The notes under the pieces: model-generated | What the model saw: only the letters and a program-made list of their open reading frames with translations | What the model was told of the DNA's origin: nothing | Database searches by the model: none | Made by a program: the position numbers and the translations under genes | Part shown: positions 1 to 56,317 of the stretch, piece after piece | How the letters are laid out: each line of letters begins with the position of its first letter | Position numbering within the stretch: position 1 is the first letter of the stretch | NCBI GenBank assembly: GCA_945910395.1 | Contig: CAMDYX010000013.1 | Location: forward strand, 1-56,317 | DNA length: 56,317 nt | Reading direction: 5' to 3' | Source of the DNA: an uncultured Agathobacter sp. | GTDB lineage: Bacteria > Bacillota > Clostridia > Lachnospirales > Lachnospiraceae

Positions 1-24
1 CTCATTAAGTGCCGACGCTTTTTA
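1..24. repeat. Edge of a dispersed repeat copy
   Basis: The first 14 bases (ctcattaagtgccg) are identical to the reverse complement of a segment inside the inverted-repeat element at 32581-32724, and 18 of the first 20 bases match. The similarity fades after about base 24. The copy is cut by the window edge, so only its outer part is visible. The rest of 1-117 holds no gene I can support; an open frame crossing it has no convincing start or family match. Confidence 0.55.
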
Positions 25-117
25 AACGTTCTGATCCAAATAGCAAAATTCATTCTAAGGAACACAAATCTGAAAAAATTCGATTTAAAAGAAGAATAGT
101 AGTGTACAGGATAGGAA

Positions 118-879
118 ATGAAAAATATGCAGGTTATTTTTATACATCACAGCTGTTTTCTTGTAGAGGTGGAGGACAAGGTCCTGATTTTTGATTACTT
201 TGCCGGGGATCGCATAAATGGCTATACATTTAGAGGAAAGCTTCCCACTTATGCGCCGGATACAAAGATTTATATGTTTGCCAGTCACACCCATCAGGAT
301 CATTTTGATATGGATATCTTAAGATGGGCAGCGCAGTACGAAAACATCAAATATATCCTTTCGAAGGATATTCACATCAGTCCGAATTTCCTGAAAAAGC
401 ATGGAATTGACCCAAAGGTTCGGGAACAAGTGACCTTTGTATCTGCGGAGCATGAATATGAGGTGGATGATCTGGAAATTATGACACTTCGATCCACGGA
501 TGCAGGAGTGGCTTATTATGTGAAGACCGATGGGGTATCCATCTTTCATGCAGGAGACTTAAACGACTGGAAATGGGAGGGGGCAGGAGATCTTATCAAC
601 GGAAAGCAGACCAGGGAATTTCGCCATCAGATTAAAAAAATTTCGGACAAACCCATCAATTTTGCCTTTGTTCCCATGGACCCAAGGCAGAAAAATGATA
701 TGTTTCTCGGAATCGACTATGTTCTAAAGAATACAGATGCAGAGTTTATTTTTCCTATGCATATGTGGCAGGATTATTCCGGAATTAAGGAATATAAGAA
801 GCGCATTTCAAATTCGGGGATGGCAGACCGCATCATAGAAATTGAACGGGAGAATCAGGTCTTCCCCTTTGGCGGATGA
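118..879 (+). CDS. Metallo-beta-lactamase-fold hydrolase
   Basis: A 253-residue protein of the MBL superfamily, UlaG/YycJ-like in size. The metal-binding signature HTHQDH lies at residues 57-62. Further ligand-like residues are H144 and D147 in FHAGDLND, and H215 in FPMHMWQDY near the C-terminus. This is a complete ligand set for a two-metal (usually zinc) hydrolase. There is no signal peptide, so it is probably cytosolic. The substrate cannot be read from the sequence; relatives act on phosphodiesters, lactones or cyclic phosphates. The start at 118 follows an AGGATAGG ribosome-binding-like stretch 2 bases upstream; M4 (127) is an alternative. It sits upstream of the alaS unit but a separate promoter follows its stop, so it is probably not functionally linked to alaS. 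Confidence 0.8.
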   Translation: MKNMQVIFIHHSCFLVEVEDKVLIFDYFAGDRINGYTFRGKLPTYAPDTKIYMFASHTHQDHFDMDILRWAAQYENIKYILSKDIHISPNFLKKHGIDPKVREQVTFVSAEHEYEVDDLEIMTLRSTDAGVAYYVKTDGVSIFHAGDLNDWKWEGAGDLINGKQTREFRHQIKKISDKPINFAFVPMDPRQKNDMFLGIDYVLKNTDAEFIFPMHMWQDYSGIKEYKKRISNSGMADRIIEIERENQVFPFGG

Positions 880-893
880 GCAAACGGTTTTGC

Positions 894-922
894 TTGAATT
901 TGAAAAGGATATCTTATATAAT
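894..922 (+). promoter_or_regulatory. Sigma-A-type promoter of the alaS unit
   Basis: TTGAAT (894-899), a 17-base spacer, then a perfect TATAAT (917-922). Transcription would start near 929, about 20 bases before the small membrane protein gene, so that gene and alaS are probably co-transcribed. Confidence 0.7.
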
Positions 923-949
923 CAAAATTTAGAAGTGGAGGTATGTGCT

Positions 950-1096
950 ATGACAAACTTTTTCTTATGCATTTTACAATATCTGCTAATTATGATTGTA
1001 CTTGTTGCAATCGGGGTAGGCGGAGCGAAAATTGGTATCGCGCTTCGTAAAAAGAAAGATGCCAAGGCTGCTTTGGAGACAAAAGCAGAAGAGTAA
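950..1096 (+). CDS. Small single-pass membrane protein
   Basis: A 48-residue protein, MTNFFLCILQ... to ...KAEE. Residues about 4-30 form one hydrophobic membrane helix with a GVGG stretch; the rest (RKKKDAKAALETKAEE) is positively charged then acidic, predicting an N-out/C-in orientation by the positive-inside rule. The start is chosen at 950 because GGAGG at 937-941 lies 8 bases upstream; a longer in-frame opening upstream has no such site. It lies between a consensus promoter and alaS with a 24-base gap, so it is the first gene of the alaS transcript. I do not recognise a family. It could be a real small protein or a translated leader. Confidence 0.65.
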   Translation: MTNFFLCILQYLLIMIVLVAIGVGGAKIGIALRKKKDAKAALETKAEE

Positions 1097-1120
1097 TACA
1101 TTTCTGGAGGAAACAAGAAG

Positions 1121-3781
1121 ATGAAAAAGAATTTAGGCGTAAACGAATTGCGCCGCATGTACTTGGAGTTCTTCGAGAGCAAGGGACATCTTGCAATGAA
1201 GAGCTTTTCTTTGGTGCCACATAACGATAACAGCCTGCTTTTGATCAATGCAGGTATGGCGCCTTTAAAGCCTTATTTTACAGGACAGGAGGTTCCACCG
1301 CGTCGTCGTGTTACCACATGCCAGAAGTGTGTGCGTACCGGTGATATTGAAAACGTAGGTAAGACTGCCCGTCATCTTACCTTTTTTGAGATGCTGGGTA
1401 ACTTCTCCTTTGGCGATTATTTTAAGCATGAAGCAATTGCCTGGAGCTGGGAATTTTTAACAGAGGTTCTCGGACTTGAGCCGGATCGTTTATATCCGTC
1501 CATCTACGGAGAGGATGATGAAGCCTTTGAGATCTGGAATAAGGAAATCGGAGTGGATGCGGACCGTATTACCCGTTTCTACCGTGACCCCGTAACAGGA
1601 GAATGTGACAATTTCTGGGAGCATGGCGCAGGACCCTGCGGACCGTGTTCTGAGATTTACTATGACCGCGGAGAAAAGTATGGCTGCGGCAAGCCGGACT
1701 GTAAGGTAGGCTGTGACTGTGACCGCTTCATGGAGGTATGGAACAACGTATTTACCCAGTTCAACGGAGACGGACATGGCGGATACGAGGAGTTAGAGAA
1801 TAAGAACATTGATACCGGTATGGGATTAGAACGTCTTGCTGTTGTGATGCAGGATGTGGATTCCGTATTTGATATTGATACCATGAAGGCCATCCGGGAC
1901 AAGGTTTGTGCACTTTCCGGAAAGACCTACCAGACTGATGCGATGGATGATGTGTCCATTCGTCTGATTACGGATCATATCCGTTCTTCTACATTCTTAA
2001 TTTCCGATGGTGTTATGCCGTCCAATGAGGGAAGAGGCTATGTGCTTCGCCGTATCATCCGCCGTGCAGCAAGACATGGAAAAATGCTTGGCATTGAGGG
2101 AACCTTCCTCGCAAAGATTGCCCAGGTGGTGATTGATGAGAGCAAGGACGGCTACTCTGAGCTTGAAGAGAAGAAGGACTTTATCTTAAAGGTTCTTACC
2201 CAGGAGGAAGAAAAGTTTGCTAAGACCATCGATCAGGGTCTTGCAATTTTAGCCGATATGGAAGATAAAATGCAAAAAGAGGGTAAGAAGACCTTATCCG
2301 GAGAAGATGCATTTAAGCTTTATGATACCTATGGATTCCCAATTGACCTTACCGAAGAAATCCTTGAGGAGAAGGGCTTCTCCTACGACGAGGAAGGCTT
2401 TAAGGCATGTATGGAAAAACAGCGCCAGACTGCCCGCGGAGCCCGCAAGGAGACCAATTACATGGGCGCGGATGCCAATGTTTATAATGAGATTGAGTCC
2501 ACATTAACTACGGAGTTTACCGGATATGACAAGCTGACCGATGAATCGGAGGTTGCATTCCTTACAACAGAAACCGAAGTGGTAGAGGCTCTTTCTGATG
2601 GGGACAAGGGTTCTATTATCGTTGCTAATACACCATTCTATGCAACCATGGGTGGACAGCAGGGGGATAAGGGTGTGATTACCTCTGCAAATGGTACCTT
2701 TGTTGTGGAGGATACCGTAAAGGTTGTGGGAAATCGTTATGCCCATGTGGGATATGTTTCCGAGGGTATGATCCGCACCGGTGAGAAGGTTACATTGGCT
2801 GTAGACGAGAAGCTTCGGGCAAAGACCTGCCGCAACCATTCCGCAACACACCTTCTTCAGAAGGCTCTTCGTGAGGTACTTGGAACACACGTTGAACAGC
2901 ATGGTTCCTTCCAGGACAGCGAGCGTACCAGATTTGATTTTTCTCATTTTGCAGCAATGACACCGGAAGAGTTAAAGAAGGTGGAGGATATTGTAAATGA
3001 GAAGATTGCAGAAAGTATTGCTGTAAATACCGATGTTATGACGGTAGACGAGGCTAAGAAGACCGGAGCTATGGCTCTTTTTGGTGAAAAATACGGCGAG
3101 ATGGTTCGTGTTGTTTCCATGGGAGATTTCTCAAAGGAATTCTGCGGTGGTACCCATGTAAAGAATACCGCGGATATTGCAGCCTTTAAGATTTTGTCAG
3201 AGAGCGGTGTTGCGGCCGGAGTGCGTCGTATCGAAGCACTTACCGGAGATAATGTAATCGCTTATTACAAAAAGGTAGAAGAGGAATTAGATGAAGCTGC
3301 AAAGGTTGTTAAGACCACTCCTGCAAACCTTGTAGAACGGTTAGAAAAGCTTATGGCTGAGATGAAGGCTTTACAGAGTGAAAATGAGTCTCTAAAGAGC
3401 AAGGCAGCGCAGGATGCACTAGGGGATGTCATGGACCAGGTTGTAGATGTAAAGGGCGTAAAGCTTCTTGCAACTTCGGTATCCGGTGTGGATATGAACG
3501 GACTACGTGATCTTGGAGATTCCCTTAAGACAAAGCTTGGCGAAGGAGTAGTGGTTCTTGCTTCTGAGTGTGAGGGCAAGGTAAATCTTGTTGTAATGGC
3601 TACGGATGCAGCACAGGCAAAAGGCGCACACGCCGGAAATCTGATCAAAGCAATTGCCGGAAAAGTCGGAGGAGGCGGTGGCGGACGTCCGAATATGGCG
3701 CAGGCAGGCGGAAAAAATCCTGCCGGCATACCGGATGCAATCGCAGAGGCAAAAATTTCCTTAGAAGGCATGCTTTCTTAA
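1121..3781 (+). CDS. alaS: Alanyl-tRNA synthetase
   Basis: Full-length class II AlaRS of 886 residues, which charges tRNA-Ala with alanine in the cytosol. The N-terminal catalytic core (about 1-450) starts with LRRMYLEFFESKGH and contains motif 2-like FFEMLGNFSFGDYFK and the tRNA-recognition helices near GRGYVLRRIIRRAARHGKML. The editing domain carries the zinc site HSATH (H573, H577) and CGGTH (C675, H679), so Ser/Gly mischarge correction should be intact. A coiled-coil stretch and the glycine-rich C-Ala segment (GGGGGGRPNMAQAGG) close the protein. GGAGGAAAC precedes the start. There is no T-box leader: the gap to the upstream small gene is only 24 bases. Confidence 0.97.
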   Translation: MKKNLGVNELRRMYLEFFESKGHLAMKSFSLVPHNDNSLLLINAGMAPLKPYFTGQEVPPRRRVTTCQKCVRTGDIENVGKTARHLTFFEMLGNFSFGDYFKHEAIAWSWEFLTEVLGLEPDRLYPSIYGEDDEAFEIWNKEIGVDADRITRFYRDPVTGECDNFWEHGAGPCGPCSEIYYDRGEKYGCGKPDCKVGCDCDRFMEVWNNVFTQFNGDGHGGYEELENKNIDTGMGLERLAVVMQDVDSVFDIDTMKAIRDKVCALSGKTYQTDAMDDVSIRLITDHIRSSTFLISDGVMPSNEGRGYVLRRIIRRAARHGKMLGIEGTFLAKIAQVVIDESKDGYSELEEKKDFILKVLTQEEEKFAKTIDQGLAILADMEDKMQKEGKKTLSGEDAFKLYDTYGFPIDLTEEILEEKGFSYDEEGFKACMEKQRQTARGARKETNYMGADANVYNEIESTLTTEFTGYDKLTDESEVAFLTTETEVVEALSDGDKGSIIVANTPFYATMGGQQGDKGVITSANGTFVVEDTVKVVGNRYAHVGYVSEGMIRTGEKVTLAVDEKLRAKTCRNHSATHLLQKALREVLGTHVEQHGSFQDSERTRFDFSHFAAMTPEELKKVEDIVNEKIAESIAVNTDVMTVDEAKKTGAMALFGEKYGEMVRVVSMGDFSKEFCGGTHVKNTADIAAFKILSESGVAAGVRRIEALTGDNVIAYYKKVEEELDEAAKVVKTTPANLVERLEKLMAEMKALQSENESLKSKAAQDALGDVMDQVVDVKGVKLLATSVSGVDMNGLRDLGDSLKTKLGEGVVVLASECEGKVNLVVMATDAAQAKGAHAGNLIKAIAGKVGGGGGGRPNMAQAGGKNPAGIPDAIAEAKISLEGMLS

Positions 3782-3793
3782 ATTAAAATATTG

Positions 3794-3840
3794 GCGCATG
3801 AAATTTTTACAAAAAGTGAAAGCTTCATGCGCTATTTCTT
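3794..3840 (+). terminator. Probable terminator after alaS
   Basis: A 9-bp perfect inverted repeat gcgcatgaa (3794-3802) / ttcatgcgc (3824-3832) with a 21-base loop that can pair further internally (ttttt/aaaaa), followed by a moderately T-rich tatttctttg. It lies 13 bases after the alaS stop. Confidence 0.55.
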
Positions 3841-3870
3841 TGCAACTTTACCAAATTTTAATCAGGATAG

Positions 3871-3899
3871 TTGACAAGACTGGCGAAGAGGGGTATTTT
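3871..3899 (+). promoter_or_regulatory. Promoter of the liv operon
   Basis: Consensus TTGACA (3871-3876), a 17-base spacer and TATTTT (3894-3899, 4 of 6 matches). It leaves a leader of about 145 bases before livJ. Downstream, ctttcat/atgaaag (3918-3924 and 3929-3935) form a 7-bp inverted repeat around atta, a possible operator. Confidence 0.6.
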
Positions 3900-3951
3900 T
3901 TTCATTAAGTTAATAGACTTTCATATTAATGAAAGAATATTAGTCAATGGT

Positions 3952-3988
3952 GACGTTCTGATAGGCTCAGAATGTCATTTTTACTTTT
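3952..3988 (+). promoter_or_regulatory. Leader hairpin before livJ, attenuator-like
   Basis: gacgttctg (3952-3960) pairs with cagaatgtc (3968-3976), 9 bp with one G-U, loop of 7. The stem is followed by atttttactttt, so it resembles a weak intrinsic terminator placed between the liv promoter and livJ. I see no T-box motif. Whether it attenuates transcription is inference. Confidence 0.45.
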
Positions 3989-4050
3989 GAAGGGAAATCT
4001 AATATGGTCCTTTCAAAGGGAGAGAAAAAAGTTTCAGGAGGAAAAGATTT

Positions 4051-5304
4051 ATGAAAAAGAAATTACTCTCAGTAGTACTTGCTGCTACTATGGTATTCTC
4101 ACTTGTTGCCTGCGGCAGCTCAGAATCCAATAGTTCAGCAGAGGGCGCTTCCAGTGAAAGCGTAGCAACAACAACAGATGCATCAGGTGACGTGGCACCG
4201 GCTGGTGACGGAGCAGTTACCGGAACCTTAAAGCTTGGTCTGATCGGACCACTTACCGGTGGAGCAGCATTATATGGTACCGCATGTGCAAATGCAGCAC
4301 AGCTTGCCGTTGATGAGATCAACGCACAGGGAACAGGACTTACTGTTGAACTTAACGCACAGGATGACGAGCATGACGCAGAGAAGTCTGTAAATGCTTA
4401 TAATAACTTAAAGGACTGGGATGCACAGGCTATCGTTGGTTGTGTAACCACAACTCCTTGCGTAGCCGTTTCTGCGGAAGCTTATGCAGATCGTATGTTT
4501 ATGCTTACACCTTCTGCTTCTTCCACATCCGTAACAGAAGGAAAGGACAATATGTTCCAGCTCTGCTTCTCAGATCCAAACCAGGGATCCGCTTCTGCAC
4601 AGTATATTTATGACAATGGTCTTGCAACAAAGGTTGCAATCATTTACAACAATGCAGATGCATACTCAACAGGTATTTATCAGACCTTTAAGGCAAAGGC
4701 TGACGAAATCGGTCTTGAAGTTGTTTCTGAGACAACCTTTACCGATGATACAGCAAACGATTTCTCTGTACAGCTGAATGCGGCAAAGGATGCCGGAGCT
4801 GATCTGGTATTCTTACCAATCTACTACACACCGGCTTCCCTGATTTTACAGCAGGCTAATACCATGGGATATGCTCCAACCTTCTTCGGTGTAGATGGTA
4901 TGGATGGAATCCTTGATATCGAAGGATTTGATACCTCTCTTGCTGAGGGTGTATTGCTTCTTACACCATTTGCCGCTGATGCAACAGATGATCTTACCGT
5001 TTCTTTTGTAAATTCTTACAAGTCAGCATATGGCGATACTCCGATTCAGTTCGCAGCAGATGCTTATGACTGTGTATATGCAATCGTTGCAGCGCTTAAC
5101 TTCTATGCAGAGAAGAACGGAGCATTGAATGTAGACGGAATGTCTTATGATGAGCTTTGCGAGATTCTTATTTCCGTATTCTCAGATCCAAACTTCTCTG
5201 TAGATGGTCTTACCGGTGAGGGAATGACCTGGACAGCAAAAGGAGAAGTAAACAAAGCTCCAAAGGCTGTTGTAATCAAAGACGGTGCATATGCCGGAAT
5301 GTAA
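4051..5304 (+). CDS. livJ: Branched-chain amino acid-binding lipoprotein
   Basis: A 417-residue periplasmic-binding-type protein of the Leu/Ile/Val family (peripla_BP_6), which captures branched-chain amino acids outside the membrane and delivers them to LivHM. The signal peptide ends in lipobox LVAC with C21 as the lipidated cysteine, followed by a low-complexity Ser/Glu/Ala linker to about residue 55. The mature domain starts near LKLGLIGPLTGGAALYG and contains typical family segments such as AYADRMFMLTPSASST and FFGVDGMDG. It is the first gene of the liv operon, with GGAGG upstream of the start. Three hairpins follow it, consistent with making more binding protein than permease. The exact ligand (Leu, Ile, Val or another amino acid) cannot be read from sequence. 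Confidence 0.92.
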   Translation: MKKKLLSVVLAATMVFSLVACGSSESNSSAEGASSESVATTTDASGDVAPAGDGAVTGTLKLGLIGPLTGGAALYGTACANAAQLAVDEINAQGTGLTVELNAQDDEHDAEKSVNAYNNLKDWDAQAIVGCVTTTPCVAVSAEAYADRMFMLTPSASSTSVTEGKDNMFQLCFSDPNQGSASAQYIYDNGLATKVAIIYNNADAYSTGIYQTFKAKADEIGLEVVSETTFTDDTANDFSVQLNAAKDAGADLVFLPIYYTPASLILQQANTMGYAPTFFGVDGMDGILDIEGFDTSLAEGVLLLTPFAADATDDLTVSFVNSYKSAYGDTPIQFAADAYDCVYAIVAALNFYAEKNGALNVDGMSYDELCEILISVFSDPNFSVDGLTGEGMTWTAKGEVNKAPKAVVIKDGAYAGM

Positions 5305-5336
5305 TTTCGGACAAATGGAAAACTCTTAAATAAAAT

Positions 5337-5369
5337 GGGGGTTACAGCTTTCGTAACCCCCAATTTTAA
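5337..5369 (+). terminator. Hairpin 1 after livJ
   Basis: gggggttac (5337-5345) / gtaaccccc (5353-5361), 9 bp, 7-base loop, followed by aattttaaa. A G+C-rich stem with a short T tract: a partial terminator between livJ and livH. Confidence 0.7.
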
Positions 5370-5371
5370 AA

Positions 5372-5396
5372 TCCCATTTCCAAAATGGGAGTTTTT
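5372..5396 (+). terminator. Hairpin 2 after livJ
   Basis: tcccattt (5372-5379) / aaatggga (5383-5390), 8 bp with a 3-base loop, directly followed by gtttttaag. The U tract makes this the most terminator-like of the three in layout. Confidence 0.6.
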
Positions 5397-5400
5397 AAGT

Positions 5401-5434
5401 GATAGGAAATGAGTCTGGCATTTCCTATCATTTA
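5401..5434 (+). terminator. Hairpin 3 after livJ
   Basis: gataggaaatg (5401-5411) / catttcctatc (5419-5429), a perfect 11-bp stem with a 7-base loop, followed by atttaaaag. It may stabilise the livJ mRNA 3' end more than terminate, because the T tract is poor. Confidence 0.55.
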
Positions 5435-5479
5435 AAAGAAATATGAGAATAGTTAGGAATACGAAAGGGGAAAAATCCT

Positions 5480-6349
5480 ATGTTAACAAATCTGATCAAT
5501 GGTATCAGTTTGGGAAGCGTATATGCAATCATCGCACTTGGATATACCATGGTATACGGTATTGCCAAAATGCTGAACTTTGCCCACGGTGATGTTATTA
5601 TGATTGGCGGATATGCGGCTTTCTGTACTGCAACCTATTGGAACTGGCCGCCTGCATTTGCAGTGCTGTTTGCAATTGTAGTATGTACGGCCTTAGGAAT
5701 TATCATTGAAAAGCTTGCATATAAGCCGCTTCGTGAGGCGACAAGTCTTGCAGTACTTATTACTGCAATCGGTGTATCCTATTTCCTGCAGAACTCTGCG
5801 CTTTTGATCTGGAGCTCTAATCCAAAGTCATTTCCGAATATGATTAGCATTCCTTCTATAACAGTTGGAAGTGCGCAGATTTCAGGAACAGCAATTGTGA
5901 CGATTCTGGCAAATATCGTTATTATGATTGCCCTTACTATATTTACCTCTAAGACGAAGGTGGGAAAGGCAATGCGTGCCGTATCTGAGGATAAGGGGGC
6001 TGCACAGCTTATGGGAATCAATGTAAATCAGACGATTTCGCTTACCTTTGCAATCGGTTCGGGACTTGCAGCAATCGCAGGAGTACTTCTTTGCTCTGCA
6101 TATCCGACACTTATGCCGACCACCGGTGCAATGCCCGGTATTAAGGCATTTACGGCTGCAGTATTCGGCGGTATCGGTTCCATTCCGGGAGCCATGATTG
6201 GCGGTGTACTTCTGGGAATTATTGAGATATTCGGAAAAGCATATATTTCCACACAGCTTTCCGATGCAATCGTATTTGCGGTTTTGATTATCGTACTGAT
6301 TGTAAAGCCTACCGGTCTGTTAGGTAAGCCGGTACGAGAGAAAGTATGA
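5480..6349 (+). CDS. livH: Branched-chain amino acid ABC permease LivH
   Basis: A 289-residue inner-membrane permease of the LivH family, one half of the translocation channel. It begins MLTNLINGISLGSVYAIIAL and has the conserved LivH segment GYTMVYGIAKMLNFAHGD near residues 23-40, then about eight hydrophobic helices. The cytoplasmic coupling loop contains KVGKAMRAVSEDKGAAQLMG. The gene follows livJ across three hairpins and is tightly joined to livM (10-base gap to the start I prefer). GAAAGGGGAAAAA supplies the ribosome binding site. The length is normal for the family. Confidence 0.93.
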   Translation: MLTNLINGISLGSVYAIIALGYTMVYGIAKMLNFAHGDVIMIGGYAAFCTATYWNWPPAFAVLFAIVVCTALGIIIEKLAYKPLREATSLAVLITAIGVSYFLQNSALLIWSSNPKSFPNMISIPSITVGSAQISGTAIVTILANIVIMIALTIFTSKTKVGKAMRAVSEDKGAAQLMGINVNQTISLTFAIGSGLAAIAGVLLCSAYPTLMPTTGAMPGIKAFTAAVFGGIGSIPGAMIGGVLLGIIEIFGKAYISTQLSDAIVFAVLIIVLIVKPTGLLGKPVREKV

Positions 6350-6359
6350 GGTGGCCGTT

Positions 6360-7436
6360 ATGAAAAATGTATTGAAAAAATGGACCTCTCTTTCCAAAAA
6401 TTCAAGAGATGGATTTATCAATTATGGAATCGTCATTGTATTCTTTGTGATCTTTCAGAGTTTACTTAGCACAAAGTCCCTTTCCAATTCTCTGTCAGGA
6501 CAGCTGGTTCCAATCTGTGTTTACGTTGTAGTTGCCCTTGCATTAAACCTTGTGGTAGGTATTTCCGGAGAATTGTCTTTGGGGCAGGCGGGATTTATGG
6601 GTGTCGGAGCTTTTACCGGTGTCATTGTTTCCACCTGTTTACAGAGCAGTATTTCAAACGGACCTATTCGTTTGATTTTTGCAATTATTTTCGGCGCAAT
6701 GATAGCCGGAATAGCAGGTTTACTCATCGGTATTCCGGTTCTTCGGTTAAGAGGAGATTACCTTGCGATTGTTACCCTTGCCTTTGGTGAGATTATCAAA
6801 AACATCTTAAACTGTCTGTATGTTGGTGTAGATAGTCACGGACTTCATTTTGGAATGGTGGATATTCCCTCACTTGGAATGGAAGCGGATGGCATTACCA
6901 TCATCAACGGACCTATGGGGGCTGTCGGAATTACGAAGATTTCCACATTCTTAGCAGGAATCATCCTCGTAATCCTTACCCTGGTGATTATCCAGAACCT
7001 GATCAACAGCCGTACCGGTCGCGCGATTATGGCAATTCGTGATAATCGTATCGCAGCCGAAGCCTGCGGAATTAATGTTACAAAGTATAAATTGATCGCG
7101 TTTGTGACCTCCGCAGCCATTGCGGGAGCAGCCGGAGCTTTGTATGGACTGAATTTCTCCACAATCGTACCAAAGAAGTTTGACTTCAATACCTCTATCC
7201 TGATTCTTGTATTTGTGGTACTCGGAGGAATCGGAAATATCAGAGGAACCCTGATTGCGGCAACCGTTCTCTACATTCTGCCGGAGCTTCTTCGTGAATT
7301 TGCAGATTATCGTATGTTAATTTATGCGATTGTGCTTATTCTGGTAATGCTTGTTACCAATAATGAGAAGGCAAAGCAGCTTATCAATCGAGTTCTTGTA
7401 AAATTGAAATTAAGAAAAGCAAAGGAGGGCGAATAG
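6360..7436 (+). CDS. livM: Branched-chain amino acid ABC permease LivM
   Basis: The second permease half, 358 residues from this start. Family-typical segments are ALNLVVGISGELSLGQAGFM, LRLRGDYLAIVTLAFGEI and the coupling-helix region SRTGRAIMAIRDNRIAAEAC, embedded in about nine or ten hydrophobic helices. The ATG at 6360 is preferred because AGGTGG lies 5 bases upstream; a GTG at 6351 would add three residues but has a poorer site. A single base separates the stop from livG, so the two are translated together. With LivH it forms the membrane channel energised by LivG and LivF. Confidence 0.93.
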   Translation: MKNVLKKWTSLSKNSRDGFINYGIVIVFFVIFQSLLSTKSLSNSLSGQLVPICVYVVVALALNLVVGISGELSLGQAGFMGVGAFTGVIVSTCLQSSISNGPIRLIFAIIFGAMIAGIAGLLIGIPVLRLRGDYLAIVTLAFGEIIKNILNCLYVGVDSHGLHFGMVDIPSLGMEADGITIINGPMGAVGITKISTFLAGIILVILTLVIIQNLINSRTGRAIMAIRDNRIAAEACGINVTKYKLIAFVTSAAIAGAAGALYGLNFSTIVPKKFDFNTSILILVFVVLGGIGNIRGTLIAATVLYILPELLREFADYRMLIYAIVLILVMLVTNNEKAKQLINRVLVKLKLRKAKEGE

Positions 7437-7437
7437 G

Positions 7438-8283
7438 ATGAGTGAAGCAAAGAAATCAACACTTGTAGATGTGCCAAGTAAAGTTCGCCTTCCGGAGCGT
7501 GATCTTGGAAAAATGCCGGTTCTTGAGGTGGCACACCTTGGAATCGATTTTGGCGGATTGACAGCGGTGGATGAGTTTAATCTTACCATGGGTCCTACAG
7601 AGATTACAGGGCTCATCGGACCAAACGGAGCTGGAAAAACAACAATCTTTAATCTTTTAACGAAGGTATACCAGCAGACAAGAGGATCGGTTCTGTTGGA
7701 CGGAAAAGATACCCATGGGATGAATACGATTCAGGTCAACAAGGCGGGAATTGCCCGTACCTTCCAGAATATTCGTTTGTTTGATAAGCTTTCCGTAGAA
7801 GACAACGTAAAGGTTGGACTTCACAATCACATGAATTACCATTTGCCATCAGCATTACTTCGTCTGCCTACCTACTGGAAGGAAGAGAAAAAAGCACATG
7901 AAAAGGCAATGGACCTCCTTAAGATTTTTGATATGGAGAATCTGGCAAATGTTCCGGCAGGTTCGCTTCCCTACGGTGCACAGCGTCGTCTGGAGATTGT
8001 CCGTGCCCTTGCAACAGAACCAAAGCTGTTGCTGCTTGATGAGCCGGCTGCTGGAATGAACCCCTCCGAGACAGCTGAGCTTATGGAGAATATCGCAAAG
8101 ATTCGTGACACCTTCCAGATTGCCATTATGCTGATCGAGCATGATATGAATCTTGTTATGAATGTTTGCGAAGGTATTGCCGTATTAAACTTTGGAAAAC
8201 TGATCGCTAAGGGAACCCCTTCAGAAATCCAGAACAATGAAGAGGTAATCGAAGCATACCTTGGAAAGAAAAAGGAGGTATAG
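7438..8283 (+). CDS. livG: Branched-chain amino acid ABC ATPase LivG
   Basis: A 281-residue ABC ATPase. Walker A GPNGAGKTT is at residues 61-69, the LivG-style signature LPYGAQRRLEI at 177-187 (this family normally has Y-G-x-Q in place of SGGQ) and Walker B LLLLDEPAAGMNP at 197-209, followed by the family's EHDMNLVM H-loop. An N-terminal extension of about 28 residues before the usual VLEVAHLGIDFGG start is somewhat longer than in many LivG proteins. GGAGGGCGAATAGG precedes the ATG. It pairs with LivF to drive uptake. Confidence 0.94.
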   Translation: MSEAKKSTLVDVPSKVRLPERDLGKMPVLEVAHLGIDFGGLTAVDEFNLTMGPTEITGLIGPNGAGKTTIFNLLTKVYQQTRGSVLLDGKDTHGMNTIQVNKAGIARTFQNIRLFDKLSVEDNVKVGLHNHMNYHLPSALLRLPTYWKEEKKAHEKAMDLLKIFDMENLANVPAGSLPYGAQRRLEIVRALATEPKLLLLDEPAAGMNPSETAELMENIAKIRDTFQIAIMLIEHDMNLVMNVCEGIAVLNFGKLIAKGTPSEIQNNEEVIEAYLGKKKEV

Positions 8284-8286
8284 GCG

Positions 8287-8994
8287 ATGAGCATGTTAAA
8301 GGTTGAAGATGTAAATGTATATTACGGAAGCATTCATGCAATAAAGGGAGTATCCTTTGAGGTAAATCAGGGAGAAATTGTAACCTTAATCGGAGCAAAC
8401 GGTGCAGGAAAGTCAACCACATTAAATACAGTCTCCGGTCTTTTAAAGCCAAAGAGCGGTACCATTGAATTTGAAGGAAAATCTGTTGTGGGAGTTCCTG
8501 CTCATAAGATTTTGAGGGAAGGAATGGCTCTTTGCCCGGAGGGAAGAAGAATTTTCTCACAGCTTACGGTAGAGGAAAACCTGCAGATGGGTGCCTACAC
8601 AAGACCAAATAGTGAGATCGCAGATTCCATTGCGGATATCTATGATCGTTTCCCAAGACTGAAGGAACGTTATAAGCAGGTGGCTGGAACCTTATCCGGT
8701 GGAGAGCAGCAGATGCTTGCCATGGGAAGAGCACTGATGTCTAAGCCAAAGCTTCTGATGTTAGACGAGCCCTCCATGGGACTTGCCCCGATTCTGGTTG
8801 AACAGATTTTTGAAATCATCGTTGAAATGAATAAGAGAGGAACCACCATTCTTCTTGTTGAGCAGAATGCCCAGATGGCTCTTTCCATAGCACATCGTGG
8901 ATATGTCTTAGAGACCGGACGTGTGGTAAGTACCGGAACAGGAGCAGAGCTTCTAAACGATGATGCGGTAAGAAAAGCTTATCTTGGCGGCTGA
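8287..8994 (+). CDS. livF: Branched-chain amino acid ABC ATPase LivF
   Basis: A 235-residue ABC ATPase, the normal length for LivF. Walker A GANGAGKST is at residues 36-44; signature LSGGEQQMLAMGRAL is near 137; Walker B LLMLDEPSMGLAP and H-loop LVEQN follow. The start lies three bases after the livG stop with AAAGGAGGTA upstream. This is the last gene of the operon; no clear terminator follows and the rpsU promoter starts 23 bases later. Confidence 0.95.
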   Translation: MSMLKVEDVNVYYGSIHAIKGVSFEVNQGEIVTLIGANGAGKSTTLNTVSGLLKPKSGTIEFEGKSVVGVPAHKILREGMALCPEGRRIFSQLTVEENLQMGAYTRPNSEIADSIADIYDRFPRLKERYKQVAGTLSGGEQQMLAMGRALMSKPKLLMLDEPSMGLAPILVEQIFEIIVEMNKRGTTILLVEQNAQMALSIAHRGYVLETGRVVSTGTGAELLNDDAVRKAYLGG

Positions 8995-9017
8995 TGGAAA
9001 TATTTTTTGATTATCCC

Positions 9018-9045
9018 TTGACAAATCGGAATATTTTGTTAAAAT
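9018..9045 (+). promoter_or_regulatory. rpsU promoter
   Basis: TTGACA (9018-9023), a 16-base spacer, TAAAAT (9040-9045). The resulting leader of about 65 bases contains a 6-bp stem cagttg (9073-9078) / caactg (9091-9096) just before the ribosome binding site. Confidence 0.7.
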
Positions 9046-9116
9046 ACTTGTTAGTGCAATTAGAAATACCTACAGTTGGTGCACAATAAACAACTGGAGG
9101 GAGGTTAGGAAAGCAA

Positions 9117-9293
9117 ATGTCAAGTGTTATCGTAAAAGAGAATGAGACTTTAGATAGCGCATTACGCAGATTCAAGAGAAACTGTGCTAAGGCAGGTATC
9201 CAGCAGGAGATCCGTAAGCGCGAGCATTACGAGAAGCCAAGCGTAAAGCGTAAGAAGAAATCTGAAGCAGCTAGAAAAAGAAAATACAATTAA
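9117..9293 (+). CDS. rpsU: 30S ribosomal protein S21
   Basis: A 58-residue basic protein starting [20 protein letters not shown] and ending in a Lys/Arg-rich helix ([15 protein letters not shown]), the classic S21 sequence. S21 sits on the 30S platform near the mRNA 5' end and aids initiation. Its length fits Firmicute S21. It is monocistronic, flanked by its own promoter and a strong terminator. GGAGGTTAGG lies just upstream of the ATG. Confidence 0.95.
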
Positions 9294-9305
9294 TGTATGA
9301 TCAAG

Positions 9306-9336
9306 GGAACTACCAGTTATGGTAGTTCCTTTTAAT
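9306..9336 (+). terminator. rpsU terminator
   Basis: ggaactacc (9306-9314) / ggtagttcc (9321-9329), 9 bp with a 6-base loop, followed by ttttaat. Located 12 bases after the rpsU stop. Confidence 0.85.
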
Positions 9337-9366
9337 ATACCTTCGCAAGAACAAGGAGAGGACATC

Positions 9367-11100
9367 ATGAAGAATAACTTAAAGAAAATGCTTAGTTACT
9401 ATCGACCGTATAAGAAGATTTTTTGGGCAGATATGTTTTTTGCAACCCTTTCTGCAGGCGTTGCACTTTCAATCCCTCTGGTTGTGCGATATGTAACGAA
9501 TACACTAATTTATATGGATGCAGATGTGATTCTGCATCGTGTGATCTATGTAGCATTTCTTTTATTTTTGCTTCTGGCAATTGACTGCTACAGTAAATTT
9601 TTTATCGGAAATTACGGACATGTCATGGGTGCAAGGATGGAGTATGATATGCGGGCGGAAATCTTTGGACATATGCAGAAGCTTTCCTTTTCCTTCTATG
9701 ATGATGCGAAAGTAGGACAGCTTATGAGCCGGATTACGTCGGATTTATTTGACATCACGGAGCTGTTACATCATGGGCCGGAGAACATCATTCTTTCGAT
9801 TTTAAAGATTGTCGGTGCCCTTGTTATTCTGCTTGGTATCAATCCGTGGCTTGCAGCTGCGGCATTCGTGGTTCTTCCCTTTATGTTTCTATTTGCGTTT
9901 GCATTGAATCGCAGAATGAGACGTTCCTTTAAGCAGAACCGGATAAAAATTGCAGAGATCAACGAACAGATTGAGGACAATCTCTCGGGAATCCGTGTAG
10001 TCAAATCCTTTGCCAATGAGGATATTGAAAATGAGAAGTTTAAAAAAGGAAATGACGGATTTTTAGCCGCGAAGAAAAACAGCTACTTTAATATGGGATT
10101 GTTTCAGTCCGGAGTTGGCGTATTTACTACTTTGATTCAGGTAAATGTCATTATAGTCGGCACCATTCTGATTGCTTATGGGCAGCTGAATATACAGGAT
10201 CTGCTGACGTTTATGCTGTATATCGGAGTATTTACGGATCCGATTCGTACTCTGGTGGATTTTACGGAGCAGTTTCAGAATGGATATACCGGATTTGAAC
10301 GTTTCCGGGAAATTATGAACATGGAACCGGATATCGATGATGCGCCGGATGCCAAAGAACTGACTCAGGTAAAGGGAGATATCAGCTTTGAGAATGTTTC
10401 TTTTCAATATAAAGAGGGAGCAGATAAGGTTTTAAATAATGTGTCACTGGAGGTTCCGGCGGGTTCCTACATGGCACTTGTTGGGTCTTCGGGAGCAGGA
10501 AAAACGACCCTCTGTTCCTTGATACCGCGCTTTTACGATGTGACGGACGGATCGATTAAGGTGGATGGAATCGATGTACGGGATGTGACGTTAAAAAGCC
10601 TAAGAAGTCATATCGGAATGGTACAGCAGGACGTCTATTTGTTCGCAGGAACCATTTTTGAGAATATTTCCTACGGAAAACCGGGATGCACAAGAGAAGA
10701 GGTCATTGAGGCTGCAAAAAATGCAAATGCCCATGATTTTATTATGTCATTTCCGGATGGATACGACACAGATATCGGACAGCGTGGAATTAAGCTGTCC
10801 GGCGGTCAGAAACAGAGACTGTCCATTGCGAGAGTATTCCTGAAAAATCCGGAAATCTTAATCTTTGATGAGGCAACCTCGGCGCTGGATAACGAGAGCG
10901 AGAGGGTGGTACAGGAATCTCTTGAGAAGCTTGCAAAGAACCGTACCACTTTTGTAATCGCACACAGGCTTACCACTATCCAAAATGCCGAGAGAATTCT
11001 GGTGCTTACGGAGGACGGAATTGCAGAGAGTGGTTCCCATGAAGAATTGCTGGCAAAGAAGGGAATTTACGAGAAGCTGTATCATATGCACAGCATCTAG
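9367..11100 (+). CDS. ABC exporter, fused permease-ATPase (MsbA/MdlB type)
   Basis: A 577-residue half-transporter from this start. The N-terminal transmembrane domain (about 15-310) has six hydrophobic helices. The ATPase domain has Walker A GSSGAGKTT (373-381), signature LSGGQKQR (477-484) and Walker B ILIFDEATSALD just after. It should work as a homodimer exporting a lipid, drug or peptide; the substrate is unknown. A longer reading from 9319 would start inside the rpsU terminator, so I use the ATG at 9367, which has AAGGAGAGG 5 bases upstream. Only one such gene is present, so it is unlikely to be the heterodimeric BmrCD type. No promoter was found beyond possible read-through from rpsU. 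Confidence 0.87.
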   Translation: MKNNLKKMLSYYRPYKKIFWADMFFATLSAGVALSIPLVVRYVTNTLIYMDADVILHRVIYVAFLLFLLLAIDCYSKFFIGNYGHVMGARMEYDMRAEIFGHMQKLSFSFYDDAKVGQLMSRITSDLFDITELLHHGPENIILSILKIVGALVILLGINPWLAAAAFVVLPFMFLFAFALNRRMRRSFKQNRIKIAEINEQIEDNLSGIRVVKSFANEDIENEKFKKGNDGFLAAKKNSYFNMGLFQSGVGVFTTLIQVNVIIVGTILIAYGQLNIQDLLTFMLYIGVFTDPIRTLVDFTEQFQNGYTGFERFREIMNMEPDIDDAPDAKELTQVKGDISFENVSFQYKEGADKVLNNVSLEVPAGSYMALVGSSGAGKTTLCSLIPRFYDVTDGSIKVDGIDVRDVTLKSLRSHIGMVQQDVYLFAGTIFENISYGKPGCTREEVIEAAKNANAHDFIMSFPDGYDTDIGQRGIKLSGGQKQRLSIARVFLKNPEILIFDEATSALDNESERVVQESLEKLAKNRTTFVIAHRLTTIQNAERILVLTEDGIAESGSHEELLAKKGIYEKLYHMHSI

Positions 11101-11103
11101 GAT

Positions 11104-11132
11104 TTGCATTTTGCAGAAAAGAATAGTAAAAT
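11104..11132 (+). promoter_or_regulatory. Candidate promoter of the COG0523 pair
   Basis: TTGCAT (11104-11109), a 17-base spacer, TAAAAT (11127-11132), about 60 bases before the first GTPase gene. I see no match to the Bacillus Zur operator. Confidence 0.5.
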
Positions 11133-11191
11133 TACAAAGATATGGGTAACTATATAGAAATAGATCCCAAATAGAAAAGGAGAGATGAAAA

Positions 11192-12418
11192 ATGATAAAA
11201 ATTGATATTATTTCGGGCTTCCTCGGAGCTGGAAAGACTACCTTTATAAAGAAGATGATCAAGGAGGCTTTTTCCGGTGAACAGATTGTTTTGATTGAAA
11301 ACGAGTTTGGAGAGGTAGGAATTGACGGTGGATTCTTAAAGGATGCAGGAATTGAGATTACCGAGATGAATTCCGGCTGTATCTGCTGCTCTCTGGTTGG
11401 TGATTTCGGAAAAAATCTTCATGAAGTGATTCACAAATTCCATCCGGACAGAATTTTAATTGAGCCCTCCGGAGTAGGAAAGCTTTCCGATGTCATGAAG
11501 TCAGTCATTGATATCGAGAAGGAAGAGGATGTTAAGTTAAATGCGCTGGTTACGGTTGTAAATGCGTTAAAAGCCAGCAAGCAGATGAAGGCATTTGGCG
11601 AATTTTTCAACAATCAGATCGAGTATGCAACAACAGTGGTGCTCAGCCGTTCCCAGAATGCAACTCCGGAGCAGCTGGAATTCTGCGTAAAACAGATTCA
11701 GCAGATGAATCCTAAGGCAAAAATCATCACCACAGACTGGAATGCAATTTCGGGCAGCCAGATTCTTACGGTTATTGAAGGACAGGACAACCTCGAGATG
11801 AAGACCCTAGCAGAGGCGCGCCATGCGAAGGATGAAGAAGAACATGAGCATGAACATCATCATCACGATCATGATCATGATCACGAGGAACATGAGCATC
11901 ACGACCATGATCATGAGTGTCATCATGATCACGATCACGAGGAGCATGACCATGATCACGACCATGAGGAGCATGACCATGAGTGTCATCATGATCACGA
12001 TCACGAGGAGCATGACCATGAACATCACCATGATCACGATCATGAGGACCATGACCACGAACACCATCACCATGATCATGACGGGGAAACCTGCCCTTGC
12101 TGCGGCGGACATCACTCCGAGCATGAGCATCATCACCATCATCATGCAGATGATGTATTTACCAGCTGGGGAAAGGAAACACCGCATAAATTTACAAAGG
12201 AAGCCATTGAGAATGCATTAAAGAAGCTGGTGGAGGATGATACCATTCTTCGGGCAAAGGGTATGGTGGAAGGCGTAGACGGAACCTGGATCTACTTTGA
12301 TATGGTTCCCGGCGAATATGAGATCCGCCAGGGACAGCCGGATTACACAGGACGTCTGGTTGTAATCGGAACCGAAATAAAGGAACAGGAAATTTTAGAA
12401 TTGTTTGGTATCAATTAA
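11192..12418 (+). CDS. COG0523 (CobW-like) GTPase with long His-rich insert
   Basis: A 408-residue G3E-family GTPase, thought to act as a metal chaperone. The P-loop is GFLGAGKTT (residues 9-17) and the family metal-binding motif CxCC is C63-I-C-C66. Residues about 216-318 are an exceptional His/Asp/Glu/Cys-rich insert with runs of H, repeated DH and EH pairs, two CHH units (C243, C265) and CPCC (301-304) followed by more His. The CobW C-terminal domain (about 325-408) resumes with FTSWGKETPHKF. His-rich tracts in this family bind zinc, nickel or cobalt. A second COG0523 gene follows after 21 bases, so they form a pair. Zinc handling is my best guess; no Zur site was seen. Confidence 0.85.
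   Translation: MIKIDIISGFLGAGKTTFIKKMIKEAFSGEQIVLIENEFGEVGIDGGFLKDAGIEITEMNSGCICCSLVGDFGKNLHEVIHKFHPDRILIEPSGVGKLSDVMKSVIDIEKEEDVKLNALVTVVNALKASKQMKAFGEFFNNQIEYATTVVLSRSQNATPEQLEFCVKQIQQMNPKAKIITTDWNAISGSQILTVIEGQDNLEMKTLAEARHAKDEEEHEHEHHHHDHDHDHEEHEHHDHDHECHHDHDHEEHDHDHDHEEHDHECHHDHDHEEHDHEHHHDHDHEDHDHEHHHHDHDGETCPCCGGHHSEHEHHHHHHADDVFTSWGKETPHKFTKEAIENALKKLVEDDTILRAKGMVEGVDGTWIYFDMVPGEYEIRQGQPDYTGRLVVIGTEIKEQEILELFGIN
11915..12021 (+). repeat. 66-bp direct repeat in the His-rich coding region
   Basis: A 41-base block at 11915-11955 recurs identically at 11981-12021, exactly 66 bases (22 codons) later, encoding two copies of ECHHDHDHEEHDH. The repeat is in frame, so unequal exchange would lengthen or shorten the metal-binding tract without a frameshift. 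Confidence 0.85.
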
Positions 12419-12439
12419 TCTGTTCGGAAAGGAAAAAAG

Positions 12440-13384
12440 ATGGCAGAAGAAATTCCAGTATATTTATTTACCGGCTTCATGGATAGCGGAAAAACCACTC
12501 TTGTGCAGGAAACCCTGTTTGAAAATAACTTTGGGGATGGCGCAAAGGGTGTTATCATCATGTGTGAAGACGGTGAAAAAGAATATAATGTTGACAAACT
12601 GAAAACCGTAAATTTTCAGTTGGCGGAAATCGAAAAAGAAGAGGATTTCACTTCTGAAAAATTGAAAGAAATCAATGATTCCTATCTTCCTAAGCAGGTC
12701 TTCATTGAGTATAACGGGACCTGGGGAATCGACAAGATTCTTGAGGCTAAGCTTCCCGAAGGCTGGGTTATTGTCCAGACCCTTACTACTGTGGATTCCA
12801 CGACATTTGACCTGTATCTGAATAATATGCGTGTGATGATGCAGGAGCAGGTATTTGCATCGGATGTGGTTATTTTTAACAGAACGGACGACGATACGGA
12901 CCGCGGGCACTTACGCAGAATGATTAAGAATATCAATCGAAAAGCCCAGGTGGTATATGAGCGTAAGGACGGAACCATTGACCAGAGGCCGGAAGAGCTT
13001 CCCTTCGATATCAATCAGGAGGTCATTGAATTATCGGATGCGGATTACGCCATCTGGTATATGGATGCAATGGAAAATTATAGGAAATATGATGGAAAGA
13101 AGGTTCACTTCCTCGGACTGGTATATAATCCGGAGAAACTTAAAAAAGGAATCTTTGTTCCGGGACGTTTTGCAATGACCTGCTGTATCGAAGATACCAC
13201 ATTTCTTGGATTTAAGTGCAAATATGACAAAGAGGAAGAACTTCCTCATAAATCCTGGATTGATATTACCGCAGAAATACATGTGGAGTTTGCAAGGGAA
13301 TATAAAGGCAAGGGACCGGTACTTTATCCAATCTCGATAAAGCCTGCACAAAAGCCGGAGGATGAACTGGTATATGTGAGTTAG
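12440..13384 (+). CDS. COG0523-like GTPase with DUF1980-like C-terminus
   Basis: A 314-residue protein. The P-loop GFMDSGKTT (residues 12-20) and core folds resemble CobW/G3E GTPases, but the family CxCC motif is missing: the equivalent place reads IIMCEDGEKEYN. The base-recognition region FNRTDD (146-151) is in place. From about residue 218 the sequence departs from CobW and resembles the DUF1980 / TIGR03943 (YcgQ) domain, with GRFAMTCCIEDT carrying a CC pair (248-249). DUF1980 proteins accompany DUF318-type permeases and are linked to zinc stress. I infer a metal-handling partner of the His-rich GTPase upstream. The DUF1980 assignment rests on recalled motifs, not a search. Confidence 0.7.
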   Translation: MAEEIPVYLFTGFMDSGKTTLVQETLFENNFGDGAKGVIIMCEDGEKEYNVDKLKTVNFQLAEIEKEEDFTSEKLKEINDSYLPKQVFIEYNGTWGIDKILEAKLPEGWVIVQTLTTVDSTTFDLYLNNMRVMMQEQVFASDVVIFNRTDDDTDRGHLRRMIKNINRKAQVVYERKDGTIDQRPEELPFDINQEVIELSDADYAIWYMDAMENYRKYDGKKVHFLGLVYNPEKLKKGIFVPGRFAMTCCIEDTTFLGFKCKYDKEEELPHKSWIDITAEIHVEFAREYKGKGPVLYPISIKPAQKPEDELVYVS

Positions 13385-13407
13385 TTTGCAGAAAAGTGAA
13401 ATAACTC

Positions 13408-13436
13408 TTGCGCAATTAAGGTATATCAGATATGAT
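13408..13436 (+). promoter_or_regulatory. nfnAB promoter
   Basis: TTGCGC (13408-13413), a 17-base spacer, TATGAT (13431-13436), about 75 bases upstream of nfnA. Confidence 0.6.
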
Positions 13437-13446
13437 AGAAAAAGAT

Positions 13447-13468
13447 TTTGTCACTTTAATGCGACAAA
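13447..13468. promoter_or_regulatory. Inverted repeat at the nfnAB transcription start
   Basis: tttgtc (13447-13452) and gacaaa (13463-13468) are perfect 6-base arms separated by 10 bases. The 22-base span starts about 10 bases after the -10 box, a typical operator place. It differs from the known Rex consensus, so the regulator is not named. Confidence 0.4.
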
Positions 13469-13512
13469 GCAAAAACTAAAATAATGGGATTAGTACCGCT
13501 AGGAGGAAAACA

Positions 13513-14403
13513 ATGTATCAAATTGTTCGTAGACAGCAGCTGCAAAGCAACATTGTCCTTATGGACATTAAGGCACCTCGCGTAGCAAAAGAGTGTCTTC
13601 CGGGACAGTTCATCATTGCAAAGATGGACGAGTTTGGAGAGCGTATTCCGCTTACTATTTGCGATTATGACAGAGAAAAAGAAACGGTAACCATTGTTGT
13701 ACAGACAATCGGTGCAGGAACTGAGCGAATGATGGATTTAAAGGAAGGCGATTTCCTTATGGATTTTGTTGGCCCACTTGGATGCCCATCAGAGCTTTGT
13801 TTAGAAAAGAACTTAGAGGAAACAAGAAAGAAAAAAATTGTCTTCATCGGTGGTGGACTTGGAACCGCACCGGTATATCCTCAGGTAAAGTGGCTGCATG
13901 AGCATGGAATTGATGCAGATGTGATCATTGGATATCGAAACAAGGATCTGCTTTTTTACGAGGAGGAGATGAGATCTGTTGCAGGAAATCTGTATGTGAC
14001 TACAGATGATGGATCTTATGGATTCCACGGAAACGGATGCCAGCAGCTGCAGGCACTTGTTGATGAAGGAAAGAAATACGATCTTTGCGTATCCATCGGA
14101 CCGATGATCATGATGAAATTCGTTTGCCTGCTTACCAAGGAGCTTGGAATTCCTACCATTGTATCCATGAATCCGATTATGGTGGATGGAACGGGTATGT
14201 GCGGCGCCTGCCGTCTAGTGGTAGATGGAAAAGTAAAGTTCGCCTGTGTTGACGGACCGGAGTTTGACGGACATCTTGTAGATTTTGACCAGGCAATGAA
14301 GAGAATGCAACAGTATAAGTCAGAAGAAGGCAGAGCAAAGCTTGCATATGAAGAAGGCGACACTCACCATGGTGGTTGTGGTCATTGCGGAGGTGACAAA
14401 TAA
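13513..14403 (+). CDS. nfnA: NADH-dependent ferredoxin:NADP+ oxidoreductase, small subunit
   Basis: A 296-residue FAD/NAD(P)-binding protein of the NfnA/GltA-small (SudB-like, PyrK-related) family. Its FAD site is RIPLTICD (44-51) and its NAD loop GGGLGTAPVYP (113-123). The [2Fe-2S] site is D225, C230, C233 and C245; Asp in the first ligand place is typical of NfnA and separates it from PyrK. With NfnB it couples NADPH, NADH and ferredoxin by flavin-based electron bifurcation in the cytosol. GGAGGAAAAC precedes the ATG. The gene overlaps nfnB by one base (TAATG). Oddly, the last residues (HHGGCGHCGGDK) add a His/Cys-rich tail beyond the usual family end. Confidence 0.9.
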   Translation: MYQIVRRQQLQSNIVLMDIKAPRVAKECLPGQFIIAKMDEFGERIPLTICDYDREKETVTIVVQTIGAGTERMMDLKEGDFLMDFVGPLGCPSELCLEKNLEETRKKKIVFIGGGLGTAPVYPQVKWLHEHGIDADVIIGYRNKDLLFYEEEMRSVAGNLYVTTDDGSYGFHGNGCQQLQALVDEGKKYDLCVSIGPMIMMKFVCLLTKELGIPTIVSMNPIMVDGTGMCGACRLVVDGKVKFACVDGPEFDGHLVDFDQAMKRMQQYKSEEGRAKLAYEEGDTHHGGCGHCGGDK

Positions 14404-15788
14404 TGGACGGATTTGTACGTGTACCGGTTCGTGAGCAGGAGCCAAAGGTTCGTGCAACGAATTTTGAAGAAGTATGTTATGGATATAATGAGGAAGAGGC
14501 TGTTGCAGAAGCCTCCCGTTGTTTAAACTGTAAAAATCCTTTATGTGTACAGGGCTGCCCTGTATCCATCAATATTCCGGCATTTATTGCACAGGTAAAG
14601 GAAGGTAATTTTGAGGCTGCATATCAGATTATTTCAGAGTCCTCAGCTCTTCCCGCTATATGCGGACGTGTATGTCCACAGGAGAGCCAGTGTGAGGGAA
14701 AATGTATCCGGGGTATCAAGGGCGAGGCAATCGCCATCGGTAAGCTGGAGCGTTTTGTGGCTGACTGGGCAAGAGAGCATGGAATCAAGCCAAAGAAGGC
14801 AGAAGGCTCCAATGGACATAAGGTTGCCGTGATCGGCTCCGGCCCTGCAGGACTTACCTGCGCAGGGGATCTTGCCAAGCTTGGTTATGATGTGACGATT
14901 TTTGAGGCGCTTCATCAGGCCGGTGGAGTATTGTCCTATGGAATTCCGGAGTTCCGTCTTCCAAAGGATAAGGTAGTAGCGGCAGAGGTAGAAAATGTGA
15001 AGTCTCTTGGTGTAAAAATCGAGACGAACGTAGTAATCGGAAAATCTGTAAAGATCGACGAGCTTATGGCAGAGGAAGGCTTTGAGGCAGTATTTATCGG
15101 CTCCGGTGCAGGACTTCCTAGATTTATGGGAATTCCGGGAGAACAGGCAAACGGAGTATTCTCCGCAAATGAATTCCTTACCAGAAATAATCTTATGAAG
15201 GCATTTAAGGAAGGCTACGAGACACCGATTTCCCATGGTAAAAAGGTGGTTGTTGTCGGTGGTGGTAACGTAGCCATGGATGCTGCAAGAACTGCACTTC
15301 GTCTTGGGGCAGAGGTTCATATTGTATATCGCCGTGGCGAGGAAGAGCTTCCTGCAAGAAAGGAAGAAGTACATCATGCAAAAGAAGAGGGCATTATCTT
15401 TGATCTTTTACAGAATCCTACCGAAATTCTCGTTGATGAGAATGGCTGGGTAAAAGGAATCCGGATCATTAAGATGGAGCTGGGAGAACCGGATGAATCG
15501 GGAAGAAGAAGTCCGGTTGAAATTCCGGGTTCTGAGTATGATATTGAGTGTGATACGGTTATCATGTCCCTTGGAACATCTCCAAATCCTTTGATTTCTT
15601 CTACAACGGAAGGTCTTGAGACCAATCGGAGAAAATGTATCGTTGCAGATGAAACGAACGGACAGACCTCCAAGTGCGCAGTATTTGCCGGTGGAGATGC
15701 AGTAACCGGTGCCGCTACCGTAATTCTTGCCATGGGAGCAGGAAAAGCTGCCGCAAAGGGAATACACGAGTATCTTTCCAATAAATAA
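14403..15788 (+). CDS. nfnB: NADPH-binding large subunit of NfnAB (GltD-like)
   Basis: A 461-residue homologue of the glutamate synthase small chain. The N-terminal domain binds two [4Fe-4S] clusters through C40, C43, C48, C52 and C87, C91, C97, C101. An FAD-binding fold begins VAVIGSGPAGLTCAG, and an NADPH fold VVVVGGGNVAMDAART lies near residue 284. The final GGDAVTGAATVILAMGAGK is the typical FAD-closing segment. No glutamate synthase large subunit lies nearby and NfnA is adjacent, so NfnB is preferred over GltD. Translation is coupled to nfnA by the TAATG overlap. A 16-bp terminator ends the unit. Confidence 0.92.
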   Translation: MDGFVRVPVREQEPKVRATNFEEVCYGYNEEEAVAEASRCLNCKNPLCVQGCPVSINIPAFIAQVKEGNFEAAYQIISESSALPAICGRVCPQESQCEGKCIRGIKGEAIAIGKLERFVADWAREHGIKPKKAEGSNGHKVAVIGSGPAGLTCAGDLAKLGYDVTIFEALHQAGGVLSYGIPEFRLPKDKVVAAEVENVKSLGVKIETNVVIGKSVKIDELMAEEGFEAVFIGSGAGLPRFMGIPGEQANGVFSANEFLTRNNLMKAFKEGYETPISHGKKVVVVGGGNVAMDAARTALRLGAEVHIVYRRGEEELPARKEEVHHAKEEGIIFDLLQNPTEILVDENGWVKGIRIIKMELGEPDESGRRSPVEIPGSEYDIECDTVIMSLGTSPNPLISSTTEGLETNRRKCIVADETNGQTSKCAVFAGGDAVTGAATVILAMGAGKAAAKGIHEYLSNK

Positions 15789-15808
15789 AACTATTTCATA
15801 CAGAATAA

Positions 15809-15860
15809 AACCACAATTAGTGTTGAAGAAAATTCAGAAACACTAATTGTGGTTTTTTTA
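15809..15860 (+). terminator. nfnAB terminator
   Basis: A perfect 16-bp stem, 15809-15824 with 15839-15854 (core ccacaattagtg / cactaattgtgg), loop of 14 bases, followed by a run of T. It is among the strongest terminators in the window. Confidence 0.92.
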
Positions 15861-16002
15861 TTGCGTTTTCCGTCATTTTTAGTGCATTTTTAGAAAAAAA
15901 TGACAGAAATTATGCAAAATGAAAGCCCCTTTATACGGTATAAAAGCATACAGAACTGTTCAGAATAACAAATAGTTGAGAAAAAGGAGATGAAAGGATG
16001 TT

Positions 16003-18450
16003 ATGAAAGGCTTATCGGATGAGGAGGTTCGCAAGAGGATAGACGCGCATCTGGTAAATTATAAAGTAAAATCCCAGACAAAGTCCATTGGGGAAATTGT
16101 AAGGGAAAATGTATTTACTTATTTTAATCTGATTTTTTTAATACTGGCGATTTTACTTGGCATGGTATTTGCCTGGAAGGATATGTTGTTTCTTGCGGTT
16201 ATCATCGCAAATACGGTGATTGGGATTGTGCAGGAGGTCCATTCCAAAAAGGTGCTGGATAAGCTTTCCATTCTGGCAGAACCACAGGTTTCTGCCATCA
16301 GAAACGGGAAAAATATCGTCCTGTCATCGGAGGAGCTTGTACAGGATGATGTCATCATTTTGGAAGCCGGAAACCAGATTCCGGCGGATGCGGTGGTGCT
16401 GGAGGGAGAGGTAACAGTAAACGAGGCTTTGCTGACCGGTGAGGCGGATGAAATCAAAAAGAACGTTGGCGATGAACTTTTATCAGGAAGCTATGTTGTT
16501 TCGGGAAGTGTGGTTGCAACTTTAGTAAAGGTTGGAAAAGAGGCATATATCTCAAAGCTGACCCTTATGGCAACCCAGAGCAAGGAGGAAGAACAGTCGG
16601 AAATGATCCGCTCTCTGGACAGCTTGATCCTGGTAATGGGGATCTTGATTATTCCCATTGGAATTTCCTTGTTTGTACAGTCCTATGTATTCAATGATAA
16701 CAGCCTCCACGATAGTATCACAGGGATGGTGGCTGCGGTAATCGGAATGATACCGGAGGGGCTATATCTGCTGGCTACTGTGGCAATGGCAGCAAGTACC
16801 ATTCGACTGGCGGAGAAAAAAATACTGGTTCATGACATGAAATGTATCGAGGGACTGGCCCGGGTTGATGTGCTCTGTGTGGATAAAACCGGAACAATCA
16901 CCGAGCCGGGAATGGAGGTCGCAAAATTTTTGACCTGCAGGGAGCTGCTGGAGGAAGAACAAGAAATAAATAGAGAACAAGAACAAAATAAAGAGCAAGA
17001 ACAAAATAAAGAGCAAGAACTAAATAAAGAGCAAGAACTAAACAAAGAAAAGGAACTAAATAAAGAGCCACAAAATATTGAAGAGTTGATTTCAGATTTT
17101 GCATGTAATATGCAAAATGATAATGAAACCATGAAAGCAATCAAAGAATATTTTAACAAGGGGACGAATCAAAAAGCAAAAAAGGTGGTAGCTTTTTCCC
17201 CAAAAACAAAATATTCTGCGGTAACCCTGTCGGAGGGAACCTTTTTGATGGGTGCTCCGGAATTTGTGGTGGGAGAAGCTGAGGAATACCTTGCGGAAAA
17301 GCTGGAGGAATATGAAAAAGAGGGCTATCGGGTTCTTGCCTTTGTAAAATATGAGGGGGAGCCGGAGACAGAAATAGATCCGGCAAAATCAAGTCTGTTG
17401 GGACTGATTCTGCTATCTAATCCAATTCGTACCGGAGCAAAGGAAATTTTCCGGTTTTTTGCAGAACATGAAGTCGAAATAAAGGTGATCTCCGGAGATA
17501 ACCCTGTTACGGTATCTGCGGTTGCAAAGCAGGCAGGAATACAAAATTACGATCAGTATGTAGATGCAACTACATTAAAATCCTCAAAAGATTATTTCGA
17601 TGCAGTAGAAAAATATACGATCTTCGGAAGGGTGACACCGGAACAAAAGAGGGAATTGGTACATGCGCTTTCTGAGCATAAAAAGACGGTGGCCATGACC
17701 GGAGACGGAGTAAATGATGTACTTGCTTTAAAGGATGCAGACTGCAGCATTGCCATGGCCTCGGGAAGCGATGCTGCAGCAAAGGTGTCCCAGCTTGTCC
17801 TTTTAGAATCGGATTTTTCCCAGCTCCCATCCGTAGTTATGGAGGGAAGAAGAGTGGTAAACAATATACAAAGAACGGCTTCCTTGTATATTGTAAAAAA
17901 TATTTTCTCCATGCTGCTATCGATTTTTTCGGTGCTGTTCATGTTTGAATATCCCCTTGAGCCAACACAGATCACGTTAATCAGTATGTTTACCATCGGA
18001 ATTCCATCCGTTCTGTTAGCGTTAGAACCAAATCAAAATCCGATAAAGGGAAACTTCCTTTTCAACGTGCTGATGAAAGCGTTACCGGCAGGACTTACGG
18101 ATTTTATTGTGGTAAGCGGTCTGGTGGTTTTCTGTCATGAATTTGAGGTGGAGATGCACTGTCTGTCAACCTCCTGCACGGTTTTAGTCGCAATTGTGGG
18201 CTTTATGATTCTTTACCGGATTGCGAAGCCTATGACAAAATGGCATCTTATCATGATGATAGGAGTTATCTGCGGATGGGCTTTTTGCATGCGGAATATC
18301 AGCCATTTCTTTTCGATTACAGAAATTTCAAAACAATGCATGATGCTGATGATTATTTTTGCCATTATTACGGAGCCCTGTCTGAGATATTTAAGCCTTC
18401 TGACAGAGAATATAGGACGTTTTCCTGTCTTGCAACGCTTACTGAAATAG
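16003..18450 (+). CDS. P-type cation-transporting ATPase
   Basis: An 815-residue P-type ATPase of the compact CtpE/Exp7-like kind. It has actuator motif TGE (145-147), membrane motif PEGL in MIPEGLYLLATVA, phosphorylation site DKTGT (D294) and hinge GDGVNDVLALKDAD (567 on). Hydrophobic segments lie near 35-75, 205-265 and in a C-terminal bundle from about 625. There is no heavy-metal-binding N-terminal domain and no CPC motif, so a soft-metal pump is unlikely; calcium or another cation is possible. Right after the P-site, residues about 318-356 hold a repetitive Glu/Gln/Asn/Lys insert (EQEQNK-type hexapeptides). The gene stands alone between the nfnAB terminator and the next promoter. Confidence 0.88.
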   Translation: MKGLSDEEVRKRIDAHLVNYKVKSQTKSIGEIVRENVFTYFNLIFLILAILLGMVFAWKDMLFLAVIIANTVIGIVQEVHSKKVLDKLSILAEPQVSAIRNGKNIVLSSEELVQDDVIILEAGNQIPADAVVLEGEVTVNEALLTGEADEIKKNVGDELLSGSYVVSGSVVATLVKVGKEAYISKLTLMATQSKEEEQSEMIRSLDSLILVMGILIIPIGISLFVQSYVFNDNSLHDSITGMVAAVIGMIPEGLYLLATVAMAASTIRLAEKKILVHDMKCIEGLARVDVLCVDKTGTITEPGMEVAKFLTCRELLEEEQEINREQEQNKEQEQNKEQELNKEQELNKEKELNKEPQNIEELISDFACNMQNDNETMKAIKEYFNKGTNQKAKKVVAFSPKTKYSAVTLSEGTFLMGAPEFVVGEAEEYLAEKLEEYEKEGYRVLAFVKYEGEPETEIDPAKSSLLGLILLSNPIRTGAKEIFRFFAEHEVEIKVISGDNPVTVSAVAKQAGIQNYDQYVDATTLKSSKDYFDAVEKYTIFGRVTPEQKRELVHALSEHKKTVAMTGDGVNDVLALKDADCSIAMASGSDAAAKVSQLVLLESDFSQLPSVVMEGRRVVNNIQRTASLYIVKNIFSMLLSIFSVLFMFEYPLEPTQITLISMFTIGIPSVLLALEPNQNPIKGNFLFNVLMKALPAGLTDFIVVSGLVVFCHEFEVEMHCLSTSCTVLVAIVGFMILYRIAKPMTKWHLIMMIGVICGWAFCMRNISHFFSITEISKQCMMLMIIFAIITEPCLRYLSLLTENIGRFPVLQRLLK
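16957..17070 (+). repeat. 18-bp tandem repeat inside the P-type ATPase gene
   Basis: About six imperfect 18-base units of the type gaacaaaataaagagcaa, encoding hexapeptides such as EQEQNK, EQELNK and EKELNK. The unit is in frame, so copy changes alter the length of the cytosolic loop just after the phosphorylation site without breaking the gene. Confidence 0.85.
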
Positions 18451-18458
18451 TTTATAAT
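18430..18458 (+). promoter_or_regulatory. Promoter of the four-gene unknown unit
   Basis: TTGCAA (18430-18435), a 17-base spacer, perfect TATAAT (18453-18458). It overlaps the last codons of the ATPase gene and sits about 27 bases upstream of a likely start of transcription for the 1179-residue protein gene. Confidence 0.7.
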
Positions 18459-18492
18459 TTCTGCATATAGGACGGCATAAAGGAATTAGACC

Positions 18493-21400
18493 ATGCGAAA
18501 GAGAATTTTAAGACTCGCGAGAGGAAAATTCGAATATGTGAAGCCTTTATTGTCCTTTTCAGATGAGACGATCGATCTTACAGTAATTGAGAACTCAGAG
18601 CATAGCGGAAGCTTTTCGATTATAAGCGAAAACCATGTTCCTATGCGGGGAGTAATCTATTCCACCAACCCTCGAATGGAGTGCCTTACGCCGCAATTCG
18701 AGGGAGAGGAAGTCAAAATCCGTTACAAATTTCACGGAAAAGGTCTTTCGGAAGGGGAAGTAATCAAAGGTAATTTTGTGATTGTATGCAACCAGTTGGA
18801 ATACAGTCTTTCTTTTTGTGTCAACATTTCTAAACTCTATATGGATTCCTCACTGGGACAGATCAAAAGTCTGTACGAATTTGCCAATCTGGCAAAGGAG
18901 AGCTGGGAGGAAGCATATCAGCTGTTTTACCACAAGAGTTTTTCCAATATCATAAAGCCCAAAGAAATGAAGGAAGCAATGATTTACCGTGGCATTGTTT
19001 CTGCGAAGCCTTCCAATCAGAATCTGGAAGAATTTCTGGTCGGCATCCGTAAAAAAAGCAAAATACTGTTTTCCGTAGAGAAGGAGGACTATTCTTATAC
19101 AGATGTGACAGAATCCCTTAAAGAAAAAATCATCATAAAGAAAGACGGATGGGGATTTATAAATATTGATGTTGCTTCTGACTCCGAGGCAGTGCGTCCT
19201 TCCAGGGAGCATATTACAACAGAGGATTTTATCGGCAGTACCTGTGAATTTGATTTCTATATTGATGAAGAGGCACTTCATGCCGGAAAAAATTATGCCA
19301 GAATTACGTTGGAGAATGCTTACCAGACGAAGGAGCTTCGATTCGAAATATATAAAGGGCAGAAGAAGGAAAAGGATCCACTTCGCACGGACATCAAGGA
19401 ATGCAAGGTAGGCATCATGGAGCTGTACCAGGCATACCGGTTAAAGAAAATTGTGACCGGCGTGTGGGCAAATGAAACCATAGAAATCTTAGATCACCTG
19501 CATGCAGTGGAACCGGAGGAGCCGATGTACCTTCTGATGAAGGCACAGGTACTCATCATTAACAGGCAGAGGCAGGAAGCGGAATGGATTCTGGATGAAT
19601 TCAAGAAGGACTGGGCAGACAGAAAAGCCCCGATCTGGGGGTATTATCTGTATGTCATGACGCTTATGGAACGGGAACCCAGTTACGTTGACCGGATGAC
19701 GAAGGAAATCGAGATGATTTTCCATGAAAATCCGGACTCGGTTCTTCTTTTCTGGGTGCTGTCCTTTTTAAAGGAAGAGTATTATAACAACAATGCGCAG
19801 AAGCTGAAGGCAATCGAATACTGGGTCATGAAGGGAAATACCTCGCCCTATCTTTATCTGGAAGCCTACTATCTGATCTGGCAGGACCCATATCTGCTCA
19901 CGAAGCTGGAGAACTTTGAAATTCGTGTGCTTCGCTGGGCAATCCGCCATCGTGCAATTACAAAAGACATCGCGGTTCAGATATTCCAGATTGTGGAGAC
20001 AAAGAAGGATTTTGATCCGGTCATGTATGAGCTGTTGTGCGTGGCCTATGAAGTAAGTCCCAAGCCTGCCAACGTGGGGATGATCTGCAGCTATCTCATC
20101 AAGGGACAGCAATTTGATAAAAAGTATCATAAATGGTATGAAAAAGGAATTGAGCTGGAGCTTCGCATCACAAGTCTGTACGAAGCATACTTGTTGTCCA
20201 TGGATGAGCGGGAGATTATTTCTGTCCCGAAGATTATCCAGATGTATTTCCAGTATGAGAGTACCCTGCCTTATAAAAAAATGTCAGTGCTCTACAATAA
20301 TATTATTGCATCAAAGGATGTAAATCCTTCTGTTTATCAGAAATACCGCCGTGCAATGGGAAGATTTGCAATGGAGCAGGTAGAGCAGGGGCACATTGAC
20401 GATAATCTTGCTGTCGTATACCGGGATATGTTAGAGCTTGGGCTGGTAAATGAGGAGATTGCACATTCGCTCTCCAAAATTCTGTTTACCAACAAATTGA
20501 TCCTGACGGATGATACCATTGTGCGGGTAATTGTCTATCAGCGTCAGATGAAGGATCCTCAGATTGTACCGGTCAAGGACAAGACTGCATATTTTCAATT
20601 ATTTTCCAAGGAATATGTGATTGTTTTTGAAGATGCAAAGGGAAGACGGTATGCAGGAAGCATTCCCTATGAGTTGCAGCCCCTTCTTGATCCGCTGCTA
20701 TACATGGAAAAATGCATGGAGCTTGCCCCGGAGGAGATTTCCTATATTGTAGCCTATTTTGATACAAAACAGAATTACCTCACGTTTTCGGAAGAGGATA
20801 AAAAATACTTTCCAAGGATTCTTTTTGGGGATGATCTAAGCGACGAATATAAGGCGCAGATCATTCCGGAAATTGTCCGGTTCTATCAGACCTGTGAATA
20901 TGATGGGGTGATAAAAGAGTATCTGGAGAGAACGCCCTTTGACACCATGCCGGTTACGGTCAGACGCTTTTTAATGGAGCTATTGGTAGAAAACCATATT
21001 TTTGATAAAGCATATGAAATGATTCAGGTATATGGCATCGACCAGCTGCAAAGTGCGTCGAAGGTGGCCCTTTCCAGCTACATGATCAAGCAGTATGCAA
21101 AGGAAGAGGATGAGTTTTTGCTCTCCCTTGTGGAGCAGGGCTTTGTTCTTGGAAAATATAATGATGTGATGCTGGAATATCTGTGCAGCTATTATGACGG
21201 ACCGGCAGAAACCATGCGGGATATCTGGAAGGTTGCAGTCAATTTTGAAATTGAGACCTTTGAACTGGAAGAGCGGATTCTTGTTCAGATGATGTACACA
21301 GAAGTGATGCTAAAGGAAGCGGACGATATTTTTGAAAGCTACTATGAGCATGGAGGAAAGGAGCTGATCATTCTCGCATTTTTATCGTTGCGGGGACATG

Positions 21401-22032
21401 AGTTCTTCCTACATAACACGAAGACCAAGCAGGTGGTCTTTGATATGATTGAAGCACGTTATCTGTATCATATGGAGCTCAATGATGCCTGCAGGCTGGC
21501 ACTTTTAAAGCACTATGCAGATCTGCCGAATATTTCCGGAGAGCAGTATCGCATCGAGGATGAGCTCTTGGCAGAGTATACCTGCCGGAATATGAATTTC
21601 GCCTTTTACAAAAAGCTGGATCACAGGCTAATGCTGAAATATCATTTTTACGACAAGGTATTTCTGGAATATCGGGCAAATCCGCGGAAGCACGTTGTTC
21701 TGCATTACAGCAGGGACGAGGATGGCGAGAATTTCGTGGCGGAGGACATGCCGGATGTATACGATGGCATTTTTGTAAAAGCCTTTGTCATGTTCTTTGG
21801 GGAAACCGTGCAATATTATATCTCTGAGGAATACCAAAATGAGGTGGAAGTGACGGAGAGCAACCGGATAACGAACAATGATATTTACAGCGAGGATGAT
21901 GAGAGCAGATATAATCTCTTAAATCAGATGCTGATTTCAACCACCTTACAGGATGATCAGAGCTTGTATCACAATATGAAACAGTATGCAGGATTTGATG
22001 CGGTGACAAAGAAAATTTTTACGACTTTATAA
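18493..22032 (+). CDS. Giant hypothetical protein, DUF5717-like
   Basis: 1179 residues with no signal peptide or obvious membrane helix. Residues 1-110 are beta-rich and look like an Ig-type sandwich (MRKRILRLARGKFEYVKPLL, then alternating hydrophobic strands). A second beta-rich segment near 200-300 (CEFDFYIDEEAL, ARITLENAYQTKELRF) is followed by a long helical array (about 310-1100) rich in Leu, Tyr and Glu that resembles TPR-like or other alpha-solenoid repeats. A short acidic patch lies near the C-terminus. I associate it with the DUF5717 family of Lachnospiraceae, from memory. It is the first gene of a four-gene unit with an Hsp70-like protein, a TPR protein and a two-TM protein. The role is unknown; a scaffold or adaptor is inferred. 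Confidence 0.75.
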   Translation: MRKRILRLARGKFEYVKPLLSFSDETIDLTVIENSEHSGSFSIISENHVPMRGVIYSTNPRMECLTPQFEGEEVKIRYKFHGKGLSEGEVIKGNFVIVCNQLEYSLSFCVNISKLYMDSSLGQIKSLYEFANLAKESWEEAYQLFYHKSFSNIIKPKEMKEAMIYRGIVSAKPSNQNLEEFLVGIRKKSKILFSVEKEDYSYTDVTESLKEKIIIKKDGWGFINIDVASDSEAVRPSREHITTEDFIGSTCEFDFYIDEEALHAGKNYARITLENAYQTKELRFEIYKGQKKEKDPLRTDIKECKVGIMELYQAYRLKKIVTGVWANETIEILDHLHAVEPEEPMYLLMKAQVLIINRQRQEAEWILDEFKKDWADRKAPIWGYYLYVMTLMEREPSYVDRMTKEIEMIFHENPDSVLLFWVLSFLKEEYYNNNAQKLKAIEYWVMKGNTSPYLYLEAYYLIWQDPYLLTKLENFEIRVLRWAIRHRAITKDIAVQIFQIVETKKDFDPVMYELLCVAYEVSPKPANVGMICSYLIKGQQFDKKYHKWYEKGIELELRITSLYEAYLLSMDEREIISVPKIIQMYFQYESTLPYKKMSVLYNNIIASKDVNPSVYQKYRRAMGRFAMEQVEQGHIDDNLAVVYRDMLELGLVNEEIAHSLSKILFTNKLILTDDTIVRVIVYQRQMKDPQIVPVKDKTAYFQLFSKEYVIVFEDAKGRRYAGSIPYELQPLLDPLLYMEKCMELAPEEISYIVAYFDTKQNYLTFSEEDKKYFPRILFGDDLSDEYKAQIIPEIVRFYQTCEYDGVIKEYLERTPFDTMPVTVRRFLMELLVENHIFDKAYEMIQVYGIDQLQSASKVALSSYMIKQYAKEEDEFLLSLVEQGFVLGKYNDVMLEYLCSYYDGPAETMRDIWKVAVNFEIETFELEERILVQMMYTEVMLKEADDIFESYYEHGGKELIILAFLSLRGHEFFLHNTKTKQVVFDMIEARYLYHMELNDACRLALLKHYADLPNISGEQYRIEDELLAEYTCRNMNFAFYKKLDHRLMLKYHFYDKVFLEYRANPRKHVVLHYSRDEDGENFVAEDMPDVYDGIFVKAFVMFFGETVQYYISEEYQNEVEVTESNRITNNDIYSEDDESRYNLLNQMLISTTLQDDQSLYHNMKQYAGFDAVTKKIFTTL

Positions 22033-22049
22033 ATGGAAGATCAGGATAA

Positions 22050-23288
22050 ATGGAACAAAAAAGAGTACCGTATTATCTTGGCATTGATCTGAATGATCAG
22101 TATGCCATGATCAGCTTTTTTCAATTGAATATGAGTGAGCCTGATACGGTAAGTACGGTGGCGGGAAGCGGGATATATCAGATTCCGCTGGTCCTGGCAA
22201 AGCGAAAGGGCTTAGGACAGTGGTATTATGGGGAAGATGCGAAACGCCTTGCGAAAACGAGTGAAGTGATCTGCATTGACTTTCTGCTTCGCCGTGCTTC
22301 GCTGGGAGAGTCCATCCATATAGAAGATGAGACCTACCCGGCAGAGGAGCTTTTGGCTCTGTTTTTAAAGAAGATCATTGTACTTCCCCAGAAGCTGGGA
22401 AATCCGGTGTACTGTGACCGGCTGGTGATTACCGTCGACCGTCTTTCCAAAGAGAACATGGAGCTGTTCTGGAGAATTGCACCTAAGATCGGCTTCTTAA
22501 AAGATCAGTTTATGGTTATTGATCATAAGGAAAGCTTTTACTATTTTGCCTTAAACCAGAAGGAGGAGCTTTATCTCCATGATGTGTATCTCTTTGAATA
22601 CGATCAGAGCGGTTTATATTATTATGCCCTGACGAGAGATACGCGCACAACTCCTCAGGTTGTGTCCATTGCCACAAGCAGCCGCAATGTAATTTCAGAG
22701 GAAAATCAGGATCTGGATTTTTTGAAGGTGGAGCAAAGGGCTTTTGAGAACCGGATCATCTCATCCGTATATCTTGTGGGAGATGGCTTTGAAGGGGACT
22801 GGATGAAAGAGTCCCTGACCTATCTTTGCCGTGGCAGGAGAGCTTTTATCGGAAAAAATCTCTATTCCAAGGGAGCCTGCTATGCTGCTGCCATTCGTGA
22901 TATGGAGGACAAGTGGCCTTATATCTATATTGGCGAAAACGAGATGAAGTTCAATATCAGTATCAAAGTGAATAATTGCGGAACTATGGAATTCTACAAT
23001 CTGATCAGTGCCGGAAAAAACTGGTTCGAGATTAGCGGAGAGTGTGAAGTGATTCTGGATGGAAAGCCGGAAATTGATTTTTGGAAGCAGCTCCCGAAGA
23101 GCCGGGAGGCGGTGATTGAAACCTTAGAGCTTACAGATATTCCCAAAAGACCGAACAAAGCCACAAGGCTTCGCATCACAGCAAAACCGATTGCAGACGA
23201 TAAGGTGGAAATCGAAATCAAGGATATGGGCTTTGGGGAACTGTTCCGGGGGACTGATAAAGCCTGGAAATATACGATGACGATGTAG
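22050..23288 (+). CDS. Hsp70/actin-fold protein, DUF5716-like
   Basis: 412 residues. The start YYLGIDLNDQYAMISFF places GIDLN (residues 11-15) where Hsp70/actin proteins have phosphate loop 1 (GIDLGTT). YLFEYDQSGLYYYALTRD could be phosphate loop 2 (DxGGGT-like, but without the Gly run). ISSVYLVGDGFEGDWM resembles the adenosine motif (VLVGG). A beta-rich C-terminal part ends with EIEIKDMGFGELFRG, recalling the Hsp70 substrate domain. The loops are degenerate, so ATP hydrolysis is doubtful. I recall a DUF5716 family that matches. It is 17 bases downstream of the giant protein gene. Function unknown; possibly a chaperone-like module acting with its neighbours. Confidence 0.72.
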   Translation: MEQKRVPYYLGIDLNDQYAMISFFQLNMSEPDTVSTVAGSGIYQIPLVLAKRKGLGQWYYGEDAKRLAKTSEVICIDFLLRRASLGESIHIEDETYPAEELLALFLKKIIVLPQKLGNPVYCDRLVITVDRLSKENMELFWRIAPKIGFLKDQFMVIDHKESFYYFALNQKEELYLHDVYLFEYDQSGLYYYALTRDTRTTPQVVSIATSSRNVISEENQDLDFLKVEQRAFENRIISSVYLVGDGFEGDWMKESLTYLCRGRRAFIGKNLYSKGACYAAAIRDMEDKWPYIYIGENEMKFNISIKVNNCGTMEFYNLISAGKNWFEISGECEVILDGKPEIDFWKQLPKSREAVIETLELTDIPKRPNKATRLRITAKPIADDKVEIEIKDMGFGELFRGTDKAWKYTMTM

Positions 23289-23297
23289 GAGGTCAAG

Positions 23298-24137
23298 GTG
23301 GGAAATTTATTATTATGTAATCAGCAGATCGCCGCTATGCCTTACTATATTGAAGGAATTTCTGTGAATCTGTATTCCATGGAAGAGCTGTGCTATTATA
23401 TAGCGAATAATACCTATCTTTTGGAACGGGAATTTATGTGTGAGGATCTATGCACATGGATTGAAAAGGAGCTAAAGATGGTAGAGCTTTCCGATCGGTT
23501 AAGAGACTGTCTGACGGTAAACGGTGCACTTTCCGATTTTATTTCGGAAATCCTAAGATCCTGTGCATATTGTACGAAGGAGCAAATAGAAAGCATTTGC
23601 AGTCTGATCCGTGAAATGGAAGAAAAATCGGATTTTGAGTGCAATAAGATCCGAGCAGACCGGCTGATGGAAAGAGAGAAGTATTTAAGCAGTATCTATG
23701 AATACAAACGGCTTTTGGACAGCGAGGATGCCAAGACGGAAAATCCGGTTATTGTGGGGAATATCTGGCATAACTTAGGAACCGCCTATGCGAGACTCTT
23801 TTTGTTTCAGGAAGCGATTGCCTGCTATCAAAAGGCCTATGAGAAGAACGGAAACGAAGAATCCTTACGGGAGGAATTATTTGCCTACCGCTGTCTGCAC
23901 GATGAGGCAGGTTTTATCAAGCTTGCCCGGGAAAATCAGCTGGATGACAAGGCTATGCAGGAAATCCGAAGCGAGCTTACCGCAGTAAGCAGAAGCGAGG
24001 AGGTCCTGGAATTTGAAAGCAGCCTGGAGGAAATTGCAAAGCTTTTAGAAAATGGGAACAGAACGGAATTTCAGAGCAGGATCAGTGCAATGATCTATCA
24101 ATGGAAAGAGGATTACCGCAAAATCAGCAGGGTATAG
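23298..24137 (+). CDS. TPR-containing hypothetical protein
   Basis: 279 residues, starting at GTG with TAGGAGG 7 bases upstream and only 9 bases after the previous stop. The N-terminal half is helical. One clear tetratricopeptide unit spans about residues 154-185, including WHNLGTAYARLFLFQEAIAC and YQKAYEKNG; neighbouring helices could form further degenerate repeats. There is no signal peptide or membrane helix. TPR arrays bind peptides or partner proteins, and Hsp70 systems often recruit TPR adaptors, so a partnership with the upstream Hsp70-like protein is a reasonable inference. No recognised named family. Confidence 0.7.
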   Translation: MGNLLLCNQQIAAMPYYIEGISVNLYSMEELCYYIANNTYLLEREFMCEDLCTWIEKELKMVELSDRLRDCLTVNGALSDFISEILRSCAYCTKEQIESICSLIREMEEKSDFECNKIRADRLMEREKYLSSIYEYKRLLDSEDAKTENPVIVGNIWHNLGTAYARLFLFQEAIACYQKAYEKNGNEESLREELFAYRCLHDEAGFIKLARENQLDDKAMQEIRSELTAVSRSEEVLEFESSLEEIAKLLENGNRTEFQSRISAMIYQWKEDYRKISRV

Positions 24138-24139
24138 AA

Positions 24140-25420
24140 ATGAGTTTTTTGGAATTTTTTCGAAGAAAGAAAAAAAAGGAATATGAGGAAGAACGCCCCT
24201 ATGAAGACGCGTATGCACCGTTGTTTGCCAAGGAAGATGAAGTGTATATGACATCGAAGCTGGATTCCATCGACTTTGCCGATAAAGGAACGGTAGGGAA
24301 AAGAAGGGCGGAAAGAGAAAGCTCAAAAGGGCAGATTCCCCTGAAGCATCGGGCGGTTGAATTGTGCGAGGAGCTGATTGATGCATCCAGAGGTCTGGAA
24401 GATCAGAAATCGGAATACCAGCTGGTCACAGCCTATTTGAATGATATTCAGAAGCTGGAAGAAATGCCGGTGGACCAATACAAGCCCATCGAGGATTCTG
24501 CCAGACAGATTGCAAAGCTGGATTCCGCCAGAAATCAGTACTTAAATACGGAACACCGCATCTCAGATGTGAAATTTGCACAGTTTCAGGAAGAGGAAAG
24601 CCAGATGCCGGGAATCATCCGGCGTTTTCAATCGAATGAGGCATATTTAGAGGCTATTAACCGGGATCTTCGCCTTTTGGAAGGGGAGAAAATGGAATGG
24701 AATATTTTGAAAGAGGATAACAAGCATGCGATGGAAATGTTAAGAAAGCTGTCGATTGTGATGTTTGTATTCTTTTTTGTATGGTGTCTGCTTCTTTTGA
24801 CACTTTCCTACGTGTTTGAGTTTGACTCCCAGCTTTATATGCTGATTACAGCTTTTCTGGCCGTCATTCTGGCAGCCTTTGTCATTGTGAGATACCAGAA
24901 TGCCGGAAATGAAATCAAACGGTGTGACACGCATAAAAATCAGGCAATCTCCCTGGAAAACCATGTCAAGTTCAAGTATGTCAATATCAAACATGCCGTA
25001 GATTATACCTGTGAGAAGTATCAGGTGAAAAATTCCTACGAGCTGATTTACCAGTACGAACAGTATCAGGAGATGGTAAAGGAACGGGAAAGATTTCGCC
25101 AGACCAGTGATGACCTGGTTTATTATTCACAGCGTCTGATCAGACAGTTAGAGTCCATCAATCTGTATGATGCAAGAATCTGGTTGCATTATCTTGGCGC
25201 ACTTTTAGACAAAAAAGAGATGAGTGAGCTAAAGCATAATATGCTTGTTAGGCGGCAGAAGATCCGGAAAAATATGGAGGAACAAAGTGCTACGATCCAG
25301 GAGCTGCGGGAGGATATTGAAGAATATATTTACCATTCCGGGGATGATATGAAGCAGATCCGCGCAGTACTTTCCAAGCTGGATCATATTGACACGATAA
25401 AACCATTTTCATATAATTGA
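24140..25420 (+). CDS. Two-TM coiled-coil hypothetical protein
   Basis: 426 residues from this start. It opens with MSFLEFFRRKKKKEYEEERP, a basic-acidic cytosolic segment, followed by a long helical, coiled-coil-like region (about 70-200). Two adjacent membrane helices lie at about 205-255 (VMFVFFFVWCLLLLTL and LITAFLAVILAAFVIV). Another coiled-coil region (about 260-415) follows, so both ends should face the cytosol. I chose the ATG at 24140, two bases after the previous stop; an ATG at 24101 inside the TPR gene would add 13 unlikely residues. As the only membrane protein in the unit, it may anchor the other three. No family recognised. Confidence 0.7.
   Translation: MSFLEFFRRKKKKEYEEERPYEDAYAPLFAKEDEVYMTSKLDSIDFADKGTVGKRRAERESSKGQIPLKHRAVELCEELIDASRGLEDQKSEYQLVTAYLNDIQKLEEMPVDQYKPIEDSARQIAKLDSARNQYLNTEHRISDVKFAQFQEEESQMPGIIRRFQSNEAYLEAINRDLRLLEGEKMEWNILKEDNKHAMEMLRKLSIVMFVFFFVWCLLLLTLSYVFEFDSQLYMLITAFLAVILAAFVIVRYQNAGNEIKRCDTHKNQAISLENHVKFKYVNIKHAVDYTCEKYQVKNSYELIYQYEQYQEMVKERERFRQTSDDLVYYSQRLIRQLESINLYDARIWLHYLGALLDKKEMSELKHNMLVRRQKIRKNMEEQSATIQELREDIEEYIYHSGDDMKQIRAVLSKLDHIDTIKPFSYN
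25389..25417 (+). promoter_or_regulatory. Perfect-consensus promoter of gltX
   Basis: TTGACA (25389-25394), a 17-base spacer, TATAAT (25412-25417): all twelve consensus positions and the ideal spacing. It overlaps the last codons of the upstream gene. Transcription should begin near 25424, giving a leader of about 43 bases. Confidence 0.85.
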
Positions 25421-25466
25421 CAAGGAAAAAATGTTGACCGGAAGGGTCAAGGAAAAGAGGTAAATG

Positions 25467-26918
25467 ATGAGCAAGGTTCGGACAAGATTTGCTCCAAGCC
25501 CGACAGGAAGAATGCATGTAGGAAATTTGCGTACCGCATTATATGCCTATCTTCTTGCCAAGCATGAGGGCGGGGATTTTATTTTAAGAATAGAGGACAC
25601 AGATCAGGAACGTTTGGTGGAAGGCGCGGTAGATATTATTTATCGTACTATGAAGAAAACCGGACTGATCCATGATGAAGGTCCGGATAAGGACGGCGGC
25701 TGCGGCCCTTATGTCCAGAGTGAGAGACAGGAAAAGGGAATTTATCTTGAGTATGCTAAGAAGCTGATTGAGAAAGGGGAGGCATATTACTGCTTTTGCG
25801 ACAAGGAACGTCTGGAAGGTCTTAAAACCACCGTTGCAGGCAAGGAGATTTCCATATATGACAAGCATTGTCTTTCTCTTTCCAAAGAAGAGGTAGAGGC
25901 AAATCTTGCAGCAGGAAAGCCTTATGTCATCCGCCAGAACAACCCCACAGAGGGAACTACCACCTTCCATGATGAAATTTACGGAGATATCACCGTAGAT
26001 AATGCGGAGCTGGATGATATGATTTTGATTAAGTCAGACGGCTTCCCGACCTATAATTTTGCCAATGTAGTGGATGATCATCTGATGGGAATTACCCATG
26101 TGGTCCGGGGAAATGAGTATCTTTCCTCCTCACCAAAATACAACAGACTCTATGAGGCCTTCGGCTGGGAAGTGCCGGTTTATGTACACTGTCCGCTGAT
26201 TACCGATGAGCAGCATAACAAGCTTTCGAAGAGAAGCGGTCATTCATCCTTTGAGGATCTGATTGAGCAGGGATTTTTGACGGAGGCAGTTGTAAACTTC
26301 GTTGCCCTCCTTGGTTGGTCACCGGCAGACAATCAGGAAATCATGAGTCTGGAGGAGCTGATTAAAAAGTTTGATTACCATCATATGAGCAAGTCACCGG
26401 CGGTCTTTGACTATACAAAGCTTAAATGGATGAACGGAGAATACATTAAGAAAATGGATTTTGATGCCTTCTACGAGATGGCCGAGCCCTATATCAAAGA
26501 GGTGGTAACCAAGGACTACGACCTTAAGAAGATTGCAAGGATGGTTCAGTCCCGTATCGAAATATTCCCGGACATCAAGGAGCATATTGATTTCTTTGAG
26601 GCACTTCCGGAATATGATACGACAATGTACGCCCATAAGAAGATGAAGACCACAGAGGAAACCTCCCTGGAGGTTTTAAAGGACATCCTCCCGATTTTAG
26701 AGAAGCAGGAAGATTTTTCTAACGATGCCTTATATGCAGTTCTATGTGACTACGTTGCCCAAAAGGAAGTGAAGAACGGTTATGTGATGTGGCCGATCCG
26801 TACCGCTGTATCCGGAAAACAGATGACACCGGGCGGGGCAACAGAGCTTATGGAGGTTCTCGGAAAAGAGGAATCTCTTGCCCGAATCAGGAAAGGTATT
26901 GAATTACTTTCAAAATAG
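25467..26918 (+). CDS. gltX: Glutamyl-tRNA synthetase
   Basis: A 483-residue class I synthetase. The HIGH-type motif is MHVG in [11 protein letters not shown] (10-20) and the KMSKS-type motif is KLSKR (252-256). It charges tRNA-Glu with glutamate; a non-discriminating enzyme that also loads tRNA-Gln is common in Firmicutes, but this cannot be settled from the sequence. Two ATGs are adjacent; 25467 is preferred because GAGG is 6 bases upstream, against 3 for 25464. The helicase gene follows 12 bases after its stop. Confidence 0.95.
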
Positions 26919-26930
26919 GAATTTGTTTTT

Positions 26931-28766
26931 ATGATCATGAATGAATCGCAAATAAAAGCGATAGCACATCAATCGGGGCCCTGCATGGTACTTGCAGGGC
27001 CCGGTTCTGGCAAAACTGCCGTTATTACCCAGCGAACAAAAAAATTAATAACTGAATATGGTGTGGATGCATCCAATATTCTGGTGATCACCTTTACAAA
27101 AGCTGCCGCAACGGAGATGAAGCAGCGCTTTTTGCAATTGATGGGAGAAAGCACAACAAAGGTGACCTTCGGAACCTTTCATGCGGTCTTTTTTATGGTA
27201 CTAAAGCTTGCATATCACTTTGAAAGCAGCAACGTGGTTTCGGAGGAGCAGAAATATCAGATGATGAGAGAGATTGTCTCCCATCATCATCTGGAATACC
27301 GGGATGAAAATGAATTTATCGGAAATCTCTTAGGGGAGATTTCGAAGATCAAAAATGAGCGGATTCCCATGGATCATTTCTATTCGAACCAGTGTGGAGA
27401 GGAGGTATTCCGGAAAATATATGGAGAGTATGACAGAAGGCTTAGGGGAAATCGATGGATCGATTTTGATGATATGCTGGTATATACCTATGAGCTTTTT
27501 TGCGAACGAAAGGATATCTTAGAGGCCTGGCAGAAAAAATACCGGTATATCCTGATTGACGAATTCCAGGATATCAATCAGCTTCAGTTTGATATTGTGC
27601 GTCTCCTGGCAAAACCGCAGAATAATCTGTTTGTGGTGGGAGACGATGACCAGTCCATATATCGGTTTCGAGGGTCAAAGCCGGAGCTGATGCTGGGGTT
27701 TCAAAAGGTATATCCGGATGCAAAGCAGATTCTTTTAGACAGAAATTACAGATGTGATGGCTTTATCGTGGCAGATTCCTTAAATCTTATCTGTCATAAT
27801 AAGGAGCGGTTTGATAAAAAAATCATTGCAAGCCGTGATGCCCTGCACAGACCGGAGTATCTGAAATTTGCAAACCAGCGCTTAGAAAATCTCTATATTA
27901 TCAAACAGATCAAAGAGGAAGTGGAACAGGGGGCAGATTACTCACAGTTTGCAATTCTGTTTCGGACGAATACAAATCCAAGACTTTTAACAGAACAGCT
28001 CATGGAATTCGATATTCCCTTCAAAATGAAAGAGCATATGCCAAATTTGTACGATCACTGGATTGCAAAGGACATTTTTACATATATTAGAATTGCACAG
28101 GGGAGCAGAAAGCGGGCAGATTTTCTTCAGATCATGAACAGACCCAAGCGCTATATCGGGCGGGACAGTCTCTGTGAACCGGAAATCGCCTTCGATGAGT
28201 GGATCAAGCTGTACGAGGAGCAGCCCTGGATTGGGGAGAGAATCGAGCGTTTGTGGTATGATGTGAAGATGCTGTCCAAGATGAGCCCCTATGCTGCCAT
28301 CAATTATATCCGAAGGGGAATCGGGTACGATGACTATTTAAAGGAATACGCAGAGTATCGGAATATAAATCAGGAGGATTTGATGGAGGTGGTGGAAGAG
28401 CTTTCTGCAACAGCAAAAGGATATAAAAGCTATGAGTCCTGGTTTTTGCATATCGAAGAATATACAAGCAATATGAAAAAGAACGGAAGGCTTAGGCAGC
28501 AAGAGGAGCATGCGGTAACTCTTGCAACATTTCACGGAGCAAAGGGACTGGAATTTGACAAGGTGTATCTGATCGATGCAAACGAAGGCATCATTCCATA
28601 CAAAAAAGCGGTTTTGGACAAGGATATCGAGGAAGAACGAAGGCTGTTTTATGTCGGAATGACGAGGGCAAAAAATGTTTTAAAGGTATGCTATGTCGAT
28701 ACTTTCAATGATAAAGCCGTAACTATGTCCCGGTTTATTCAGGAAGTAATGAAAAATGGTGATTGA
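26931..28766 (+). CDS. UvrD/PcrA-family superfamily 1 DNA helicase
   Basis: 611 residues, shorter than the ~720-750 of PcrA/UvrD. It unwinds DNA with 3'-5' polarity if the family rule holds. Motif I is GPGSGKT (23-29), motif II DEFQD (210-214), motif III VVGDDDQSIYRFRGS, motif IV NYRCDGF, motif V ATFHGAKGLEFDKVYL and motif VI FYVGMTRAKN. All ATPase motifs look intact. The protein ends soon after motif VI, lacking the C-terminal RNA polymerase-binding extension of PcrA, so it may be a secondary repair helicase. M3 (26937) is an alternative start. It follows gltX closely. Confidence 0.9.
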   Translation: MIMNESQIKAIAHQSGPCMVLAGPGSGKTAVITQRTKKLITEYGVDASNILVITFTKAAATEMKQRFLQLMGESTTKVTFGTFHAVFFMVLKLAYHFESSNVVSEEQKYQMMREIVSHHHLEYRDENEFIGNLLGEISKIKNERIPMDHFYSNQCGEEVFRKIYGEYDRRLRGNRWIDFDDMLVYTYELFCERKDILEAWQKKYRYILIDEFQDINQLQFDIVRLLAKPQNNLFVVGDDDQSIYRFRGSKPELMLGFQKVYPDAKQILLDRNYRCDGFIVADSLNLICHNKERFDKKIIASRDALHRPEYLKFANQRLENLYIIKQIKEEVEQGADYSQFAILFRTNTNPRLLTEQLMEFDIPFKMKEHMPNLYDHWIAKDIFTYIRIAQGSRKRADFLQIMNRPKRYIGRDSLCEPEIAFDEWIKLYEEQPWIGERIERLWYDVKMLSKMSPYAAINYIRRGIGYDDYLKEYAEYRNINQEDLMEVVEELSATAKGYKSYESWFLHIEEYTSNMKKNGRLRQQEEHAVTLATFHGAKGLEFDKVYLIDANEGIIPYKKAVLDKDIEEERRLFYVGMTRAKNVLKVCYVDTFNDKAVTMSRFIQEVMKNGD

Positions 28767-28792
28767 CGTATTTTCGCCACATTAGCTATAAT
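28763..28792 (+). promoter_or_regulatory. Promoter of the DUF1292 gene
   Basis: TTGACG (28763-28768), an 18-base spacer, perfect TATAAT (28787-28792). The -35 box overlaps the helicase stop codon. Confidence 0.7.
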
Positions 28793-28825
28793 GTAAATAA
28801 GTATCTTTTTGAAGGAGAAAAGAAT

Positions 28826-29149
28826 ATGGAAGAAAAAGAAAAAGTAACTCCTGTTACGGAAGATGAAATCGATAACATTCGTGTGACCTTAGATTTGGAC
28901 GACAAAACTGTGGAATGTAAGATTATTACTATTTTTGAAGCCTTTGGGCAGGACTATATCGCACTGATTCCGCTGGATGAAAAGGGAAACGAAAATGCGG
29001 CGGGAGAGGTATATCTTTACCGGTATTTTGAGGATGAAGAAGGATTGCCGTCCATTGAGAATATTGAGGACGACGAGGAATATGAAGCTGCGGCAGATCG
29101 TTTTGATGAGCTTTTGGATGAAGAATTGTTTGATGAGATGGACGACTAA
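28826..29149 (+). CDS. DUF1292-family acidic protein
   Basis: A 107-residue, strongly acidic protein of the DUF1292 (YrzB-like) family. The core VTLDLDDKTVECKIITIFEA, then DYIALIPLD and VYLYRY, is the typical beta-rich motif; the tail is rich in Asp and Glu. Members are common in Firmicutes, often small and of unknown role. The start is taken at 28826, with GAAGGAGAAAAG 5-6 bases upstream; a longer frame from 28763 would begin inside the promoter. The gene stands before the GH13-like gene with a 27-base gap, so the two are likely co-transcribed. Confidence 0.85.
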   Translation: MEEKEKVTPVTEDEIDNIRVTLDLDDKTVECKIITIFEAFGQDYIALIPLDEKGNENAAGEVYLYRYFEDEEGLPSIENIEDDEEYEAAADRFDELLDEELFDEMDD

Positions 29150-29176
29150 AAAAGATTAGGCAGATTTGGAGGCAAC

Positions 29177-31051
29177 ATGGAGTTTTTAGTGCGTGAAGGC
29201 GATTATGCCAAGATGGGTGCATATATCGGTGCAGATGGGGTAACCTTTACTTTTGAAGGAGAAAAGGAAGACGCATGCAGCGTTGTACTGATCGAAAAGA
29301 AGACAAAAGAAGAATTTTTAATCGAGGTCCCGCAGAAATTTTGTCTGGGATCTCTTCGGTCTGTGAAAATATCCGGTTTTTCACCGGAAAATTTTTATTA
29401 TGAGTACAACATAAACGGAGAGTCTATACTGGATCCCTATGCAAGATCCATAAGCGGACGCGAGATCTGGAATAATAAGGATCGAATCCGGGAGGAGCTT
29501 AAGGTATATGGGAAAATCCTTCAGACAGAATTCGACTGGTCCAACGATCATCAGCCGGAAATAAAAAAAAGTAAAATGATTATGTACAAGCTCCATGCAA
29601 GAGGCTTTACCATGGATCATGGTGCCGAAAAAAGAATTGCCGGAACCTTTCAGGGAATCTTAAGCAGACTGAGCTATCTAAAAGAGCTTGGGGTAACGAC
29701 GGTAGAGCTCATGCCGGTATACGAGTTCGAAGAGCTGGTGCTTCCAAAGAAGCCCGAATTGCCGGAATACATCAATTGGGAGCAGCAGGAAGAGGATATT
29801 ATTTTGCCGGAGGAAGAACAGAAGGAGCAGGAGGCTCGTTTAAATTACTGGGGATATGGCGAGGGAAATTATTTTGCAGTAAAGGCCTCCTATGCAGCAG
29901 AACCGCAAAATGCATCCTTTGAGTTTAAGCAGCTTGTGCACGAAATGCATAAAATGGGGATGGAATGTATTCTCGAAATGTATTTTCCGGTGACCATTAA
30001 CCACAATTTGATTTTAGATGCGCTTCGTTACTGGGTACGGGAATTTCATGTGGATGGTTTTCATCTGTTGGGAGAGCGCATTCCTATAACAGCTATTGTG
30101 CAGGATGTACTTTTGAGCAGAACAAAGATTTTTTATCACCAGTTCGAGCATGGAGTACAGAAGGAAGACAAAAAATATAAGAATCTGTATGTTTATGAGG
30201 AAGAGTATCAGTACCCTGCAAGAAAAATATTAAACCACATCAATGGTAACATGCAGGAGTTTATCAATCAGCAGAAAAAGCAGGGAAGTACGCTGGGATA
30301 TGTCAATTTTATTGCCAGCAACAATGGCTTTACGCTTTCGGATGTCTTTATGTACAATGACCGTCATAATGAAGAAAATGGCGAGAACAATGTAGACGGA
30401 AATGCATGGAACTTCAGCAATAACTATGGAGTGGAAGGACCTACGCGGAAAAAATATATTCAGGCTACCCGAAAACGACAGTGGAGAAATGCAATGATGA
30501 TGCTGTTTCTTGCACAGGGGGTTCCGCTTTTGTGGGCCGGAGATGAGATGTGCAATTCCCAGAATGGCAACAACAATGCGTATTGCCAGGATAATCCTGT
30601 GGGCTGGCTGAATTGGAAAAATGAGAAAAGTCATAAGGAGGAAACCCAGTTTGTAAAGAAGCTGATTCAATTTCGAAATACACATTCCCTGATTTCCAAT
30701 GAGTTGCCTTTCCATTTTAATGACTATAAGACTCTGGGGGCTCCGGATCTGTCTTTTCATGGTGAAAATGCATGGATTATGGGAATTGATCCGGGCAGGA
30801 TGAATCTTGGAATGATGTATTACGGCGCCTACAGCAGGGATGAAGAGAAAGAGGATATCTATGTGGCATACAACTTCTTCTCCGCGGTATCGACCCTTGC
30901 TCTTCCAAAGCTTGAGAAAAAGAAGAAATGGTATGTGGTAATCGACAGTGCCATGGATGAGAATCCTGTGATGGAAAATCCAGTGTTGGCATCAAACCAG
31001 AAGACACTTTCCATGATGCCACAGTCCATCTGTATTTTGGTTGGAAAATAA
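29177..31051 (+). CDS. GlgX/isoamylase-like GH13 protein, catalytic residues lost
   Basis: 624 residues. Residues about 1-120 form a CBM48-like domain ending with DPYARSISGREIWN. The rest follows the GlgX/pullulanase barrel, clearest in GFTLSDVFMYNDRHNEENGE and GNNNAYCQDNPVGWLNW. But the catalytic residues are missing. Region II reads DGFHLLGE (293-300), with L298 where GlgX has the Asp nucleophile. Region IV reads ASNNGFTL with N382-N383 in place of the His-Asp pair. Region I (LEMYFPVTIN) lacks the usual DVVYNH. Region III is not recognisable. It is therefore probably a carbohydrate-binding pseudoenzyme, perhaps a glycogen sensor. TTGGAGG precedes the start. Confidence 0.85.
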   Translation: MEFLVREGDYAKMGAYIGADGVTFTFEGEKEDACSVVLIEKKTKEEFLIEVPQKFCLGSLRSVKISGFSPENFYYEYNINGESILDPYARSISGREIWNNKDRIREELKVYGKILQTEFDWSNDHQPEIKKSKMIMYKLHARGFTMDHGAEKRIAGTFQGILSRLSYLKELGVTTVELMPVYEFEELVLPKKPELPEYINWEQQEEDIILPEEEQKEQEARLNYWGYGEGNYFAVKASYAAEPQNASFEFKQLVHEMHKMGMECILEMYFPVTINHNLILDALRYWVREFHVDGFHLLGERIPITAIVQDVLLSRTKIFYHQFEHGVQKEDKKYKNLYVYEEEYQYPARKILNHINGNMQEFINQQKKQGSTLGYVNFIASNNGFTLSDVFMYNDRHNEENGENNVDGNAWNFSNNYGVEGPTRKKYIQATRKRQWRNAMMMLFLAQGVPLLWAGDEMCNSQNGNNNAYCQDNPVGWLNWKNEKSHKEETQFVKKLIQFRNTHSLISNELPFHFNDYKTLGAPDLSFHGENAWIMGIDPGRMNLGMMYYGAYSRDEEKEDIYVAYNFFSAVSTLALPKLEKKKKWYVVIDSAMDENPVMENPVLASNQKTLSMMPQSICILVGK

Positions 31052-31052
31052 A

Positions 31053-31658
31053 ATGAATGCGATCAAACATTTTTGTACAATAACAAAACATAAGAATCTG
31101 GTGATGGCAGGCTGCTTTAAAATAGGACTTTACAGGCAGGGGCTGCTGCATGACCTCTCCAAATACGGCCCGACGGAGTTTCTGGTGGGATGTAAGTATT
31201 ATAAGGGATATATGAGTCCGAACAATGCAGAGCGTGCTTCCACAGGCGTCTCAACGGCATGGCTGCATCATAAGGGACGAAACAAGCATCATCTGGAATA
31301 TTGGATTGATTATGGAGCCGCCGAGGATTCTGAAGAGGCTCATAAGGGAATGCAGGGCATGAAAATGCCTATCAAGTATGTGGCCGAAATGTTTATTGAC
31401 CGGGTGAGTGCCTCAAAGAACTATCAAAAGGACAGATATACCGATCGCGGACCATGGGATTATTATCAAAAAGGAAAAGGCGCCTATCTGATTCATCCCG
31501 ATACCGAAAGTCTTTTGGAGTATCTTCTTGTCATGCTTGCGGTAAAAGGGGAGAAAGAGACCTTCGCCTTTGTGAAAAACGAATTGCTTAAGGGAAAAGT
31601 ACCCTATGAAAAAGAATATTTAGACAGATGTAAGGATGCGCTTCATTTCGACCGGTAG
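31053..31658 (+). CDS. DUF5662-like protein
   Basis: 201 residues from the ATG at 31053, one base after the previous stop; a TTG at 31041 would add four residues and overlap it. His-rich short motifs suggest a metal centre: HDLSKYGPTEF near residue 31, and LHHKGRNKHHLEYW near 71. Family members I recall as DUF5662 are uncharacterised proteins about this long; some resemble HD-type hydrolases, which is a guess here. There is no signal peptide or membrane helix. Its 3' end overlaps the antisense pseudouridine synthase gene by 39 bases. Confidence 0.7.
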   Translation: MNAIKHFCTITKHKNLVMAGCFKIGLYRQGLLHDLSKYGPTEFLVGCKYYKGYMSPNNAERASTGVSTAWLHHKGRNKHHLEYWIDYGAAEDSEEAHKGMQGMKMPIKYVAEMFIDRVSASKNYQKDRYTDRGPWDYYQKGKGAYLIHPDTESLLEYLLVMLAVKGEKETFAFVKNELLKGKVPYEKEYLDRCKDALHFDR

Positions 31659-32516
31659 ATCGGAAGAAAAGTGCATCTTTTCTTTTGTAATCGGATGGAT
31701 AAAGTCAAGCTCCCCTGCGTGGAGCGCCTGATGATCGATATAGGTATAATCCGGATGATACAAGAAATCACCGATCAGAGGATGTCCGATGTGTTTCATG
31801 TGAACGCGGATCTGATGTGTTCGTCCGGTCTCTAATTGCAGCTTTACAAAAGACAGATCCTTCTTTTCGTCGTAGGAAAGAAGCGTATAATTGGTTATGG
31901 CGGTTTCTCCGTTTTTAAAATCCACACAGCGCTCTACGGTGGAATTGTCCTTTCGGGCAATGGGTGCGGTTATGGTGCCGCTTACGCTTGTCTTTCCACT
32001 GCAGATGGCATAGTAGGTCCGCTTAATATGGCGCATTTTCATCTGCTCATTTAATATTCCGGCCGCCAGCATGTTCTTGGATATGACGGTCAGCCCTGTG
32101 GTGTCTTTGTCCAGACGGTTCAGACAGCGAAAGACAATAGCTTCTCCCTTTTGATGAAAATAATAGGATACGGCATTTGCAAGGGTGTGCTCATAATGAC
32201 CGAGGGAAGGGTGGACCGGCATCCCGGCAGGCTTATTTACCACGAGAAGATCCTCGTCTTCATACACAATGTCAAATTCCTGCTCCACAGGAACAATCGA
32301 TGAGTCAGAAGGCTCTTCAATAAGGGAAATGACCAGTATATCATTAGCAGCTAACACCTCATTTACATAAGCCCATCTGCCGTTTAACAGAATTCCCTCC
32401 GGTGTTTTCTTTAATGCAACAATCACATTCCTTGTGTATCCCTGCTGCTTTAAAAATTGCAAAACAGACTGTCCATGATTTAGTTCGTCGATTTTATAGG
32501 TAATCATTCTTTTCAT
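31620..32516 (-). CDS. RluA-family pseudouridine synthase
   Basis: 298 residues, the only minus-strand gene. The N-terminal S4-like domain (about 8-70) is followed by the RluA/RluD catalytic core: VVNKPAGMPVHP, then RLDKDTTGLTVISKN, whose Asp after RL is the catalytic residue, and LETGRTHQIRVHMKHIGHP. It isomerises uridine to pseudouridine in rRNA or tRNA; the target cannot be assigned between RluA, RluC and RluD types. The promoter is immediately upstream, leaving almost no 5' leader, and no clear Shine-Dalgarno precedes M1; M4 (32507) is an alternative start. It faces the sigma factor gene divergently and converges with the DUF5662-like gene. Confidence 0.9.
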   Translation of the reverse strand: MKRMITYKIDELNHGQSVLQFLKQQGYTRNVIVALKKTPEGILLNGRWAYVNEVLAANDILVISLIEEPSDSSIVPVEQEFDIVYEDEDLLVVNKPAGMPVHPSLGHYEHTLANAVSYYFHQKGEAIVFRCLNRLDKDTTGLTVISKNMLAAGILNEQMKMRHIKRTYYAICSGKTSVSGTITAPIARKDNSTVERCVDFKNGETAITNYTLLSYDEKKDLSFVKLQLETGRTHQIRVHMKHIGHPLIGDFLYHPDYTYIDHQALHAGELDFIHPITKEKMHFSSDLPVEMKRILTSV

Positions 32517-32523
32517 GCAATTT

Positions 32524-32551
32524 AGTATAGCATAATTCTTTTCCTATGCAA
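32524..32551 (-). promoter_or_regulatory. Promoter of the pseudouridine synthase gene
   Basis: Minus strand: TTGCAT (32551-32546), a 16-base spacer, TATACT (32529-32524). Transcription would start at about 32517, one base before the start codon, so the mRNA may be leaderless. Confidence 0.55.
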
Positions 32552-32580
32552 TCTACGGCGAAGATTTCACTTTTACCAGA

Positions 32581-32724
32581 GCACAAAAAAGCCCCGAAGT
32601 ATTTCATTACAGACCTTAAAGAAACGCCGGCACTTAATGAGTGCTTTTTACGAATTTAGTACCGCTGCGTTTCGTCAGAGCGAGAGCGTGTCTGCAATGA
32701 AATACTTCGGGGCTTTTGATGTGC
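32581..32724. repeat. ~140-bp inverted-repeat element between divergent genes
   Basis: Perfect 22-base arms at 32587-32608 and 32696-32717 (aaaagccccgaagtatttca... and its reverse complement), extended outward by gcac/gtgc with one bulge and inward by cagac/gtctg past one mismatch. The interior contains gaaacgc (32621-32627) / gcgtttc (32667-32673) and a gcact/agtgc hairpin (32630-32644). The whole could fold as one long rod or a branched RNA. It sits in the 322-base gap between two divergent genes, which otherwise holds only their promoters. Part of it is repeated at the window start, so it is likely a dispersed MITE-like element or a small structured RNA. Confidence 0.75.
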
Positions 32725-32786
32725 GTGTGATAAAATGAAATATACTTCGAGGAAGTTTTTCACACAATTTCGATGGGAAAAGCACT

Positions 32787-32815
32787 TTGAAAACTTGTAT
32801 CTCATAGAATATATA
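32787..32815 (+). promoter_or_regulatory. Promoter of the sigma factor gene
   Basis: TTGAAA (32787-32792), a 17-base spacer, TATATA (32810-32815). It would start transcription near 32822, which supports the downstream GTG at 32839 as the start codon rather than the GTG at 32821. Confidence 0.55.
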
Positions 32816-32838
32816 AAGATGTGAGAAAAGGGCGCTTC

Positions 32839-33462
32839 GTGGAAACTTTTTTATCACCACTTAATACAGCGGAGGAAAAAGCTTGCCTAAAACGCCTGAA
32901 GGAAGGCGACCAAGAGGCAAAAGAGGAATTGATTTTACATAATATGCGCCTGGTCGCACATGTTGCAAAACGTTATGCAGGCTCGGAGGAGGACCCACAG
33001 GATCTGCTTTCCATTGGAACGATTGGGTTAATTAAGGCGGTTTTGTCCTTTGACAGCGAATATGGAAGCAGATTTGCAACCTATGCTATTCGATGCATCG
33101 ATAATGAGATGCTTATGTATTTTCGAAGCAAAAAGAAGACCAGAGGCGAAGTATCAATGTTTGAACCAATCGGTACGGACAAAGAGGGAAATCAGATACA
33201 GCTGGCGGATATTTTGGAATGTGAAGAGATCGATGTGACAGAAGAATTGGAAAAAAATTATCTGATACAGAAAATGACGAGACATCTGAAGGAACAGTTA
33301 GATGATCGGGAATACGCGATTCTTTCCATGCGGTACGGGGTAAACGGACAAAAGGAAAAGACTCAGCGGGAAATCGCAAAGTGCTTACACATTTCCAGAT
33401 CCTATGTATCACGGATAGAAAAGAAGGCTTTAGAAAAAATGAGAAAATTTTTATCGGAATAG
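32839..33462 (+). CDS. sigK: SigK-type RNA polymerase sigma factor
   Basis: A 207-residue sigma-70 family protein of the sporulation sigma-K/sigma-E group. Region 2 has MRLVAHVAKRY, DLLSIGTIGLIKAVLSFD and FATYAIRCIDNEMLMYFRSK; region 4 ends with the helix-turn-helix TQREIAKCLHISRSYVSRIE. Sigma-K directs late mother-cell genes in spore formers. The GTG at 32839 follows AAAAGGG by 6 bases and gives the family-like start (M/V)ETFLSPL; a GTG at 32821 would be nearly leaderless. The gene is uninterrupted (no skin-like element) and I see no obvious pro-sequence of the SigK type. Some non-sporulating relatives also keep this gene. Confidence 0.8.
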   Translation: METFLSPLNTAEEKACLKRLKEGDQEAKEELILHNMRLVAHVAKRYAGSEEDPQDLLSIGTIGLIKAVLSFDSEYGSRFATYAIRCIDNEMLMYFRSKKKTRGEVSMFEPIGTDKEGNQIQLADILECEEIDVTEELEKNYLIQKMTRHLKEQLDDREYAILSMRYGVNGQKEKTQREIAKCLHISRSYVSRIEKKALEKMRKFLSE

Positions 33463-33468
33463 GATGAA

Positions 33469-33507
33469 AAAAGATGGATGATATGTTATGATATATCCAT
33501 CTTTTTT
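33469..33507 (+). terminator. sigK terminator
   Basis: aaaagatggat (33469-33479) / atccatctttt (33495-33505), 11 bp, extendable across the loop by gatat/atat pairing, followed by further T. Directly after the sigma factor stop. Confidence 0.85.
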
Positions 33508-33554
33508 CTTGCATAATTCTATGCACTTTTCCCAAATGTCGGAACAGGAGAATC

Positions 33555-35087
33555 ATGTACAGTACTACATTAACAGCACTTTTGGACGGAATTCGTGCGA
33601 TTCCGATTCAGGTCGAGGTGGATATCAGCAACGGAATGCCCGTTTTTGAAATGGTGGGATATCTGTCTTCGGAAGTAAAGGAAGCAAAGGAACGGGTAAG
33701 AACCGCGTTACATAATAACGGAATCCTTCTGCCGGCAAAACGGATAACGGTCAATCTGTCTCCGGCAAACGTAAAAAAGAGCGGAACCGGATTTGATCTT
33801 GCCATTGCAGTTGCAATCTTGATTTCCATGGGACTGGTAGATGAAAGCATCTGTAAAGATATGGTATTTGTGGGGGAATTGAGCTTAAACGGTACCATAT
33901 TGCCGGTGAATGGAATTCTGCCCATCGTTTCCGATGAGAAGGAGAAAGGAAGAAAGAGGTTTGTGGTTCCTGCCGATAACGACGGGGAGGCAAGGCTTGT
34001 AGACTGCGTATCGGTATATTCCTTTCAGAATCTAAAGGATTTGATGGCCTTTTTAAACGGAGCAACATATGTTGATAAGGAGAATAATAGAATAGATGAT
34101 AGAGCGGATGAAAAAGCAGAAAAGGACTTTTCGGAAATCTATGGTCAGTCCTTTCTAAAAAGGGCCTGTGAGGTTGCTGCCAGCGGAATGCACAATATGC
34201 TGATGATCGGACCTCCGGGGGCGGGAAAAACCATGCTGTCGGAACGGATGGCAACGATATTGCCACCGCTTTCCAAAAAGGAGCAGCTGGAATTGTCCAA
34301 GATATATAGTGTATGCGGCCTTTTGTCGAAAAAGACAGCCCTTGTTTCCTGCCGGCCCTTCCGTCATCCCCATCACACTATCACAATGGCCGGACTCACC
34401 GGAGGAGGAAAAGTCCCCAGACCCGGTGAAATATCCCTGGCCCATTGCGGGGTATTGTTTTTGGACGAACTGACAGAATTCCAAAAACAGACCATTGAAA
34501 TCCTAAGACAGCCCTTGGAGGACCATGAGATACGGATTGTGCGGGCAAACGCAAGCGTAACCTATCCGGCAGATTTTTTGCTGCTTGCGGCAATGAATCC
34601 CTGCAATTGCGGATATTATCCGGATATGCAAAGGTGCAGATGCAGCGCAGGAAGCCTGAAGCGATACCAGGAAAAAATATCAAAACCCCTTCTGGACCGT
34701 ATCGACATATGCGTGGAGGCTCCCGTGGTCAGTTTTGCTGAGCTGACGGCTAAGGAAAAGGCAGAAAGCTCAGAAGAAATTCGAAAACGGGTTGCTGCCT
34801 GCCAGGAAATACAAAGTGAGCGCTATAAAGAGGAGAGTTTTGCGCATAATAGTCAGATACCGGCTTTTTTGATTGAGGAATACTGCGCCCTTGGGAAAAA
34901 AGAAAGAAGCTACATGGAAGATGTATTTCGAAAAGAAAGCCTAACGGCAAGAAGCTATCATAAAATACTTCGGGTGGCAAGAACCCTTGCGGATATGGAA
35001 GAAAAGGAGTATATCCTGTCAAGGCATTTGCAGGAAGCGGTATGCTATCGGACCTTTGACCGGCAGTTCTGGGGAGGTAATGTATGA
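33555..35087 (+). CDS. comM: YifB/ComM-family Mg chelatase-like AAA+ ATPase
   Basis: 510 residues, the usual YifB/ComM length. An N-terminal Lon-protease-like domain (about 1-165, TTLTALLDGIRAIPIQVEVD, ...VKKSGTGFDLAIAVA) precedes an AAA+ domain with Walker A GPPGAGKT near residue 218 and Walker B LFLDELTEF. A Cys-rich insert (NPCNCGYYPDMQRCRC) may bind zinc. ComM is a branch-migration helicase that aids integration of transformed DNA. AGGAG lies 6 bases before the ATG. It overlaps dprA by 4 bases (ATGA), and both belong to DNA transformation/recombination. Confidence 0.92.
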   Translation: MYSTTLTALLDGIRAIPIQVEVDISNGMPVFEMVGYLSSEVKEAKERVRTALHNNGILLPAKRITVNLSPANVKKSGTGFDLAIAVAILISMGLVDESICKDMVFVGELSLNGTILPVNGILPIVSDEKEKGRKRFVVPADNDGEARLVDCVSVYSFQNLKDLMAFLNGATYVDKENNRIDDRADEKAEKDFSEIYGQSFLKRACEVAASGMHNMLMIGPPGAGKTMLSERMATILPPLSKKEQLELSKIYSVCGLLSKKTALVSCRPFRHPHHTITMAGLTGGGKVPRPGEISLAHCGVLFLDELTEFQKQTIEILRQPLEDHEIRIVRANASVTYPADFLLLAAMNPCNCGYYPDMQRCRCSAGSLKRYQEKISKPLLDRIDICVEAPVVSFAELTAKEKAESSEEIRKRVAACQEIQSERYKEESFAHNSQIPAFLIEEYCALGKKERSYMEDVFRKESLTARSYHKILRVARTLADMEEKEYILSRHLQEAVCYRTFDRQFWGGNV

Positions 35088-36166
35088 ATAAATATGCGTT
35101 GTGGCTGTTTTTGGTTGATGGAATTACAAGTACCAGAATCCATTATCTCTTGAAGACCTTTTCCTGTGCACAAGAAATTTATTCCCTGTCGAAGGAGCAG
35201 CTTTTAAAATGTGAAGGTATCGATGAAAAACTGGCAGAAAAAATGATAGAAAGCAAAAGGAGCTGGGATCTGGAATACGAGGCAGAAAGGCTGGAAGAAA
35301 GAGGAATCTTTTTTATCTCTGAGGAGGAAGAGGAGTATCCCCAAAGGCTTTTAAGAATTGCCAACGCACCCTATGGTATCTTCTACAAGGGAAGCCTGCC
35401 GGACCCGGCGAAAAAGGCGGTTTCCATTGTGGGAGCGAGGGGCAGGTCTGCTTATGGAAAGCAGGTGGCGGAAAAAATTGCAAAAGAGCTGGCTCTTCGG
35501 AATGTGAATGTAATAAGTGGCCTTGCGCTGGGAATCGATGCGGATGCCCATAAAGGGGCATTGGCTGCGAAAGGAACAACCTATGGGGTGCTGGGCTGTG
35601 GAGTGGATATCTGCTATCCGAATCAAAATCAGTATTTGTATGATGAGATTCTAAAAAACGGAGGTATTTTATCGGAATATCCGCCCAAAATTTCACCGAA
35701 GCAATATATGTTTCCGGCAAGAAACCGAATTATTGCCGGCCTGTGTGACTGTCTGATTGTCATTGAGGCAAGGGAAAAGAGCGGCTCCCTCATTACGGCA
35801 GATTTTGCAATGGAGCAGGGGAAGGACGTGTTTGCGCTGCCGGGGCGCATTACAGATCCTTTGAGCGCCGGAACAAACCGCCTGATCAAGCAGGGGGCAG
35901 GAGTGTTATATAATATAGAAGATTTTTTGAAGGAATGGGATTTATTTGACGCTTCAAGTGGCCTTCAGATGGACTTTCGGAAAAATGTTCTTGAAAAAGA
36001 TGAACTGTTGGTGTATAGTTTACTCGATTTTTGTCCGGTTGGAATCGGAACCCTCTGTGATAAGTCCTCACTTCCGATTCTGACACTTTTTGAAATACTG
36101 GAACGTCTGCAGCAGAAGGGATTTGTAAAAGAAATCATACCGAACTACTTCGTACAGACTGTCTGA
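35084..36166 (+). CDS. dprA: DNA-processing protein DprA
   Basis: 360 residues. The Rossmann-like DprA core (about 105-280) has VGARGRSAYG, VISGLALGIDADAHKGAL, FPARNRIIAG and SGSLITADFAMEQGK, all highly conserved. It loads RecA onto incoming single-stranded DNA during transformation. A helix-hairpin-helix-like region precedes it (LLKCEGIDEKLAEKMIESK), and a small C-terminal winged-helix-like part (about 300-360) follows. The start is coupled to comM by an ATGA overlap. dprA upstream of topA and codY is also the Bacillus order. Confidence 0.94.
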   Translation: MNKYALWLFLVDGITSTRIHYLLKTFSCAQEIYSLSKEQLLKCEGIDEKLAEKMIESKRSWDLEYEAERLEERGIFFISEEEEEYPQRLLRIANAPYGIFYKGSLPDPAKKAVSIVGARGRSAYGKQVAEKIAKELALRNVNVISGLALGIDADAHKGALAAKGTTYGVLGCGVDICYPNQNQYLYDEILKNGGILSEYPPKISPKQYMFPARNRIIAGLCDCLIVIEAREKSGSLITADFAMEQGKDVFALPGRITDPLSAGTNRLIKQGAGVLYNIEDFLKEWDLFDASSGLQMDFRKNVLEKDELLVYSLLDFCPVGIGTLCDKSSLPILTLFEILERLQQKGFVKEIIPNYFVQTV

Positions 36167-36198
36167 AACATATATTTTGAAAGCAAAGGAGCAGGTTT

Positions 36199-38256
36199 AT
36201 GGCAAAATATTTGGTGATTGTGGAATCTCCGGCAAAAGTAAAGACAATTAAAAAATTTTTGGGAAAAAATTATGAGGTTGTGGCATCGAACGGTCATGTC
36301 AGAGATCTTCCCAAAAGTCAGCTTGGCGTAGATGTAGAAGGTGGTTTTGAACCCAAATATATTACCATACGTGGAAAAGGCGATATTTTATCCATGCTCC
36401 GCAAGGAAGTAAAAAAGGCAGAGAAAATCTATCTTGCAACAGACCCGGACCGTGAGGGAGAGGCCATTTCCTGGCACCTTACAAAGGCCCTTAAGATGGA
36501 GAATAAGCAGGTTTACCGTATCAGCTTCAATGAGATTACACAGAATGCGGTAAAAGCCTCCTTGAAAAATCCGAGAGAGATTGACATGGATCTGGTGGAT
36601 GCGCAGCAGGCAAGGCGTATTCTGGACCGAATGGTAGGCTACCGCATCAGTCCGCTTTTATGGGCAAAGGTAAAAAGAGGCTTAAGTGCAGGAAGAGTGC
36701 AGTCGGTAGCCCTTCGAATCGTCTGTGACAGGGAGGAGGAAATCAATTCCTTTATACCGGAAGAATACTGGTCTTTAGATGCAACCCTTAACATTGAGGG
36801 GGAAAAGAAGCCTATCGTTGCAAAGCTTTTTGGAAAAGGAAATGATAAGCTTGCCATTGGCTCGGAAGAGGAAATGAACAGCATTTTAAAGCAGTTAGAG
36901 GACAAGGAACCAAAGGTCCTGGAGGTAAAGCGCGGCGAGCGTAGCAAGAAGGCACCGCTTCCTTTTACCACCAGTACACTACAGCAGGAAGCTTCAAAAG
37001 CGTTAAATTTCCCGATTCAGAAGACCATGCGTATCGCCCAGCAGTTATATGAAGGCGTGGATATCAAGGGACAGGGAACCGTGGGCTTAATCACCTATCT
37101 TCGTACCGATTCCATTCGTATTGCAGATGAGGCAGATGCGGCAGCACGTGAATTCATAAAGGATGCCTACGGTGAAGCATATTTATCTGCAGGGGAAGGC
37201 GTTAAGAAGAATACAGCAAAAATACAGGATGCCCATGAGGCAATCCGCCCCTCTGATATCAATCGTACACCTTCTGAGGTGAAGGATTCCTTAAGCCGGG
37301 ACCAGTTCAGACTTTATCAGCTCATCTGGAAGCGTTTTGCGGCCAGCCGTATGGCAAATGCTGTTTATGAGACAACCACGGTAACCATCGGAATCGGAGA
37401 ATACCGCTTCCATGTATCTACATCAAAGATTGCCTTTGAAGGCTTTATGTCTGTGTATGTAGAAGCGGATGATGAGAAGGATGCACAGACCGCTCTTTTA
37501 AAATCCATTGATGAGGACACAAAAATTACATTGGGTTCTTATGAAACAAAGCAGCATTTTACCCAGCCACCGGCACACTATACGGAGGCTTCCCTGGTAA
37601 AAACCTTAGAGGAGCTTGGCATCGGACGCCCAAGTACCTATTCACCTACAATTACCACAATTCTTGCAAGACGCTATATTATTAAAGAAAATCGAAATCT
37701 ATACGTGACAGAAATCGGTGAAGTTGTTAATTCAATCATGAAGGAATCCTTCCCGATCATTGTGGATGAGCATTTTACTGCCAATATGGAATCCCTGCTG
37801 GATGGTGTTGCAGAGGGAAAGGTAAACTGGAAGAGCGTGATTTCCAATTTCTATCCGGACCTGGATGCGGCTGTAAAGGAAGCGGAAAAAGAACTGGAAA
37901 AGGTTACCATTCATGACGAGGAAACGGACGAAATCTGTGAAGTATGCGGACGAAACATGGTAATTAAATATGGACCTCACGGAAAATTCCTCGCCTGCCC
38001 GGGATTCCCGGAGTGCAGAAACACCAGACCGTATTTTGAAAAAATCGGTGTTGCCTGTCCGAAATGCGGTAAGGATGTCGTGATTAAGAAGACCAAAAAG
38101 GGACGTAAATTCTACGGCTGTATTGATAACCCGAGCTGCGATTTTATGAGCTGGTCAAAGCCTGTTGCTGAGAAATGTCCCAGATGTGGCGGATATATGA
38201 TCATGAAGGGAAACAAGGTTGTCTGCGCAGATGAACAATGCGGATATGTGAAATAA
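36199..38256 (+). CDS. topA: DNA topoisomerase I
   Basis: A 685-residue type IA topoisomerase that relaxes negative supercoils. The Toprim domain starts VIVESPAKVKTIKKFLG, with metal-binding DPDREGEAISWHL near residue 79. The catalytic Tyr is Y300 in LITYLRTDS. The C-terminus (from about 578) has three four-Cys zinc-ribbon repeats: CEVCGRN...CPGFPEC, CPKCGKD...CIDNPSC and CPRCGGY...CADEQC, the normal TopA layout. GCAAAGGAGCAGG precedes the ATG. It follows dprA by 32 bases and is likely on the same transcript. Confidence 0.96.
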   Translation: MAKYLVIVESPAKVKTIKKFLGKNYEVVASNGHVRDLPKSQLGVDVEGGFEPKYITIRGKGDILSMLRKEVKKAEKIYLATDPDREGEAISWHLTKALKMENKQVYRISFNEITQNAVKASLKNPREIDMDLVDAQQARRILDRMVGYRISPLLWAKVKRGLSAGRVQSVALRIVCDREEEINSFIPEEYWSLDATLNIEGEKKPIVAKLFGKGNDKLAIGSEEEMNSILKQLEDKEPKVLEVKRGERSKKAPLPFTTSTLQQEASKALNFPIQKTMRIAQQLYEGVDIKGQGTVGLITYLRTDSIRIADEADAAAREFIKDAYGEAYLSAGEGVKKNTAKIQDAHEAIRPSDINRTPSEVKDSLSRDQFRLYQLIWKRFAASRMANAVYETTTVTIGIGEYRFHVSTSKIAFEGFMSVYVEADDEKDAQTALLKSIDEDTKITLGSYETKQHFTQPPAHYTEASLVKTLEELGIGRPSTYSPTITTILARRYIIKENRNLYVTEIGEVVNSIMKESFPIIVDEHFTANMESLLDGVAEGKVNWKSVISNFYPDLDAAVKEAEKELEKVTIHDEETDEICEVCGRNMVIKYGPHGKFLACPGFPECRNTRPYFEKIGVACPKCGKDVVIKKTKKGRKFYGCIDNPSCDFMSWSKPVAEKCPRCGGYMIMKGNKVVCADEQCGYVK

Positions 38257-38270
38257 TTATGAAATAGTAT

Positions 38271-38299
38271 TTGAATTGTCAGAAAAATCGTGCTAATAT
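38271..38299 (+). promoter_or_regulatory. codY promoter
   Basis: TTGAAT (38271-38276), a 17-base spacer, TAATAT (38294-38299). Its -35 box and spacer overlap a CodY box. Confidence 0.6.
38274..38288. promoter_or_regulatory. Putative CodY box over the codY promoter
   Basis: AATTGTCAGAAAAAT matches the known CodY consensus AATTTTCWGAAAATT at 13 of 15 positions (mismatches at positions 5 and 14). It overlaps the -35 box and spacer of the codY promoter, so bound CodY would block RNA polymerase: a likely autoregulatory operator. Confidence 0.6.
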
Positions 38300-38342
38300 T
38301 AAAACACTATCTGATATGTTCTGTTAGGAAAGGGAGTCCAAC

Positions 38343-39122
38343 ATGAGTGTACAGCTACTGGATAAGACAAGAAAAATAAACAAACTTCTTCACAATAACA
38401 ATTCCTCAAAGGTGGTATTCAACGATATCTGCGAGGTTCTTACCGGAATTCTGGATTCCGATATTCTGGTAATCAGCAAAAAGGGAAAGGTTCTCGGCTC
38501 CAGTGTATGTAAAGGTGTAGATGAAATCAAGGAGCTGATTGTTGATGAGGTTGGCGGCTACATTGATCCGATGTTAAATGAGCGTCTGCTTGGAATTTTA
38601 TCAACAAAGGAAAACGTGAATCTTGAGACTCTTGGTTTTGGGGAGGAGTCCAGGAAATACCGTGCAATCATTACACCCATTGATATTGCGGGTGAAAGAC
38701 TCGGAACCTTATTTGAGTACCGGAGTGATAAGGAATATGACATTGATGACATTATTCTTACGGAGTATGGAACTACCGTTGTCGGACTGGAGATGATGCG
38801 TTCCGTGAATGAGGAAAATGCAGAGGAAGCAAGGAAGGTTCAGATTGTAAGATCGGCAATCAGCACCCTGTCTTTCTCAGAGCTGGAAGCCATTATTCAT
38901 ATTTTTGATGAATTGGATGGAACAGAGGGCATTCTTGTTGCAAGCAAGATTGCTGACCGTGTTGGAATTACAAGATCCGTGATTGTCAATGCGCTCCGCA
39001 AATTTGAAAGTGCCGGAGTGATTGAGTCAAGGTCCTCCGGAATGAAGGGAACCTATATAAAGGTTGTAAATGATGTAGTTTTCGACGAACTTGCCGATAT
39101 AAAGAGAAGAAACCGCAAATAG
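38343..39122 (+). CDS. codY: GTP-sensing global repressor CodY
   Basis: A 259-residue CodY, the usual length. The N-terminal GAF domain (about 1-155), which senses branched-chain amino acids, starts SVQLLDKTRKINKLLHNN. A linker leads to the C-terminal winged helix with recognition segment ASKIADRVGITRSVIVNALR and FESAGVIESRSSGMKGTYIK. CodY represses nutrient-uptake, and in Bacillus flagellar, genes while GTP and branched-chain amino acids are plentiful. GGAAAGGGAG precedes the ATG. It has its own promoter after topA and a terminator before flgB. Confidence 0.95.
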   Translation: MSVQLLDKTRKINKLLHNNNSSKVVFNDICEVLTGILDSDILVISKKGKVLGSSVCKGVDEIKELIVDEVGGYIDPMLNERLLGILSTKENVNLETLGFGEESRKYRAIITPIDIAGERLGTLFEYRSDKEYDIDDIILTEYGTTVVGLEMMRSVNEENAEEARKVQIVRSAISTLSFSELEAIIHIFDELDGTEGILVASKIADRVGITRSVIVNALRKFESAGVIESRSSGMKGTYIKVVNDVVFDELADIKRRNRK

Positions 39123-39141
39123 CCTACGGATAGGATGTTTT

Positions 39142-39180
39142 AAAGGGACTTATAGTTTTCTATGAGTCCCTTTTTTCTTT
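39142..39180 (+). terminator. codY terminator
   Basis: aaagggactta (39142-39152) / tgagtcccttt (39163-39173), 11 bp with one G-U, 10-base loop, followed by T-rich tttctttttc. It separates codY from the flagellar operon. Confidence 0.85.
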
Positions 39181-39273
39181 TTCAAGGAAATATGTTTTAC
39201 CATATATTGTATAGATGTTGTACTTTTAAAAAATGAAAAGCACTACATTTTGTAAAAAAACGGAAAAAATATC

Positions 39274-39301
39274 TTGTCTTTTTGCACAGATAAACTATAA
39301 T
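39274..39301 (+). promoter_or_regulatory. Flagellar operon promoter
   Basis: TTGTCT (39274-39279), a 16-base spacer, perfect TATAAT (39296-39301), about 40 bases before flgB. This is a sigma-A-type promoter; I see no sigma-D (GCCGATAA-type) motif here. Confidence 0.65.
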
Positions 39302-39343
39302 GAATATGATAGAGTACTTAGGGATACTGTAAGGAGGGGGATT

Positions 39344-39733
39344 ATGCTAAATTCAACCGCATTTGATTATGTTAATGTACTGGATAAAGCGGCAGATGCC
39401 AGCTGGAAAAGAGAGAATATTTTAGCAAACAATATTGCAAATGTTGACACGGTCGGCTATAAGCGACGGGATTTGAATTTCGAGCAGGTGCTGCGGGAAG
39501 AGCTTGGCAATTCAAAGTATGTATCTTTGGATACCAAGGTTAAAAATGCGGATCTTTCAAAATTGAACCCTTCTGTCTATAAGGATTATGCACATTATTC
39601 CTACCGACTGGATGGCAATAATGTCGATATTGATACAGAAGAGGTAGAGCTTGCGTCGGAGCAGATCAAGTACGAGGCCCTGACCAAAGGAATCAATTAT
39701 GAATTTACCCGGATGAAATCCGTAATCAAATAG
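39344..39733 (+). CDS. flgB: Flagellar basal-body rod protein FlgB
   Basis: 129 residues from the ATG at 39344, which has AAGGAGGGGG 4 bases upstream; a frame reaching back to 39233 runs through the promoter and is rejected. FlgB forms the proximal rod. The conserved rod motif RENILANNIANVDTVGYKRR is at residues 22-41. It is the first gene of the flagellar operon. Confidence 0.95.
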   Translation: MLNSTAFDYVNVLDKAADASWKRENILANNIANVDTVGYKRRDLNFEQVLREELGNSKYVSLDTKVKNADLSKLNPSVYKDYAHYSYRLDGNNVDIDTEEVELASEQIKYEALTKGINYEFTRMKSVIK

Positions 39734-39749
39734 TTAGGAGGAGAAGAAC

Positions 39750-40190
39750 ATGGGATTATTTCAGTCATTTAATATCAGTGCATCCGGTATGACGGCAGAA
39801 CGCTTCCGCACGGATATCATTGCGGAAAATATCGCAAATGTGAATACAACCTCCACAGAGGATGGCGGGCCTTACAGAAGAAAAGTTGTTACATTTTCCG
39901 AGAAAACGGTAACTCCTTTTAGCCAGTATTATACTCATTCCAAGAATGCTCTTGTGGGAAACGGTGTAAAGGTTGCCCGGGTAACAGAGGATTACGAGAC
40001 GGATTTCGTCGCTACCTACGATCCTGCCAATCCGGACGCAGATGAGAATGGATATGTATATTATCCGAACGTAAATACGGTTACGGAAATGACGAACCTG
40101 ATTGATGCCACACGTGCATATGAGGCAAATGCCACCGCATTTGATGCCAGTAAGGCAATGGCAAAGCAGGGCCTTACCATCGGTCAATAG
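39750..40190 (+). CDS. flgC: Flagellar basal-body rod protein FlgC
   Basis: 146 residues, the normal FlgC length. The N-terminal rod motif ISASGMTAERFRTDIIAENI and ANVNTT is followed by the C-terminal NTVTEMTNLIDATRAYEANA, matching the family end. FlgC joins FlgB in the proximal rod. TTAGGAGGAG precedes the ATG and the gap to flgB is 16 bases. Confidence 0.95.
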   Translation: MGLFQSFNISASGMTAERFRTDIIAENIANVNTTSTEDGGPYRRKVVTFSEKTVTPFSQYYTHSKNALVGNGVKVARVTEDYETDFVATYDPANPDADENGYVYYPNVNTVTEMTNLIDATRAYEANATAFDASKAMAKQGLTIGQ

Positions 40191-40220
40191 TGTGTGAAGA
40201 AAAGGAAAGGATAAATAACA

Positions 40221-40535
40221 ATGTTGGATATTTCTAACTTATCCGGGATTACATCGAATTATCTCGATTCATTTGCCACTTCCAAATCACTTAAGACAGC
40301 AGAGGATGACACGTTTCAGTCGATTTTTTCCTCTATGCTGAATGCTGTGAATGAGACAAACGAACTCCAGAACAAAGCAGAGGAAGCTGAGATTCAGTTT
40401 GCACTTGGAGAATCCACTAATACACATGATTTGCTTATCGCAGAATCAAAGGCAGAGGTAGCATTACAGTACACGGTTGCTGTAAGAGATAAAATAATTG
40501 ATGCATACAGGGAACTGATGCAGATGCAGATTTAA
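40221..40535 (+). CDS. fliE: Flagellar hook-basal body protein FliE
   Basis: 104 residues. The C-terminal half TNTHDLLIAESKAEVALQYT and VAVRDKIIDAYRELMQMQI is the conserved FliE region that links the MS ring to the rod. Length and place between flgC and fliF fit exactly. Confidence 0.94.
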   Translation: MLDISNLSGITSNYLDSFATSKSLKTAEDDTFQSIFSSMLNAVNETNELQNKAEEAEIQFALGESTNTHDLLIAESKAEVALQYTVAVRDKIIDAYRELMQMQI

Positions 40536-40552
40536 AAAAGGGGTAATTACAG

Positions 40553-42157
40553 ATGCCGGAGCAATTGCAAAAGATCATCGACCGGTTTGTCGAATGGTGG
40601 AAAAAATTTAATAACAAACAGAGAGCCGTTATCATCAGTATAACCGCTGCCGTTATTTTGGCACTTGCCTTACTCGGAGTCGTTGTGTCCCAGCCGGATT
40701 ATGTGACAATTTATACGGCCTCCACGATGAAAGAAGCAAGTGAAATCAGCGATCTGCTGAAAGACAATGGAATCGAATTCCAGACCGCAAATGCGGGAAT
40801 GACATTTCAGGTTGATAAGAAGCAGGAAGCAGATGCAAGCTATCTCCTTGCAACAAACGATTATCCTTCCCTGTCTTATTCCATCGAGAATATTACCTCC
40901 GGCAGTTTTACAACCACAGAATCCGACCGGCAGAAGCTGTGGCAGGATTTTCTGGAAAAGAAATTTGCAGATCATTTGTCACAGTTTGATTTTATTAAAT
41001 CCGCAAACGTAGACATCACGCTTCCAAAGAATGACGGGACGATTCTCTCAAGAGAAGAGCAGGCTACCGCAGCGGTTCAGATTGTAACGACAGATACCAT
41101 CGACGCAGACCAGCTTTATGGTATTGCAAAGTTTATTGCTACGGAGCTTGGAAATTCCAATACAGAGGGAATTACCATTATCAATCAGGATGCTTCTGTA
41201 CTTTATTCCGGGGCAGATGAAAGCTCTACCTTTGGTGTTGCAAGCTCACAGTACAGCAATACACAGAAGATGGCTGCGGGAATCAAGGAAGATGTGAAAC
41301 AGGTCTTAATGCAGACTGGGCTTTTTTCGGATATTCAGGTTGCAACCTGGCTTGCGGTGGATTATTCCGAGCGTTCAACCGAGACCCATGAATATTATGG
41401 AAATGATCCGGAATCCAATACCAATATGATCAGTGAGATTTCGGAATATGCGGCAGAAAGCAATGGAGGATCCGAGGCGATTCCGGGAACGGACGCCAAT
41501 GACGATACGACCTATTACATTGACGATAACGGCAATGTTTACTATACCGTTGAGGATTCCGACATTGTATATCAGAACAATGAAAAGATTACCGAAGAAA
41601 GGTTAAGCGGCGGGGTGGTTGATTTTGACAATACTTCCATTTCCGTTGTGGCAAACCGGTATATTACATACAATCAGGAGATATTGGAGGCCGCGGGAGA
41701 GCTGGAGGAGATTACCTGGGATGAGTATAAGGCAGCCCACAGTGAACCCAGTGAAACAGAAGTGGATGAATCTTTGATCGCGGTTGTGGCAAATGCAACC
41801 GGTATTTCCGCAAATCGTATCACCTTTGTCTGCTATGAACAACCGCTTTTTGTGGACAAAGAGGTTACAAGCCGTTCTTGGAGCGACATTTTACAGATTC
41901 TGCTTGCAGTACTGATCTTTGCCCTTCTTGGCTATGTGGTATTTAAAAGCACAAGAAAGCAGGAGGAGGTTGCTGCAGAGCCGGAGCTTTCGGTTGAAAC
42001 TCTTCTGGAGTCTACCGCAGAGGAGCAGAGCGCTCTGGATGATATTGGTTATTCGGAAAAATCCGAAACCAGAATTTTGATTGAAAAGTTTGTTGATGAA
42101 AACCCGGATGCTGTGGCACTTCTGCTTCGCAACTGGTTGAATGAGGATTGGGATTAA
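40553..42157 (+). CDS. fliF: Flagellar MS-ring protein FliF
   Basis: 534 residues. Two membrane helices frame the ring-building domains: about 24-44 (VIISITAAVILALALLGVVV) and about 445-463 (ILQILLAVLIFALLGYVVF). Family motifs include ERLSGG-like EERLSGGVVDFDNTS and PEQLQKI at the start. The C-terminal cytosolic tail ends LLLRNWLNEDWD, which matches the FliG-binding end of FliF. An acidic Asn/Asp-rich loop (about 300-345) is slightly longer than in the Bacillus protein. AAAAGGGG precedes the ATG. Confidence 0.95.
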   Translation: MPEQLQKIIDRFVEWWKKFNNKQRAVIISITAAVILALALLGVVVSQPDYVTIYTASTMKEASEISDLLKDNGIEFQTANAGMTFQVDKKQEADASYLLATNDYPSLSYSIENITSGSFTTTESDRQKLWQDFLEKKFADHLSQFDFIKSANVDITLPKNDGTILSREEQATAAVQIVTTDTIDADQLYGIAKFIATELGNSNTEGITIINQDASVLYSGADESSTFGVASSQYSNTQKMAAGIKEDVKQVLMQTGLFSDIQVATWLAVDYSERSTETHEYYGNDPESNTNMISEISEYAAESNGGSEAIPGTDANDDTTYYIDDNGNVYYTVEDSDIVYQNNEKITEERLSGGVVDFDNTSISVVANRYITYNQEILEAAGELEEITWDEYKAAHSEPSETEVDESLIAVVANATGISANRITFVCYEQPLFVDKEVTSRSWSDILQILLAVLIFALLGYVVFKSTRKQEEVAAEPELSVETLLESTAEEQSALDDIGYSEKSETRILIEKFVDENPDAVALLLRNWLNEDWD

Positions 42158-42160
42158 GGG

Positions 42161-43168
42161 ATGAGTCAGGAGTCTTATAGTGGGATTCAAAAAGCAGCAA
42201 TTCTGCTCATAACGCTTGGACCGGAGAAGGCAGCTACGATTTTCAAACACCTCAAGGAAGAGGAGATAGAGGAGCTGACACTGGAAATTGCAAATACCCG
42301 TAGTGTATCTCCGCAGACAAAAGAAGATGTCTTGAATGAGTTCTATCAGGTATGTCTTGCCCAGCAGTATATTGCAGAGGGTGGTATCGGATACGCGAAA
42401 GAGCTTCTTGAAAAAGCACTTGGTGAAGATAAGGCACAGGGAGTTATTGCAAAGCTTACTGCGTCCTTACAGGTTCGCCCCTTTGAATTTGTGCGAAAGA
42501 CCGATCCGAGTCAGCTTTTGAACTTTATTCAGGATGAACATCCCCAGACCATAGCGATGATTTTGTCATATCTTCCTGCGGGACAGGCATCTATGGTGCT
42601 TGGAGCACTTCCGCCGGAAAAACAGTCTGATGTTGCAAAGCGTATTGCGATGATGGACCGTACTTCACCAGATGTGATCAAAGAAGTGGAGCGTGTATTA
42701 GAGCGTAAGCTGGCTTCTCTCGTAAATCAGGATTACACAATTGTCGGTGGCGTAGATGCGATTGTTGATATCTTAAATAACGTGGACCGCGGTACAGAAA
42801 AGCATATTATGGAATCTCTTGAGATTGAAGAGCCGGAGCTTGCAGATGAAATCCGTAAGAAAATGTTCGTATTTGAGGATATTCTTCTTCTGGATGACCG
42901 CGCAATTCAAAGAGTTCTTCGAGAGGTTGACAATGCAGATCTTGAGCTTGCACTTAAGAGCACCTCTGAGGAGGTTCAGAATGCGGTATTCCGCAACCTT
43001 TCTAAGCGTCTTGCAGCAATGATCAAGGAGGACATGGATTTCATGGGACCTGTTCGAATGAAGGATGTAGAAGAGGCGCAGCAGAAGATCGTAGGTGTTA
43101 TTCGTAAGTTAGAGGATGCGGCTGAGATTGTAATTTCGCGTGGTGGAGGTGACGATATCGTTGTCTAA
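42161..43168 (+). CDS. fliG: Flagellar motor switch protein FliG
   Basis: 335 residues, full length. It includes the EHPQT motif (DEHPQTIAMILSYLP, near residue 125) and the charged C-terminal torque helix region EDILLLDDRAIQRVLREVDN. FliG sits under the MS ring and interacts with MotA. It starts 3 bases after fliF and its last codons overlap the fliH start (TTG at 43161). Confidence 0.96.
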   Translation: MSQESYSGIQKAAILLITLGPEKAATIFKHLKEEEIEELTLEIANTRSVSPQTKEDVLNEFYQVCLAQQYIAEGGIGYAKELLEKALGEDKAQGVIAKLTASLQVRPFEFVRKTDPSQLLNFIQDEHPQTIAMILSYLPAGQASMVLGALPPEKQSDVAKRIAMMDRTSPDVIKEVERVLERKLASLVNQDYTIVGGVDAIVDILNNVDRGTEKHIMESLEIEEPELADEIRKKMFVFEDILLLDDRAIQRVLREVDNADLELALKSTSEEVQNAVFRNLSKRLAAMIKEDMDFMGPVRMKDVEEAQQKIVGVIRKLEDAAEIVISRGGGDDIVV

Positions 43169-43985
43169 TCTTGTAAAGCAGAATTATATCATCGCTGCTT
43201 CCACAGAGAATGTCCGTGTCATCAATTCGAATCGGGCGATTGAAGAGAAGCTGTCGCATCTGGCAGATGAACTAAAAAAAGCAAGAGAAGAAGAATTGAA
43301 ATCCTCCGAAAAGGAGGAGGGCGGAGAATTTTCAGAGGGAATTGCTGCCGAAGAAATACAGGCACCGCAGGAGCCTACACCGGAAGAGCTTTTAGAAAAT
43401 GCAAGGGAAGAAGCAGAAGCAATTTTAGATGCCGCCAGAGCGCAGGCAGACGAAATGTTAAATGATGCGCATAAAAAAGGCTTAGTGGAATTTGAAGAGC
43501 AAAAGAAAAATGGCTATGCGGCCGGTGCAGAGGCACTTCGCGCAGAACTTGAAGAGGAAAAACAAAAGCTGATACAGGAGCTTGATATCAGCAGGCAGGA
43601 GTATGAAAACCGGTATCAGGAAAAAATGAATACCATGGAACAGGACCTGATCGAGGTACTGATTCAGGTGTTTGATCATGTTTTTCACATTCAGTTTGAA
43701 GATAAAAAGGACATACTGGTTGCACTTGCTTCCAATATGCTGCAGAATGCGGAGTCAGGAAAAAATTTCCGTATTCATGTTACACCTGCAGATGCGGATG
43801 TGATGAAGCAGCATGTAGATGAATTTACGGAAATCATAGGAAACGGAGCGGTTGTGGAAATCGTAAGAGATCCAAAACTGGCAGAAAACGAATGTCAGAT
43901 CGAGACCGAGTATGGCTTGTTTGATTGTGGACTGGATACAGAATACCAAAACCTGATCAAAGACATTCGATCCTTATGTAAGTAA
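43161..43985 (+). CDS. fliH: Flagellar export-apparatus protein FliH
   Basis: 274 residues from the TTG at 43161 (reads MSNLVKQNYIIAAS). GGAGG at 43145-43149 lies 11 bases upstream. A GTG at 43140 would give a longer N-terminus encoded inside fliG and without such a site. The protein is acidic, with a long coiled coil (about 85-170) typical of FliH, the FliI-binding stator, and the conserved C-terminal region ending GLFDCGLDTEYQNLIKDIRS. The overlap with fliG suggests coupled translation. Confidence 0.85.
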   Translation: MSNLVKQNYIIAASTENVRVINSNRAIEEKLSHLADELKKAREEELKSSEKEEGGEFSEGIAAEEIQAPQEPTPEELLENAREEAEAILDAARAQADEMLNDAHKKGLVEFEEQKKNGYAAGAEALRAELEEEKQKLIQELDISRQEYENRYQEKMNTMEQDLIEVLIQVFDHVFHIQFEDKKDILVALASNMLQNAESGKNFRIHVTPADADVMKQHVDEFTEIIGNGAVVEIVRDPKLAENECQIETEYGLFDCGLDTEYQNLIKDIRSLCK

Positions 43986-44004
43986 TGGTATTGAGGAACT
44001 TTGG

Positions 44005-45321
44005 GTGATAGCAGAAGCAGAAAAGTACTTGGGGCTTCTTGACAGGCAGTATTACAACTGCTTTGGAAAAGTGGCAAAAGTGGTAGGACTTACAATTGAA
44101 TCAATTGGACCAGAGGCAAGATTAAACGACTTATGCCGTATTTATCTGGATAAAGAAAGACAGCAATATGTGATGGCAGAGGTTGTTGGATTTACGGATT
44201 CCAGACTTATTCTTATGCCCGTTGATAATGTCGATGGTGTTGGCGTTGGATGTGCTGTAGAAAATACGGGACATCCATTGTCTGTTTTCGTGGGAAATGA
44301 GCTTTTAGGACATACCTTAGACGGAATCGGCAGACCCACCGACGGGGCAGAGCTGGACCTTTCCCTGGAGTATCCGGTGGAGGCAATGCCGCCGGACCCT
44401 ATGGCAAGAAAAATCATAAGCGAGGTATTGCCGTTGGGAGTGAAGGCTGTCGATGGCTTAATTACGGTTGGAAAAGGACAAAGAATCGGTGTTTTTGCAG
44501 GCTCCGGTGTGGGAAAAAGTACGCTTCTCGGTATGTTCGCAAGAAACACAAAGGCCGACATTAACGTCATTGCCCTGATCGGAGAGCGAGGAAGAGAGGT
44601 TCGGGAATTCATTGAACGTGACTTAGGACCGGAGGGCATGGCCCGTTCCGTTGTCGTTGTGGCGACCTCAGACAAACCGGCGCTCATCCGTAATAAAGCG
44701 GCAAAGACCGCAACAGCCATTGCGGAATACTTCAGAGACCAGGGAAAAGATGTATTGCTGATGATGGATTCCTTAACACGTTTTTCCATGGCGCAGCGTG
44801 AGATTGGACTGGCATCCGGAGAACCCCCTGTTACAAGAGGATATCCCCCAAGCGTGTATTCGGAGATGCCGAAATTGCTGGAAAGGGCGGGAACCTCAGA
44901 AAGAGGGTCTATCACCGGCCTATATACGGTTCTTGTAGATGGTGACGATATGAATGAACCGATTGCGGATACTGCCCGTGGTATTTTAGATGGTCATATT
45001 GTTTTAGACCGGAAGCTTGCCCACAAAAATCATTATCCTGCAATTGATGTACTGCAGAGCATATCGAGAGTTATGAGCGCTATTGCAACAAAAGAACACA
45101 AGGCAGTAGCAGGAACCTTAAAGAATGTGTTGGCGACCTATAATGAAGCGGAGGACCTGATTAATATCGGTGCATACAAAACAGGATCTAATCCGGATAT
45201 TGATTATGCAATCAAAAAAATCAAAGAAGTAAATGGATTTTTATGTCAGGCTACCGACGAAAAGTTTGTTTTTGATGAAGAAGTAGAGCTTTTGGGGCAG
45301 GTATTTGCGGATAAACAATAG
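44005..45321 (+). CDS. fliI: Flagellum-specific ATP synthase FliI
   Basis: 438 residues, start GTG with GAGG 8 bases upstream. A rotary F1-beta-like ATPase that energises flagellar protein export with FliH and FliJ. Walker A is AGSGVGKST (165-173). Other landmarks are LIGERGREVREFIERDLG, LLMMDSLTRFSMAQREIGLA and the substrate-specificity segment GSITGLYTVLVDGDDMNEP. All nucleotide-binding motifs are intact. Confidence 0.96.
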   Translation: MIAEAEKYLGLLDRQYYNCFGKVAKVVGLTIESIGPEARLNDLCRIYLDKERQQYVMAEVVGFTDSRLILMPVDNVDGVGVGCAVENTGHPLSVFVGNELLGHTLDGIGRPTDGAELDLSLEYPVEAMPPDPMARKIISEVLPLGVKAVDGLITVGKGQRIGVFAGSGVGKSTLLGMFARNTKADINVIALIGERGREVREFIERDLGPEGMARSVVVVATSDKPALIRNKAAKTATAIAEYFRDQGKDVLLMMDSLTRFSMAQREIGLASGEPPVTRGYPPSVYSEMPKLLERAGTSERGSITGLYTVLVDGDDMNEPIADTARGILDGHIVLDRKLAHKNHYPAIDVLQSISRVMSAIATKEHKAVAGTLKNVLATYNEAEDLINIGAYKTGSNPDIDYAIKKIKEVNGFLCQATDEKFVFDEEVELLGQVFADKQ

Positions 45322-45333
45322 AGGCGATGATAA

Positions 45334-45774
45334 ATGGCGAGATTTCGATATCGAATGCAGAATATTCTGGATATCAAAGGAAAACTGGAAGAACAGGCAA
45401 AAATTACATATGGTATCGCACAGCAAAAGTACATGACAGAGCAGGAGAAGCTTCAGGAAATGGTGGTTCGCAGAACCGGATATGAGCGGAAATTAAAAAA
45501 GCTGATGGACGGCCCCATGGATCTCCATGAAATCCAAATCACAAGGCAGGCAGCAGAATCCATGAAAATTCTGGTTCGAAGACAGATGGTTGAGGTGCAT
45601 AAAAAGGAGCTGGAGCTGGAGGCGGCCCGGAAGGCTTTAACTGAGGTGATGCAGGAACGGAAAATGCATGAAAAGCTGAAGGAAAAGGCTTATGAGGAGT
45701 TTTTGGCAGAACAGGATCATGAGGAACGACTGGCGGTGGACCAGTTGGTTAGTTACAACTACAATTCGAAATAA
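45334..45774 (+). CDS. fliJ: Flagellar export chaperone FliJ
   Basis: 146 residues, almost entirely alpha-helical coiled coil rich in Lys, Glu and Arg, starting FRYRMQNILDIKGKLEEQAK, the typical FliJ start. FliJ inserts into the FliI ring. Sequence similarity in this family is low; position right after fliI and length support the call. Confidence 0.9.
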   Translation: MARFRYRMQNILDIKGKLEEQAKITYGIAQQKYMTEQEKLQEMVVRRTGYERKLKKLMDGPMDLHEIQITRQAAESMKILVRRQMVEVHKKELELEAARKALTEVMQERKMHEKLKEKAYEEFLAEQDHEERLAVDQLVSYNYNSK

Positions 45775-45786
45775 AGGAGAGCATAT

Positions 45787-46596
45787 ATGCCGGAATTAGA
45801 GGAAGAGTTAGACGGAAAAAAGAAGAAAAAAGAGAAGAAGGAAAAGAAAAAAGAAAAAGATGCTCTTGAAATGGAGGGAGAAGAGGAAGAAAAGCTGGGA
45901 AGTAAAATTCTTCTTGTGGTTGTGACCCTTGTAATCATTTTGATCTGGCTTTCTATTTTCGGGCTTCTGATCAAAATGGATGTGGGCGGCTTTGGCTCAA
46001 CGGTACTGTATCCGGTATTTAAGAATGTTCCGGTGGTAAACAAAATTCTTCCGAAGGTGGAAACAGACTACGAGGAAGAGGATACACAGTATCGCTACAG
46101 CTCCATCGAAGAGGCAGTGGAAAGAATCAAAGAGCTGGAAATGGATGTTTACTATGCGAATAGTGAGTCTATGGAGAAAGACGACCGCATTGCTGCACTA
46201 GAAGCGGAAATTGCGGAGCTTACGGTCTATAAGGATAATCAGGTTGAATTTGAAAATACGAAACAAAAGTTTTATGAAGAGGTTGTTTTTTCAGAGGAAG
46301 CACCCGATATAAATGAATATAAGACTTACTATGAAAGTATTGACCCTGAAAATGCGGCAGTACTGTATAAGCAGGTCGTAAAGCAAACGGAAAAAAGCGA
46401 GGAGCTTAAGGATTATATTGCTACTTATTCTTCCATGAAACCGAAGGAAGCAGCGGCAATCTTTAACACCATGACGGATGACCTTGGCCTTGTTGCAGAT
46501 ATTCTGGAAGGAATGAATGCACAGGCACGTGCAGACATTCTGGGTAAGATGGATGCGGAAACGGCGGCCAGAGTTACGGAAATCATGGAACCTTAA
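45787..46596 (+). CDS. MotE/YlxF-like flagellar membrane protein
   Basis: 269 residues. The N-terminus is very Lys/Glu-rich (KKKKEKKEKKKEKD). One membrane helix (about 41-62, LVVVTLVIILIWLSIFGLL) follows. Then come a coiled coil (about 105-160) and a C-terminal MgtE-N-like domain (YSSMKPKEAAAIFNTM, MDAETAARVTEIMEP). That layout and the place between fliJ and fliK match YlxF of Bacillus and MotE of other bacteria, which help stator or chaperone functions. Name given as a family likeness only. Confidence 0.8.
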   Translation: MPELEEELDGKKKKKEKKEKKKEKDALEMEGEEEEKLGSKILLVVVTLVIILIWLSIFGLLIKMDVGGFGSTVLYPVFKNVPVVNKILPKVETDYEEEDTQYRYSSIEEAVERIKELEMDVYYANSESMEKDDRIAALEAEIAELTVYKDNQVEFENTKQKFYEEVVFSEEAPDINEYKTYYESIDPENAAVLYKQVVKQTEKSEELKDYIATYSSMKPKEAAAIFNTMTDDLGLVADILEGMNAQARADILGKMDAETAARVTEIMEP

Positions 46597-46636
46597 TCGC
46601 TTTTTCATAAAAAATTTTGAAGAAAGGAGGAAAAAA

Positions 46637-48043
46637 ATGACAGGTACGAATATCTTTAGCTTAAATGCAGAAGTGGGAAATGCCGGAAGCATTGGTACAA
46701 CGGGAAACAGGAATAAGGCTGCAACAGAAGAAGCAGCATCTGTTTTTGCAAGTATGATGAACCAGAATGCAAGTGTTGTGCAGGCGCCGAAAGTAGTAGA
46801 TTCGGATTCTGTAGCAGAAGTGAATAAGACGGAAGCAGTAGATGCATCCAATGAAGCCTATGATCGTTACCAGTATAAGCAGAATAGTGTAGAAAAAAGT
46901 GAAGATTCTTCCATTTCGAATAAAATTGATTCTGCCAAAGAGGAACTGAATGAATTCGAAGAGAATGTCGTGGATGCGATTAGCGAGAAACTGGGAGTTT
47001 CTGCCGATGACATAAAAAATGCTCTCGATGAACTGGGACTTACCGTTTTTGATCTGTTAAATCCTAAGAATCTTGCAACAGTTGTGGCAGAGCTTACGGG
47101 TGCGACAAATACGATGGAGCTTTTGGTGAGTGCTGATTTTCAGGAGCTCTTGGGAAGCATCGGTCAGATGGGTAGTGATCTGATGAAACAGCTGAATATC
47201 CAGATGGACCAGATGGACGAGCTTGTAGCGCAGATGAATGCATTGGATGAAAATCAGGCAATAGACATCGATACTTCCATGTTGAAGGATGAAAATGTGC
47301 AAAATCAGCCAATGGTTGAAGAAGCAGCCCTTTCGACCGCCGAAGAACCCGAAGCAAAGGTAATTGTGGAAGATCTGAGAGGAGCCGCAGAGGGTCAGGA
47401 AGAAGCCTCTTCATTTGTGAAAGCAGTAGAAGGAGCGGATCAGGAAAAATCGACTATGGATTTATCTTCAGGATCTGAGAATGGAAACCGGATGATGTCC
47501 GATGGACAGAATGTACTGTATCAAAATCTTGAGAATGCCGTACAAGGAGATGAAGCCGCAGGAATAATCCGTTATTCGGATATCGATGTGTTTGATATCA
47601 TCGAGCAGGTTGCAAGAAATGTCCGTGTGGTACTTGAAAGCGATATTACAACGATGGAAATGCAATTAAATCCGGAAAATCTCGGCAGAATTTATCTGCA
47701 TGTATCTTCAAAAGAAGGTACGGTGCATGCACAGATCGCTGCACAGAATGAGATTGTAAAAGAAGCTTTGGAAATGCAGGTTGCAACACTTCGTGAAAAT
47801 CTTTCCCAGGCAGGTGTGAAGGTGGATTCGGTTGAAGTTACGATTGCATCCCACGAATTCGAAAGAAATCTGGAACAGAATGAACAGGGACAGCAGCAGA
47901 ATCCGGATGAAAGTAAAAAGGCACCACGAAGAAATTTAAAGCTGGATTCATTGGATGAGCTTTCCGGACTGATGTCGGAAGAGGAAGCGCTGGTGGCTCA
48001 GATCATGAGAGACAATGGAAATTCAGTAGATTTTACCGCTTAG
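46637..48043 (+). CDS. fliK: Flagellar hook-length control protein FliK
   Basis: 468 residues from the ATG at 46637, preceded by GAAAGGAGG; a frame from 46517 lies inside the previous gene. The N-terminal two thirds are low-complexity and variable, as in FliK rulers. The C-terminal FliK/Flg_hook domain (about 330-420) contains MEMQLNPENLGRIYLHVSSK and LRENLSQAGVKVDSVEV, the family signature. FliK sets hook length and switches export specificity. The ruler part may need to fit an oversized hook protein (see flgE). Confidence 0.9.
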   Translation: MTGTNIFSLNAEVGNAGSIGTTGNRNKAATEEAASVFASMMNQNASVVQAPKVVDSDSVAEVNKTEAVDASNEAYDRYQYKQNSVEKSEDSSISNKIDSAKEELNEFEENVVDAISEKLGVSADDIKNALDELGLTVFDLLNPKNLATVVAELTGATNTMELLVSADFQELLGSIGQMGSDLMKQLNIQMDQMDELVAQMNALDENQAIDIDTSMLKDENVQNQPMVEEAALSTAEEPEAKVIVEDLRGAAEGQEEASSFVKAVEGADQEKSTMDLSSGSENGNRMMSDGQNVLYQNLENAVQGDEAAGIIRYSDIDVFDIIEQVARNVRVVLESDITTMEMQLNPENLGRIYLHVSSKEGTVHAQIAAQNEIVKEALEMQVATLRENLSQAGVKVDSVEVTIASHEFERNLEQNEQGQQQNPDESKKAPRRNLKLDSLDELSGLMSEEEALVAQIMRDNGNSVDFTA

Positions 48044-48069
48044 ATTAAAAAAGAAGAAAGGAGAGAAAA

Positions 48070-48870
48070 ATGGCATTAGGTGGTATTACAGCAAGTGTAG
48101 TCGATGGAAAACTGGAATACGATTACACAGATAAAAATGCGGAGTCAAAAGCAAAGGGATCCGATTTGGGCTACGATCAGTTCCTTCAATTGTTGTGTGC
48201 AGAAATGCAGTATCAGGACCCATTGGAACCAACCAGCAACACGGATTATGTTGCACAGCTGGCTACATTTTCACAGCTTGAAGCTTCACTTGCCCAGACA
48301 GAAACTTTGCAGAGTGATATGGCAAATAATCTGGTGGGAAAAGAAGTAATTATGAAGGTGGAAGACCAGAATGGTAACAAAACATTTGTGGAAGGCACGG
48401 TAGATTATGTGATGTATCAGGATGGAGAGATTTATCTGTCAATAAATGACGGACTTTATCCGCTGGCTGATCTTGATACGGTGGCTGATTCAAAATACTA
48501 TGATGCGGTTGCACTGGCAAAAACCTTTAAATCCATGGTTTCTACATTCCCGGATGTGGACAACATTACAGCAGCATATAAGGGCGCAGTTGATGAGGTT
48601 CGTGAGCTTTACGACGGTATGACGGATTATGAGAGACGCTTTGTTGATGAGGATACTCTGAATGCGTTTGAGGCAATTGAGCTTCGTGTCAATGAGCTTT
48701 ATAATGCACAGGAAGCAGAAAAGGGTGAAACAGAGGGAACGGAAGAGACCGGTAGTGAAGAAACAGGAAAGATAGAAGAAACAGAGGGAACAGAGGGAAC
48801 AGAAGGAACGGAAGAAACAGAAGGAACGGATCAGGAAGATACAACAGATCAGACAGAAGATATCGAGTAA
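48070..48870 (+). CDS. flgD: Flagellar hook-capping protein FlgD with extra C-terminal domain
   Basis: 266 residues. Residues about 35-75 carry the FlgD signature FLQLLCAEMQYQDPLEP and NTDYVAQLATFSQLE; the short core to about 140 matches Bacillus FlgD in length. Beyond it are two unusual parts. Residues about 143-212 resemble the three-helix module of many Gram-positive surface proteins (VDEVRELYDGMTDYERRFV, then FEAIELRVNEL). Residues 213-266 are an acidic Glu/Thr/Gly repeat tail. FlgD caps the growing hook, so the extra parts would be outside the cell during assembly. GAAAGGAGAG precedes the ATG. Confidence 0.9.
   Translation: MALGGITASVVDGKLEYDYTDKNAESKAKGSDLGYDQFLQLLCAEMQYQDPLEPTSNTDYVAQLATFSQLEASLAQTETLQSDMANNLVGKEVIMKVEDQNGNKTFVEGTVDYVMYQDGEIYLSINDGLYPLADLDTVADSKYYDAVALAKTFKSMVSTFPDVDNITAAYKGAVDEVRELYDGMTDYERRFVDEDTLNAFEAIELRVNELYNAQEAEKGETEGTEETGSEETGKIEETEGTEGTEGTEETEGTDQEDTTDQTEDIE
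48720..48840 (+). repeat. Low-complexity ETEGT-type repeat at the flgD 3' end
   Basis: Short in-frame repeats of acagagggaacg / gaagaaacagaagg type encode Glu-Thr-Gly-rich units (TEGTEE, TEGTEG). Prone to copy-number change by slippage while keeping frame when whole units are lost. Confidence 0.75.
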
Positions 48871-48891
48871 GCGATGCAAGGAGGTGCGCTT

Positions 48892-49311
48892 ATGAATCAC
48901 CCAATCAGTGCTCAGTTTTCCTCAATTGAACAGATCTCGAATCAGTATTTATCTTCAAATCCTGTTAAGAATCGAAATAACTCAACCGATATATCTTTTG
49001 AGGAGATTCTGAAAGGAAAACAGTCAGAGGAATATAATAGGCAGATATTGGAAAATTCCAGTTTAAAATTTTCCAAGCACGCGGCCATGCGCCTGACGGA
49101 CCGCCATATTAATCTGACACAGGAAATGAATACACGTTTGGAAAACGGAGTAGAACAGGCGAGTGAAAAAGGAATTCAGGAATCTCTTGTTTTAGTAGAT
49201 TCATTAGCTTTTATCGTGAATGTTCCGAATCGAACAGTCGTAACTGCAATGGATAAAAACGAAACCCTAAATAATGTTTTTACAAATATTGACGGAGCGG
49301 TCATTATGTAG
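48892..49311 (+). CDS. Flagellar operon protein, TIGR02530-like
   Basis: 139 residues from the ATG at 48892, with AAGGAGGTGCG just upstream; a start at 48874 lacks such a site. The segment LKFSKHAAMRLTDRHINLT and the end VPNRTVVTAMDKNE are the recognised features of the uncharacterised TIGR02530 flagellar operon family, found between flgD and flgE in Firmicutes. The role is unknown; location suggests hook assembly. Confidence 0.82.
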   Translation: MNHPISAQFSSIEQISNQYLSSNPVKNRNNSTDISFEEILKGKQSEEYNRQILENSSLKFSKHAAMRLTDRHINLTQEMNTRLENGVEQASEKGIQESLVLVDSLAFIVNVPNRTVVTAMDKNETLNNVFTNIDGAVIM

Positions 49312-49390
49312 CTGGACCTTATGGAAGCTGCGATTCCCGACTGACAGAAGGAATCAAAAACGCCCGTCCCAAAAGGAGGTCATTTGTACT

Positions 49391-52096
49391 ATGATGAGAT
49401 CATTGTACTCTGCTGTGTCCGGCCTTAAGACACATCAGACAAGAATGGACGTTATTGGTAACAATATCGCCAATGTAAATACGGAAGCATTCAAATCTTC
49501 TTCCGTAACCTTTAGTGAAATCATGTATCAGACTGTTTCAGGCGCATCTGCCGGCAACGGAGCAACCGGTACCGGTGGTGTGAATGCAAAGCAGATCGGT
49601 CTTGGTGTATCCACGGGATCAACAACGGTTAGTATTGAAACTGCTGGTGCAGCTGAGACAACAGGAAACCCATTTGACTTAAAGTTAACAGATTCCCAGA
49701 CTACCAATTTCTTTATCGTTAGTGATGGAACCAACACCATGTTCACAAGAGCAGGTTCCTTCTATGTAGACGGAAATGGTTATCTTTGTATGAGTTCAAC
49801 CGGATATACCCTTATGGGATGGCAGGTTGACCCAACGACAGGAGAAATCCGTAAAGATACGGTGTCTGCGCTTCAGGTTATGTCCCCGGGAAATCAGACT
49901 TCCCAGCCGGAAGCAACACAGAAAGCATATGTATCCGGTGTTCTGGATAAGAACGATCCGAACCTTTCCAACGAAGAAGGTTATGTTCTTGCACTTAACT
50001 TTTTTGATAGCCTTGGCTATGGCTATACCGGTAAATTTAAGGTTACCCCGGCACTGAATGAGGCTGGTGAAGTGAAAAATCCAGGAGAATATCATATTGA
50101 GCTTACCGACATCCTGAATCAGGATGGAACATCTATCTTAAAGGATCCTTCCGATCCTACAGGAGAAACCTTCCTTCCGAACATGGATCCTGGAAGACTC
50201 TTCTCGACTGGAGAGGTAGAGACTGTTAAGGAGAAAACGACGCAGTATGCATATGATGCGGCAGGAAACCGATTTACAATTTATAATTTAGGTACCGAAA
50301 TTAGTCCAATGTTATATACAAAAGACACCTATGGAAATGTATATAATGTCCAGAAGAATGGTTCATCATATCTTTCCGAACAGTCGGCTGATAATATGGC
50401 GTACCGTTTGGTAAAGGATAAGGATGGTGTCATATCATATGTACTTCCTACTCAGATTCAGGATGTAGAAATTTCTGCTGATAACAAAACTGGAAAGACT
50501 GCTAATGGTGCAACTGTTTATTCGAACGATGGAGGTACGAGCCTTTATAAATTTGGCGATGATGGGAAAATTTATAAAGTGGAACAGCATAGTGTTACAC
50601 ATGAATATGTTACTAAAGAGGATGTCGCTTCGTTATACAAGTTAGCAGATGGAACTCAAAAATATGTTTGGAATACTGATTCATTTACAGACCTTGGCAC
50701 TCCGGTAGCAGCTGGTACAGGAGAAGTTTTTGAAGCAGGATATACATTCTATAAGGTTGGAGACGAATTCTATGCTGAGAAGGATGGTGTGGTTTATAAG
50801 ACTGTATCTACGCCGTCTTACACAGATACACCGAATGGAACATATTCTGTAGTTGGCTCTGAGATAAATCCGTTTGATCCAACCATTGTTGACATCTCAA
50901 GTGCTTCGCCACGTTCTGAGACTTCGACGGAAGGTTATACGTTATATGACGGAACTGATGGTAATATATATGCCTACGATAACGGAAAATTTTATTTAGC
51001 ACAGGAAAACACAAGCCCTGCTCTTACATCAACTACCTATAATGCAGATACGGCTAATATTGCTTATTATGCTGTTACGGAACAGGGGGATACAACTGAT
51101 ACAGTTAAGTATATTGAACCAGATAAGCTTTTTACAAAAGATGCCAGCTTTGTTGATATGCAGGTAACCACCGGCGGTGTGCCAGTATACTATAACAAAG
51201 ATAAAGATGAGTATTATGCAGTAGATGAGAATAATGATATTTATCTTGTTGATACTACTTCGGATCCAAATAAGTGGACGTTCGATCCGGACACTCCATT
51301 ATATGTTAAATATACTGATGGGCAGAATGCCAGAGTATATATAAAAAATGGAGAAACCTTGATGCCTGAAGAAGATCTTGATTTTTCAACTCCTTATTCG
51401 GTAGAAAAGGAAACTCAGCAGTATAAACCATATACCATAGTATATGATCAGAATAATGGTAAATTTGTAAGTTGTGGTGTTGATAATCTTGCTGAAGGGT
51501 CTTCTCTTTCTTTGCAATTGTCTGATATTTTGATAAATCATAAAATAAATGATGACGCAGAGAATGAGGCAGATAAGTCAACGAGCATTTATCTCTCCGA
51601 GGATGGATTTACACAAAGTAATTTCAGCAATATCGAAATCGATTTCTCGAAGAGTATGAACTACAACAACAGCGGTACATCAACCATGAAGGCATTAAAG
51701 GGTGATACCAAGGGAGATGGAACCGGAAAGCAGCTTGGAGCCCTTACAGGGCTTACTGTAGATAATTCCGGTAAGATTTACGGTTCCTATGACAATGGTA
51801 ATACCGTTCTTCTTTGCCAGATTGCCTGTGCACAGTTCGCAAATGCATCCGGTCTTGAAAAAGTGGGTGAGAACTGTTACGCGACTACCTTAAACTCCGG
51901 TGAGTTTGACGGAATCGGTGTAGAGGTTGATGCAGACGGAAGCTCCATCTCCACCGGAGAACTGGAAATGTCCAACGTGGATCTTTCTGCTGAATTTACA
52001 AGCATGATTATTACACAGCGTGGTTTCCAGGCAAACTCAAGAATAATCACAACCTCTGACACACTGTTGGAAGAACTGATTAACTTGAAGAGATAA
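49391..52096 (+). CDS. flgE: Oversized flagellar hook protein FlgE
   Basis: 901 residues from the ATG at 49391 (MMRSLYSAVSGLKTHQTRMD), with AAAAGGAGGTC upstream. The usual FlgE is about 260-430 residues. The N-terminal part (1-280) has the canonical VIGNNIANVNTEAFKSSS and the C-terminal part (about 740-901) ends NVDLSAEFTSMIITQRGFQA, so both conserved D0/D1 ends are present. Between them lies about 450 residues of Tyr/Gly/Asp-rich repetitive beta-type sequence (IYAYDNGKFYLAQEN, EYYAVDENNDIYLVD). The DNA there is AT-richer: two sampled 60-base lines are 37% and 32% G+C, against 53% for a line near the 3' end. The insert would form the hook's exposed surface. Confidence 0.9.
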   Translation: MMRSLYSAVSGLKTHQTRMDVIGNNIANVNTEAFKSSSVTFSEIMYQTVSGASAGNGATGTGGVNAKQIGLGVSTGSTTVSIETAGAAETTGNPFDLKLTDSQTTNFFIVSDGTNTMFTRAGSFYVDGNGYLCMSSTGYTLMGWQVDPTTGEIRKDTVSALQVMSPGNQTSQPEATQKAYVSGVLDKNDPNLSNEEGYVLALNFFDSLGYGYTGKFKVTPALNEAGEVKNPGEYHIELTDILNQDGTSILKDPSDPTGETFLPNMDPGRLFSTGEVETVKEKTTQYAYDAAGNRFTIYNLGTEISPMLYTKDTYGNVYNVQKNGSSYLSEQSADNMAYRLVKDKDGVISYVLPTQIQDVEISADNKTGKTANGATVYSNDGGTSLYKFGDDGKIYKVEQHSVTHEYVTKEDVASLYKLADGTQKYVWNTDSFTDLGTPVAAGTGEVFEAGYTFYKVGDEFYAEKDGVVYKTVSTPSYTDTPNGTYSVVGSEINPFDPTIVDISSASPRSETSTEGYTLYDGTDGNIYAYDNGKFYLAQENTSPALTSTTYNADTANIAYYAVTEQGDTTDTVKYIEPDKLFTKDASFVDMQVTTGGVPVYYNKDKDEYYAVDENNDIYLVDTTSDPNKWTFDPDTPLYVKYTDGQNARVYIKNGETLMPEEDLDFSTPYSVEKETQQYKPYTIVYDQNNGKFVSCGVDNLAEGSSLSLQLSDILINHKINDDAENEADKSTSIYLSEDGFTQSNFSNIEIDFSKSMNYNNSGTSTMKALKGDTKGDGTGKQLGALTGLTVDNSGKIYGSYDNGNTVLLCQIACAQFANASGLEKVGENCYATTLNSGEFDGIGVEVDADGSSISTGELEMSNVDLSAEFTSMIITQRGFQANSRIITTSDTLLEELINLKR

Positions 52097-52120
52097 TAAC
52101 TAGAATTTTTCAAATTTTAT

Positions 52121-52160
52121 TTGGGGAATGGATGACACCATTCCCCAATATTTTTTCATT
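52121..52160 (+). terminator. flgE terminator
   Basis: ttggggaatgg (52121-52131) / ccattccccaa (52138-52148), a perfect 11-bp stem with a 6-base loop, followed by tattttttcatt. It divides the flagellar cluster before motA. Confidence 0.92.
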
Positions 52161-52178
52161 ATTTACACAAAAAGAAAG

Positions 52179-52207
52179 TAGACAAGAAAGATAAAGTTTA
52201 GTAAAAT
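52179..52207 (+). promoter_or_regulatory. Promoter of motA-motB-fliLMY
   Basis: TAGACA (52179-52184), a 17-base spacer, TAAAAT (52202-52207), 80 bases before motA. Together with the terminator it indicates a second transcription unit for stator and switch genes. Confidence 0.55.
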
Positions 52208-52288
52208 CATATAAAAGGGTTTTTATGGCGTATTATGCCTAAAATTGTCATATTTTCCCAAATTTAAGTTAAATGGTAGGTGATTTTT

Positions 52289-53080
52289 GTGGATATAGCA
52301 TCTTTGATTGGTATAGTACTTGGCCTTGTCATGGTAGTCTTCGGAATTATTTCCGGAGGTGGCGCAGACGCATTTCATTATTTTGTGGATTTTCCATCCG
52401 TAATTATTACAATTGGAGGATCTATCAGTGGTACGTTGGCATGTAACAAACTGCCGGACTTTATCAATGGATTAAAATGCATCAGCTATGCATTTAAGGA
52501 TAATACGAAGGACCCGGCGGATTCCATAAAAGCCATTATCGATCTTGCAAATGTTGGACGTAAAGAAGGACTTCTTGCATTGGAAGAAGCAGCAAATGGA
52601 ATTGATGATGAATTTATGAAAAAAGGAATCATGCTTGTTGTCGATGGTACGGACCCGGATCTTGTCCGGGGAATTCTCGAGACAGATGTCGTGTGTATGG
52701 AGAGCAGACATAAGAAGGTAATTGCCTTCTGGGAAAAGTGGGGAGAGCTTGGTCCTGCATGGGGAATGATTGGTACCCTGGTTGGACTTGTTATTATGCT
52801 TTACAACATGGAGGACGCTTCCTCCATCGGACCGGCTATGGCAGTTGCACTTCTTACAACCCTTTATGGTTCCCTTGTTGCAAACTGGCTGTGTAATCCG
52901 ATTGCATCCACCTTAAAGGATAACAACGATTCTGAAATAGTACTTAGAAACATTACAATTGAAGGTCTTTTATCGATTCAGGCGGGAGAAAATCCACGTG
53001 TTATTGAGGAAAAATTAAAGTCCTTCCTTTCTCCTTCACAGCGTGTTAGTGTTGGTGCGGATGCCGGAGGTGAAGAATAA
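52289..53080 (+). CDS. motA: Flagellar stator protein MotA
   Basis: 263 residues from the GTG at 52289 (MDIASLIGIVLGLVMVVFG), with AGGTGA 5 bases upstream; a GTG at 52280 would add three residues. Four membrane helices are visible, and the conserved PAWGMIGTLVGLVIMLYNM region with its proline contacts MotB and FliG. It forms the ion channel stator with MotB; the stop overlaps motB by one base (TAATG). Confidence 0.94.
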   Translation: MDIASLIGIVLGLVMVVFGIISGGGADAFHYFVDFPSVIITIGGSISGTLACNKLPDFINGLKCISYAFKDNTKDPADSIKAIIDLANVGRKEGLLALEEAANGIDDEFMKKGIMLVVDGTDPDLVRGILETDVVCMESRHKKVIAFWEKWGELGPAWGMIGTLVGLVIMLYNMEDASSIGPAMAVALLTTLYGSLVANWLCNPIASTLKDNNDSEIVLRNITIEGLLSIQAGENPRVIEEKLKSFLSPSQRVSVGADAGGEE

Positions 53081-53895
53081 TGGCAAAAAAGAGACAGGAG
53101 GATCCACCGAAAGGCTCGCCGGCCTGGATGGCCACGTTCTCAGATTTGATGAACCTTCTTCTTTGCTTTTTCGTTTTGTTATACTCCATGTCCAGTGTTG
53201 ATTCTGAAAAATTTCAGATGGTCATTGCGTCCTTGCAAAGCAATATGAGTATATTGCCGGCGGGAGGAAAGAGCATCGGCGATGGAGAAATGATTTCGTC
53301 CGGTGTGCGGCAATTGGAGTTTTTGGACAGCTACTATAACGAGATGGCAAATTCAAAGAGCGAAGAGGATACCGATAATACGTCGAATACGGTATATGAG
53401 GCATTCAAGCAGGAGGAGCTGTCAGAGTCTGAACAGATGGCCGAAGAAATACAGGAGGCAGTTGAAGCTGCCGGAATTCAGGATCTGGTTGAAGTAGATT
53501 TCAATGCGGAATATGTTCAGCTGTCTTTGAGTGGAGCGATTCTTTTTGATTCCGGTAAGTCTGAAATTATTGATGAGGCTTACCCTATTGTGGACAAAAT
53601 CGCAGCAATATTGGAAACCTATGATAAGAACATTATTGAGATTGAAGGACATACGGATAATGTTCCGATTTCGACCTCGAAATATGAGAGCAATGATGTA
53701 CTGTCTATGTATCGTGCGCTCACGGTTGCAAATTATGTGAGGGCAAATACCTCTTTAAATCCTGCCTACATAAAATCCTCCGGAAGAGGAGATTATGTTC
53801 CGATTGCGGATAACTCTACCGCAGAGGGAAGAGCAAGAAACCGAAGAGTTGAAATTAAAATTTATAATTCATATAATTCCGATTTAAATGAATAG
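53080..53895 (+). CDS. motB: Flagellar stator protein MotB
   Basis: 271 residues. The single N-terminal membrane helix has the essential ion-binding Asp, D22, in ATFSDLMNLLLCFFVLLYS. A linker leads to the OmpA-like peptidoglycan-binding domain with IEIEGHTDNVPI and SSGRGDYVPI, RARNRRVEI. It anchors the stator to the wall. Whether protons or sodium are used cannot be decided from sequence alone. Confidence 0.95.
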   Translation: MAKKRQEDPPKGSPAWMATFSDLMNLLLCFFVLLYSMSSVDSEKFQMVIASLQSNMSILPAGGKSIGDGEMISSGVRQLEFLDSYYNEMANSKSEEDTDNTSNTVYEAFKQEELSESEQMAEEIQEAVEAAGIQDLVEVDFNAEYVQLSLSGAILFDSGKSEIIDEAYPIVDKIAAILETYDKNIIEIEGHTDNVPISTSKYESNDVLSMYRALTVANYVRANTSLNPAYIKSSGRGDYVPIADNSTAEGRARNRRVEIKIYNSYNSDLNE

Positions 53896-53910
53896 GAGAA
53901 ACTCGATTCT

Positions 53911-54429
53911 ATGAAGAAAAATTTGATTTCTGTAATTATTTTAGCGCTTACGCTGGCTAATCTGGTTATGAACGCATTGCTGATCTTTACAGTTCTTCCG
54001 GAGACAAAAAAGGCAAACCAGCTGATTGATTCTGTCTGCCGGGCAATTGATCTTGATTTACAAAGCGGTGCTTCCACCGGCCTTTCGGATCTGCCGATTG
54101 ATAAGATTGAGACTTATGCAATCAACGGAGGAGAGACCATGCCGATCAATTTAAAGTCAAACGACGGCAAGAGTCATTATGCTGTACTTGCAATCTCTCT
54201 TTCCCTGAATAAAGAAAGTGAGAATTATACAAAGTATTCGCCTACTGTGCTGGCTGAATATGAGGATATTATGAAGAATGATATCATTCAGATTGTAAAT
54301 CAATACACAAAGGAAGAGTTTGACGCAAATCCGCAGATAGTGCAGGACGAAATTTTAAGCGATATGCGCAGTATGTTTGGTACGGATTATATTGTGGGTG
54401 TCAATTTTTCCAGCAAACAGACAGAATAG
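53911..54429 (+). CDS. fliL: Flagellar basal-body protein FliL
   Basis: 172 residues. An N-terminal membrane helix (about 4-30, VIILALTLANLVMNALLIF) is followed by an extracellular domain, with family-like segment YAVLAISLSLNKESENY and DILSDMRSMFGTDYI at the end. FliL associates with the stator. The place between motB and fliM and the length support the call, although the sequence is diverged. Confidence 0.87.
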   Translation: MKKNLISVIILALTLANLVMNALLIFTVLPETKKANQLIDSVCRAIDLDLQSGASTGLSDLPIDKIETYAINGGETMPINLKSNDGKSHYAVLAISLSLNKESENYTKYSPTVLAEYEDIMKNDIIQIVNQYTKEEFDANPQIVQDEILSDMRSMFGTDYIVGVNFSSKQTE

Positions 54430-54440
54430 GAAAAAATGGG

Positions 54441-54468
54441 AGACTAACTACAGGTATGTGGTTAGTCT
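54441..54468 (+). other. Hairpin between fliL and fliM
   Basis: agactaac (54441-54448) / gttagtct (54461-54468), a perfect 8-bp stem with a 12-base loop. The bases after it (tacataggt) are not T-rich, so it is more likely an mRNA processing or stability element than a terminator. Confidence 0.45.
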
Positions 54469-54495
54469 TACATAGGTTTAGGTGGTGAGAGACAA

Positions 54496-55479
54496 ATGGG
54501 TGACGGCGTTTTATCTCAAAATGAGATAGACAGCTTGCTGGCGGCCTTAAGCAGCGGTGAATTAGATGTAGAAGAAATTAAAGATAATAATAAGAAGCAG
54601 GTTAAGGACTATGATTTCGCCCGCCCATCAAAGTTTTCTAAGGAACACCTTCGAACCTTAGAGATTATCTTTGAACACTATGGCAGATTATTGTCAACGA
54701 ATTTGCCTGTATATCTTAGAAAAGCGGTGCAGATTGAGGTTATGAACTCGGAAGCGGTCACCTATTCGGAATTTTCCAATGCGCTTTCCAATCCGGTACT
54801 TTTGGGGATTGTAAATTTTTCACCTCTGCAAGGCAATATTATTATCGAAATGGCTTCGAATCTTGGTTATGCGATTGTGGACCGGATGCTCGGCGGGCAG
54901 GGAAATACCTTGGATAAGATTCGTGAGTTCTCTGAGATAGAGCTTTTGATTATTGAACGAATTTTTGTGGTGTGTGTGAATCTGCTGCATGAACCATGGA
55001 ACAATGTTGTCGATATCCATCCTCATCTGGAGCGTATTGAGACGAACTCACAGTACGCACAGATTATTTCGCCAAGTGAAATGATTGCTATTGTTACTAT
55101 GAATATCAAGATTGGCGATGTGGAAGGACTTATGAATGTCTGCCTTCCGTATATCACATTGGAAGAAGTAATTGACAAATTAAATACCAAGTACTGGTAT
55201 TCAAATATGCAGAATCAGGATGAGACAAATTATGCGGAAGCAATTGAATCCCTGATTTCGAGAGCTCAGATTCCTGTTAAGGCAATTTTGGGCAAGAGTT
55301 CCATTTCCGTAAGTGATTTTGCAGGACTTCAGCCGGGGGATATTATCCGACTGGACCGCAAGGTTGATGAAGAATTGGATGTATATGTTGGAAATATTCG
55401 AAAATTCACTGCAATGCCGGGTGCATCCGGAGATAATTATGCAGTAAGAGTCACTTCGGTGATTAGAGAGGAGCAATAA
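54496..55479 (+). CDS. fliM: Flagellar motor switch protein FliM
   Basis: 327 residues, full length. The N-terminal LSQNEIDSLLAAL binds phosphorylated CheY. The middle domain has FARPSKFSKEHLRTLEIIFE and RMLGGQGN, and the C-terminal SpoA domain (about 250-327) contains SSISVSDFAGLQPGDIIRLD. GGTGGTGAGAG precedes the ATG. It forms the C ring with FliG and FliY. Confidence 0.95.
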   Translation: MGDGVLSQNEIDSLLAALSSGELDVEEIKDNNKKQVKDYDFARPSKFSKEHLRTLEIIFEHYGRLLSTNLPVYLRKAVQIEVMNSEAVTYSEFSNALSNPVLLGIVNFSPLQGNIIIEMASNLGYAIVDRMLGGQGNTLDKIREFSEIELLIIERIFVVCVNLLHEPWNNVVDIHPHLERIETNSQYAQIISPSEMIAIVTMNIKIGDVEGLMNVCLPYITLEEVIDKLNTKYWYSNMQNQDETNYAEAIESLISRAQIPVKAILGKSSISVSDFAGLQPGDIIRLDRKVDEELDVYVGNIRKFTAMPGASGDNYAVRVTSVIREEQ

Positions 55480-55482
55480 AGA

Positions 55483-56317
55483 ATGGACGGAGTATTATCG
55501 CAGGAAGAAATAAATGCACTGCTGAACAGTCCTGGTGGATCGGGCGGCCAAGATGAGGTGCTGTCTGACGCTGAAAAAGATGCAATTGGTGAAATTGCAA
55601 ATATTAGTATGGGAACTGCTGCGACAACCTTGTTTTCCCTTGTGAATCGCCGGGTTGAGATTTCGACTCCTGTTGTTTCCTTAACACGCTGGGATGAAAT
55701 TTCAACAAAATATGAAAAGCCATGCGTATTTATCCGAATTGCATATACGGTCGGTTTGGATGGCAGTAACATTCTTGTATTGAAGGAGAATGATGTAAAA
55801 ATAATTACCGACTTAATGATGGGTGGAGATGGAACAAATATAGACGGAGAGCTTGGAGAGCTTCATCTTTCTGCAATCAGCGAAGCGATGAATCAGATGA
55901 TGGGATCATCTGCCACATCTCTTTCCTCTATGTTGAACAAGACCATTGATATCAGTCCACCGATTGCAAATGTCATTGATCTTAAGGATAATGTGGATGA
56001 GGCAAATATAGATGAATTCCTTTCCGGAACCTTTGTGAAAATTTCTTTTAGAATGGAAATCGGGGATCTGGTAGATAGTGAGATCATGCAGCTTTATCCG
56101 GTTTCTTTTGCGAAGGAAATGTGTGCAGGCGTATCTGCTAATATGGAAATGGATAATAGTTCCTTGAAGGAGGAAGCAACATCAGCTCCGGCACCGCAGC
56201 CATCTGCGCCGACACAGCAACCGGCACAGCAGCCGGCACAGCAACCACAGATGGGACAGCCAATGATGGGACAGCCGATGATGGGGCAGCCAATGATGGG
56301 ACAGCCGATGATGGGGC
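55483..56317 (+). CDS. fliY: Flagellar switch phosphatase FliY, partial
   Basis: Starts 3 bases after the fliM stop with GAGAGGAG upstream; the 3' end is beyond the window. Residues 1-15 (MDGVLSQEEINALLN) repeat the CheY-binding motif of FliM. A CheC-like domain keeps both phosphatase centres: E37 and N40 in DAIGEIANI, and E134 and N137 in SAISEAMNQ. FliY removes phosphate from CheY in the C ring. A Pro/Gln/Ala linker begins near residue 235, then four QPMMG repeats reach the window edge; the SpoA/FliN domain expected at the end is not visible. Confidence 0.88.
   Translation, partial: MDGVLSQEEINALLNSPGGSGGQDEVLSDAEKDAIGEIANISMGTAATTLFSLVNRRVEISTPVVSLTRWDEISTKYEKPCVFIRIAYTVGLDGSNILVLKENDVKIITDLMMGGDGTNIDGELGELHLSAISEAMNQMMGSSATSLSSMLNKTIDISPPIANVIDLKDNVDEANIDEFLSGTFVKISFRMEIGDLVDSEIMQLYPVSFAKEMCAGVSANMEMDNSSLKEEATSAPAPQPSAPTQQPAQQPAQQPQMGQPMMGQPMMGQPMMGQPMMG
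56257..56317 (+). repeat. 15-bp tandem repeat in fliY linker
   Basis: Four complete units of cagccRatgatgggR (56257-56316) encode QPMMG. Units alternate cca/ccg and gga/ggg so the higher-order period is 30 bases. The array continues past the window edge. Confidence 0.85.

Follow-up and report, generated by a model that had tools for sequence, protein, structure and literature searches.

A four-gene unit in a 56,317-nucleotide stretch of DNA from an uncultured Agathobacter sp. (contig CAMDYX010000013.1; the whole stretch is hereafter the window) appears to derive by reduction from an operon for a dedicated Hsp70 machine, which apparently occupied the same locus. This reading follows from a larger operon found at the locus in sister families of the Lachnospiraceae. 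The initial annotation had stated that nothing in the neighbourhood explains the job of the four proteins; the enlarged operon points to chaperone work. Its view of the system as undescribed agrees with the open-access literature consulted, mostly at abstract level, which gave no description of the locus. The unit had no lead before, and the parent operon provides a chaperone hypothesis for its DUF proteins that can be tested.

Layout, control and distribution of the unit

The unit and the two promoter-like sites that frame it are as follows.

Gene A, 18493..22032, + strand: 1179 aa, DUF5717; two predicted PapD/ASH-like beta-sandwich domains, a TPR-like alpha-solenoid and a C-terminal beta domain; proposed scaffold
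Gene B, 22050..23288, + strand: 412 aa, DUF5716; putative pseudo-Hsp70 without phosphate-binding motifs, subdomain IIB and lid, substrate-binding beta domain retained
Gene C, 23298..24137, + strand: 279 aa, GTG start; TPR protein that four genera have as a fusion with B
Gene D, 24140..25420, + strand: 426 aa; protein with two TM helices, optional in the unit and a putative membrane anchor
Promoter-like site TTGCAA-17-TATAAT, 18430..18458, + strand: 10/12 matches; precedes gene A and runs over the end of a P-type ATPase gene
Perfect promoter-like site TTGACA-17-TATAAT, 25389..25417, + strand: inside the 3' end of D, ahead of gltX

The layout first described, four plus-strand genes with gaps of 17 (A–B), 9 (B–C) and 2 (C–D) bases, is real and its coordinates were confirmed, although D has an alternative longer frame from 24101. 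The site named as the promoter of the unit is likewise present, and the upstream ATPase gene ends within it, at 18450. However, the full scan returned 34 promoter-like sites in the region, where shuffled sequence gave 28.6 (sd 5.6); one such site by itself is therefore little proof. The perfect site within D points to separate transcription of the unit and of gltX, which was identified by a Pfam match. Across 125 regions upstream of the unit, a sigma-70-like promoter was found in 75, against 42 expected from simple shuffles. Heat-shock control was considered and rejected: CIRCE elements (consensus from recall, up to 4 mismatches allowed) occurred in 0/125 of these regions, CtsR-like sites in 3/125 and sigma-B-like sites in 1/125.

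Genes A and B are found in an identical set of 198 out of 200 genomes (one per genus) of the Lachnospiraceae, a major family of gut bacteria, in single copy in nearly all, which bears out the association of DUF5717 and DUF5716 with this family. The other two genomes (G363 and G367) lack A, B and C and seem to do without the unit, although they may have assembly gaps. A check of gene neighbourhoods across the family showed that almost every locus examined keeps A, B and C together, with intergenic gaps of at most 60 nt, counted from first possible start codons, in 82/88 A–B, 81/85 B–C and 39/41 C–D pairs; in one genus (G322), A is separated from B-C-D. The proposal of a four-gene set thus stands for A, B and C but not for D, which is present in 85 of the 200 genera and is therefore not a fixed member. 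Shared flanking genes, which count in favour of a reduced descendant, are found in a minority of loci, and the neighbours vary by genus. In some genera only, the unit adjoins gltX, as it does here, or genes that we take, from their sequence, to be valS, purB and one for a CobD-like aminotransferase; as a clue, these flanks were set aside. Orthologs have diverged to a mean column identity of 30–34% in alignments from which rows of unusual length were omitted, a range compatible with a scaffold and also with fast-changing conflict proteins.

The order was searched separately from the class and phylum samples, which hold very few genomes of the same order and contained no convincing A outside it. 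Protein A matched in 13/243 genomes of the class sample, ten from its own family and three weak (2.4e-5 to 7.6e-4), and in 5/299 of the phylum sample at E<=0.001, four from its own family and one weak (6.5e-4); the weak matches were taken as chance. A phage search with A returned four unannotated 'Bacteriophage sp.' faecal contigs, perhaps bacterial DNA. Being near-universal in one large family and unseen in samples outside the order, these proteins are good candidates for what makes the family work.

The parent operon and protein B

The sister-family operon runs A_N, A_C, Hsp70-1, a GrpE-domain protein, a degenerate Hsp70-2 that is the ortholog of B, Hsp70-3, Hsp70-VWA, C and sometimes D. Here A is split in two, and three Hsp70s have intact nucleotide motifs, one of them being fused to a VWA domain. 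The order of parts was constant in 37/37 stretches, 20 of them unbroken from A_C to the Hsp70-VWA gene. Domains assigned by Pfam at two of these loci (L137 and L136) comprised Hsp70, GrpE-domain, VWA, Ig-like and TPR parts; among the proteins scanned there we found no GTPase or effector domain, no DnaJ and no MoxR ATPase. A GrpE-domain protein alongside Hsp70s with intact motifs suggests a chaperone cycle. In the window operon, Pfam gave no HSP70 or GrpE match, and no GTPase was found in its genes.

The Hsp70-VWA fusion had no match spanning it in the 200 family genomes at E<=1e-20. An SBD-VWA profile matched 255/299 genomes of the phylum sample at 1e-5, but among the matches listed none outside the order spans both parts: most lie on the SBD part, as in an ordinary DnaK, and a few on the VWA part, two of which start at profile position 80–89. 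In a tree with about every second A of the window family, the A proteins of this family form one clade (98*), with G496, which has retained the long operon, directly outside. A tree of every fourth B and every second Hsp70-2 (h2) placed B within the h2 paralog, as sister to the h2 of G496.

The Pfam model DUF5716_C covers residues 124–412 of B (1.1e-109) and leaves the N-terminal Hsp70 lobe outside. Over that lobe, a profile of 86 B sequences (the one in the window and 85 others) found its best PDB match in DnaK (2v7y, 5.4e-08), in line with the Hsp70 ancestry proposed for B. By contrast, the suggestion that B is the nucleotide-binding part does not hold, because its phosphate-binding residues and subdomain IIB are lost. 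The phosphate-1 GTT, the Lys, the Glu and the phosphate-2 GGGT were each present in 0/86 B sequences. Among the 35 sister-family orthologs (h2), they were found in 0, 0, 4 and 0, respectively, and each was found in 34/34 h1, 29/29 h3 and 30/31 h4 proteins, the 31st being a fragment. Subdomain IIB was present in 0/86 B (maximum occupancy 0.04) compared with 35/35 full-length h2. Two short and near-identical h2 proteins of 412 aa (L146 and L149) retain only part of IIB (occupancy 0.4), so the shrinkage of this paralog is not confined to the window family. Left out of the motif and IIB counts were 4 of 90 B proteins (fusions L079 and L104, fragments L119 and L123), the two short h2, which were checked separately, the family-type copies L152, L171 and L172, and a 198-aa h4 piece of L136.

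A second, weak DnaK match (4.2 bits) falls on the substrate-binding beta domain of B. In the Hsp70-3 of L137, the HSP70 (105–507) and DUF5716_C (381–529) matches overlap, which points to a C-terminal beta domain region shared by this protein and B. No alpha-helical lid was found in B, as 13/13 alignment rows stop after the beta domain. Judged by sequence, B is a pseudo-Hsp70 that has lost the ancestral nucleotide motifs and retained the substrate-binding beta domain. At this locus, nature has in effect run an experiment on how an Hsp70 machine driven by ATP can lose its motor yet be retained.

Proteins A, C and D

Protein A is matched over nearly its full length by DUF5717_N (7.9e-286) and DUF5717 (1.8e-102); Pfam describes both of these families, and DUF5716_C, as being of unknown function. 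Its structure, predicted for A alone as a single chain (pLDDT 88.8), has two PapD/ASH-like domains and a TPR-like solenoid at 296–660 and 734–1049. This model is consistent with the scaffold-like nature initially proposed for A. Structure comparison, mainly of residues 14–288, likened the beta domains to the ASH/PapD/MSP domains of CEP192 SPD-2, HYDIN and central-apparatus chains. TPR-like and PapD-like folds are widespread, so they name no function. PDB profile searches with A and with D gave no clear relative, and NCBIfam yielded nothing for A, B or C, with the matches for D all below threshold.

Protein C has weak TPR matches in Pfam, the best (6.9e-06) just below the curated cut-off. Hsp70 systems often use TPR adaptors, as the initial annotation noted. 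In four genera (G341, G426, G494 and G391), B and C form a single ORF that both profiles match; G341 and G391 are sister rows in the tree and G494 lies elsewhere. The two-TM character claimed for D is supported by hydrophobic helices at 204–222 and 232–250; A, B and C have no TM helix above the threshold used.

Possible roles and relation to known systems

The reading we prefer, to which we give about an even chance, is that A, B and C make up an ATP-independent client-binding scaffold, reduced from an Hsp70 machine and tied to the membrane where D is present. In the window family, the three intact-motif Hsp70s and the GrpE protein are missing from the operon, A_N and A_C make up a single protein, and the nucleotide clamp of B is lost. 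The three proteins would form a stable complex with no ATP cycle of its own. In it, A may serve as scaffold and docking surface through its PapD/ASH-like domains and solenoid, B may offer a lid-less, permanently exposed substrate-binding beta domain, and C could be a TPR adaptor bound to B. Such a complex would hold a client or assemble a structure, may pass clients to the housekeeping DnaK, and would be anchored at the membrane by D in genera that have it. More tentatively, and short of an even chance, a core process of the whole family may run on this ATP-free relic, a lasting platform for assembly in which an ASH/TPR scaffold keeps the pseudo-Hsp70 locked in place. The parent machine would in turn represent a type of chaperone complex that has not been described, equipped with four Hsp70 paralogs, a GrpE-domain protein of its own and a fusion of Hsp70 to VWA.

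A scaffold of the cell envelope or cell architecture, in which the actin-fold Hsp70 and the ASH/PapD-like parts have given up protein folding and form a structural support, perhaps one for division or wall synthesis, that D anchors in some genera, would fit the likeness of the beta domains of A to those of structural scaffold proteins, the near-universal, mostly single-copy and vertical inheritance of the unit, and the membrane helices contributed by D. We consider it unlikely, given that D is absent from more than half of the genera, that neighbouring genes vary and that the parent GrpE-domain protein and intact-motif Hsp70s speak for a chaperone cycle. The combination of a pseudo-ATPase and a retained substrate-binding domain would also suit a sensor, in which B gauges protein damage through unfolded peptides and A and C relay it to a regulator without chaperone work. 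However, neighbours resembling regulators, a call made by eye on the sequence starts, appeared in only 5–6 of 91 loci, with no constant position, and the lack of CIRCE upstream speaks against this idea as well, leaving it highly improbable.

Nor do we think it probable, though it fares slightly better than the sensor, that the unit is a domesticated conflict (anti-invader) system akin to the published GTPase-centred ones. Those systems pair HSP70 and GrpE with TPR- or DnaJ-fused FNIII proteins, according to the part of PMC7159879 used here, and the parent operon, as listed above, includes Hsp70, GrpE-domain and TPR parts together with VWA and Ig-like ones. PDC-M61B, a candidate model of PADLOC, aligns with part of two Hsp70s of the parent operon (Hsp70-3, 3.9e-11; Hsp70-VWA, 2e-07), but the aligned stretch is confined to the Hsp70 part, at about 190 of 588 positions, and an Hsp70 region in common may be all that it reflects. 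Weaker partial matches on other parent proteins were PrimPol on C (4.4e-06), ZorA on X (0.0014), PDC-M71B on C (0.0043) and LeoBC on D (0.068). At the two parent loci, the scanned proteins contained no GTPase or effector domain; this and a presence in 198 of 200 genera, unlike a patchy defence system, count against a conflict role. A mobile or defence origin was rejected, as PADLOC matched none of the four window proteins, the parent matches were attributed to stretches of Hsp70, TPR and coiled coil in common, and B had no plasmid match.

Compared with the canonical Hsp70/DnaK system with GrpE, the reduced scaffold that we favour shares the homology of B to the DnaK N-lobe, the C-terminal beta domain region in common with Hsp70-3, and a parent operon with its own GrpE-domain protein; it differs in the missing phosphate-1, Lys, Glu and phosphate-2 residues, subdomain IIB and lid of B, and in having no GrpE in the window operon. 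In GAP1-N2 GTPase-centred systems with the HSP70-GrpE theme, as far as the source was consulted (PMC7159879, presumably Kaur et al. 2020), HSP70 occurs with GrpE, some systems have an additional Hsp70 of reduced form, and TPR repeats are fused to a beta-domain protein. The parent operon likewise combines HSP70 and GrpE with a reduced Hsp70 and a beta-domain/TPR protein. Unlike those systems, it showed no GTPase or effector among the proteins scanned at two loci, it has four Hsp70 paralogs, one of them VWA-fused, the unit is near-universal in one family, and A has PapD/ASH-like domains. The feature to set beside the fusions of FNIII repeats to TPR or DnaJ in GAP1-N2 systems is the arrangement modelled for A, beta-sandwiches followed by a TPR-like solenoid. 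In MoxR-VWA ternary systems a MoxR ATPase, not seen in our scan, is expected, whereas here the parent operon carries its VWA domain as a fusion to Hsp70 and the window operon has none; the likeness is the VWA domain as a co-chaperone-like module, as described in the part of PMC7159879 used here.

The four-gene unit in the window and across the family

The unit comprises genes for a DUF5717 protein (A), a DUF5716 pseudo-Hsp70 (B), a TPR protein (C) and a two-TM protein (D):

18430-18458, promoter-like site, TTGCAA-17-TATAAT
18493-22032, + strand, A, Pfam DUF5717_N plus DUF5717
22050-23288, + strand, B, Pfam DUF5716_C
23298-24137, + strand, C, weak Pfam TPR match
24140-25420, + strand, D, sub-threshold Pfam matches only
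25389-25417, perfect promoter-like site preceding gltX

These coordinates bear out the initial annotation of four + strand genes with gaps of 17, 9 and 2 bases (A-B, B-C and C-D). Given the TTGCAA-17-TATAAT site and the perfect site before gltX, the A-D unit is plausibly separate from gltX. NCBIfam gave no match to A, B or C and only sub-threshold matches to D, and PADLOC matched none of the four window proteins. In the window's genome, HSP70 matched the two halves of one DnaK, each at a contig end, and gave three weaker, partial hits besides. Upstream of the unit, a P-type ATPase gene holds an 18-base tandem repeat of about 6 copies (16955-17066), coding for a glutamate/glutamine/asparagine/lysine-rich repeat; overlapping tandem repeats at 11840-12078 may encode a metal-binding stretch, one frame giving codons for histidine, aspartate and glutamate.

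Among 200 Lachnospiraceae genomes, one per genus, DUF5717 was found in 198 and DUF5716 in the identical 198. Profile searches of this sample found neither A nor B in G363 and G367, and a search of four genomes, including two positive controls, found no C in these two either. A matched 5 of 299 genomes in a phylum sample (four from the family and one weak) and, with a profile broadened by sister-family sequences, 13 of 243 in a class sample (ten from the family and three weak). D matched 88 of the 200, 85 of which were counted as real at E 1e-16 or better (G315, G336 and G427 set aside); its presence requires 9 changes on the A tree. The D protein of Lachnobacterium bovis (L011:15781-18030; 749 aa in total) carries a long charged C-terminal extension with no Pfam match. 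A genes, three full and one partial, also occur in the phage records MT835486, MT835988, MT835719 and MT837190, unannotated 'Bacteriophage sp.' faecal contigs that are perhaps bacterial DNA.

We compared 91 family loci, 90 fetched plus the window, with two each from G304 and G322. Neighbourhood conservation, considered initially for all four families, held for A, B and C (89, 90 and 89 loci) but not for D (43), some misses being contig ends. Gaps of at most 60 nt separated A-B in 82/88, B-C in 81/85 and C-D in 39/41 cases. Only in G322 (L121, L122) did we notice a split of the family's core that appears to be real: A lies on a separate contig from B-C-D and not at a contig end. In four genomes, G341 (L079), G426 (L104), G494 (L171) and G391 (L172), B and C form a single reading frame matched by both profiles; in L079, Pfam places a sub-threshold TPR after DUF5716_C. 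In these genomes, gene fusion couples B to C. On the A tree, from which G426 is absent, G341 and G391 are sisters and G494 lies elsewhere; the fusion therefore arose at least twice.

A larger Hsp70 operon in sister families

As judged by sequence comparison, the window unit is shown to be a reduced form of a dedicated Hsp70 operon found in other families of the order. In an order sample of 146 genomes, A matched 72, comprising 17/17 of the family and 55/129 outside it (among the latter, G527 weakly and G614 through a family-type copy). The B profile matched 102 (E<=0.001); its weaker single hits are in many cases probably ordinary DnaK. We fetched 38 outside-family stretches, 20 (including G614) and 18 of a further 20, which are not a random sample because they were picked from A/B profile matches. 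Excluding G614, the order A_N, A_C, h1, X, h2, h3, h4, C, D was kept, as far as the parts were present, in 37/37, and ran uninterrupted from A_C to h4 in 20/37. The parts were found in 37 (h2), 37 (X), 34 (h1), 33 (A_C), 31 (h4), 29 (h3), 26 (C), 21 (separate A_N) and 9 (D) loci, counts that are reduced where a stretch ends, where A_N and A_C are fused or where the operon is broken.

Domains were assigned by Pfam at two loci, L137 and L136, which seeded the profiles for all other labels. At L137, HSP70 matched h1 (6.2e-78), h3 (1.6e-63) and h4 (8.1e-92), the last with an additional VWA domain (7.1e-10); X has a C-terminal GrpE domain (7.1e-11), and h2 matched DUF5716_C (2.2e-33) and HSP70 (1.8e-14). 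L136, from G496, has the same set plus D, with a short GrpE protein (279 aa; 5.4e-12), h4 and C each split over two frames, and an h2 that matched DUF5716_C (3.4e-74) and not HSP70. At E<=1e-20, no match spanning Hsp70 and VWA was found in the 200 family genomes, and one had a VWA-only match.

In some genomes of family f121 (L142, L154, L155) the operon is broken up, with h2 and X in other surroundings and A on a different contig or tens of kb off. The C-terminal 300 residues of Hsp70-VWA (L137:5790-6689 and 22 relatives; 23 of 30 eligible rows) have a mean column identity of 73%, much more conserved than A, B or C, and contain a nearly invariant, metal-site-like DTTGSM motif. Similar VWA domains sit elsewhere in the phylum, in very long ORFs of 1102-1832 aa (L191-L194; G187, G163, G139, G284).

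Decay of B and probable descent at one locus

Sequence comparison shows that B has lost the nucleotide clamp. Phosphate-1 GTT, Lys, Glu and phosphate-2 GGGT were each present in 34/34 h1, 29/29 h3 and 30/31 h4 sequences (the 31st being a C-terminal piece of the L136 h4), in 0, 0, 4 and 0 of 35 h2, and each in 0/86 B. The segment from the phosphate-2 to the adenosine motif is shorter in B (median 69 residues) than in the other groups (143-178). The missing part corresponds to subdomain IIB, present in 35/35 full-length h2 (G496 included) versus 0/86 B. As the motifs are gone from h2 with IIB kept, and IIB is absent in B, catalytic decay preceded subdomain loss. Two near-identical, very divergent h2 proteins of family f135 (L146:9604-10842 and L149:9780-11018; 412 aa), left out of the 35 on length, partly keep IIB (occupancy 0.4); the paralog thus shrank elsewhere too, perhaps in parallel.

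In a quick tree of 54 Hsp70 rows, B forms one group (support 99) within the h2 paralogs, sister to the G496 h2 (100), and h1, h3 and h4 form separate groups. In the A tree, a quick LG+G4 tree flagged for long branches and for composition, a branch with support 98 sets apart 51 rows, those of the family plus the G614 copy; G496 comes next (100), followed by the remaining 32 sister rows. G496 is thereby the nearest outgroup to the family. The G614 locus (L152) carries a reduced operon of the family's type. Its genome is classified in a different family and has 5% contamination; transfer or a misplaced contig would account for this. What we take to be a CobD-like aminotransferase gene upstream and valS downstream flank 35/91 (directly upstream in 31) and 20/91 loci inside the family, and 17/37 and 6/37 outside it. 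That these flanks are shared, in some loci, inside and outside the family supports descent of both operon forms at one locus.

Possible roles

A, B and C may join as one complex, with A as its platform, C as an adaptor, D as an optional anchor and the lid-less beta domain of B holding clients. We consider a conflict system directed against invaders improbable, though very slightly less so in view of partial matches of two Hsp70s of the larger operon to the candidate model PDC-M61B. The unit is near-universal, and the CIRCE element was found in 0/125 upstream regions; together these suggest a constitutive, basic function and not a role in the heat-shock response or in defence.

Searches of open-access papers for the DUF names returned a single, unrelated paper, and searches combining Hsp70, GrpE, VWA, TPR and Lachnospiraceae, or on proteins specific to Lachnospiraceae, gave no description of the locus among the titles and abstract openings listed. 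A paper on DnaK duplication (PMC11019930) has no words starting 'clostrid' or 'lachnospir'. Of published systems, the GAP1-N2 group with its HSP70-GrpE theme comes closest (PMC7159879).
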